DNA of 34,262 nucleotides from a bacterium (lineage in GTDB: Archaea; Thermoplasmatota; Thermoplasmata; Lutacidiplasmatales; UBA184): NCBI GenBank assembly GCA_027309555.1, contig DAIDCO010000019.1, forward strand, positions 1 through 34,262. Direction: 5' to 3'. The translations under genes and the position numbers were made by a program. The notes under the pieces were generated by a model, which worked only from the letters and a program-made list of their open reading frames with translations, was not told the origin of the DNA and made no database searches. Positions 1-34,262 of this stretch are shown here, in pieces (position 1 is the stretch's first letter; every line of letters begins with the position of its first letter).

Positions 1-60
1 GCCCCGGCCCTCGGGCGCACCGGAAACGAGATGAACCCCCGCGCGGCTCGACCGGCGTGA
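1..60 (+). CDS. Possible C-terminal tail of an upstream gene (partial)
   Basis: The first reading frame is open from base 1 and ends at TGA 58-60, giving a 19-residue tail rich in Pro, Arg and Ala. Its stop overlaps the GTG start of the next gene in a GTGA arrangement, as is common inside operons. The stretch is too short to recognise, and an open frame of this length is expected by chance in GC-rich DNA, so this is a weak call. Confidence 0.3.
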   Translation, partial: APALGRTGNEMNPRAARPA

Positions 61-1259
61 CTCAGGTCCCGGCGCTGAGCTACTCGTCGTACCACACCTA
101 CTTCGAGTGCCCGCTCCGCTGGAAGTTCCTGTACCTCGACAAGCTCGCGGAGAAACCCCACGGGTACTTCACCTTCGGTCGAGTGGTCCACAGTGTCCTC
201 GAAACCCTCGTCCGGCCCCTGGTGGTTCCGTCCGCGCGGCGCATCGGGAGCGCGGAGTCGCAGCGCACGCTAGACGAGTGGCACCCGTCGACCGCGGCCC
301 CGGTAGGCACCCCCTGGGCCTCTTCCGAGGAGCTGCTCCGGCTCTACGAGGAAGCTTGGTCCAGCGACGGGTACACGTCGGCCGAGGAGGAAGCTCGGTA
401 CCGGGCCCTCGGGCGAGAGCTCCTGATGCGCTACTACGAGCATCTCGTCCGGGAACCGCCGCGTCCGGTCTCGGTCGAGGAGCATCTCGAGGCCCGCTGG
501 GACGGCATCCCCATCCATGGCTACGTCGACCGCATCGACCGGACCGCGTCCGGTGGTCTCGACATCGTCGACTACAAGACTTCGCGCGACCTCTCCAAGG
601 AGGACGCGAAGGATTCCGACCAACTGAGCCTCTACCAGGTCCTGGTGGAGTCGAACTACACGGAGCCGGTCGAGCGCCTCACGCTCTACCACCTACGTTC
701 GAACACGCCCCTCCGTGCTCGCCCCCGCGCCCGGGGGACCCTCGATCGGCTGCACGACCGGCTCGGTATGGTGAGCGACGGGATCCGCGCGGAGGCGTTC
801 GAGCCGAACCCGGGACGCCAGTGCAGCCGATGCGACTTTCAGTCGATCTGTCCGGAGTTCCGGCCCGTGCCGGCTCCCGACGAGCCACGGCTCCAGCAAC
901 TGGTCGATCGGTTCGAGACGCTGCGCGCGGAGGAACGCCGGCTCGAGTCTGACCTTAAGCTCACCGCCGAATCGCTCCACCGGGCGGCCGAGGAGCTCGG
1001 GATCCATCGGGTGCCGGGCACGCGCTCGGTCGCGGTCCGTCGCCGAGAGGAGACGTGGCAGTATTCGCTCGACGCGGTCCGTCCGCTGCTCGAGAGCTCC
1101 GGCCTCGGCGCCCGCCTTACCTCGGGAAGCCAAGACGAGGTCCGGGCGATCGTCCGTGACCGGTCGATCGACCCGGAACTGCGCCGCCGAGTCGCCGAGC
1201 TCGGTGCCCGCCGCGTCAAATGGTACTGGGAGCTCAACGAGAGCGACCGCCCCGATTAG
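57..1259 (+). CDS. PD-(D/E)XK nuclease, RecB/AddB-type with Fe-S cysteines
   Basis: This is a 400-aa protein of the PDDEXK_1 (RecB/Cas4/AddB C-terminal) nuclease superfamily, probably acting in DNA end processing or repair. Visible motifs are GRVVHSVLE (His45), GYVDRID with metal-binding Asp158, DYK at 172-174 (the D-x-K part of the active site) and the QLSLY helix motif at 189-193. Cys18 plus Cys256, Cys259 and Cys265 form the C-(x)n-CxxC-x5-C pattern that binds a 4Fe-4S cluster in AddB and Cas4. The C-terminal 130 residues are charged and probably helical, and I do not recognise them. The start is GTG at 57, immediately before the N-terminal SYSSYHTYFECP segment typical of these enzymes. 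No helicase or CRISPR gene lies beside it, so the exact pathway is unknown. Confidence 0.88.
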   Translation: MTQVPALSYSSYHTYFECPLRWKFLYLDKLAEKPHGYFTFGRVVHSVLETLVRPLVVPSARRIGSAESQRTLDEWHPSTAAPVGTPWASSEELLRLYEEAWSSDGYTSAEEEARYRALGRELLMRYYEHLVREPPRPVSVEEHLEARWDGIPIHGYVDRIDRTASGGLDIVDYKTSRDLSKEDAKDSDQLSLYQVLVESNYTEPVERLTLYHLRSNTPLRARPRARGTLDRLHDRLGMVSDGIRAEAFEPNPGRQCSRCDFQSICPEFRPVPAPDEPRLQQLVDRFETLRAEERRLESDLKLTAESLHRAAEELGIHRVPGTRSVAVRRREETWQYSLDAVRPLLESSGLGARLTSGSQDEVRAIVRDRSIDPELRRRVAELGARRVKWYWELNESDRPD

Positions 1260-1279
1260 CGCCGCTCGAACGCGCAAAG

Positions 1280-1288
1280 GCTATGATG
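1280..1288 (+). promoter_or_regulatory. TATA-like box of purP
   Basis: GCTATGATG is centred about 25 bases before the purP ATG at 1309, which fits a leaderless transcript. Confidence 0.4.
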
Positions 1289-1308
1289 GCCTCCCGATAC
1301 TTCCCCCT

Positions 1309-2376
1309 ATGGGAATCTCGCTCGCCTCCGAGAGCCGCCTCGCGTCGGTCCGAGACCGCGTCCCTACCGTAACGACCCTCTGCTCCCACTCCTCTCTCCA
1401 GATCTTCCACGGGGCGCGCGCCGAGGGACTCTCCACCCTCGGGCTCTCGGTGGGCCCACCACCCCGCTTCTACGACGCTTTTCCGCTGGCCCGCCCGGAC
1501 CGCTTTCTTTCGGTCCCGAAGGTCAAGGAGCTCTCCGGGGCCGCCGACCGCCTGCGCGCCGAGGGAGCGATCGTGATCCCCACCGGCTCGTTCGTCGAGT
1601 ACCTCGGTCCGGAGGCGTTCGCCGCGCTCGATGTGCCGGTGTTCGGCAATCGCGCGGTCCTCGGCTGGGAGTCCGACCGGCGGAAGGAGCGCGAATGGCT
1701 CGACTCCGCCGGAGTGCCGATGCCGAAGCGGTACGAGGAGGAGAGCGAAGTCGACGGCCCTGTGATCGTAAAGTACTACGGCGCGAAGGGCGGCAAGGGA
1801 TTCTTCCTCGCGAAGAACCGCGAGGCTCTCCACGACTTCACCCCGACCGGACCGTACGTCATTCAGGAGTACGTCCTGGGGACGCGCTACTACATGCACT
1901 TCTTCTATTCCCCGCTCTCCGACCGGGGCTACCGCGTTGGCCACGGCTCGCTCGAGCTCCTCGGGATGGACCGCCGGGACGAGGCGAACATCGACGAGCT
2001 GTACAAGCTGGGGGCCCAGGAGGAGCTCCTGAGGGCGGGGATCCGACCGACGTTCGTGGTCACCGGGAACGTCCCCGTCATCCTCCGGGAATCGCTGCTC
2101 CCGAAGGCCTTCGACGTGGCGGCTCGGATCGTCGAGCGCTCGATCGAGCTGTTCGGTGGGATGGTCGGGCCCTTCTGCGTCGAGGGGATCATGACCGAGG
2201 AGCTCGAGTTCAAGGTCTTCGAGATCTCGACTCGGATCGTGGCGGGGACGAATCTGTTCATCTCAGGCAGTCCGTACTCCGACCTCATCGCCCCGGGCCT
2301 CTCCACGGGGCGCCGGATCGCGCAGGAGATCAACCGGGCGCGGACCGAGGGCCGACTTTCCGAGATCCTGAGCTGA
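1309..2376 (+). CDS. purP: Formate-dependent AICAR formyltransferase (5-formaminoimidazole-4-carboxamide ribonucleotide synthetase)
   Basis: This 355-aa protein matches archaeal PurP, an ATP-grasp enzyme that makes FAICAR from AICAR, formate and ATP in the penultimate step of IMP synthesis. The N-terminal domain (DUF1246 type) has the TLCSHSSLQIFHGARAEG segment near its start, which binds the AICAR ribonucleotide. The ATP-grasp region includes KYYGAKGGKGFF, and the C-terminal DUF1297-type part contains GPFCVEG, EISTRIVAGTN and the family's SPYSDL segment. Length is normal for the family. I chose ATG 1309 because the reading frame stays open upstream but homology begins just after this codon and a TATA-like box lies 25 bases before it. 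It runs codirectionally with the neighbouring nuclease but probably has its own promoter. Confidence 0.95.
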   Translation: MGISLASESRLASVRDRVPTVTTLCSHSSLQIFHGARAEGLSTLGLSVGPPPRFYDAFPLARPDRFLSVPKVKELSGAADRLRAEGAIVIPTGSFVEYLGPEAFAALDVPVFGNRAVLGWESDRRKEREWLDSAGVPMPKRYEEESEVDGPVIVKYYGAKGGKGFFLAKNREALHDFTPTGPYVIQEYVLGTRYYMHFFYSPLSDRGYRVGHGSLELLGMDRRDEANIDELYKLGAQEELLRAGIRPTFVVTGNVPVILRESLLPKAFDVAARIVERSIELFGGMVGPFCVEGIMTEELEFKVFEISTRIVAGTNLFISGSPYSDLIAPGLSTGRRIAQEINRARTEGRLSEILS

Positions 2377-2477
2377 GCGGCGCATCGGACCTCGGCGGCG
2401 GGGCGCGAGGCCCGACCGCCCCGAGCGGGGAGGGGGACCCCGGAACGAGCCTCGGCCGGTCGGGCGCCGGCTACGCC

Positions 2478-2485
2478 GTTAAGAC
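2478..2485 (+). promoter_or_regulatory. TATA-like box of the ABC exporter operon
   Basis: GTTAAGAC is centred about 28 bases before the ATG at 2510, in otherwise very GC-rich DNA. Confidence 0.45.
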
Positions 2486-2509
2486 CCGGGCGTCCCTCGG
2501 GCACCCTCC

Positions 2510-3451
2510 ATGCCAGTCGCGATTCGGGCGGAGCACTTACGCAAGGTCTATCCGCACTCCCCCGCGGGCGTCGCCGCGCTCGAGGACCTGAGCCTCGAGG
2601 TCCCGACAGGTCGGGTGTATGGTCTCATCGGGCGGAACGGCGCCGGCAAGACCACGTTCGTCCGCGTCTGCGCCACGCAGCTCACGCTGAGTGGCGGGAC
2701 GGTCTCGGTCCTCGGCCACGACCTCGAACGGGAAGAGCGGGCCATCCGCGCCCGCATCGCGTGCATCCCGCAGGAGTCGCGCCCCCTCTACTTCCTGACG
2801 GTCGAGGAGGTCGTGTATCTCTACCTCAAGATGCGGGGCATCGACCGCACGGAAGCTCGCCGGCGGACGCGGGACGCGCTCGAGGAGCTTTCCTTGACCG
2901 AGTATCGGCGGCGTATGGTTTCCCGGCTCTCGGGCGGACTGCGCCGCCGCACGCTCTGTGCGATGGTCCTGGCTTCCGACGCCGACCTGCTCTTCCTCGA
3001 CGAACCGACGACCGGCCTCGACCCGATCGCCCGCCGCCAGGTCTGGGAGGCGATTCGGCGGACGAGCCGCGAGCACCGGACGATCGTCCTCACCACGCAC
3101 TATCTCGACGAGGCGGAATCTCTCTCGGCGCGACTCGCCCTCATCGAGCGCGGTCGCCTCGTGCTTGAAGGCACTCCCGCCGACCTGCGGGCGCGGGTGC
3201 GCTATCCCTACCGCGTCACGATTCAGGGCGCATTCCCGCGCGCGGAGCTCGAATCGTACGGTCGCGTGGCCGAGATCGAAGGGGGCCTCCTACTATTCAC
3301 CCGGGAGGCGGAGGCTCGCGAGGTGGCACGTAAGGCGCTCGAACGCAACGTTCGCCTCTCGATGGGGCCGGTGAGCCTCGAGGACATCTTCCTAGAGGTC
3401 GTGGGTCGATCGATCGAGGAGGAGACCCCGCGCGAGGAGGCCGAAGCGTGA
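2510..3451 (+). CDS. ABC-2 type exporter, ATP-binding subunit
   Basis: This is a 313-aa ABC ATPase of the DrrA/NodI/CcmA-like exporter group, powering efflux through the membrane subunit encoded next. Walker A is GRNGAGKTT at 41-49, the Q-loop is Gln88, the signature is LSGGLRRR at 140-147, Walker B plus D-loop is LLFLDEPTTGLD at 160-171, and the switch His is His197. The last 95 residues form the usual C-terminal extension of this group (a region ending ...GPVSLEDIFLEVVG). Its stop codon overlaps the GTG start of the permease, so the two are translationally coupled. The substrate cannot be told from sequence. Antibiotic, lipid or polysaccharide export are all possible. Confidence 0.93.
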   Translation: MPVAIRAEHLRKVYPHSPAGVAALEDLSLEVPTGRVYGLIGRNGAGKTTFVRVCATQLTLSGGTVSVLGHDLEREERAIRARIACIPQESRPLYFLTVEEVVYLYLKMRGIDRTEARRRTRDALEELSLTEYRRRMVSRLSGGLRRRTLCAMVLASDADLLFLDEPTTGLDPIARRQVWEAIRRTSREHRTIVLTTHYLDEAESLSARLALIERGRLVLEGTPADLRARVRYPYRVTIQGAFPRAELESYGRVAEIEGGLLLFTREAEAREVARKALERNVRLSMGPVSLEDIFLEVVGRSIEEETPREEAEA

Positions 3452-4194
3452 ACCCTCGCCACCGCCTGCGTTCGCTCTTCACCCTCGTTCTGCTGAACGG
3501 CGTGATCCCGATCCGTACTCAACCGCTCTTTCTCGTGAACCTCCTCGCGTCGCCGCTCTCGTTCCTGTTCTTCATCACGATCGTCTCGAACGGTACCTAT
3601 CTGCCCTACGGGGTCACGGGGGGGATGATCCTGACGATGCTCAGCGTCGGGACGACCCTCCAGTCCGACCTGACCCACTACCGCCACGACCTCAAGTTCC
3701 AGGACATCGTGGTCGCATCGCCGGTCGAAGCGCCCGTCTACGTCGCGGGCATGGCCCTGAGCGAGCTCGTCTACTCCCTTCCCGTCCTCGCGGTCTTCGT
3801 CGTGATCTTCGCGATCGAAGGCTACGTCACCCTGCTCAGCGTGGTCGTGATCGCCGGGACCCTCGTCCTCGTATGGGCGTTCGCGAGCGCGCTCGCCTTC
3901 ACCCTCGCGACGTACTTCCAGGACGTCCGCGAGACGTTCTTGTTCAGCCCGCTCATCTCGCTGTTCCTGACCGTGCTGCCCCCGGTCTACTACCCGATCA
4001 AGGCCCTGCCGATGTGGGCCCAGTTCGTGGCCCGATTCTCCCCGACGACCTACGCCGCCGGACTCGTGCAGGGCGCGGTGGGTCTCGCGCCGCTCTCGTT
4101 CGGCCTGGCCGTGCTCGACTGGGGCGTGCTCGCAGGATTCACTGTGGCGCTCTTCCTCCTCGCGGGGCTCAAGGCGCGCTGGAAGGAACCCTGA
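3448..4194 (+). CDS. ABC-2 type exporter, permease subunit
   Basis: This 248-aa integral membrane protein has about six hydrophobic segments, at roughly residues 30-55, 58-75, 97-120, 125-150, 165-185 and 218-240. That is the ABC-2 (DrrB/NodJ) topology. The start is GTG at 3448, overlapping the TGA of the ATPase by four bases (GTGA), which supports a two-component exporter. A PPVYYPIKALP stretch before the last third matches the conserved P-x-x-P-x-x-x-L-P-x-W loop of this family. The substrate is unknown. Confidence 0.9.
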   Translation: MNPRHRLRSLFTLVLLNGVIPIRTQPLFLVNLLASPLSFLFFITIVSNGTYLPYGVTGGMILTMLSVGTTLQSDLTHYRHDLKFQDIVVASPVEAPVYVAGMALSELVYSLPVLAVFVVIFAIEGYVTLLSVVVIAGTLVLVWAFASALAFTLATYFQDVRETFLFSPLISLFLTVLPPVYYPIKALPMWAQFVARFSPTTYAAGLVQGAVGLAPLSFGLAVLDWGVLAGFTVALFLLAGLKARWKEP

Positions 4195-4246
4195 GAGGGC
4201 GCTCGGGGGCGCCCGAAACGCGCGGAGGAAAGGGCGTCGCGCGAGG

Positions 4247-4256
4247 GCTTATGTAT
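4247..4256 (+). promoter_or_regulatory. TATA-like box of the zinc-ribbon gene
   Basis: GCTTATGTAT is centred about 28 bases before the ATG at 4280. A small GGGCGC/GCGCCC hairpin (about 4197-4214) between it and the permease stop lacks a T-tract. Confidence 0.45.
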
Positions 4257-4279
4257 CCGACGAATGGTGGAGCCGCCCG

Positions 4280-4519
4280 ATGCTTTCTTTCGCAGATGCT
4301 CGCACCTTCGCGGGTTCCGACGACCGTTTCTCGCACTGCCTCGTCTGCGGGAGGGATCTCGTGCTTCTCCCCGAGGATCGTCGGGGGGGCTGTTGCTTCG
4401 ACTGCCTGACGCTGTCGGTACCGGCCCCGATGTCATGTCCCGATTGCGGCGTGACGATCCCCGGCGAGGAACGTGGGACCGGATGCGCGAACTGTCGCTG
4501 GTATCCCCTCCGCGAGTGA
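4280..4519 (+). CDS. Small double zinc-ribbon protein
   Basis: This is a 79-aa protein with nine cysteines arranged as two CxxC pairs each: Cys20/Cys23 with Cys39/Cys42 (Cys38 adjacent), then Cys53/Cys56 with Cys69/Cys72. The spacing is that of two tandem zinc ribbons, a fold used in archaea for binding nucleic acids or proteins. The role is unknown. Start is ATG 4280, in register with the upstream TATA-like box. It lies between the exporter and a tRNA gene and seems to be its own transcription unit. Confidence 0.75.
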   Translation: MLSFADARTFAGSDDRFSHCLVCGRDLVLLPEDRRGGCCFDCLTLSVPAPMSCPDCGVTIPGEERGTGCANCRWYPLRE

Positions 4520-4541
4520 CCGCCTCCCGATCCTCCGCTAA

Positions 4542-4549
4542 GCTTATCG
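4542..4549 (+). promoter_or_regulatory. TATA-like box of tRNA-Ser
   Basis: GCTTATCG lies 30-37 bases before the first base of the tRNA at 4579, leaving a short 5' leader for RNase P. Confidence 0.5.
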
Positions 4550-4578
4550 GTCGAATCCCGTCCTCCGGCGTCGGGCGT

Positions 4579-4696
4579 GCCGAGGTGGCTCAGTCCGGTA
4601 CGGCGCGAGTCTGGAAAGCTCGTGGCGGAATACGCCTCGGGAGTTCAAACGCTGCGGACGGCCGAACCGTCGTGGCGGAGACTCTCCCCCTCGGCG
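4579..4696 (+). tRNA. tRNA-Ser(GGA) with an intron in the T-loop
   Basis: A complete class II cloverleaf can be drawn. The acceptor stem is GCCGAGG (4579-4585) pairing with CCTCGGC (4689-4695), with discriminator G4696. The D arm spans 4588-4604. The anticodon stem is 4606-4610 with 4618-4622, and the loop CTGGAAA carries anticodon GGA at 4613-4615. The long variable arm GGCG/CGCC (4624-4627 with 4633-4636) is expected for serine. The T stem is GGGAG (4639-4643) with CTCCC (4684-4688). The T-loop reads TTCAAA, then 33 extra bases, then T. Removing 4650-4682 gives the normal loop TTCAAAT and a mature length of 85 nt. CCA is not encoded. The anticodon loop has no canonical intron. Confidence 0.9.
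4650..4682 (+). other. tRNA-Ser T-loop intron (position 59/60)
   Basis: This 33-nt insertion is what prevents a normal T arm. It contains a hairpin GACGG-CCGAA-CCGTC (4657-4671). A relaxed bulge-helix-bulge can be drawn. The outer helix is the T stem, and a 3-nt bulge ACT (4681-4683) lies on the 3' side. The central helix is TTCA (4644-4647) against GGAG (4677-4680), with one G-U pair and one A-G mismatch. A 3-nt bulge AAC (4648-4650) lies on the 5' side, and an inner helix is formed by GCT with GGC. Cutting after the second base of each bulge excises exactly 4650-4682. The boundaries are inferred from the mature tRNA fold. Confidence 0.82.
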
Positions 4697-4740
4697 CTCC
4701 CTCCCCGCTCTCCTGGAACGGACGGGGGGAGGAGCTTTTT
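4696..4740 (+). terminator. Hairpin plus T5 after tRNA-Ser; also covers the SD of the next gene
   Basis: Bases 4696-4706 pair with 4726-4735 in a stem of about 10 bp with one bulged C (4701), and TTTTT follows at 4736-4740. This looks like a terminator for the tRNA. The 3' arm also carries GGAGG (4728-4732), the only Shine-Dalgarno-like sequence for the ATG at 4743. No TATA-like box is visible about 26 bases before that ATG. The element could therefore act as a terminator, an attenuator or a translational block. Confidence 0.55.
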
Positions 4741-4742
4741 CC

Positions 4743-5234
4743 ATGACGCTGCCGCCCCGCAGCGCCGCGCCCGCGCTCCTGCAGGTCGATGCGATCGTGG
4801 GTCGGCTGGCGGGCACGCAGGCACTCCAGGAGGTCTGTCGCTTCCTGCACGAGTCGTTCCGGCACTATCGATGGGTCGGGATCTACCGCCGGGAGGGAGA
4901 GATGCTGGTCCTCGACGCCTGGGACGGGCCGTCTCAAACGGAGCACACGCGCATCCCGATCGACCGCGGTCTCTGCGGACGCGCGGTGCGCGAGGGGGCG
5001 ACCGTGATCGTCGATGACGTCCGGACCTCGACGGAGTACCTCGCCTGCTTCCGTGAGACGCGGGCGGAGATCGTCGTGCCGATTCGGCAGGCCGACGCGG
5101 TCGTCGGGGAGATCGACATCGATGGGAACGAGGTAGGAGCCTTCGATGCCTCCGACCGAAGGTTCCTCGAGGCGGTGGCCGCGCGGCTCAGCGACGCGCT
5201 CGGTCCGACCCGCGCGGCGTTGCCGACCGTCTGA
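4743..5234 (+). CDS. GAF-domain protein, free methionine-(R)-sulfoxide reductase-like
   Basis: This 163-aa single GAF domain resembles fRMsr (E. coli YebR/MsrC), which reduces free methionine-R-sulfoxide. Matching segments are RWVGIYRREGEMLVLDAW, IPIDRGLCGRAV with Cys78, YLACF with Cys102 and EIVVPI, and VVGEIDIDG. By my recalled alignment Cys78 and Cys102 fall on the enzyme's Cys94 and Cys118. The third cysteine (Cys84) is replaced by His68, and the GHIACD motif is altered. It may therefore be an fRMsr with changed recycling, or a GAF sensor. Start ATG 4743 sits just after the hairpin described at 4696-4740. The 3' end overlaps the convergent CoA-biosynthesis gene by 47 bases. Confidence 0.72.
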   Translation: MTLPPRSAAPALLQVDAIVGRLAGTQALQEVCRFLHESFRHYRWVGIYRREGEMLVLDAWDGPSQTEHTRIPIDRGLCGRAVREGATVIVDDVRTSTEYLACFRETRAEIVVPIRQADAVVGEIDIDGNEVGAFDASDRRFLEAVAARLSDALGPTRAALPTV

Positions 5235-5958
5235 GCGTGCGGTAGATCGCGTCGAGCGCCTCCGAGCGCGCTCGGTGGGCATCGAACGGCCGTCGTCGGG
5301 GGGGCCGTCCCGAGGCGTTCCCCTGCTCGAGGTACTCCGCGATCTGCCGGAGCGCCCGACGGACCTCGTCCACGATCGGAAGGTCGGAGGTCCGACTGGT
5401 GCGAGAGAGCGGGTTCAGGTCCACCGAGATCACCGTCTGACCGCGGGCCCGGAGCGCCTCGGCCCGGTCGCCGTCCTCTAGGGGTACGAGACAGACGTCC
5501 GCGACGAAGATCCCGCGCCGGTCGACGCGGGCTCGGTCGGACGGAAGGCCCGGTATCCGGGCCGTGGGGCGGACCCCGAGTACGGAGCGAACCCCTGCCC
5601 GGCGCAGCGCGGAAGCCACCTGGCGGGCTCGCGCGGGGGTTCGGTGAAAGAGGTTCACTTCCACGGCGATGTGGGGGTCTGCCCGAACGATCCGCGCGAC
5701 CTCGCGAGCGGCGAGAGCCGCGACGTTCCCGTTCACGCTCAACACGGGTCGGCGGGCCGCCCGAAGCCACTCTGCAGCGACGCGCTCCGCCCGTCGCGCG
5801 CTAGGAGTCGACCGCTCTCCGAGAAGGTAATCGAACGCCTCCCCTCGTCCCTGGGCGATCAGGCCCTCGCCGACCACGAGGCCGGAACGATTGGCCCGCA
5901 CGAGGCCCGCTCGGACGCGGAGGCTCTGGTACCGGGGATGGCGGGGAGAGATTCGCAT
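5188..5958 (-). CDS. 4-phosphopantoate--beta-alanine ligase (archaeal phosphopantothenate synthetase)
   Basis: This 256-aa protein matches the archaeal phosphopantothenate synthetase family (DUF137), which joins 4-phosphopantoate and beta-alanine using ATP in CoA biosynthesis. Recognisable segments are RISPRHPRYQSL at the N terminus, GLIAQGRGEAFDYLLGE, PVLSVNGNVAALA, VEVNLFHRT, the run FVADVCLVPLEDGDRAEAL and ISVDLNPLSRTS. I chose ATG 5958 because homology begins at MRISPRHPRY, and the 42 upstream codons are Arg/Pro-rich translation of the intergenic region and the neighbouring gene's end. The coiled-coil gene upstream ends 16 bases before it, suggesting cotranscription. The Arg-rich C-terminal tail after about residue 210 is not typical. 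Confidence 0.9.
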   Translation of the reverse strand: MRISPRHPRYQSLRVRAGLVRANRSGLVVGEGLIAQGRGEAFDYLLGERSTPSARRAERVAAEWLRAARRPVLSVNGNVAALAAREVARIVRADPHIAVEVNLFHRTPARARQVASALRRAGVRSVLGVRPTARIPGLPSDRARVDRRGIFVADVCLVPLEDGDRAEALRARGQTVISVDLNPLSRTSRTSDLPIVDEVRRALRQIAEYLEQGNASGRPPRRRPFDAHRARSEALDAIYRTLRRSATPRGSDRARR

Positions 5959-5974
5959 CGGCGTCCGAAGCCGC

Positions 5975-6712
5975 TTAGCCGCCGGGAGGCGGGTCCGCCG
6001 GCGTGTGGGTTCCGGCGGTCTCATCGGTCGGAGCGAGGCGGCTCTCGAGGGTGGCGATACGGTCCTCGAGGGGCGCGAGACCATCCTCGAGGACCTTCGC
6101 GAGGGCGAGCTTGAGGCTCTCCTCGAGGGCCACGATGTCCCGCCCGAGGTCGATGATCCGGCGAGCGTTCTCGTTGAGCAGCAGCCGGCTTTGGGTCGAG
6201 ACCCGATAGGTGTCCGAGAGATCCTTCGTCAGCTGGTGGGAGGAGAGGGCGAAGGCCTCGATCGAGTCGCCGACGGGCTTCCACTTCGTGTCTAGGTTGT
6301 CGGAGAGGCTGCGGGAGATCCGTTGGGTGATGGATTCGACCCCGGTGGCGATCTCCTTCGCCACCCGATCGGAGAGATCCCCCTCGAGTCCCTCGAGCCG
6401 TCGCCGTTGCTCTTCTCCGAGGGCCTGCTCGAGGGCTTCGACCTTCTGGAGGCGGTCCTCTACGGACTGCAAGCGGGCGAGCAGGTTCGAGTAGGCGCTG
6501 CCGATGAGCGTATCGAGATGGGCTTGACTCGTTTCCTGCGCCCGTAGCAGCAGATGGAGGACCCAGTGCTCTCGCCCCTTCGTCTCGGCGAGGGGACCCC
6601 GATCGAGACGATCGCGGACCTCCCGGTCCTCGAGTAAGTTCCCGAGCTCTTTCAGTACTTCGAGACGGAGCGATGACGCGGCCCCAGCGCTCGAGGTCGG
6701 TCGTCCCGCCAT
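5975..6712 (-). CDS. Coiled-coil protein of unknown function
   Basis: This 245-aa, mostly helical protein has no recognised catalytic motif. Residues about 15-80 are Leu/Glu/Arg-rich helix. Residues about 80-130 form a strong heptad region (LQSVEDRLQKVEALEQ). Residues about 190-230 form a second coiled coil (IIDLGRDIVALEESLKLALAKVLEDG). The tail is Pro/Thr-rich and probably disordered. No membrane segment or signal peptide is visible. The start ATG 6712 follows a clear TATA-like box. It is the first gene of a likely two-gene unit with the phosphopantothenate ligase, but nothing links the functions. Confidence 0.7.
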   Translation of the reverse strand: MAGRPTSSAGAASSLRLEVLKELGNLLEDREVRDRLDRGPLAETKGREHWVLHLLLRAQETSQAHLDTLIGSAYSNLLARLQSVEDRLQKVEALEQALGEEQRRRLEGLEGDLSDRVAKEIATGVESITQRISRSLSDNLDTKWKPVGDSIEAFALSSHQLTKDLSDTYRVSTQSRLLLNENARRIIDLGRDIVALEESLKLALAKVLEDGLAPLEDRIATLESRLAPTDETAGTHTPADPPPGG

Positions 6713-6735
6713 CGGGGTCGGATGGGGGCCCCGAT

Positions 6736-6745
6736 GCTATATAGG
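6736..6745 (-). promoter_or_regulatory. TATA box of the coiled-coil/CoA unit
   Basis: CCTATATAGC on the minus strand is centred about 28 bases before the ATG at 6712. It is one of the strongest TATA boxes in the window. Confidence 0.6.
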
Positions 6746-6917
6746 TTGGCGAGGGAGCCTGCAGTCGTCGCGCGGCCGCACGCGACCGGACCGGGTCCCG
6801 GGGACGGTTTCGGCAAGGGGTATCGGGCAGCCGAGGGAATCGTCACGTCGTTCCCCGACGGAGCGTACCGTTTGGCGAATCTTGCCGGGCTCGCTCTTGA
6901 ATGGCACTCAACCCAGA

Positions 6918-6927
6918 GCTTTTAATG
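6918..6927 (+). promoter_or_regulatory. TATA-like box upstream of the ribbon-helix-helix gene
   Basis: GCTTTTAATG lies 82-91 bases before ATG 7009. Transcription starting near 6949 would give a leader of about 60 nt containing a GC-rich fold (6955-6985) and a 14-codon GTG mini-frame at 6952-6996. The stretch 6746-6917 before the box holds nothing I recognise. Confidence 0.4.
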
Positions 6928-7008
6928 CGGGAACGCCGAAAGAGAGAGTAACAGTGACGCCCGGGGCCGGGTACCCTCGGGTGCGGTCGCTGCCGTGAGG
7001 AAGATAGC

Positions 7009-7185
7009 ATGCCAAGACCGCCCAAGAGTAAGGCGAAGCGCAGAGTGGGACTGGCCGTGTATCTCGAGCCGGCGATCTTGAAGACCCTTAAGATCGCGGC
7101 CGAGCGGGACCGACGATCGACCTCGACGCAGGCCGCGCTCTACATCGAGGAAGGGCTCGGGCTCCGGAAGCCCGGACCCCGCTGA
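7009..7185 (+). CDS. Small ribbon-helix-helix (CopG-like) DNA-binding protein
   Basis: This 58-aa protein has a basic N terminus (MPRPPKSKAKRR), a short beta strand (VGLAVYLE) and two helices (PAILKTLKIAAERD, then STSTQAALYIEEGLGL). That is the classic order of the ribbon-helix-helix fold, which dimerises and puts the strand into the DNA major groove. It is likely a transcription factor or nucleoid protein. No toxin gene follows, so an antitoxin role is not supported. The next gene is convergent and ends 28 bases away. Confidence 0.75.
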   Translation: MPRPPKSKAKRRVGLAVYLEPAILKTLKIAAERDRRSTSTQAALYIEEGLGLRKPGPR

Positions 7186-7213
7186 TCGATCGGGGCGTGG
7201 CCGGTTCCCGCCG

Positions 7214-8368
7214 TCAGTCCGAGAATCCCGGGCCGAGGAGCTCGCGAGCGACGATGAGTCGCCGGATCTCCGAGGTTCCCGCGCCGATCTCGAGGAGCTT
7301 CGCGTCCCGCACCAGTCGCTCGAGGGGCAGGTCGCGGACGTAGCCGTAGCCCCCGTGCACCTGGACCGCCTGGAGCGCGGCCCGCGTCGAGGCCTCCGAT
7401 GCGAACGTCAGCGCGGCCGCGGCCGACGCGAGGCTCCGGGGCTCCGCCGTGACCCGTTCGAGCGCGGCGTAGAGCAGGAGGCGCGACGCTTCGAGGTCGG
7501 TGTACATGTTCGCGAGCTTCTCTTGGATGAGCTCGAAGCGACCGATCTTCTGGCCGAACTGCTCGCGCTCGCGCGCGTAGGCGGTCGAGCGTTCGAGGCA
7601 CTCGGCCATGATCCCGACCGGGATCGCCGTGAGCACTGCGCGTTCCACATTGAGGCCCCCCATCATGATCCGGACCCCCCCATGCTCCTCGCCGAGCAGC
7701 TGGTCCGCCGGTACCCGCACGTCCTGGAACGCGAGCTCGCCGGTCGGGGAACCACGCATGCCCATCTTGTCGAGGCTGCGGGTGACCGAATACCCCTCGC
7801 TCGCGCTTCGGACCAGGAAGGCGCTGATTCCCCGCGAGCCCTCCCCGGGGGCCGTCTTCGCGTAGACGAGCAGCTCGTCGGCGACCGGTCCGTTCGTGAT
7901 GAACTGTTTCGTCCCATTGAGCACGTAGTGGTCCCCGTGACGGTCGGCCCGGGTGCGCAGGGACACCGCGTCGGAGCCCGCGCCCGGTTCGGTGAGCGCC
8001 AGGGCGCCGATCACGTCGCCCGCGACGGCGGACGGGAGGAACGCTTCTCGCTGGGCGTCCGTACCGTTCCGAGCGACGTTGTCGGCGAAAAGGTTCGAGT
8101 GGGCGCCGACGCTGAGCGCGAGAGCGGGGCTCACGCGGGCGATCTCCTCGAGAACGAGCGCCTGGGCGAGGTAGGAGAGACCGAGCCCGTCGTACTCCTC
8201 GGGCACCGTGATCCCGAGGAACCCTTGGCGGCCGAGGTGCCGGAAGACCTCGCGGGGGAAGAAGTCCTCGCGGTCCATCCGGTCCGCGATCGGCGCGACC
8301 TCCTTGCGGGCGAACCGTCGGGCCGCCTCCCGCAGATCTTGTTCTTCCGGGGCGAGCGAGAGGTCCAT
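7214..8368 (-). CDS. Acyl-CoA dehydrogenase, isovaleryl-CoA dehydrogenase-like
   Basis: This 384-aa FAD enzyme oxidises acyl-CoA to 2-enoyl-CoA and passes electrons to ETF. The family signatures [10 protein letters not shown] (about 124-133) and QVHGGYGY with the C-terminal GAGTSEIRR are present. The usual catalytic Glu near the C terminus is Gly362 (EIGAGTSE), as in isovaleryl-CoA dehydrogenase. That enzyme uses a Glu in the LxLER helix instead, and Glu242 in LNVERAV matches it. The substrate is therefore probably a branched short-chain acyl-CoA from leucine breakdown, although other short-chain acyl-CoAs cannot be excluded. No ETF genes are in the window. It is transcribed away from the ribbon-helix-helix gene and has its own TATA-like box. 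Confidence 0.9.
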
Positions 8369-8390
8369 GTTCGCCGCGACGTCCGGCGGG

Positions 8391-8400
8391 GCTTAACGAT
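8391..8400 (-). promoter_or_regulatory. TATA-like box of the acyl-CoA dehydrogenase
   Basis: ATCGTTAAGC on the minus strand is centred about 27 bases before ATG 8368. It sits in the 31-base gap after the nadB stop. Confidence 0.5.
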
Positions 8401-9983
8401 TATTCTCCGCCCGCTCCGCGGGAGCGCGCCGGCCGCGCCGCCCGCCGGAGGCCGATGCGATGGCGAAGCGCGGGGCGCGGGCGGGGAAAGTCGGACCGGT
8501 AGTGCGCGCCCCGGCTCTCGGTCCGCCCGAGCGCGGCGCGCGCGATCAGCGAGGCGGTGAGGACCGCGTTCGCGAGCGGGCCGGGAAGGTCATGGGCGCG
8601 GGCGGGTTCCGTGATGCGCGCGATCCGGTCGAACTCCCCGAGGGCGGAGCGAAGGCCGTCGGCGGACCGAACGATCCCGACATCGTCCCAGAGACGGTCC
8701 CGGATCTCTTCGAACAGGGCGGGTTCCCCGCTTTCGCCCGCGCCGGGCCCGAGGGCCACCTCGACGACGTCGATCGGCTCGGGGGGCGCTCGATGGACGG
8801 GATGCGGGAGCTGGCGAGCCACCCGCTCCCCGAAGACGAGGCCCTCCAGGAGCGAGTTGCTCGCCAGCCGGTTCGCCCCGTGGACTCCCGTCGAGGCGGC
8901 CTCCCCGCACGCGTAGAATCCGGGGAGGTTCGTCCGGCCGTCGAGGTCGGTCGTGACCCCCCCGATCATGTAGTGGGCTGCGGGAGTGACCGGGATGCGG
9001 TCCCGAGACGGGTCGAGGCCGTATGTCGCGAGGAAGCGACAGATGGAGGGAAACCGCACGAACAGTCGGTCCCTCGGGATCGCGGTCGCGTCGAGGTAGA
9101 CGCAGGGGTGGCCCGTCCGATGGATCTCCCGGTCGATCGCGCGGGCGACCACGTCCCGGGGGGCGAGCTCGGCGTCGCGGTGGATCCGCGGCATGAACCG
9201 GTCACCAGCATCGTTACGCAGGACCGCCCCTTCGCCCCGGAACGCCTCCGTGATCAGGAATCGCGGCGCTCCCTCCCGCCAGAAGACCGTCGGGTGGAAC
9301 TGGACGAACTCCATATCGGTGAGGAGCGCGCCGGCCCGGAAGGCGATCGCAACGCCTTCGCCGGTCGCGATCGAGGGGTTCGAGCTCTGACGGTAGAGGC
9401 TACCGGCTCCTCCCGTGGCGAGCACCACCGGGCCGGGCTCGAGGATCTCGAGCCGGTGACCCTCGGCGTCCGAGAGATGGGCCTTCGGTCCGTCGCGGCC
9501 CGCCGGCTCGAGACGGCGGAGGACGGTCCGTTCCCGAACCTCGATACCGGCATCGAGCGTTCGCCGCTTCAGGGCCTCCTCGATCGAGTGTCCGGTCGCA
9601 TCGCCGCCGGCGTGCAGGATCCGTGAGCGCGAATGGGCCGCTTCGCGGCCGAGGGCGATCTGGCCCTCGACCGTGTCGAATGGCACGCCGTAGCGGACGA
9701 GGTCGGCGATGCGGGCGGGCGCCTCGGACGTGAGCACTCGCGCCGCGTCCCGGTCTACGAGGCCGTCGCCCGCACGGATGGTGTCGGTCAGGTGCCGAGC
9801 CGGGGAGTCGTCCGGGCCGATCGCGGCCGCGATGCCACCCTGGGCGTAGCGGGTGTTCGATTCCTCGAGCCTCGACTTCGTGACGATCGTGGGCCGAAGG
9901 CCGAGCTCACGGCAGCGCAGTGCAACGTACAGGCCAGCGATCCCACTCCCGATGACCAGCGGCCGTCGCGCGGAATCCGGCAC
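8400..9983 (-). CDS. nadB: L-aspartate oxidase
   Basis: This 527-aa FAD enzyme converts L-aspartate to iminoaspartate, the first step of de novo NAD synthesis. The N-terminal dinucleotide-binding motif is GSGIAGL at 12-18. TRYAQGGIAAA, the succinate-dehydrogenase-type segments FVQFHPT and ITEAFRGEGAVL, and PAAHYMIGGV mark the substrate site. GLYACGE-like FYACGEAASTGVHGANRLASN marks the FAD site. The C-terminal helical domain is present and ends in an Arg/Ala-rich tail. Homology with fumarate reductase flavoproteins is expected, but the SNTRYAQGG and HGANRLASNSL segments favour NadB. No nadA or nadC lies nearby. Start ATG 9983 has a TATA-like box 26 bases upstream, shared in mirror image with the divergent nuclease gene. 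Confidence 0.93.
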   Translation of the reverse strand: MPDSARRPLVIGSGIAGLYVALRCRELGLRPTIVTKSRLEESNTRYAQGGIAAAIGPDDSPARHLTDTIRAGDGLVDRDAARVLTSEAPARIADLVRYGVPFDTVEGQIALGREAAHSRSRILHAGGDATGHSIEEALKRRTLDAGIEVRERTVLRRLEPAGRDGPKAHLSDAEGHRLEILEPGPVVLATGGAGSLYRQSSNPSIATGEGVAIAFRAGALLTDMEFVQFHPTVFWREGAPRFLITEAFRGEGAVLRNDAGDRFMPRIHRDAELAPRDVVARAIDREIHRTGHPCVYLDATAIPRDRLFVRFPSICRFLATYGLDPSRDRIPVTPAAHYMIGGVTTDLDGRTNLPGFYACGEAASTGVHGANRLASNSLLEGLVFGERVARQLPHPVHRAPPEPIDVVEVALGPGAGESGEPALFEEIRDRLWDDVGIVRSADGLRSALGEFDRIARITEPARAHDLPGPLANAVLTASLIARAALGRTESRGAHYRSDFPRPRPALRHRIGLRRAARPARSRGAGGE

Positions 9984-10001
9984 ACGTTCGGCACCGGGTC
10001 T

Positions 10002-10047
10002 CGGAGTATAGCGACTTCCCCCGGGGGCTCCGGCCTCCTATACTCCG
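10002..10047. promoter_or_regulatory. Mirrored divergent promoter: perfect 10-bp inverted repeat
   Basis: CGGAGTATAG (10002-10011) and its exact reverse complement CTATACTCCG (10038-10047) face each other across 26 bases. Each arm contains the TATA-like box of one gene: nadB on the minus strand (start 9983) and the Cas4-like gene on the plus strand (GTG 10064). The boxes lie about 25-26 bases before each start codon, so both mRNAs look leaderless. Confidence 0.6.
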
Positions 10048-10063
10048 TCGGATTGCCGCTTCC

Positions 10064-11440
10064 GTGGAGTCCCGGGAACCCGGTCGACCCGAGCCCGATT
10101 GGCCGGCGTCCGTGCACGTGCGGGAGGAGCCAGACCTTGCCGCGGAGATCCAGGCCCGGCTCACGAGCGCTGAGCGCCGGCGTTCCGTGAGCGTCACGGA
10201 TCTCCTCGCCCTGCGCCAAGCCTTCTGGAAGGCTGTGGCGCCACCGGTGCCCGTGCCCGAAGAACGGAAGGCGCGCATGGACGTCGGTCGATTCCTCCAC
10301 CGCGAGCTCGGCGCCCTCCTCGCCCGGGACGGACAGCTCGAGGTTCGCGTGCGCCGGGAGGGGCTCGTCGGTCGGATCGACGCGCTGACCGACCGGCCGG
10401 TCGAGGTGAAGACCGCGGGCCAAGGGGTCGAGGCCGAGTCGCTCGTCCGAGACCGGCCCGAGTACATCGAGCAGCTCGGAATGTACTGTGCCCTGCTCGA
10501 TCGATCGAACGGCCGTCTCCTGACCCTCGGCGTGCGAGAGGGGCGGGTCGAGTCGGTGCGCTCGGCCGAGGTGGCGTACCGCCGGCCCGGGGTGATCCTG
10601 GAGGAGATGCACCGTCGAGCCGAACGATTGCGGACGAGCTGGGCAGCGAAGAGGGCCGACGGCCTCCCGAGATGCCCCTGGTTCGACCTCGGGTGCCAGT
10701 TCCGAGCCGGTCCAACATGCGATTGCACGGGGGGAGAGGGTTCCGAACCCTCCCCGATCCTTGCCGAGGTAGAGTCGGTCGTATCGTCTCCCGAGTTCGC
10801 GGGGCGCATCGGCGCCGTGCTCGAGGAGCGGCTCACTACGGCCGAGCCGCCGACCATTGCCCGCTTCCGCGACATGGTCTATCCGCGACGGGCCTACTTC
10901 GAACACGTGGGGGGGGCCGCGCCCGCGGGCACCGCTCCCCCGCCCGGGTTCCCCCCTTCGGATGACTACGGTCGGCTGGTCGAAGCCGTCGAGAGCGGAC
11001 CGGTCGGCGAGGTCGCCCGGCTCCCCGAGTTCTCCCGCGAACCCGCCGAGGAGGTAGCGGCGTTCCGCGGCGACCCGTACCTAGTGCGCACGTCGCGGGC
11101 GCGCCGTCCCCCGCTCGCTTCCGAGCTCCTGTCTCGATTCCCGCAATACGCGCTCGAGCTCGGGTTCCGCTGCGCGTCGACCTGTCGACGCACGGGCCGG
11201 GTGGTCGTCGGCTACGAACGGCCCGAGCGCAACACGGATGCGCTCCGGGTGTTCCGGTTGGAGTTCGACCCCGTTACCCCCCTGGCGCGACTTTGGCGCG
11301 AGCGCGAACGGGCGTTCCGCGCCGCCCTCGAGGCGAAGGCGCCCGAGCCGCTCGCAGCGTGCCCGGCCTGGATGTTCGACGGATGCCCCTACCGTGCGGA
11401 GTGTGGCTGTGGCTCCGCCACCCCCCGTTCCCAGCGGTAG
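10064..11440 (+). CDS. Cas4-like PD-(D/E)XK nuclease fused to a degenerate second copy
   Basis: This 458-aa protein is made of two related halves. The first half has a nuclease core: GRFLHRELG at 75-83, GRIDAL with Asp106, EVK at 114-116 and the Q-x3-Y helix motif Gln137-Tyr141. A four-cysteine cluster at Cys204, 211, 219 and 221 follows. The second half repeats the layout from about residue 335: LVRT (340-343) where EVKT should be, then QYALELGFRCAS matching EYIEQLGMYCAL, then cysteines 433, 441, 447 and 449. Its metal-binding Glu/Lys and Q-x3-Y residues are gone, so only the first half should cut DNA. There is no CRISPR array or cas1/cas2 nearby. The start is GTG 10064, matching the TATA box. 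The 3' end overlaps the convergent GNAT gene. Confidence 0.78.
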   Translation: MESREPGRPEPDWPASVHVREEPDLAAEIQARLTSAERRRSVSVTDLLALRQAFWKAVAPPVPVPEERKARMDVGRFLHRELGALLARDGQLEVRVRREGLVGRIDALTDRPVEVKTAGQGVEAESLVRDRPEYIEQLGMYCALLDRSNGRLLTLGVREGRVESVRSAEVAYRRPGVILEEMHRRAERLRTSWAAKRADGLPRCPWFDLGCQFRAGPTCDCTGGEGSEPSPILAEVESVVSSPEFAGRIGAVLEERLTTAEPPTIARFRDMVYPRRAYFEHVGGAAPAGTAPPPGFPPSDDYGRLVEAVESGPVGEVARLPEFSREPAEEVAAFRGDPYLVRTSRARRPPLASELLSRFPQYALELGFRCASTCRRTGRVVVGYERPERNTDALRVFRLEFDPVTPLARLWRERERAFRAALEAKAPEPLAACPAWMFDGCPYRAECGCGSATPRSQR

Positions 11441-12354
11441 ATCGCCGCCGAAGCGATCGGGCGGAACCCCATCGATTCGTAGAGCGTGCGAGCCGGGACG
11501 TTCGCGACCGTCACCCAGAGGTGCACGCTTGAGTACCCGAGGGCCCACAGGGCCCGAAGTCCCCAGCGCATGAGGTAGCGAGCGTACCCCCGGCCGCGGT
11601 CGGCGGGGTCGACCATGAAGCTGAGGAGCACGGCGTGCCGGGGGGACTGCTCGGCGGCGAGGAAGATCCCGACGAGTCGGGGGGGTTGAGGCACGAGGAG
11701 CGCGCACGACGCGTTCCCGAGGAACAATCCGAGGCGGTTCGACAGGAGGGCCTCCATCACCCGGAAGTGGTCCTCGAACGATGGGCCGACGAGCAGCTCG
11801 TCCACGGTACCGGCGAACGCACGACGGTCGAGCTCTGCGAGCGCCTCGACCGTCACGTCCGTGAGCGGTACCTGAAGAAGGTCTGCCGGCCGGCCCGGCG
11901 GCTCGACACCGTCGGACGGCCCGAGGCTCCGTTCGACCGCCTGCCGCTCGATCTTCGTGGAACCCGGACGGGTCGAGAGCCGGTCGAGGAGTCGACGCTC
12001 GGCTTCCGCCTCGAGGCCGGTGAACCCGACATCGATCGAACCGACTTCGGCCGGCAAGCCGTCGAGGAGCGCGGTCGCGAGCTGGAGGGCGCGCTCGTCC
12101 GCACCGGACTCGGGACCTACGTGGACGTGGCCGAACGCCGCCACCGCCCGGGTGGCATAGAAGGCGAGCCCTCCCCCTGTCTCGGGAGGATAGTACCACC
12201 CTCTCCGACGGCCCGCACGAAGGTCCTCGGCGACCTCCTCGACCCAAGGCCCCGCCGGCGCCTCGCGGCGCTCGGCGAGCGACCGCTTGAGGGTCTGGAC
12301 GAGCTCGAGGAGGGCTTCCAGGGGAGCTCCGGCGGTGGAGCGGGGAGGGTCCAC
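11389..12354 (-). CDS. GNAT-family N-acetyltransferase, two-domain
   Basis: This 321-aa protein has a clear C-terminal GNAT domain. It includes VGIFLAAEQSPRHAVLLSFMVDP, the acetyl-CoA loop RGRGYARYLM, and the ending WVTVANVPARTLYESMGFRPI. The N-terminal half (to about residue 160) has strand/helix patterns (FGHVHVGP, IDVGFTGLEAEAERRLLDRL) that could be a worn GNAT copy, as in tandem acetyltransferases such as MshD, but this is uncertain. The acceptor is unknown. I chose GTG 12354 because GGAGG (12360-12364) precedes it by five bases. GTG 12360 is the alternative. The frame stays open far upstream through the prs gene, which is a GC artefact. It follows prs by 14 bases and is probably cotranscribed. 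Confidence 0.8.
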   Translation of the reverse strand: MDPPRSTAGAPLEALLELVQTLKRSLAERREAPAGPWVEEVAEDLRAGRRRGWYYPPETGGGLAFYATRAVAAFGHVHVGPESGADERALQLATALLDGLPAEVGSIDVGFTGLEAEAERRLLDRLSTRPGSTKIERQAVERSLGPSDGVEPPGRPADLLQVPLTDVTVEALAELDRRAFAGTVDELLVGPSFEDHFRVMEALLSNRLGLFLGNASCALLVPQPPRLVGIFLAAEQSPRHAVLLSFMVDPADRGRGYARYLMRWGLRALWALGYSSVHLWVTVANVPARTLYESMGFRPIASAAIYRWERGVAEPQPHSAR

Positions 12355-12368
12355 CGCCACCTCCGAGG

Positions 12369-13244
12369 TCAGTCGGCCGCCCGGCGCTCGAGGATCTGGG
12401 CGATGTCCGGAGCCACGGAGGCCTTCTCGGCGGGGTTGCCGAGCGTGTCGGTCGAGTAGACTTCGTCGGTGACGGCCTTGATGCGCTCGAACGCGTCGCG
12501 GAGGAACAGTCCGTGCGTGCAGGCGGCGCTGACCGCCCCGACCCCGTGCTTCTTGAGGAGCTTGGCGGCCTCCACGATCGTCCCGCCGGTGGAGATCACG
12601 TCGTCGATCAGGACGACGTGCTTTCCCGCGATGGGAACCGGGAAGCTTTCGGGGAGGGAGAGTTCGACGTGCTCGCTGTCGATCCGCTTTTTCTCGAGGG
12701 CGAACCACGGTCGTTCGAGGATCTGGGCCATACGACGGACCCGGTCGATTCCCCCCTTGTCGGGCGACGCGAGGACATCGACCGACCGTTCGCGCAACAA
12801 CCGGGCGATCGCCGGGATGCCGCTCGCCTCGAAGGCGGGCTTCGTGAAATGGGAGAGCGTCTGGGAGGAGTGCAGGTCGACCGTGACGAGGACGTCGGCG
12901 TCGAGCTCCACGTGGCGGCAGAGGGACCGCGCGCTCACCGGCTCTCCCGGGAAGAACCGCCGGTCCTGTCGGGCGTAGCCAAAGTAGGGGACGACCACGA
13001 AGATCCGGCGCGCCCCGGCCTCGCGCACGGCGTCCTCGAGCAGCATCAGTTCGATCAGGTCTTGGTCGGTCCGGGTCGACTGGACGATCACCACGTCGTC
13101 CCCCTCGAGCCGGCCCCCTACGCGGACGTACAGCTCCCCGTCGGGAAAGCGCTTGGTGAACGGGATGCCGAACGGGGCGTTCCCGAGCTCCCGAGAGATC
13201 CGTTCCGCGAGCGCGGTCGACGCGGTTCCCCCAATGACGTGCAT
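12369..13244 (-). CDS. prs: Ribose-phosphate pyrophosphokinase (PRPP synthase)
   Basis: This 291-aa enzyme makes PRPP from ribose 5-phosphate and ATP for purine, pyrimidine, NAD and histidine synthesis. Motifs are the N-terminal FTKRFPDGELYVR, the ATP-binding PYFGYARQDRRF, the divalent-metal segment VTVDLHSSQ, and the PRPP-binding loop VVLIDDVISTGGTI. Length is near that of archaeal enzymes. I chose ATG 13244 (MHVIGGTAS) because homology starts there. The 31 codons upstream run over the promoter. The GNAT gene follows closely, so the two probably share one transcript. Confidence 0.95.
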   Translation of the reverse strand: MHVIGGTASTALAERISRELGNAPFGIPFTKRFPDGELYVRVGGRLEGDDVVIVQSTRTDQDLIELMLLEDAVREAGARRIFVVVPYFGYARQDRRFFPGEPVSARSLCRHVELDADVLVTVDLHSSQTLSHFTKPAFEASGIPAIARLLRERSVDVLASPDKGGIDRVRRMAQILERPWFALEKKRIDSEHVELSLPESFPVPIAGKHVVLIDDVISTGGTIVEAAKLLKKHGVGAVSAACTHGLFLRDAFERIKAVTDEVYSTDTLGNPAEKASVAPDIAQILERRAAD

Positions 13245-13276
13245 GCGCGGGGCCTCGACCGAACGGACCCCGACTC

Positions 13277-13286
13277 GAACTAAAGG
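13277..13286 (-). promoter_or_regulatory. TATA-like box of prs
   Basis: CCTTTAGTTC on the minus strand is centred about 38 bases before ATG 13244, so a leader of about 12 nt is predicted. Confidence 0.4.
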
Positions 13287-13422
13287 ATTGCGCGGGACCG
13301 CCGGAGGCGATCCTGCGAGAGACCGTGAGTTCGACACCCGCCGGGCCTGCTCCGAGGACCTCCCCCCCCGCCGACCCGAGCCGACTTAGGGAACGATGCG
13401 GTGCGGGACCACGAGGTCGGGG

Positions 13423-13983
13423 ATGGACGGAGCGCGGGTGCACGGGATCGACTCGTGGATCTACCGGAATCGGGAGGGTCTCAAGGCGGGGCTCCGAATG
13501 CTCTTTGGGGTCATCTGGATCGTCGACGGTGCGTTCAAGTTCCAGCCGGGGTTCATCGCGTCCGGCGCCTGGCAGCCTTCCCCCGACGGACAGCCTCCGT
13601 GGCTCCAAGGGTGGTTCACGTTCTGGGCCAACACGACGAGCACCAACCCCACGCTCTGGGTGGACACTACGGGCCTTCTCGAGATCCTCCTCGGCCTGGC
13701 CCTCGTCTTTGGGTTCATGCGCAAGATCGCCTACAGTGGCGGTATCCTGTTGAGCTTCCTCATCTGGTCGGTTCCCGAGGGCTTCGGGGGCCCCTACGGA
13801 CCGAGCTCGACCGACATCGGTACCGGGGCGGTCTACGCGATGGTCTTCCTCTTTCTCATGATCGTGAACGCCGGCTACGGTCCGAGCCGGTATTCGCTCG
13901 ACCGTCGGATCGAGGCGCGATGGCCGCGTTGGAAAGCCCTCGCGGAGATCCAGGGCCCGTGGCTCCGCCGACCACCGGACTGA
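13423..13983 (+). CDS. DoxX-like membrane protein
   Basis: This 186-aa protein has four hydrophobic helices in the DoxX/DoxD arrangement. They begin LRMLFGVIWIVDGAFKF, TTGLLEILLGLALVFGF, SGGILLSFLIWSVPEGFGG and GAVYAMVFLFLMIVNAG. The first helix with its G-x-x-W/D-G-x-x-K/F pattern and the PEGFGGPYG loop are typical. DoxX-type proteins are linked to thiosulfate:quinone oxidoreductase or to redox homeostasis. The partner DoxA is not here, so the role is open. I prefer ATG 13423, which follows GAGGT by five bases. ATG 13396 in the same frame is an alternative that adds nine residues. The region 13984-14046 after it is empty. Confidence 0.72.
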   Translation: MDGARVHGIDSWIYRNREGLKAGLRMLFGVIWIVDGAFKFQPGFIASGAWQPSPDGQPPWLQGWFTFWANTTSTNPTLWVDTTGLLEILLGLALVFGFMRKIAYSGGILLSFLIWSVPEGFGGPYGPSSTDIGTGAVYAMVFLFLMIVNAGYGPSRYSLDRRIEARWPRWKALAEIQGPWLRRPPD

Positions 13984-14046
13984 AGGAGGTCGGAGCGCCG
14001 CCCGGGGGAGGCCCGTGGCGAGTCGGGCCGTCGGGCGCGCGGGCCT

Positions 14047-15429
14047 TCAGAGGTCATCGTCCCGCCGATGGCGGGCCGGTCGGCGGACCTTCGGTCGCGG
14101 CCGACCCCGACGGGCGGGGATCGTCGCGCGGGCCCGCTCGGTCGCGGGGGAGCGATGGGAGTGCGTCGGGGCGGGCTCCAGTTCGTCTTCCTCGTCCTCC
14201 TCCTCTCGGGAACGACGGGAGGAGCGGAACCAGTGGTGCGTTGGACGGTCCTCTCGACTTTCGGACTCTTCGTGAGCCGCGCGGGTCTCCTCGTCTTCCT
14301 CCTTGCGGAGCGGCGTCTCGATCCCCTCGACCCGGAGCGCGAAGTGGATCCCGAAGGCGAGCAGGATGACTCCGGCAATCGTGAGCCCAAGGAACTGCCA
14401 GGATTGCGCGGGGACATCGACGGTGTTTCCCACGAGCAGGAGTTTGAGGGCACCGAACCAAGGGACCATCCCCCGCGCCACGCCGATGATCCACCCCGGC
14501 TCGACGAGCGTGCTGATCTGGGGTACCGAGGCGCCGCCCTGGTCGGGCTCCCCGGTACAGGCGGAGCCACTGCCGCTGCAGTTCACGTTTCCGTCGCCCA
14601 TCGTCAGGTAGCCCGAATGGCCACCGAGCGCCGGTGCGGAGAGGTCCGAGATGTTCACGGTCGCGGAGCGCCACCCGATGTGAAAGAGCTCGAGGGCCCC
14701 CGTCAGGTCCGTGGCCCCGCAATTCCCCGGGGTCCCGGGCGTTGCATAGACCGCGTTCGGACCGCCGCAGGGAAGATTAGCGAGCTCGGGAGCACTATAC
14801 GAGCCTCCGCCAGGGGGGGCCCCGGCGTTCCATTGGAGGTACAGGATCGCGCGGTGAATGATCGGCGTCGCCCCGGTGTCGCCGTTCGGATAGTAGAGCA
14901 GTACATCTCCGTATTCCCCGTACGTGGAGTACCCGGTAGTGAGCCCGACCACGTACGTCGTGATACCGGTTGTCGAGACTTTCTGCGCAAGCACGAGATC
15001 GCCGGTGTTGATGAGCCCGAGTACGTCGCTCGACCCGTGTTGCATGCTGTTCGACTCGACGACGTAGACCGGGGGCCAGTTCCCGGTGTAGGCGAAGAGG
15101 CTGACCAGCAGCACGACGATGATCGCGAGGCCCACGAGCGGTTCGAAGTACAGCGAATCCCGCGCCCTCCAGAAGACCGGGAACCGCTTGCGGGGCCCGG
15201 AACCGCGCCAGGTCGGGGGAGGATCCCTGACCTCCTCCTCGTCCTCCTCCTCATCCTCCCCGTCCGCCGGACCCCGCCAGCGTCGGGGCGGTCCCCGCCG
15301 GGAGTCACGGGAACGTCGTGGGGACAGCGGACGACGTCGCCGAGGCGGCTCTGCCGCCTCTTCGTCGTCCTCCGCGTCATCGAGGTCGTCCTCCTCGTCC
15401 GACCGCGACGGCCCGCGCGCACGGGACAT
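14047..15429 (-). CDS. Signal peptidase I (S26), archaeal type, with long charged tails
   Basis: This 460-aa membrane protein has an S26 catalytic core. ESNSMQHG carries Ser128 (the S-x-S-M box). IIHRA carries His192, replacing the bacterial Lys as in archaeal/ER signal peptidases. GYLTMGDGN carries Asp279. A membrane helix at about 98-115 precedes the catalytic domain, which should face outside. One or two more helices follow at about 324-335 and 345-366. The core is enlarged by Gly/Ser/Pro-rich loops. The first 85 residues alternate acidic runs (DEEDDLDDAEDDEE) with Arg/Pro blocks. The last 90 are again Glu-rich and then Arg-rich, and both tails are probably cytoplasmic. Typical archaeal enzymes are far shorter. 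Start ATG 15429 fits a TATA-like box 27 bases upstream. Confidence 0.85.
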   Translation of the reverse strand: MSRARGPSRSDEEDDLDDAEDDEEAAEPPRRRRPLSPRRSRDSRRGPPRRWRGPADGEDEEEDEEEVRDPPPTWRGSGPRKRFPVFWRARDSLYFEPLVGLAIIVVLLVSLFAYTGNWPPVYVVESNSMQHGSSDVLGLINTGDLVLAQKVSTTGITTYVVGLTTGYSTYGEYGDVLLYYPNGDTGATPIIHRAILYLQWNAGAPPGGGSYSAPELANLPCGGPNAVYATPGTPGNCGATDLTGALELFHIGWRSATVNISDLSAPALGGHSGYLTMGDGNVNCSGSGSACTGEPDQGGASVPQISTLVEPGWIIGVARGMVPWFGALKLLLVGNTVDVPAQSWQFLGLTIAGVILLAFGIHFALRVEGIETPLRKEEDEETRAAHEESESREDRPTHHWFRSSRRSREEEDEEDELEPAPTHSHRSPATERARATIPARRGRPRPKVRRPARHRRDDDL

Positions 15430-15452
15430 AGCCCTCGGTTCCGCCCCGAGCG

Positions 15453-15461
15453 GGCTTAACC
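15453..15461 (-). promoter_or_regulatory. TATA-like box of signal peptidase
   Basis: GGTTAAGCC on the minus strand is centred about 27 bases before ATG 15429. Confidence 0.5.
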
Positions 15462-15539
15462 CTTCGGCTCGACGCGTCCCGGGACCGGGGGCGCAGGAGT
15501 CCCGGCGCGCCCCCGGGCGGCGCTCGCGACCAAGCGAAC

Positions 15540-15547
15540 GCTTAAAC
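15540..15547 (+). promoter_or_regulatory. TATA-like box of the cyclase-family gene
   Basis: GCTTAAAC lies 43-50 bases before ATG 15590. The expected leader of about 20 nt contains GGGAGG (15580-15585), a good Shine-Dalgarno, so this mRNA is probably leadered. Confidence 0.5.
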
Positions 15548-15589
15548 TCCCGCGCTGCCCACATCTCGCCGAGCGTCCGGGAGGCGGCG

Positions 15590-16219
15590 ATGCGCTGGGT
15601 CGACATTTCCATGCCGTTGTCGGTCGGGATGCCCTCGTTCCCCGGCGATCCCAACTTCGAGATGCGGCCGGTCCACTCGCTCGCCCGGGGCGACGCCTAC
15701 AGCGTGTCGGCCGTCTCGCTCGGCACGCACGCGGGAACGCACGTCGACCCGCCCTGCCACTTCATCTCGGGAGGTCTCACGATCGATCAGGTCGACCTGG
15801 CCCAGCTCAACGGGCCCTGCCGGGTGGTCGAGGTTCCATCGTCCGTCACGTCGATCGGACCGGCCGAGGTGGCCGCCGTCCCGGTCGGTAGCCCGCGCGT
15901 GCTTTTCCGCACCCGTAACTCGGCCCGCTGGGCCTCGTCGCTCGCGTTCTTTCCCGACTACGTGGCCGTCTCCGACGCGGGCGCCCAAGCCCTCCTCGAC
16001 CGCGGAGTGCGACTCGTCGGGATCGACTCGCTGTCGGTCGAGTCGGACCCCTCGGGGCGCTTTCCGGTCCACCACCGCTTGCTCGGCCATGGGGCCTTGA
16101 TCCTCGAGGGCTTACTGCTCTCGAAAGCGACCCCGGGCGACTCCGAGCTCCATTGCCTTCCGCTGCGTCTCAGTGGGGGCGACGGGGGACCGGCCCGAGC
16201 CGCCCTGACGCTGCCGTAG
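15590..16219 (+). CDS. Cyclase family / kynurenine formamidase-like metal hydrolase
   Basis: This 209-aa protein belongs to the cyclase (PF04199) family, which includes KynB formamidases and other amide hydrolases. The hallmark H-x-G-T-H-x-D-x-P-x-H-F metal motif is complete at residues 47-58, and the N terminus (VDISMPLSVGMPSFPGDP) is typical. VRLVGIDSLSVE and the later HHRLLGHGALILEGL also match the family. The substrate cannot be read from sequence. I chose ATG 15590 because homology begins at once and GGGAGG lies just upstream. The next gene starts eight bases after the stop, suggesting an operon. Confidence 0.88.
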   Translation: MRWVDISMPLSVGMPSFPGDPNFEMRPVHSLARGDAYSVSAVSLGTHAGTHVDPPCHFISGGLTIDQVDLAQLNGPCRVVEVPSSVTSIGPAEVAAVPVGSPRVLFRTRNSARWASSLAFFPDYVAVSDAGAQALLDRGVRLVGIDSLSVESDPSGRFPVHHRLLGHGALILEGLLLSKATPGDSELHCLPLRLSGGDGGPARAALTLP

Positions 16220-16227
16220 GGGAACCA

Positions 16228-16659
16228 TTGGCGCCCGCAGCTCCTGGTCCCGGAGCGGTTCCCCTCACCCTCGCGACCCCGGCGTTCTTCGTGCTCGTGG
16301 GAACGCTCGTCGTGTTCGTGGCGATGCTGCTCGTCCTGAGAACCTACTACCCGAACCGCAAGCGGGGATTCGAAGGGTACCTCGACGCGGCGGGCGTGAG
16401 CCTCGCGTTCCTCGTGTTCTCGGTGGTGCTCGTGGTGGCCCTGGTGCTCCACGACCCTATGGGGAACCCGACCTCCGGCGCACTCTACGAGACGATCCTT
16501 GCCGGCTATTGGCTCGCGCTCGCCATCCCGGTCGTGACGGTGGGAAGCTCGGTCCAGGCGCGCAGCCGCGGGTCGATCCGCTGGATGCTTCCGTCCGTCG
16601 GGATCGCCATCCTGATGTTCTTCGTGATGTTCGTCTACTACTACGCCACGGCCGCCTGA
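16228..16659 (+). CDS. Four-helix membrane protein of unknown function
   Basis: This 143-aa protein has four hydrophobic segments, at about residues 14-38, 55-75, 90-108 and 118-141. The last is very aromatic (FFVMFVYYY). A conserved-looking loop YYPNRKRGFEGY follows helix 1. I do not recognise the family. TTG 16228 is the likely start, preceded by AGGGGA and lying eight bases after the cyclase stop. The frame is open further upstream but overlaps the cyclase gene there. The tight spacing suggests cotranscription with the cyclase-family hydrolase. Confidence 0.65.
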   Translation: MAPAAPGPGAVPLTLATPAFFVLVGTLVVFVAMLLVLRTYYPNRKRGFEGYLDAAGVSLAFLVFSVVLVVALVLHDPMGNPTSGALYETILAGYWLALAIPVVTVGSSVQARSRGSIRWMLPSVGIAILMFFVMFVYYYATAA

Positions 16660-16686
16660 GCAGCGCCGGCCCGATCGGCGGGCCGA

Positions 16687-16869
16687 CTAGTCCCGCTCGT
16701 CGGGAGGGAGCAGGTCCGGGATCCCCTCTACGATCGGGTAGTCAACGTGACACGCGGCGCAGGAAAGGCTTCCCGTTTCGATCTCGGGGCCCGACTTCGA
16801 CCGCACGGTCAGCGAGAGCTCCCCCCGGCAGACCGGGCATCGCAGGATCTCGAGGAGGTCCGGCCGCAC
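16687..16869 (-). CDS. Trm112-like zinc-ribbon protein
   Basis: This 60-aa protein matches the Trm112/UPF0434 family. It has LLEILRCPVC near the N terminus, cysteines at 11, 14, 37 and 40, and the C-terminal DYPIVEGIPDLLP signature. Trm112 proteins bind and activate SAM methyltransferases that modify tRNA, rRNA and release factor. The GTG start at 16869 follows directly on the TAG of the aIF2-gamma gene with no gap, so it is the third gene of the S6e/aIF2-gamma operon. Which methyltransferase it serves is not shown here. Confidence 0.85.
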   Translation of the reverse strand: MRPDLLEILRCPVCRGELSLTVRSKSGPEIETGSLSCAACHVDYPIVEGIPDLLPPDERD

Positions 16870-18105
16870 CTACTTCCCTCCCCCCTCCACGATGCCGAAC
16901 CCGATCAGGCGCCAGGCGTTGAGACGGCGCGAGATCGCCACCCGGCTTCCGGGGAACACCGTGACGGAACGGTTGAGCGCGAGCTCGACCTCGTCGCCCC
17001 GGGCGCTCGTGACTTTCCCGCTCGCCACGGTCGTGCCCACGGTGATCGCGAGCATCTCGCTCGTGCGGATCTTCTCGACCTTGATCTCCCGTTGGGCCCC
17101 GAGCACGCGATCGAGGAGCGTCGCCTTCAACCGGATCTTCGCGCTGACGGGCGGAAGCGTTCCCGCGGTGCCGATCAACCGGCCCGTGAGCCCGTCTCCT
17201 TTGGCGAGCGCAGGGTCGAGGCTCGTCCCGAGGGCGGCGAGGCCTCCCGGCCGGAGCTCGTCCCATTCCTGTCCCCCCGAGATGATGGCGGTCACCTTCG
17301 TCGTAAGCGATTCGGCCCCGGGTCCCGTCGCGCCCGCCCGACCCGGTCGGATCTCGATCTCCTCGCCTTTCGTGATCCTCCCCTGAAGGAGCGAGCCGCC
17401 CAGCACGCCGCCGCGAAGGTCCAACGGGCGCGTACCGGGACGGTTGATGTCGAACGAGCGAGCGACGTACATGAGCGGGGGCTTCGCGACATCCCGCACG
17501 GGCGTCGGGATCGTTTGCTCGATCGCTCCGATGAGCGCGTCGATGCCAACCTTGTGGTTGGCGCTCACGGGGATAACCGCGGCGCCCGAGATCGGGGAAC
17601 CCTTCAGGAACTCGACGATCTCCTGGTAGTTCTTCGTCGCCTCCTCCGCGGAGAGCAGATCGATCTTGTTCTGGACGACGAGCACCTTGCGCACCCCGAT
17701 GATGTCGAGAGCGTAGAGATGTTCGCGGGTCTGCGGCTGTGGGCAGTGCTCGTTCGCGGCGACCAGCAGTAGCGCTCCGTCCATGATCGCCGCGCCCGAG
17801 AGCATCGTCTCCATCAGGGTCTCATGTCCTGGGGCATCCACGAACGAGACCGCGCGCAGGAATTTCGCCTCCCCACCGCAGCTGGGGCAGACCGGCTCGA
17901 CCGAATACCCAGACGGCTCGGGGCAGTTCGGGCACTTGTAGAACGCGGCGTCCGCGTAGCCGAGCTTGATCGAGATGCCCCGCTTGAGCTCCTCGGAATG
18001 CCGGTCGGTCCACTCGCCCGTGAGCGCCTGGGTCAGGGTCGTCTTGCCGTGGTCGACGTGGCCGACCAGGCCAATGTTGACCTCGGGCTGCCGCGGAACC
18101 TTCAT
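16870..18105 (-). CDS. Translation initiation factor aIF2 gamma subunit
   Basis: This 411-aa GTPase delivers initiator Met-tRNA to the small ribosomal subunit as part of aIF2. The G1 motif is GHVDHGKTT at 15-23. The zinc knuckle follows as CPNCPEPSGYSVEPVCPSC, G3 is DAPGHE and G4 is NKID. RGGVLGGSLLQGRI and the C-terminal SRVAISRRLNAWRLIGFG match domains II and III. Length is normal for archaea. It overlaps the S6e stop by four bases (ATGA) and is followed at zero distance by the Trm112-like gene. The S6e-aIF2-gamma pairing is widespread in archaea. Confidence 0.97.
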   Translation of the reverse strand: MKVPRQPEVNIGLVGHVDHGKTTLTQALTGEWTDRHSEELKRGISIKLGYADAAFYKCPNCPEPSGYSVEPVCPSCGGEAKFLRAVSFVDAPGHETLMETMLSGAAIMDGALLLVAANEHCPQPQTREHLYALDIIGVRKVLVVQNKIDLLSAEEATKNYQEIVEFLKGSPISGAAVIPVSANHKVGIDALIGAIEQTIPTPVRDVAKPPLMYVARSFDINRPGTRPLDLRGGVLGGSLLQGRITKGEEIEIRPGRAGATGPGAESLTTKVTAIISGGQEWDELRPGGLAALGTSLDPALAKGDGLTGRLIGTAGTLPPVSAKIRLKATLLDRVLGAQREIKVEKIRTSEMLAITVGTTVASGKVTSARGDEVELALNRSVTVFPGSRVAISRRLNAWRLIGFGIVEGGGK

Positions 18106-18479
18106 GAGGCGCCGAAGAGCTCCGCGAGCGCCTTCGGGCCCTTCTGCTCCACGACCAGATTGATCTGGACCGTGTCCTCACTGATGGTGTTGCCGCGGAA
18201 GGTTCGGCGCTTCCGCATGCCGTCCCGAGGGGCCTGGAACCCGAACCCGTCACCGACGTAGAGGCGGGTCTGTCGCGCGCCGGGGAGGTCCGGCCGCATG
18301 GCGAAGCCGCTCTTATCGGTCCCCCCGGTGATCCGGAAGGTGTAGCCGCTCGCGCCGAGCAGCTCTCCACCGATCGTCTCGCCGATCCGCTTGCCGAGGA
18401 ACCCGGCGGCCTGGGCGTCGCCGACCGTGCGCGCCACGGACTTGGCTTGATCCGAGATGACCAGCTTGTACTCGACCAT
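18102..18479 (-). CDS. rps6e: Small-subunit ribosomal protein eS6 (S6e)
   Basis: This 125-aa protein matches archaeal S6e: MVEYKLVISD at the N terminus, FLGKRIGETIGGELLG, YTFRITGGTDKSGFAMRPDL, the basic segment RKRRTFRGNTISEDTVQINL, and the usual end after GPKALAELFG. Length is normal. It opens the translation operon with aIF2-gamma. Its leader carries GGGTGA next to the ATG, complementary to the 3' end of 16S rRNA, so this mRNA seems leadered, unlike many neighbours. Confidence 0.96.
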   Translation of the reverse strand: MVEYKLVISDQAKSVARTVGDAQAAGFLGKRIGETIGGELLGASGYTFRITGGTDKSGFAMRPDLPGARQTRLYVGDGFGFQAPRDGMRKRRTFRGNTISEDTVQINLVVEQKGPKALAELFGAS

Positions 18480-18514
18480 TCACCCTTCTCGAGGCGGCGG
18501 CCGAGGGGAGGGTC

Positions 18515-18524
18515 GTTTAAATAG
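18515..18524 (-). promoter_or_regulatory. TATA box of the S6e operon
   Basis: CTATTTAAAC on the minus strand is centred about 40 bases before ATG 18479, predicting a leader of about 14 nt. Confidence 0.6.
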
Positions 18525-18801
18525 CTTTTCCGAGCCCGGCGCTCGGTCCATCCGACCGGTCCGGCGGCGCGATCGTCGCCTGCGATGCTGTCGCACGAAT
18601 CCCGCCCCGGGGTCCGACCGGGGACCGACCGCGGTGTCCGGGGCGTCACGACGGTTCGGGGAGGTTTGGGGGAGCCTGCCCGAGGATGCTCGAGGCTGCT
18701 CGAGGCGTATCCCCCCGGGGAAGCCGACGGGCGAGGGCGCTGGGGGGCGAGGTTCGGCGCCTGCGCCCACCTCCGTACCGCGAACCCGCGTCGGGGAATC
18801 G
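18525..18801. other. Intergenic region without a recognised gene
   Basis: This spacer between two divergent genes shows short repeated words (GCTCGAGG twice at about 18690-18707, CCGACCG twice near 18618-18630) and several GC-rich inverted repeats. I looked for SRP RNA helix 8, RNase P RNA and tRNA T-arm signatures on both strands and saw none. Frames crossing it have no recognisable protein. Confidence 0.4.
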
Positions 18802-18811
18802 CCCTTAAGAA
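18802..18811 (+). promoter_or_regulatory. TATA-like box of the prepilin peptidase
   Basis: CCCTTAAGAA is centred about 41 bases before GTG 18848. Confidence 0.4.
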
Positions 18812-18847
18812 GGCGGTCCCGGTCGGACCGGCGTCGGGTGGAAAGGC

Positions 18848-19768
18848 GTGGTGGGCATCGAGCAGACCGCGCTCATCACCGGCGTCGTCGTACTGGTCGG
18901 GGGCTTCCTGTATGCGGCCGTGGCCGACCTCCGGGAGCGCGAGGTATCCGACTCGCTCTGGCAGGCGCTCGGGCTCGCCGGGTTCGTGCTGGGCGTCGTC
19001 GCCATCTCGCCGGGGGGCGCGCTTCCGGTGGCGCTCTGGATCGTCGTGGCCGCCCTGACCCTCGAGCACATGTTCGCGTGGGACGAACGGATCGGCCCTC
19101 GTCTCGGGCGCCACGCGGACGTGATCGAACTGATCGCCTACGTCCTCGTGGTTGTCGTCATCGCCGGCGCCGTCCTCCGCAACGGGGTGGGACCGACCGC
19201 AGTACCCGTGGGGGCCGTCGCGGTGCTCGTGAGCGTGGTCTTCGCCCGGGTGCTCTTCGAGGTGGGCGTGCTCTACGGGGGCGCGGACGCGAAGGCGCTG
19301 ATGATCGCGGCGCTCCTGGTCCCCATCTTCCCTTCACCGCTGCTGGTGCCGAGCGGCCCACTGAGCGCGGTCCCGTCGTTCCTTCCCTTCTCGCTCGATC
19401 TGTTGACCAATGCCGCCCTGCTCTCCGTCATCGTTCCGCTCGGGCTCGCCGTCCGGAACCTCATCCGCGGAGAATTCTCGTTCCCGGGCGGGTTCACCGG
19501 ATACCTGTTGCCCGTGGAAGAGCTTCCCCGCCGCTTCGTGTGGGTTCGCGACCCCGCGTTCCGGCCGGAGCCGGACGACGTGGACGAGGTCGACACCTCG
19601 GACGAGGACCATCGGCGCCGCGTGCGAATCGCGCAAGAGCTCACCGACCGTGGCGTTCGCCGTGTCTGGGTCACGCCGCAGATCCCGTTCCTCGTCCTGA
19701 TGGCGGCGGGGGCCATCACTGCGCTCCTCGCGGGGAACCTCGTGATCGACCTGGTCTCGTGGCTCTGA
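18848..19768 (+). CDS. Archaeal prepilin peptidase (A24, FlaK/PibD-like)
   Basis: This 306-aa polytopic membrane protein is an aspartic peptidase that would trim class III signal peptides from archaellins and pilins. The two active-site aspartates are visible: Asp27 in [11 protein letters not shown], and Asp147 in GGADAK (the GxGD motif). About seven hydrophobic stretches follow the family layout. A soluble acidic insert at about residues 226-272 ([18 protein letters not shown]) lies before the last helix. No pilin or archaellin gene is in the window. GTG 18848 and GTG 18851 are both possible starts. Confidence 0.85.
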
Positions 19769-19779
19769 GCGCGGCCTGC

Positions 19780-19789
19780 GAAAGCTTTT
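19780..19789 (+). promoter_or_regulatory. TATA-like box of the mutase B12-subunit/meaB unit
   Basis: GAAAGCTTTT is centred about 30 bases before ATG 19815. GGAGG at 19806-19810 lies only four bases from the ATG. Confidence 0.45.
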
Positions 19790-19814
19790 CTCCGCCTCCT
19801 TCGTCGGAGGAACG

Positions 19815-20240
19815 ATGGGCCCGAGCGCTTCGTCGTTGCGGAGCCACCCGATCCGAGTGCTCATCGCGAAACCGGGGCTCGACGGACACGACCGGGGCGC
19901 GAAGGTCGTGGCCCGGGCGTTGCGGGACGCGGGGATGGAGGTCATCTACGCGGGGCTCCGTCAGACTCCCGAGGAGATCGTGCGGGCCGCGCTCGAGGAG
20001 GACGTCGATATCATCGGCCTCTCGATCCTTTCCGGAGCCCACATGGCGCTCTTCCCCCGGGTCCTCGCGCTCTTGAAGCGGCAAAAGGCCGGCAACGTGC
20101 CGGTGTTCGCGGGCGGGATCATTCCGGACGAGGACGCGCGGCGGCTGAAGAGGGCCGGCATCCGGGCGATCTTCGGGCCCGGAACTTCGCTCGATGAGAT
20201 CGTCTCCACGGCGCAGAGGATCGCCCGTCGTCGGGCATGA
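19815..20240 (+). CDS. mcmA2: Methylmalonyl-CoA mutase, B12-binding small subunit
   Basis: This 141-aa cobalamin-binding domain carries the D-x-H-x-x-G motif at Asp23-Gly28 (LDGHDRG), whose His coordinates cobalt. It also has the family segments [15 protein letters not shown] and [20 protein letters not shown]. In archaea the mutase is often split into a large catalytic subunit and this small one, together converting methylmalonyl-CoA and succinyl-CoA. The large subunit is not in the window. Its TGA overlaps the ATG of meaB (ATGA), so the two are coupled. Family and neighbour agree, so confidence is high. A related mutase such as isobutyryl-CoA mutase is the main alternative. Confidence 0.92.
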
Positions 20241-21202
20241 CCGGGGCGGAACGGCTACCCGCGTCTGCGCGGGCGATCCTCCGGGGAGACCGCCGGGCCT
20301 TGGCGCGGGCGATCACGTCGATCGAGAACGGGGACGCCGCGGCCGACCCGATCCTTGCGGCGATCTACGGACGGACCCACGGCGCGCCGATCGTGGGCCT
20401 CGCAGGGCCGCTCGGGGTCGGCAAGTCGAGCCTCATCAACGCGCTCGTCGGGCTGTTGCGCGCGCGCGGTCGCACGGTCGCGGTCGTTGCAGTCGACCCC
20501 TCGAGCCCGTTCTCGGGCGGATCGGTGCTCGGGGACCGCATCCGATTCGAGGGACGGGTGGACGATCCCGGAGTGTTCTTCCGGTCCATGGCGAGCCGGG
20601 GCGCATCGGGGGGAGTGGCCGCAGCCACGCTCGAGACCGCGCGGCTCCTGGACGCCGCCGGCTTTGATGTCGTCCTGGTCGAAACGGTCGGCAGTGGCCA
20701 GGTCGACGTGGCGATCCGCGAGATCGCGACGACGCGCGTGGTCGTCCTGGTACCGCACCTGGGGGACGAGGTGCAGACCTTGAAGGCCGGGCTCTTCGAG
20801 ATCGCCGATGTGTTCTGCGTCAACAAGACAGACCTGCCCGGCGCCGATATCGCCCAGCGCGATCTCGTGGATCTGGTGGCCCACGGGACCCGCGAGGGCC
20901 GGTGGACTCCCGCCGTCGTCGGAACCTCGATGACAGAGCCGCGCGGACTCGAGGAGCTCTGGAACGCCGTGGAAGCCCACGAGCAGTACCTCGACCGAAC
21001 GGGCGAGCGCGCGACCAGTGAGCGTCACCGCCTCACGGTCGAGATCGTCGGGATCGTTCGCGACCGCTTGGGACGAGAGCTCTCCGAGCAGCTCGAGCGC
21101 GACCCCGCGCTCCGGGGACTCCTCGACCGGGTCGTCGCGCGCTCGCTCGATCCCCGCACGGCTGCCCACCAGCTTCGGCTGGCCGTGCGCCGCGTGCGCT
21201 GA
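20237..21202 (+). CDS. meaB: MeaB/ArgK-type G3E GTPase, mutase chaperone
   Basis: This 321-aa GTPase protects and reloads B12-dependent mutases. The P-loop is GPLGVGKSS at 57-65. [21 protein letters not shown] and [13 protein letters not shown] are diagnostic for MeaB, and NKTD supplies guanine specificity. The usual ETVGVGQSE switch segment reads ETVGSGQVD here, a small deviation. The C-terminal helices hold the dimerisation arm. It is translationally coupled to the B12 subunit and followed ten bases later by a methyltransferase gene, which may share the transcript. Confidence 0.94.
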
Positions 21203-21212
21203 GGCCGCGCCG

Positions 21213-21788
21213 ATGGCCGACCTGACGATCGACGTCGCGTTCGTCCTCCTCCTCCTCGGCCTCGGGGCAGCCTACTTCGTCTTTGCTTCGTTCGCGTTTG
21301 GCGCGGGCTACGAGCCAACCCCGCGCCGGGCGGTCGAGCAGATGCTGCGCTTCGCCGAGGTGGGCCCGGCGGACACCGTCTTCGACCTCGGCGCCGGCAC
21401 CGGGGCTATCGTCTTTCGGGCGGTCCGGACCTATCGCGCCCGCGCGGTCGGCGTCGAAGTCGAACCGATCCGGGTCGCGATCCTCCGGCTGCGTCGGCGA
21501 GTCGGGCCGTTGGCAGACCGCATCTCGATCCGATGGGGCGACTTCTTCCACCTCGACTACCGGTCCGCGACCGTCGTGACCGCGTTCCTGTGGCCCGGTG
21601 CCATGGCCCGCCTCCGGCCGAAGCTCGAGTCCGAGCTTCCCGCGGGGGCGAGAGTGGTGAGTCACTGCCATCCGGTACCGGGGTGGACTCCGACGAGCTA
21701 CGACCGCGCTACGGACGTATACCTCTACCGATGGCCCGAGGCGGGCCGACCGCCCTCCCCACCGGCGCGACCTATGGGTGGTACCTGA
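21213..21788 (+). CDS. Membrane-anchored FAM173-like SAM methyltransferase
   Basis: This 191-aa protein begins with one hydrophobic helix (about residues 8-30), then a class I methyltransferase domain with motif I DLGAGTG at 58-64 and the acidic loop VEVEP after strand 2. The remaining pattern (GDFFHLDYRSATVV, FLWPGAMARLRPKLESEL, GARVVSHCHPVPGWTP) resembles the FAM173 group. In eukaryotes that group includes the lysine methyltransferases of the ATP synthase c-subunit and the adenine nucleotide translocator. A lysine-methyltransferase role acting on a membrane protein is plausible but inferred. ATG 21213 starts ten bases after meaB. The 3' end overlaps a tiny minus-strand gene. Confidence 0.75.
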   Translation: MADLTIDVAFVLLLLGLGAAYFVFASFAFGAGYEPTPRRAVEQMLRFAEVGPADTVFDLGAGTGAIVFRAVRTYRARAVGVEVEPIRVAILRLRRRVGPLADRISIRWGDFFHLDYRSATVVTAFLWPGAMARLRPKLESELPAGARVVSHCHPVPGWTPTSYDRATDVYLYRWPEAGRPPSPPARPMGGT

Positions 21789-21900
21789 ACCAGAACGCCG
21801 CACCGACCGCGAAGACACCGAGAACGATCAGGCCGCCCACGAGCCAGGCGAGGTTCTCCCTCCGGTCGCTGGTGGCAGCCCTTGCACCGGGTCCCGACAC
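21772..21900 (-). CDS. Tiny single-helix membrane protein (42 aa)
   Basis: A frame starting at GTG 21900 gives 42 residues: a polar N terminus with SDRREN, one strong helix (LAWLVGGLIVLGVFAVGAAF) and a short WFRYHP tail. The preceding TATA-like box is 27 bases from this GTG, which is why I prefer it over GTG 21906 (two residues longer). The promoter, topology and size match those of the next small gene, which supports a real gene. Function is unknown. Small subunits of respiratory complexes look like this, but nothing proves it. Confidence 0.55.
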   Translation of the reverse strand: MSGPGARAATSDRRENLAWLVGGLIVLGVFAVGAAFWFRYHP

Positions 21901-21922
21901 GGGCACAGCGAGCGGCGTCGCC

Positions 21923-21932
21923 GTTTAAGAGG
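21923..21932 (-). promoter_or_regulatory. TATA-like box of the 42-aa membrane protein
   Basis: CCTCTTAAAC on the minus strand is centred about 27 bases before GTG 21900. Confidence 0.5.
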
Positions 21933-21958
21933 GGTCGATACAGACTCCGCCGGGCCGC

Positions 21959-22093
21959 TCAGGGGATCCCGGCGCCGAGTTGACCGCTGATCCCGAAGTA
22001 TCCGATCGCGACCCCGATGATAATGGAGGCGGCGAAGACCGCGATCACGAAGGCACGAGGCATGCCGGGAGGGGCTGGAGCGGCGACGGACAT
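21959..22093 (-). CDS. Tiny single-helix membrane protein (44 aa)
   Basis: ATG 22093 opens a 44-residue frame: a Pro/Ala-rich start, one hydrophobic helix (AFVIAVFAASIIIGVAIGYF) and a small Gly-rich tail GISGQLGAGIP. The helix has small-residue spacing (G-x-x-x-G) suited to helix packing in a complex. The TATA-like box lies 27 bases upstream, as for its neighbour at 21772-21900. I do not recognise the family. Confidence 0.6.
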   Translation of the reverse strand: MSVAAPAPPGMPRAFVIAVFAASIIIGVAIGYFGISGQLGAGIP

Positions 22094-22115
22094 GCGAAGG
22101 ACCAGGTTCGGGGGG

Positions 22116-22125
22116 GTTCAAGAGG
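22116..22125 (-). promoter_or_regulatory. TATA-like box of the 44-aa membrane protein
   Basis: CCTCTTGAAC on the minus strand differs at one base from the box of the 42-aa gene, at the same distance (27 bases) from its start. Confidence 0.5.
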
Positions 22126-22168
22126 CCGTCGTTGGTTCCCGGCTCGGGCGCGGTAGGCGCTGCGCGCC

Positions 22169-23086
22169 CTAGGCGTCCGTCGGGGCTGACGCTGCGCTCT
22201 TCGCGGACTTCCCCCCACGCTTCCCGTGCACAGCCGCGGGGGGGCTCTCCGTTCCCGTGCCGGACTCGGCCGCCTCGGGAGCCGTAGCTCCGTGGGCCGG
22301 AGCGTCGGGGGCCTCGGTCTTTGTCGGCTCCTCCTTCTTCTCCGCGACGGGAGTAACGTACTCCTCGACCACGCGAATCACGGAGGGACGGAGATGGCTA
22401 CGGATCCGGTCGACCACCCGGGGCTTCGCCGCGAGCCAGGCAATGTCGAACTTCGAGCGCTCGGGGAGCTTCAGCGTGATCGACTTCTCGTGGTGCTCGA
22501 CGTCGAATTCGGTGGCGCGGCCGTACTGGAGTTCGAGGATCGCCCGCACCTGGTCGGCGGGGTCGCTGATCCGCTCGAGGATCTTCACTTTCGCCCGGAC
22601 CTTGCGGCCCGCGAACGGGGGATTGAAGTCGACGCGGACCCGGGCGGCGGTGAGCGTCACGACCCGCCCGCGACGACCTTCGATCGTAAGGATCGTCCCC
22701 ACATCGAGGTGCGCATCCTCCCGCCGCATCTCGGGGAGGCGCTCGATCTCGTGCATGGAGAACAGTTCGATCAGGTTCGGGTCCCGCTCCCCGAACGCAT
22801 CGGCCGGGGCGAACTCCCGTTCAACCTCTTCGCCCACCTTGAGCCCGACCAGCGAGTTCTCGATCCCCGACGGGAACCGATCTCCCCCGACCTCGTGCGG
22901 TCGCGGGCCAAAGGAGAATCCCTCGGGCGACGGGATGCTCTCCTTCTGGGCCACTTCCTCGTGCGTCGTGTCGAGCAGTTCGGTCTTGCCTCCGGATTCG
23001 GACCACAGGTCATACTCGATGCGCACGAGGTCGCCCGCCCGGGTCGTGTTCGCCGGGGCGTGCGCCGCGGAAGACTCAGGCGACAT
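22169..23086 (-). CDS. FKBP-type peptidyl-prolyl isomerase, long archaeal (SlyD-like) form
   Basis: This 305-aa protein has an FKBP core at about residues 17-160. It includes GDLVRIEYDLW, GGDRFPSGIENSLVGLKVGEEVEREF (equivalent to the E-x-L-x-G-M-x-x-G-E segment) and the insert-in-flap chaperone domain DVGTILTIEGRRGRVVTLTAARVRVDFNPPFAGRKV. A second alpha/beta region (160-235), found in the long archaeal FKBPs, follows. The last 70 residues are a Lys/Glu/Ala/Pro low-complexity tail, probably disordered. It should assist protein folding in the cytoplasm. Start ATG 23086 lies 28 bases from a TATA-like box. Confidence 0.88.
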   Translation of the reverse strand: MSPESSAAHAPANTTRAGDLVRIEYDLWSESGGKTELLDTTHEEVAQKESIPSPEGFSFGPRPHEVGGDRFPSGIENSLVGLKVGEEVEREFAPADAFGERDPNLIELFSMHEIERLPEMRREDAHLDVGTILTIEGRRGRVVTLTAARVRVDFNPPFAGRKVRAKVKILERISDPADQVRAILELQYGRATEFDVEHHEKSITLKLPERSKFDIAWLAAKPRVVDRIRSHLRPSVIRVVEEYVTPVAEKKEEPTKTEAPDAPAHGATAPEAAESGTGTESPPAAVHGKRGGKSAKSAASAPTDA

Positions 23087-23108
23087 GGCCCCGCCGAACC
23101 GGGGGGTA

Positions 23109-23118
23109 GGATAAGGTT
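23109..23118 (-). promoter_or_regulatory. TATA-like box of the FKBP gene
   Basis: AACCTTATCC on the minus strand is centred about 28 bases before ATG 23086. Confidence 0.5.
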
Positions 23119-23162
23119 TTCCCGGCGATGGGGACCCCAGCGGTCGGGAGCGGCGGATCGGG

Positions 23163-23996
23163 TCAACGGACGGGAGGTGCGGCCCCGCGGGCCACGCGTC
23201 GCCAACGGACGGAGGCGTGGAGGAGCGCGATCGGCTTCAGAGCGGCCTCGACGTACCGGAGCGGGTGGGGCACGGGGTGGCGGGCCTCCCCGAGCCGCCC
23301 TCGTAATCCGCCGTTCTTGAGGAGCGACATCGCCATCGCGAGTAGGTAGCGGTACCGCTTCGCGAGCCAGCGTCGGTAGCTCGTCTCCGTGCTCTTGTCG
23401 TGGTAGACCCAGGCCTCGGGGACGAACGTCCCGCGGAGTCCCCCCGCGAGCGCCCGAGTCTCGAGGTCGTGGTCCTCCGCGTACGGGATACGGGGATCGA
23501 AGCCGAGCCGTCGCAGGTCCGCCGTGCGCCACGCCGTGTTCTGCAGCGGCAGGTACGCGACGCTCGTTGCCACCAGGTCCTCGTAGATCGACCGCTCGAG
23601 GAGCTCATAGTACCGCTCAATGGAGGTCCGGGCCGGTCTCAGCGGGCGGGTGGGTCCCCCGGTGAATCCCGCACGTCCGTCCTCGATCGGCCCCACGAGG
23701 CGCCCGAGCCAATCGGCGGGCGCGACCTCGTCCGAATCGAGGAACGCAGTCAGCTCCTCTCCGATCCGCTCGAGGGCCCCCGCGCGCGCCCCGACGATCC
23801 CGTTCGGGAACCGCCCCACCTCGACCACGAGCGACGGAGCGCGGGAACGGGCCGCATCGAGGAGGCCGGCCGGGGTCGTCGGGGCGGCGGCAAGGAACAC
23901 CCGGTCCGGTCGACGCGCCTGCGTCTCGAGCGATGCGAGGGCGTTCGGGAGGCGTGGGTCGTCTCCTACCGCGATCTCTACGCAGACGGTTGCCAA
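23163..23996 (-). CDS. Family 2 glycosyltransferase
   Basis: This 277-aa GT-A fold enzyme has an N-terminal strand VCVEIAVGDDPRLPNALASLETQ, the nucleotide-sugar segment ELTAFLDSDE (DxD-like DSD), and the acceptor-site PYAEDHDLETRAL (ED motif). After these come basic, partly hydrophobic helices (about residues 210-260) that may sit on the membrane. It would transfer a sugar to a lipid carrier or glycan. It is divergent from the next glycosyltransferase gene across 93 bases. Its own TATA box is weak (CGTATCC near 24009-24015 on the minus strand). Confidence 0.82.
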   Translation of the reverse strand: MATVCVEIAVGDDPRLPNALASLETQARRPDRVFLAAAPTTPAGLLDAARSRAPSLVVEVGRFPNGIVGARAGALERIGEELTAFLDSDEVAPADWLGRLVGPIEDGRAGFTGGPTRPLRPARTSIERYYELLERSIYEDLVATSVAYLPLQNTAWRTADLRRLGFDPRIPYAEDHDLETRALAGGLRGTFVPEAWVYHDKSTETSYRRWLAKRYRYLLAMAMSLLKNGGLRGRLGEARHPVPHPLRYVEAALKPIALLHASVRWRRVARGAAPPVR

Positions 23997-24060
23997 GGAC
24001 GCTCCGGGGATACGGCCGGGTCCGGACCCGGCTGCGCTCCTGGACCGGAGCGCGCCAAGG

Positions 24061-24069
24061 GCTTAATCT
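24061..24069 (+). promoter_or_regulatory. TATA-like box of the GT4 gene
   Basis: GCTTAATCT is centred about 25 bases before GTG 24090. Confidence 0.5.
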
Positions 24070-24089
24070 CAGGGGCCCCTAGTACGGCC

Positions 24090-25124
24090 GTGCGGATCGT
24101 CCTAATCGGAGGGGGAGTCCATCCGATCCCCCCGACGGGGTACGGCGCGATCGAGCGGATCCTTACCGACCTTCGGACTGCCCTCGAAGCGGCGGGGGCC
24201 GAGGTCCGAATCCTGAACCGGGTCCGGCATCGGCGGATGCGGGACGAGTACCCCTTTGCGTGGGAGCTCCCCCGGCTGCTCCGCAGCGAGCCGTACGACA
24301 TCCTTCACGCCCACACTCCGGTCGTCGCGAACCGGCTGGCGCTCGGACGGTACCCGTACGTTTACACCTCGCACTCCCGCCACTGGTACTACCGGGAACG
24401 GCTCTCGCACCGGTGGGGGTATTGGCTCGAGCGTCGGGCCGTGCGCGGAGCCCGATCGGTGGTCGCCCTGACAGAACCCCTCGCCCGCACGATGCGCGCA
24501 ACGGTGCGTCCCCCACTGCCCCCCATCGGGGTGGTGCCGTTCGGCGTCGACTCAGTGCGGTTCACGCCCCGATGGGAGCTGCGCTCGGGCACCCGCGCGC
24601 TCGGCGTCGGGGTCGTCGCGCCGTTCAAACGCTGGCACCTCGCGGCCACGGCCCTGCGCGAGACGGGCGCGACGCTGCGCATCGCGGGCCCGATCGTTTC
24701 CCGCGACTACGCGGAAACCGTCCGGCGGGCCGGGCCCCATGTCGAGCTGCTCGGCGAGGTCTCCGAAGAGGAGCTCGCCCAACTCTTCTCGGAGAGCGAT
24801 TTCCTCATCCACCCGAGCGCCGTCGAGATCCTGTCGGCGACGGTGCTCGAGGGTCTTTCCTCGGGACTTCCCGTCCTCGGAGGGAGGGCGGTGGAGGGAG
24901 TGGTCGATCACGGAGTGACCGGCTGGTGCCTGCCCGACGACGAGGCCGGCCTCCAGGCGGGGATCCGCCAGCACGCCCGCAGCCTCGTTTCCGACGCCGA
25001 CCTCCGCCGGACGATGGGCGAGAGCGCGCGTCGGAGCGCCGAAGAACGCTACGCGTGGCCCGGGGTCGCCGCCCGCCACCTCGAGATCTACCGGACCGTG
25101 GCCGCCCTGCGGCCGGTGGGTTGA
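24090..25124 (+). CDS. Family 4 (GT-B) glycosyltransferase
   Basis: This 344-aa protein has the GT-B layout. The N-terminal half contains GGGVHPIPPTGYGAIERI (Gly-rich acceptor loop), DILHAHTP and YVYTSHSRHWYYRE. The C-terminal half holds VGVVAPFKRWHLA and the E-x7-E sugar-nucleotide motif in EILSATVLE, followed by GLPVLGG and HGVTGWC. It is a retaining glycosyltransferase for glycan or glycolipid assembly. GTG 24090 was chosen because homology starts there and the TATA-like box fits. The long open frame upstream lies antisense to the GT2 gene and is not coding. It ends ten bases from the convergent epimerase gene. Confidence 0.88.
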   Translation: MRIVLIGGGVHPIPPTGYGAIERILTDLRTALEAAGAEVRILNRVRHRRMRDEYPFAWELPRLLRSEPYDILHAHTPVVANRLALGRYPYVYTSHSRHWYYRERLSHRWGYWLERRAVRGARSVVALTEPLARTMRATVRPPLPPIGVVPFGVDSVRFTPRWELRSGTRALGVGVVAPFKRWHLAATALRETGATLRIAGPIVSRDYAETVRRAGPHVELLGEVSEEELAQLFSESDFLIHPSAVEILSATVLEGLSSGLPVLGGRAVEGVVDHGVTGWCLPDDEAGLQAGIRQHARSLVSDADLRRTMGESARRSAEERYAWPGVAARHLEIYRTVAALRPVG

Positions 25125-25134
25125 CCGGGCCCCC

Positions 25135-26103
25135 TCAGGCGCGGCGACCCCGCGCGGCGCGCATCTCCTCGATGGTGCGGTCGATCGCCGCCGCGCTCGA
25201 GTATCGCGGCGACCAGCCCAGTTGCCGGATCTTTTCGATCGAGAGGAGTTGCTGGGGGACGTCCCCCGTCCAGCCGCGGTCGCCCCCCGTGTAGTCGATC
25301 CGGGCCGACCCGCCGTGCGCCGCGACGACCTTCTCGGCGATCTCCCGGACCGCGATCCGGTCGGTCGTGCCGAGGTTGTAGACGCTCACCGGCCCGATCG
25401 CCCGGTCCCCGGCGAGCAGCATCGCCTCGACGCAGTCCTCGGTGCGGAGGTAGCTCTTCGCCTGGCGACCATCCCCGAGGACTTCGAGCCGACGGGGGTC
25501 GCGCGAGAGCTTCTCGAAGAAGTCGTAGAGGACCCCGTGGGTCATCCCCGGTCCGATGATGTTCGCGAACCGGAAAAGGCAGCTCTGGATACCGTAGGAG
25601 TGTGCGTAGGCCGAGGCCATCGCCTCGCCGGCGAGCTTCCCGGAGCCGTAGAGCGACTCGGGTTCCAGGGGGGCGTACTCCTCCGGCGTGGGGAACACCT
25701 TCGGGAACCCATAGACCACACTCGAGGAGGAGAAGAAGAAGCGCGGCACATCGTTCTGCCGAGCGGTCTCGAGCACCCGGAAGGTCGCGAGGGTCCCGTG
25801 TTCGAAGTCGATGCGGGGGTCGGCCGACCCCCGCCGGATGTCGGTGTTCGCCGCGAGGTGCCAGACCGCCGAAGCCCCGCGGAACGCCGTGGCGTACGAG
25901 GCGGGTTCGCGCACGTCAGCGACTGTGAGGGAGCACCGCGGGGTGTCGAGGAGGCCGTCGAGATGCTCGCGCTTCCCGCTCGAGAGGTCGTCGACGACGC
26001 GAACCTCGGTGCCCCGGGCGAGCAGGGTACGGACGAGTACCGAGCCGATGGCCCCAGCCCCTCCCGTCACGACCACCGGTCCGGACCTTGCGGGACCCGT
26101 CAT
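25135..26103 (-). CDS. NAD-dependent sugar epimerase/dehydratase (UDP-glucose 4-epimerase-like)
   Basis: This 322-aa extended short-chain dehydrogenase has an NAD-binding TGGAGAIGS near residue 13-21 and the acidic strand-2 end VVDDLSSG. VWHLAANTDIRRG and the catalytic Ser/Tyr/Lys set (SSSSVVYGF, then YGSGKLAGE) follow. NIIGPGMTHGVLYDFFEKL and SYLRTEDCVEAML are typical of archaeal GalE-like epimerases. It probably supplies a sugar nucleotide to the two adjacent glycosyltransferases. ATG 26103 is 26-30 bases downstream of a strong TATA box. Substrate is not certain. Confidence 0.88.
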   Translation of the reverse strand: MTGPARSGPVVVTGGAGAIGSVLVRTLLARGTEVRVVDDLSSGKREHLDGLLDTPRCSLTVADVREPASYATAFRGASAVWHLAANTDIRRGSADPRIDFEHGTLATFRVLETARQNDVPRFFFSSSSVVYGFPKVFPTPEEYAPLEPESLYGSGKLAGEAMASAYAHSYGIQSCLFRFANIIGPGMTHGVLYDFFEKLSRDPRRLEVLGDGRQAKSYLRTEDCVEAMLLAGDRAIGPVSVYNLGTTDRIAVREIAEKVVAAHGGSARIDYTGGDRGWTGDVPQQLLSIEKIRQLGWSPRYSSAAAIDRTIEEMRAARGRRA

Positions 26104-26127
26104 GCGCTCCGCTCGAGTCAGGGAAGC

Positions 26128-26137
26128 ATATATAAAC
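26128..26137. promoter_or_regulatory. Bidirectional TATA box
   Basis: ATATATAAAC inside GCATATATAAACAAA reads as a TATA box on both strands. On the minus strand it is about 29 bases before ATG 26103. On the plus strand it is about 52 bases before ATG 26185, giving a leader of about 25 nt. Confidence 0.55.
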
Positions 26138-26184
26138 AAACGGTCGCCTAAACACGATGCACCGACCGCTCCGGTCGGACGACC

Positions 26185-26409
26185 ATGCGTACCTACGTCC
26201 GGATGACCTTCCATTCCGAAGGCGCGAACCCGCTGAAAGTGCTCGAAGCGATGCGGGCGCTCGGCTTCGAGGAGTCGATGGGGATGCACGATTTCGTCTA
26301 CAAATGGAAGGAGAAGGCGCCCCTCGAGGACGTGCTGCGGCTCATGACCGACATGCACGAGCGCCTCAAGGGCCTCGATGTCCACTACGAGATCACGACG
26401 ATCTCTTGA
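26185..26409 (+). CDS. Small alpha/beta protein of unknown function
   Basis: This 74-aa protein reads beta-alpha-beta-alpha-beta: RTYVRMTFHSEG, NPLKVLEAMRALGF, HDFVYKWKEK, LEDVLRLMTDMHERLKGL, VHYEITTIS. That is the order of a ferredoxin-like fold of the ACT or RAM size class. I do not recognise the family. It is AT-richer and better patterned than the overlapping frame starting at 26157, so I take this frame as real. A winged-helix gene follows 21 bases later, probably in the same operon. Confidence 0.7.
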   Translation: MRTYVRMTFHSEGANPLKVLEAMRALGFEESMGMHDFVYKWKEKAPLEDVLRLMTDMHERLKGLDVHYEITTIS

Positions 26410-26430
26410 CGCGGGCGGCGAGGTAGGGGG

Positions 26431-26823
26431 ATGCCGCAGGAGGACCTCGACCGGATCGAGCGAGTGCTGCTGTTGCATCTGCTCGAACACCGGGGCCAGC
26501 AGATCCGGTTCGAGGCCTCCCAGTGGACGACCGAGTTCGGGATCTTCCGCAAGTTCTCGACCGAGGATCTCGCGGACCTCAAGCAGGCCCTTCGCTCGCT
26601 CGAAATGGGCCGGATGATCTATCGACGGACCCAATATGTCGTCGGCTACTCCGAGCCCAAGCACGTGTACTCGCTGACACCGAGCGGCCACCGCAAGGCG
26701 CTCGAGGTCCAACGGGAGGAGCCGGCCGCGCTCGACGGGGAACCCATCTCCCGCGAAACGGTCGACTCGGACGAGGACCGGCTTCGGGTCCCACCGGCCG
26801 AGCGGCCGTCCCCCGGCGCGTAG
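26431..26823 (+). CDS. Winged-helix DNA-binding protein
   Basis: In this 130-aa protein residues 1-90 form a winged-helix pattern: LDRIERVLLLHLLEHRG, FGIFRKFSTEDLADLKQALRSLEMGRMIYRR, then the wing TQYVVGYSEPKHVYSLTPSGHRKAL (the Y-x-L-T-x-x-G wing end of archaeal regulators). The last 40 residues are acidic and Pro-rich, probably disordered. It is likely a transcription regulator, target unknown. It lies between the 74-aa gene and a GNAT gene that starts six bases after its stop, so the three look like one operon. Confidence 0.75.
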   Translation: MPQEDLDRIERVLLLHLLEHRGQQIRFEASQWTTEFGIFRKFSTEDLADLKQALRSLEMGRMIYRRTQYVVGYSEPKHVYSLTPSGHRKALEVQREEPAALDGEPISRETVDSDEDRLRVPPAERPSPGA

Positions 26824-26829
26824 CCGGCC

Positions 26830-27381
26830 ATGACCGTGCTCGAGGGCCCGACCGTCCGCCTTCGACCGATCGTTCCCGAGGAGTATCGCCGCGTCTTCTC
26901 CTGGTACGACGATCCCGAGGTCGTCGCGCCGTTCGACCGCTTCTTGGTCGACGACTTGGAGTCGTTCGCCCGGGCCGTGGAGGCGGCGGGCAACGACCCC
27001 GCCTCCCTCGCTCCCCGCTTCGGCGTCGAGCGGCGGTCGGAGGGGGACCTCGTAGGAGCGGTCGGGCACTACCGCGCCCATCCGGTCCTCGAGTATGTGG
27101 ACGTCTGGTATCTCCTCGGGGAGCGGTCGGCGCGAGGTCGAGGGGTCGGACGCGAGGCGGTGGGTCTCCTCGTCGACCAGCTCTTCCGCACCACCTCCGT
27201 CGAGCGCGTCGGCGCGACCTGTGACGTCGAGAACGTCGCATCGTACCGCCTCGCCGAGGGGCTCGGCTTCCGTCTCGAGGGCACGATGCGGTCGGCCCTC
27301 TACCACCACGCCCGCTGGCACGACGTCCGGTTCTACGGGGTCACGCGGTCGGAGTGGTCGGCGCGGTCTCGACCAGCCTGA
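26830..27381 (+). CDS. GNAT acetyltransferase, RimJ/RimL-like
   Basis: This 183-aa acetyltransferase of the RimJ/RimL type starts with GPTVRLRPIVPEEY. It has the acetyl-CoA loop RGRGVGREAVGLLV and ends with the ATCDVENVASYRLAEGLGF motif and GTMRSALYHHARWHDVRFYGV. Such enzymes acetylate protein N termini or small amines. It is the last gene of the 74-aa/winged-helix unit. Its end overlaps the convergent alaX gene by 41 bases. Confidence 0.88.
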   Translation: MTVLEGPTVRLRPIVPEEYRRVFSWYDDPEVVAPFDRFLVDDLESFARAVEAAGNDPASLAPRFGVERRSEGDLVGAVGHYRAHPVLEYVDVWYLLGERSARGRGVGREAVGLLVDQLFRTTSVERVGATCDVENVASYRLAEGLGFRLEGTMRSALYHHARWHDVRFYGVTRSEWSARSRPA

Positions 27382-28099
27382 ACTCGACCCGGGTGCTCCC
27401 CGTGAGCCCCGGACGCAGAGGGGCAAACTCGAGGTCTCCGATCTCGCCGGTCGACCGGACGTGCGTTCCGCCGCAGGGGCAGGTGTCCTGCCCTTCGATC
27501 GCGATGACCCGGACCGGGTCGACCTGCGGCGGCAGGGACACGAGTCCCGAGCGTTCCGAGAGGGGGTGGCGATCCCAATCGGACCGAGGCACGAGTCGGA
27601 TGACGACGGGCCGGGGTTCCCCTATCACCGCCCGGACCTCGTCGGCGACGGCCGGGAGAACGCCGGGGGGAAGCGGTCCTTCGAGGTCGAGGGTCGCGCG
27701 CGTCCCGCCAAGGCTGGCCCGGCGGGTCCGAAGTCGGGTGGCCAAGAAGATCCGCGCGCTCACGAGGTGTTGGGCGGTGTGGAGGCGCATGTGCGCGTGG
27801 CGTCGGGTCCAGTCGATGCGGCCCAGGACCTCGGCATCGGGCGCGAGCGAGCGCGCGAACGTGGGCAAGGCCTCGAGCCGGTGGACGACCGCGGAGCCGG
27901 ACTTCGTGACGTCCACTACGTCGGCGCGAGAGCCATCGGCGAGCTCGAGCGTGCCGCGGTCGCTCGGCTGGCCCCCGCCCGTCGGGTAGAAGTACGTTCG
28001 ATCGAGGACCACGGCGCCGGGCGGCCGGGCGACCAGGCGCGCCCGGAACTCCCGCACGTACGCAGAAGGCATGTCCGAAAGGTAGGCGAGCTCGGTCAC
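27341..28099 (-). CDS. alaX: Alanyl-tRNA editing protein AlaX
   Basis: This 252-aa trans-editing enzyme hydrolyses Ser- or Gly-tRNA-Ala. The N-terminal part is the AlaRS-like beta barrel (VVLDRTYFYPTGGGQPSDRG). The zinc site is HTAQH at 107-111, with Cys207/Cys209 and His213 in CPCGGTH. Length and the C-terminal region suit the medium form (AlaX-M), which acts on misacylated tRNA-Ala. GTG 28099 (reading as MTELAYLSD) matches the usual AlaX N terminus. The frame runs on upstream, antisense to PCNA, which is not coding. No clear TATA box is visible before it. Confidence 0.9.
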   Translation of the reverse strand: MTELAYLSDMPSAYVREFRARLVARPPGAVVLDRTYFYPTGGGQPSDRGTLELADGSRADVVDVTKSGSAVVHRLEALPTFARSLAPDAEVLGRIDWTRRHAHMRLHTAQHLVSARIFLATRLRTRRASLGGTRATLDLEGPLPPGVLPAVADEVRAVIGEPRPVVIRLVPRSDWDRHPLSERSGLVSLPPQVDPVRVIAIEGQDTCPCGGTHVRSTGEIGDLEFAPLRPGLTGSTRVEFRLVETAPTTPTA

Positions 28100-28155
28100 G
28101 CGGGGCCGAGCCGTTGGGCGGGGAAGTGCCTTGTGCCGCCCTCGGCACGAAGCAA

Positions 28156-28165
28156 CCTTTTTAGA
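28156..28165 (+). promoter_or_regulatory. TATA-like box of the PCNA gene
   Basis: CCTTTTTAGA is centred about 35 bases before ATG 28196, giving a leader of about 10 nt. Confidence 0.5.
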
Positions 28166-28195
28166 GGGGACCGATGTGTCGCGCCGAGGCCCTGG

Positions 28196-28927
28196 ATGTT
28201 TAAGCTCCGTATCAAGATGGAGAACCTCCGCGAGGTCGTCGAGGTCGTCTCCACCCTCGTCAGTGAGGTCAAGCTCAGTATTTCGAAGGACGGCCTCGAA
28301 GCGAAGGCGGTCGACCCTTCCCACGTCGCGATGCTCGTCCTCAAGCTCCAGAAGGGAGTCTTCGAGGAGTTCACCGGCGAACCGACCGAGATCGGTGTCG
28401 ATGTCGAGAAGCTCAAGGAGGTCCTCCGGCTCTCGAAACCGGGCGACCTGATCGACCTTCAGTTCGACGGCAAGAACCGGCTCATCGCCGGCGTCGGCCG
28501 GCTGACCCGCCAGATGGCGGTCGTCGACCCGGCGGGGATCACGGACCCGAAGGTCCCGAACGTGAGCCCTCCGGCGAGCGTGACCCTCCGAACCGAGGAT
28601 ATGCGCCAGGGGATCCGCGGCAGCGAGAGCTTCACCGACCATGTGACGCTCAGCCTCGAGGCGGACGCCTTCACGATGCATTCGGAGGGCGACACCGACC
28701 GGCTCGACCTCAAGATCCCGAAGGAGGGCCTGACTCGGCTCGAGGTAAAAGAGCCGGTGAAGAGCATGTATCCCCTCGATTTCTTCTCCGCGATGGTAAA
28801 ATCGATCTCCGCGGAGGAGACGACCCTCCACGTTGGCAACGAGTACCCGCTCAAGGTCGAGTTCGCGATGAGCGGCGGCCGGGGCGAGGGCCGCTACCTG
28901 TTGGCGCCTCGCGTCGAAGAGGACTGA
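28196..28927 (+). CDS. pcn: DNA polymerase sliding clamp PCNA
   Basis: This 243-aa clamp encircles DNA and tethers polymerase, Fen1 and ligase. Both PCNA domains are visible: MFKLRIKMENLREVVEVVSTLVSEVKLSISKDGLEAKAVDPSHVAML at the start, with DGLEAKAVDPSHVAM the family signature. The interdomain connector lies near residues 115-130. The C-terminal domain ends GRGEGRYLLAPRVEED, keeping the Y-x-L-A-P-R/K motif that builds the PIP-box pocket. Length is standard. It stands alone, followed by about 120 bases without a gene before the thiolase. Confidence 0.97.
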   Translation: MFKLRIKMENLREVVEVVSTLVSEVKLSISKDGLEAKAVDPSHVAMLVLKLQKGVFEEFTGEPTEIGVDVEKLKEVLRLSKPGDLIDLQFDGKNRLIAGVGRLTRQMAVVDPAGITDPKVPNVSPPASVTLRTEDMRQGIRGSESFTDHVTLSLEADAFTMHSEGDTDRLDLKIPKEGLTRLEVKEPVKSMYPLDFFSAMVKSISAEETTLHVGNEYPLKVEFAMSGGRGEGRYLLAPRVEED

Positions 28928-29020
28928 CCGGTTGGCGTCGCCGCCGCGCAGGATCCGGGGGTTCTGCGCGCGGCGCGGGCGGGGCCGAGTCCGCGTCGGG
29001 AAATCGCGAAATGCCCGCTA

Positions 29021-29030
29021 GCTTCTTAAT
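29021..29030 (+). promoter_or_regulatory. TATA-like box of the thiolase gene
   Basis: GCTTCTTAAT is centred about 25 bases before ATG 29051. Confidence 0.5.
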
Positions 29031-29050
29031 TCGCCGACGGTCGGTCTGCC

Positions 29051-30256
29051 ATGACCGGCCCCGTGATGCCGAAGGTCGCCATCCTCTCCGCCGTCCGGAC
29101 CCCCATCGGGCGCTACGGGGGCGCCTTGCGGGGCCTGCCGGCCCCTCGTCTCGGCGTCGTCGCCGCCCGCGCGGCGATCGAGCGGGCCGGGCTCTCGCCC
29201 GGGGACATCGAGGAGGTCCTGTTCGGGCAGGGAATCCAGGCCGGCGCGGGACAGAATCCCGCGCGCCAGGTCCTCCGGGGCGCAGGCATCCCGGACACGG
29301 TAGGGGCCGCGACGGTGAACATGGTCTGCGGTTCGGGCATGAAGGCCCTCCATTGGGGGTGGATGGCGATCCGATCCGGCAGCTTCGACCGGGTGCTGGT
29401 GGGAGGCATGGAGAGCATGTCGAACGCACCGTACCTGCTCGAGGGGGCGATGCGCTGGGGCAGCCGCCCGGGTCCCCATACGCTCGACGACGCCATGCAG
29501 CGAGACTCGCTCATCGATGCCTACGATGAGCACGAGATCATGGGCCTCACGGGCGAGCGCATCGCCGAGAAGTTCCATCTGACCCGCGAGGAGATCGACG
29601 CGTTCGCGCTGCGGAGCCACCGCCTCGCCTCCCAAGCGGCCGCGGACGGCACTTTCTCCTCCGAACTCGTCCCCGTGCCTCCGTCCGACGGTCCGGGAGG
29701 TCCCGGCCTCGACCACGACGAGGCTCCGCGCCCCGACACCACCCTCGAGAAGCTCGCCCGACTCGCGCCGGCGTTCCGGCCGGACGGCCGTCTCACCGCC
29801 GGCAACTCCTCGCGCCTCTCGGACGGTGCCGCCGCGCTCGTCCTCGCGAGCGAAGGGGAGGTCGCGCAAAGGGGGGCCCGTCCTCTCGGGTGGATCCACT
29901 CGATCGACGAGAGCGGCGTCCACCCACGGGACGTAATGGAATCGCCGATCCCCACCGTGCGCCGCCACCTCGCGTGGACGGGGTTCGCCCCCGCCGACCT
30001 CGACCGGATCGAGCACAACGAGGCCTACGCGTCGGCCTCGCTCGCGGTGCAGCGGTCGTTCGGGTTCACTGAGGCGCAGTTCAACGTCCACGGAGGCGCG
30101 GTCGCGTTGGGGCACCCGATCGGAGCCAGCGGGGCCCGAATCGTGGTCACTCTCGTTCAGGAGCTCGTACGCTCGAACCGCCGCCGGGGCCTGGCCACCC
30201 TCTGCATGGGAGGGGGCAACGGCCTCAGCATGATCGTGGAGCGGACGCCCGCCTAG
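29051..30256 (+). CDS. Acetyl-CoA C-acetyltransferase (thiolase)
   Basis: This 401-aa thiolase keeps all three catalytic residues: Cys93 in NMVCGSGMKAL, His355 in LGHPIGASGAR and Cys385 in LCMGGGNG. The intact second cysteine and bacterial-type length point to a working degradative or biosynthetic thiolase, rather than the archaeal SCP-x type paired with a DUF35 protein. It could serve fatty-acid or amino-acid oxidation together with the acyl-CoA dehydrogenase at 7.2 kb, or make acetoacetyl-CoA. Its TAG stop is shared with the minus-strand cysS stop through the palindrome CTAG. Confidence 0.93.
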   Translation: MTGPVMPKVAILSAVRTPIGRYGGALRGLPAPRLGVVAARAAIERAGLSPGDIEEVLFGQGIQAGAGQNPARQVLRGAGIPDTVGAATVNMVCGSGMKALHWGWMAIRSGSFDRVLVGGMESMSNAPYLLEGAMRWGSRPGPHTLDDAMQRDSLIDAYDEHEIMGLTGERIAEKFHLTREEIDAFALRSHRLASQAAADGTFSSELVPVPPSDGPGGPGLDHDEAPRPDTTLEKLARLAPAFRPDGRLTAGNSSRLSDGAAALVLASEGEVAQRGARPLGWIHSIDESGVHPRDVMESPIPTVRRHLAWTGFAPADLDRIEHNEAYASASLAVQRSFGFTEAQFNVHGGAVALGHPIGASGARIVVTLVQELVRSNRRRGLATLCMGGGNGLSMIVERTPA

Positions 30257-31470
30257 TGCAGCGGTATCCCGAGTCGGGCCTCGGCATCGGCGATCGCCCG
30301 TCGCGCGGCGGGGCCTTCGCCCCGAGGCACGACCCCGGTCGGATCGCGTTCGAGCTCGGAAGCGAAGGCGTGGACGCGTTCGAGTGCGAGATCGGTGGCG
30401 AGGTTGTCGGAGAGGTCGGCCCGAAGGCCCCGTACGAGACCGACGGCCGCCCGGGCGCCGACGCGGCCACCGCGGCTTCCCGCGAGCCAGCGCGCGATCG
30501 TCCGCCGGACGCGGTCGTGCTCGTCGCGGGCTCGGCCGAGCTGACGGCCGTCCCACACGAGTCCTGCGGAGTACGGTACGCGGAGGAGGTACCAGCGAAG
30601 TCCGGGGGCCCCCACCTGCGATAGCGCCTCGCGGATCGAAACTAGATTCTGGGTCGATTTCGACATCTTCCTCCCGTTGAGGAGGACGAAGGCGGTGTGC
30701 AGAAAGCAGCGGGAGAAGACGCGGCCGGTGAGGGCGAGAGCGATCTCGTTCTCGGCGTGGTGGTGCGGGTAGACGAGGTCGAGCCCCCCGCCGTGCAGGT
30801 CGACCGGCACGCCGAGGTAGTGCTCGGCCATCGCGTAGCATTCGAGATGCCAGCCGGGCATCCCCGGGCCCCACGGTCCCTTCCAGGACGCCAGCGGAGG
30901 TTCCTGGCGTTGCCAGACCATGAACCTCGACGCGATCGACTCGTTCTCGGGGAACGGGTGGCCCGGCTCGGCGACCGCGTGACGGGAGAGCTCGTTGCTG
31001 ACCGGGAAGTTCGCCTCGCGCGGCCGCTCGGGAGGCCGATAGTACCACGCATCGCCCGAACGCTCGACACGACCCGTCCGCTCGAGCCGGGCCGCGATGC
31101 GGATCATGCGGGGAATGAAGTCGCTCGCCCGCGGCCGGTACGTGGGTCGAAGAATGGAGAGGGCGTCGAGGTCACGGAAGAATCCCCGCTCCTCCCGACG
31201 GGCAAGTTCCTTCCAACCGATCCCGAGGAGGGCGGCCTTCCGATCGATCTTCTCCTCGAAGTCGGTGATGTTCATCACGTGACGGACCGGCACGCCGTCC
31301 GCGAGGAACGACCGCCGAACGACGTCGAAGTAGAGGTACGTCCGGGCGTGCCCGACGTGCGCCGGCGCGTAGACCGTCGGTCCGCAGATGTACATGCCGA
31401 GGGGGCGCCCGGGGCGCCGGCGCACGGCGCGCCGGTGGCCGGTCAGGGTGTCGTGGACACGCAACGGCAT
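30253..31470 (-). CDS. cysS: Cysteinyl-tRNA synthetase
   Basis: This 405-aa class I synthetase charges tRNA-Cys. The HIGH motif is HVGH at 38-41 after CGPTVYAPA. KMSKS is at 268-272. Zinc ligands Cys29, Cys211, His236 and Glu240 are in place. It is shorter than the usual 450-470 residues, mainly in the C-terminal tRNA-binding helical part, which ends soon after the DALR-like helices. Start ATG 31470 fits a TATA-like box. The open frame upstream belongs to no gene, as it runs antisense inside the S9 peptidase region. Confidence 0.94.
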   Translation of the reverse strand: MPLRVHDTLTGHRRAVRRRPGRPLGMYICGPTVYAPAHVGHARTYLYFDVVRRSFLADGVPVRHVMNITDFEEKIDRKAALLGIGWKELARREERGFFRDLDALSILRPTYRPRASDFIPRMIRIAARLERTGRVERSGDAWYYRPPERPREANFPVSNELSRHAVAEPGHPFPENESIASRFMVWQRQEPPLASWKGPWGPGMPGWHLECYAMAEHYLGVPVDLHGGGLDLVYPHHHAENEIALALTGRVFSRCFLHTAFVLLNGRKMSKSTQNLVSIREALSQVGAPGLRWYLLRVPYSAGLVWDGRQLGRARDEHDRVRRTIARWLAGSRGGRVGARAAVGLVRGLRADLSDNLATDLALERVHAFASELERDPTGVVPRGEGPAARRAIADAEARLGIPLH

Positions 31471-31496
31471 GGGGGACCGTACCGGGGTCTCGGTCC

Positions 31497-31504
31497 GCTT
31501 AACG
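31497..31504 (-). promoter_or_regulatory. TATA-like box of cysS
   Basis: CGTTAAGC on the minus strand is centred about 30 bases before ATG 31470. The same eight bases form the acyl-CoA dehydrogenase box at 8391-8400. Confidence 0.5.
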
Positions 31505-31517
31505 CTTTGGAGGACGG

Positions 31518-33356
31518 TTACCCCTCCGCCGCCGGCCCCCGGCGCTCGGTCGGCCCCCCCGAGGCCGACCGAGGGGCGAGGTAGCGCTCGAAGAACTCCG
31601 CAGCGCGCGCGTACGCGCGGACCTGGTTCTCCCGTCGTACGAGACCGTGTCCCTCGTCCTCGAAGCGCAGGAACTCGACGGGCACGTTCAGCCGCTCGAG
31701 CGTGGAGACGATCTGCTCGGCCTCGTAGATCGGCACTCGCGGGTCGTTCGCCCCGTGGACCACGAGGAGCGGCGCACGGATCTGGTCCGCGTGATGGAGG
31801 GGCGAGATCTTTTCGAGGAACTCGCGGTCGTGCTCGAGGCTGCCGTACTCGTCCTCGCGGACCTTCCGCCTCCACGGGCCGGTTCGCTCGAGGAACGTGA
31901 CGAAGTTCGCGATGCCGACGATGTCCACGGCCGCGGCCCAGAGGGCGGGGTACGTGGAGATCGCCGAGAGGACCATGAACCCTCCGTAGCTCCCCCCGAT
32001 GATCCCGAACTTCGGTCGTACCTCCCCGGAGCCGGCCGGGGTGCTCCCGAGGTGGTCCGCGAGGTCCCGCAGGTCGCGGACCGAGTCCATGCGTCGACGC
32101 ACGTCGTCCAGGTGGAGGTAGGTCCGCCCGTAACCGAGGGACCCTCGGACATTCGGGACGACGACCCGGAATCCCCGCTCGACCAGGAAAGCGATCACGG
32201 GTGCGAAGCCGGGTCGCGCCTGAGACTCGGGGCCGCCGTGGACGAGCACGATCGTGCCTCGAGGGGTCCCGGGGGGGGCGTGGAGCCAATAGGGGACCCG
32301 AAGTCCGTCGGACGCGGCGAACCCGGCGAGCGCGGGAGCGACCCCGGGTCCGGGCATCGGGCCGGCGGCGCGCGTCACGGCCCGGACCGTCCGATCGGCG
32401 ACGTCCGCGCGAAAGATCTCGACCCCGAGCGTGGGGGCGCTGAGGTCGAAGAGGAGGGTCGCGCCGTCGGGGAGCCACGCGACCGAATCGACGACCCCTT
32501 CGTACGGCAGGTCCACGGGAGAGAGCTCGGCCGAACCTATCTCCCAGAGGAAGAGTCGGCTATAGCCCCGGTCGTTCGCGACGAGCGCGAGTCGTCGACC
32601 CGCGCGATCGGCCCGGACGTGTTCGAGGTCCCCCCCGAAGCTGTGGACGAGCTCGGGGCCATTCCCCTCGGCGCCGAAACGGTAGAGGGCCGTGAACTCG
32701 CGGCCGGGATTCGTCGCCGCGTATACCGCGTCCTTCGCGAGGTCGGCATCGAAGACCGCCTCCTCGCCCGAGTGGGGGTTGAGCGGGCGCTCGTCCGTGC
32801 CCAAGCGCAGGAGGAGGACCGCGTCGATGTTGGTCCGGGCCTGTTGAAGGAGGAGCCGGTCCCCTCGGGCCGCGACGACCTCGACCAGGGCGTCCTCCTC
32901 GCGGATCCGCGCGGGCGCAGCGGACCCATCGAGGTCGATCTCGTAGATGTCGAAGAAACGGACGTCGCGCGCGTTCGACCGGAAGACGTAGCGGTGGCTG
33001 TCGCGCCACGCGCCCGGCTCGTGAATGCGGCTCGGATCGCTCGTCAGTCGCCGACGGCCCTTCCCGTCCGCCGCGACGAGCGAGAGCTCCCAGTGCTCGT
33101 CGCCCCCCACGTCGCTCGCGACCACCAGACGGTCCCCTTCGGGCGCGGGCTGGACCCGACCGACCCGCTCCTTCGTCCGGAGGAGGGGCGACGGCGGCCC
33201 ACCGGTGGCGGAGATCGACCACGCCTCCGGGTGGCCCGCACGGTCGGAGAGGAAGTAGAACGTCTGTCCGCTCGCGCTGGCGGACGGCTGGGTCGCTCGA
33301 GGGTGGTCGAACCAGGCGCGGAGACGCGTCGCGAGCTCCGACGGCGGCGTCGACAT
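31518..33356 (-). CDS. S9 family prolyl oligopeptidase (acylaminoacyl-peptidase-like)
   Basis: This 612-aa protein has an N-terminal seven-bladed propeller (about residues 25-330) that gates access. A C-terminal alpha/beta hydrolase carries Ser456 in GGSYGGFM, Asp538 in HGANDPRVP and His570 in EGHG. HGGPESQ (oxyanion region) and NVRGSLGYG are typical of S9C peptidases, which digest short peptides in the cytosol. There is no signal peptide. It lies 47 bases upstream of cysS on the same strand, but cysS has its own promoter-like box. A weak TATA-like match (GATAGTCT) lies about 25 bases before ATG 33356. Confidence 0.92.
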   Translation of the reverse strand: MSTPPSELATRLRAWFDHPRATQPSASASGQTFYFLSDRAGHPEAWSISATGGPPSPLLRTKERVGRVQPAPEGDRLVVASDVGGDEHWELSLVAADGKGRRRLTSDPSRIHEPGAWRDSHRYVFRSNARDVRFFDIYEIDLDGSAAPARIREEDALVEVVAARGDRLLLQQARTNIDAVLLLRLGTDERPLNPHSGEEAVFDADLAKDAVYAATNPGREFTALYRFGAEGNGPELVHSFGGDLEHVRADRAGRRLALVANDRGYSRLFLWEIGSAELSPVDLPYEGVVDSVAWLPDGATLLFDLSAPTLGVEIFRADVADRTVRAVTRAAGPMPGPGVAPALAGFAASDGLRVPYWLHAPPGTPRGTIVLVHGGPESQARPGFAPVIAFLVERGFRVVVPNVRGSLGYGRTYLHLDDVRRRMDSVRDLRDLADHLGSTPAGSGEVRPKFGIIGGSYGGFMVLSAISTYPALWAAAVDIVGIANFVTFLERTGPWRRKVREDEYGSLEHDREFLEKISPLHHADQIRAPLLVVHGANDPRVPIYEAEQIVSTLERLNVPVEFLRFEDEGHGLVRRENQVRAYARAAEFFERYLAPRSASGGPTERRGPAAEG

Positions 33357-33453
33357 GGTCCGCGAGAACCGCGCGAGACTATCACTCCCGCGTGCCGGTG
33401 GCCCGGCGGTCGCTAGGTTGAATACCCCCGAAGCCTCTTACGGAAAACGAAGC

Positions 33454-33690
33454 ATGGAGACGCTCTACCTGCTCGTTGAGACCGAGGTCGGCCGTCTGGA
33501 GGACGTGCTCCGGAAGATCCGGGCCGTCCCCGGCGTCACCGAGGTCGAGGCGGTGACCGGCCCTTTCGATCTCATCGCGAAAGTCCAGGCGCCGCACATC
33601 AATGCCGCCCTCGACACCGTCGTGCACAAGATCCGCAAGATCTCGGGGATCAAGTCGACCGAGACCCTGGTCACCGTCGCGACCGGTTGA
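33454..33690 (+). CDS. Stand-alone Lrp/AsnC ligand-binding (RAM) domain protein
   Basis: This 78-aa protein is only the alpha/beta RAM domain of Lrp/AsnC regulators. It has LYLLVETEVGRLEDVLRKIRAVPGV, EVEAVTGPFDLIAKVQAP, then the helix and final strand (IRKISGIKSTETLVTVA). It has no helix-turn-helix. Such small RAM proteins bind amino acids or nucleosides and may modulate full-length Lrp partners. ATG 33454 is chosen because homology starts at METLYLLVE. The frame upstream is intergenic. Confidence 0.87.
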   Translation: METLYLLVETEVGRLEDVLRKIRAVPGVTEVEAVTGPFDLIAKVQAPHINAALDTVVHKIRKISGIKSTETLVTVATG

Positions 33691-33716
33691 GCGGGGAAGG
33701 CGCCGTTCGCCTCCGT

Positions 33717-33724
33717 CAAATACG
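33717..33724 (+). promoter_or_regulatory. TATA-like box of the peroxiredoxin gene
   Basis: CAAATACG is centred about 25 bases before ATG 33746. Confidence 0.45.
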
Positions 33725-33745
33725 TCCGGGGCCGTCCTCCCCGCG

Positions 33746-34186
33746 ATGGTGGCGGTAGGCGAGCAAGCGCCCGACTTCGAGGCGCCGAACCAGGATGGGT
33801 CGCCGTTCCGACTTTCGAGCCTGCGCGGGTCGCCGGTGGTCCTCTACTTCTATCCCAAAGCCGACACCCCCGGCTGCACGATCGAGTCGAAGGGGTTCCG
33901 AGACCACTACGCGGAGTTCCAGTCCCACCGGGTCGCGGTCGTCGGCGTCAGCACGGACGACTGTCCGCAGCAGAAGGCGTTCGCGGTGAAGTACGGGCTC
34001 CCGTTCCCGCTGATCGCGGACCATTCGAAAGCGGTCGCGACCCAGTACGGGGTGCTCGGGGCGGGGGGCGCGGCGCGACGGGTGTCGTTCTTCCTCGACG
34101 AGAAGGGGACCGTGCTCGAGGTCGTCGATACCTCCTCCGCGCCCACCCACCTAACCCGCGCGCGGGCCCGATTCCTCCCCCGATAG
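33746..34186 (+). CDS. bcp: Bcp/PrxQ-type peroxiredoxin
   Basis: This 146-aa thiol peroxidase reduces peroxides. The start GEQAPDFEAPNQDG and the active-site YFYPKADTPGCT with peroxidatic Cys44 are typical, and FRD follows. The resolving cysteine found five residues later in many PrxQ proteins is absent (Lys49 lies there). Cys73, in STDDCPQQK, is the only other cysteine and might resolve instead, or the enzyme may be 1-Cys. ATG 33746 lies 26 bases after a TATA-like box, so the mRNA is probably leaderless. Confidence 0.93.
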   Translation: MVAVGEQAPDFEAPNQDGSPFRLSSLRGSPVVLYFYPKADTPGCTIESKGFRDHYAEFQSHRVAVVGVSTDDCPQQKAFAVKYGLPFPLIADHSKAVATQYGVLGAGGAARRVSFFLDEKGTVLEVVDTSSAPTHLTRARARFLPR

Positions 34187-34208
34187 GGCGGCCCGGGAGG
34201 GCGTCGCG

Positions 34209-34262
34209 TCAGGGGCGGTGCGGCTGGCTCGGAGGTCCGCCGGTCCCTTGCGGCGGGGGTCC
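34209..34262 (-). CDS. Possible C-terminal end of a gene running in from the right (partial)
   Basis: On the minus strand one frame is open from the window edge to a TGA at 34209-34211 and encodes a 17-residue Pro/Gly/Gln-rich tail. It would be convergent with the peroxiredoxin gene, leaving 22 bases between stops. Low-complexity tails occur elsewhere in this genome, but the evidence is weak. Confidence 0.3.
   Translation of the reverse strand, partial: GPPPQGTGGPPSQPHRP

Follow-up and report, generated by a model that had tools for sequence, protein, structure and literature searches.

Position 59/60, in the T-loop, is listed among the non-canonical intron sites of archaeal tRNAs (PMC4090602; sources cited here by PMC number are drawn on in excerpt, and statements about them extend to those excerpts). 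Non-canonical introns have been described as nearly confined to Crenarchaeota; the same source names other phyla and three thermophilic methanogens of the Euryarchaeota as well (PMC3218864), and the tRNAscan-SE 2.0 paper names mostly Crenarchaeota and Thaumarchaeota (PMC8450103); its supplementary tables may already hold some Thermoplasmata T-loop introns as data. Reviews tie these introns to splicing endonucleases with special loops and state that euryarchaeal homodimers cut canonical sites only (PMC4090602, PMC4033280), and Korarchaeum has been called the sole archaeon pairing an alpha2 enzyme with non-canonical introns, its enzyme having a loop (PMC4033280). The alpha'2 enzymes of Archaeoglobus fulgidus and Thermoplasma are classed as narrow; with full-length pre-tRNA as substrate, the A. 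fulgidus enzyme nonetheless excised an intron at 37/38 that had a bulge-helix-loop motif (PMC6379350), and breadth was conferred on A. fulgidus EndA by a loop insertion (PMC12397907). Homodimers are able to cut bulge-helix-loop sites, and in yeast the homodimeric EndA of Ferroplasma excised a bulge-helix-bulge (BHB) intron, its bulges 2 and 3 nt long, that sat in the 7-nt loop of an mRNA hairpin (PMC8707768). In the open-licence literature that we searched, no text on T-loop introns in Thermoplasmata was found, and the word 'intron' is absent from the excerpted text of the Lutacidiplasmatales paper (PMC9287336).

Here we analysed a window of 34,262 nt from the genome of a soil archaeon, in which an earlier note had placed a 33-nt intron at position 59/60 of a tRNA-Ser(GGA) gene. 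The note took the host to be Thermoplasmatota-like, which was borne out. This intron and its relatives share with the known 59/60 introns the position, a BHB-type junction, the occurrence of several per genome and the presence of two introns in some tRNAs (PMC4090602). The known examples are described mainly from Crenarchaeota, whereas here the host belongs to the Thermoplasmata, EndA is a single chain without a CSL/ASL loop and 59/60 is the dominant site. Introns of this kind are known, but the setting is unexpected: one dominant site, wide spread in a class and a loop-less single-chain enzyme.

Results

A T-loop insertion in tRNA-Ser(GGA) best read as an intron

Direct reading of positions 4579-4696 confirmed a tRNA-Ser(GGA) gene with a 33-nt insertion at 59/60 (Table 1). 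Common tools passed over it: ARAGORN reported no tRNA in the window, the Rfam tRNA model (RF00005) found nothing there at its gathering threshold, and a relaxed Rfam search gave the gene 22.8 bits against a cut-off of 29, with the acceptor paired to the wrong 3' half. Excision of the 33 nt leaves the normal loop TTCAAAT, the same loop that four intronless orthologues possess. From the sequence of this gene alone, a cut one base later, leaving TTCAAAC, would also be conceivable; position 59/60 is favoured because of the four intronless orthologues and because T60 is constant in 50 of 50 orthologues, in contrast to the variable bases at either end of the intron. The earlier note had named a second intact tRNA-Ser(GGA) gene, together with lack of a spliced 85-nt RNA, as evidence for a pseudogene; a search with the 5' exon found none in this genome, of which the assembly covers about 90%. 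The insertion is best read as a real intron, judging from these comparisons of sequence.

Table 1. Parts of the interrupted tRNA-Ser(GGA) gene, numbered from the first letter of the window
Feature	Positions	Strand	Basis
5' exon of tRNA-Ser(GGA)	4579..4649	+	direct reading; 5' exon matches in family genomes
Acceptor 5' strand GCCGAGG	4579-4585	+	within 5' exon, read directly
D-arm, anticodon arm, variable arm	inside 4579..4649	+	parts of 5' exon
Anticodon GGA, 7-nt loop	4613-4615	+	read directly
T-stem 5' strand GGGAG	4639-4643	+	read directly
T-loop nt 54-59 TTCAAA	4644-4649	+	end of 5' exon
33-nt intron, T-loop 59/60	4650..4682	+	present in 46/50 orthologues read, exactly absent in 4/50
3' exon of tRNA-Ser(GGA)	4683..4696	+	direct reading
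T60	4683	+	first base of 3' exon
T-stem 3' strand CTCCC	4684-4688	+	read directly
Acceptor 3' strand CCTCGGC	4689-4695	+	read directly
Discriminator G	4696	+	last base of 3' exon

The 5' exon found a match in all 61 genomes of the family. Its best match reached at least 86% identity in 58 of them, and 100% in 27 of those 58 (own genome included); the best matches in the other three (G276, G293 and G143), at just 76-82% identity, perhaps belong to another serine tRNA. We read 50 of the 58 loci, comprising 30 supplied (own genome included) and 20 fetched, and all 50 parsed. As the earlier note had proposed looking for, the same intron recurs in related genomes: 46 of the 50 orthologues carry an intron of 31-33 nt and diverged sequence at 59/60, and it is exactly absent, leaving TTCAAAT, from four that all belong to one genus (G068, G048, G220 and G317). 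Over the 1035 pairs of the 46 intron-bearing orthologues, mean identity was 96.0% for exons versus 67.8% for introns, and in the 360 pairs with identical exons the introns were 70.4% identical. At the base of the intron hairpin (h'), where nt 2-5 oppose nt -7 to -10, standard pairs form in 30, 34, 33 and 34 of 34 distinct 33-nt introns, and the base is kept through compensatory exchanges in which, for instance, A-T replaces G-C or T-A replaces C-G; the invariably standard pair 3:-8, for example, is C-G in 30, T-A in three and T.G in one. Further in, nt 6-10 pair more poorly in a simple register (24, 18, 17, 13 and 3 of 34), with nt 11 at 34 of 34.

The proposed splice site is relaxed in tRNA-Ser(GGA) and pairs more fully in most T-loop introns counted

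A cut at 59/60 would define two 3-nt bulges, one made of nt 58, 59 and intron nt 1 and the other of intron nt -2, -1 and nt 60, around a central helix in which exon nt 54-57 (UUCR) lie opposite intron nt -6 to -3. With the canonical 37/38 intron this arrangement has in common a 5-bp stem, a 7-nt loop and a cut between loop nt 6 and 7, and the four central pairs of the canonical intron recur in the majority of T-loop introns read from families other than f1, the family of our genome. The Ser(GGA) intron differs in lying in the T-arm, in using the conserved T-loop UUCR as its exon strand and in its relaxed centre. Here UUCA faces GGAG, giving U.G, U-A and C-G followed by an A.G mismatch (the earlier note had likewise called the motif relaxed), so that in place of the strict motif of 3-nt bulges and a 4-bp centre there are three of four pairs, one of them U.G, plus A.G. 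Since relaxed motifs are known among archaeal tRNA introns (PMC6379350), we filed it as a relaxed-motif intron.

Among the first 13 introns of this kind read in the genome, four pairs form in five (Arg(TCG), Asp, Gly, Lys and Gln), three pairs and A.G in seven, all with A57, and two pairs in Asn; the fourteenth, in tRNA-His, was read later and has four pairs, one of them U.G. For a wider comparison we assembled 79 introns from 28 genomes, omitting five of 84 candidates that showed no clean anticodon arm by the test used; the stricter filters of this set removed two of 37 class introns parsed earlier. At least three central pairs form in all 79 and four in 57, and in a larger set of 104 (all 84 candidates and 20 more) at least three form in 103 and all four in 80, a class-wide four-pair rate that is biased upward because model R1, with which part of the set was found, contains the central helix; R1 played no part in finding the 46 Ser(GGA) introns or the own introns other than His. 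In the 79 introns, registers shifted by 1-5 bases upstream or 1-4 downstream gave four pairs in 0 to 2, and those shifted by one base in none. One base upstream, at least three pairs still form in 51 of the 79, which counts against our preferred reading.

Nucleotides 57 and -6 covary: in the 104 introns G57 occurs with C-6 in 57 of 60 cases and A57 in 0 of 44 (Fisher 3.5e-26, uncorrected for relatedness). Opposite the 44 A57, position -6 is U in 24, G in 19 and A in one. Within family f1, 16 of 19 A57 introns have G at -6, as do 44 of the 46 Ser(GGA) introns, whereas U prevails at this position in other families.

Free folding of the Ser(GGA) T-arm with its intron produced a 6x6 internal loop and no central helix, which also counts against this reading; the fold, at -24.4 kcal/mol, was matched by only 10 of 500 intron shuffles. 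Minimum free energy folds of 84 T-arms contained all four central pairs in 46, three in one and none in 37, and four pairs were folded in 41 of the 49 T-arms with UUCG/CGAA or UUCA/UGAA. By predicted pairing, most introns of the set have four pairs, and the Ser(GGA) intron is one of its relaxed-motif members.

One site is filled in 14 tRNA genes of the genome

The assembly (G000; 2.04 Mb, 114 contigs, estimated completeness 90.3%) gave 41 matches to RF00005, which were read singly and by a script that requires T-stem and acceptor pairing and is blind to intron sequence. We arrived at 43 tRNA genes in total, including His and Pro(CGG) (the latter by eye) found through R1 and Leu(TAG) found in the flank of another match. 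Two candidates were rejected: the RF00005 match at C30:11378 reads as no tRNA, and a Pro(GGG) prediction by ARAGORN in locus L021 did not read as one either. No gene for Pro(GGG), Pro(TGG) or Gly(CCC) was detected in this assembly.

Fourteen of the 43 detected genes carry an insertion at 59/60, 26-38 nt long: Ser(GGA), Ser(CGA), Ser(GCT), Asn, Asp, His, Arg(TCT), Arg(TCG), Glu(CTC), Ala(GGC), Gln(CTG), Gly(TCC), Lys(TTT) and Leu(TAG). The only Asn, Asp and His genes detected are among them. Fourteen genes with the same site, together with presence and absence among orthologues, led us to reject a chance insertion. Six more genes have introns elsewhere, in the D-loop (iMet and Arg(GCG)) or in the anticodon loop (Met, Tyr, Trp and Leu(TAA)), so that 20 of the 43 contain some intron. 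With the finders tried (ARAGORN and Rfam), tRNA counts for such genomes can come out too low.

T-loop introns occur in most sampled families of the Thermoplasmata

The earlier note had regarded a T-loop intron as out of place in Thermoplasmatota, where introns would normally sit at 37/38. This expectation did not hold: reading turned up T-loop introns in 25 of the 33 Thermoplasmata families that were sampled. We built R1 from eight own tRNAs with T-loop introns and ran it on 300 class genomes (E<=1e-10, 13 candidates scored per genome). It gave 6-10 matches in each of the 62 family-f1 genomes listed; of the other 238 genomes, 156 had 1-5 matches and 82 had none. Eleven and 12 T-loop introns were read in two genomes of the same genus (G001 and G018), and three and nine in two of the same order (G027 and G026). 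A further 40 class loci, picked for match length, yielded 37 that parsed as T-loop introns, one intact gene (L198) and two with a T-loop intron by eye and one T-stem mismatch (L189 and L195); another 20 class loci all parsed as T-loop introns. Among the loci read, tRNA-Arg(TCT) has a T-loop intron in five genomes of f8, probably a family of cultured methanogens.

In G026 the introns are 13-14 nt long in eight tRNAs (L141, L155-L160 and L162), which makes them very small BHB introns, and 26 nt in one. Each of its nine tRNAs seems to contain a second intron, because their bodies measure 60-80 nt instead of 46-50.

No T-loop intron was found in families f7, f15, f19, f24, f26, f27 and f31, in which R1 matches were 71-75 nt long, at stringent thresholds and with 1-3 genomes per family; two longer R1 matches in G039 are anticodon-loop introns. 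For f10, R1 had no match in one 74%-complete genome. We also compared a string pattern of the motif with a reversed-pattern control, summing the tallies by hand. Of the T-loop introns already known, the pattern recovers 36 of 47 from other families and just 6 of 37 from f1. It gave 40 matches in 24 genomes of f1 and 24 in 39 genomes of f8, with none in either control, and 9 matches in 47 genomes of f15, f19, f27 and f31 together, which we ascribe to chance because the control gave 8. Outside the class, f35, f49 and f58 show string matches resembling T-loop introns, several per genome in many genomes, against 0 or 1 in the control.

A single-chain EndA without a specificity loop

Searching the assembly with PF01974 revealed one EndA gene, encoding a single chain with two domains, where the earlier note had proposed to look for a heterotetramer or epsilon-type enzyme. 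Among 41 genomes PF01974 matched in 36; the five without a match are incomplete, and some genes were cut by contig ends. Nineteen near-complete genomes, own included, have one EndA locus each, with two domains in 18; the second domain in G039 scored only 19.8 bits. A second EndA subunit was rejected on the strength of the single two-domain gene and of one locus in each of these 19 genomes. The incomplete relative G011 has an extra EndA fragment at a contig edge (C108:52-288), which may be a duplicate, a contaminant or a real second gene. One RtcB gene was found in the assembly.

Alignment to A. fulgidus EndA (2gjw) places the catalytic Tyr, His and Lys as expected; in own numbering they are Y295, H303 and K334, they lie in the second domain and they are invariant in 16 EndA of the class. 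We take Y246 and H257 to be the A. fulgidus counterparts of Tyr and His. One chain with two EndA domains and the catalytic Tyr, His and Lys in one of them is the alpha'2 arrangement. In alignments to 2gjw and to the chimera 3p1y, our EndA has no CSL/ASL-type insertion where 3p1y has one, nor do the 16 aligned class EndA at that position, and no ARMAN or crenarchaeal loop was seen in our EndA. An AlphaFold2 model of the single chain had a mean pLDDT of 91.7, and in a Foldseek search with this model M. kandleri 5x89 ranked highest (TM 0.91 by target), followed by 2gjw and 3p1y. The closest EndA among named loci come from 'Thermoplasmata archaeon' metagenome assemblies.

The alpha'2 enzymes of A. 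fulgidus (2gjw) and Thermoplasma acidophilum (2ohc) likewise have two domains per chain, catalytic residues in the second and no CSL/ASL. At about 357 aa, versus 289 aa in Thermoplasma (PMC6379350), our EndA has a fuller N-terminal domain and is nearest to the M. kandleri subunit fusion 5x89 in sequence and fold. Korarchaeum cryptofilum resembles our archaeon in having an alpha2-type EndA and non-canonical introns, but its enzyme is reported to have a specific loop (PMC4033280), which ours lacks.

In the searched genomes of families f15, f19, f27 and f31 the N-terminal EndA domain match is absent or below 20 bits, in stop-to-stop frames of 239-388 aa; the frames of the other families with EndA span 334-598 aa (f24 gave no EndA and was omitted). 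T-loop introns were read in 0 of these 4 reduced-N-terminus families versus 25 of the 28 others (Fisher 0.001, a post hoc test uncorrected for descent, on families that are not independent). Family f6 speaks against a simple reading of domain scores, having weak N-terminal matches (17.5, 25.1 and 27 bits) yet T-loop introns.

Discussion

The gene very probably encodes a functional tRNA-Ser(GGA) with a BHB-type intron at 59/60, spliced by EndA and RtcB in the manner proposed here. The proposal builds on what can be read from the genomes, namely the position of the intron, its systemic recurrence, its presence or absence among orthologues, the covariation, and single genes for EndA and RtcB; cleavage, ligation and tolerance of the A.G mismatch are what we infer. 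The Ser(GGA) intron would be one of a group of T-loop introns that together occupy this site in roughly one third of the tRNA genes detected. Before splicing, the T-stem would extend into the short central helix of exon nt 54-57 and intron nt -6 to -3, flanked by the two 3-nt bulges, and the hairpin of the intron itself would close the far side, thereby copying the 37/38 geometry of the anticodon loop onto the other 7-nt loop. The single detected EndA would cut both bulges, tolerating the A.G mismatch, and RtcB would join the exons and restore TTCAAAT. Since the intron would block the elbow between D-loop and T-loop, splicing presumably must precede final folding; that M. kandleri trims the ends before intron removal (PMC3695527) opposes the guess of early T-loop splicing. 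The result with Ferroplasma EndA (PMC8707768) makes T-loop cutting by such an enzyme plausible, whereas the narrow label of the A. fulgidus and Thermoplasma alpha'2 enzymes predicts poor cutting of the A57/G-6 class and counts against the proposal.

The insertion disrupts the most conserved loop of the tRNA, and ARAGORN as well as Rfam at cut-off missed the gene, as might be expected of a decaying copy whose T-loop was destroyed and whose tRNA is dead. We consider this highly improbable. A redundant copy free of constraint would fit such decay, whereas no intact second Ser(GGA) was detected, the 5' exon is conserved throughout most of the family (58 of 61 genomes at 86% identity or more), all 46 intron-bearing orthologues keep the intron at 31-33 nt, and the sole detected Asn, Asp and His genes bear the same insertion. 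Equally hard to credit is an insertion retained after maturation as an enlarged T-loop of the tRNA: splicing is itself deduced, and the insert folds as a stable hairpin on the T-stem, but the elbow would be blocked, exons and introns diverge to sharply different degrees, precisely intronless orthologues exist and the intron end is complementary to exon nt 54-57 in register.

How permissive the enzyme must be is a related question, for which the earlier note had suggested broad specificity. A heterotetramer, an epsilon-type enzyme or an alpha'2 enzyme with a CSL/ASL-like loop would permit non-canonical introns, and we judge it unlikely that one is at work here. Many A57 introns of family f1 have G-6 and just three central pairs (G-6 in 44 of 46 Ser(GGA) and 19 of 44 A57 introns), production of these tRNAs would require such relaxed sites to be cut, and the roughly 10% of the genome missing from the assembly could hide a second subunit. 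The architecture gives a broad enzyme no support, however, because EndA is a single two-domain chain without a crenarchaeal or ARMAN loop, with one PF01974 locus in each of the 19 near-complete genomes and no insertion at the 3p1y loop position in our EndA or the 16 aligned ones. Most of the T-loop introns read outside f1 need no broad enzyme, because they have four central pairs; what stands of the suggestion is that EndA must show some tolerance for Ser(GGA), whose centre is relaxed to three pairs and A.G.

With splicing by the single-chain EndA as the preferred reading, many genomes of one class combine a loop-less enzyme with T-loop introns, against the rule given in reviews, and the proposed co-evolution of intron and enzyme becomes directly testable. 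We tentatively suggest, as possible rather than probable, that the requirement for CSL/ASL fails for much of the class: T-loop introns, some of them relaxed, would be served by a single-chain EndA that lacks the loop and has a fuller N-terminal pseudo-domain, the reduced-N-terminus families f15, f19, f27 and f31 would show none accordingly, and an intact pseudo-domain may determine access to the T-loop.

Further introns in tRNA genes of the class

By eye, D-loop introns were seen in the initiator tRNA-Met and tRNA-Arg(GCG) of our genome (L033 and L034). In many families tRNA-Lys(TTT) combines a D-loop insertion with a T-loop intron (L038 on contig C37 of our genome, L133, L151, L161, L140 and L180, and also L256, L258, L263, L271 and L273), and this may possibly be an old double-intron gene. 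Archaeal tRNA-Trp introns can nest a C/D guide RNA (PMC4090602); the tRNA-Trp intron of our genome (L025, contig C59) is about 87 nt long.
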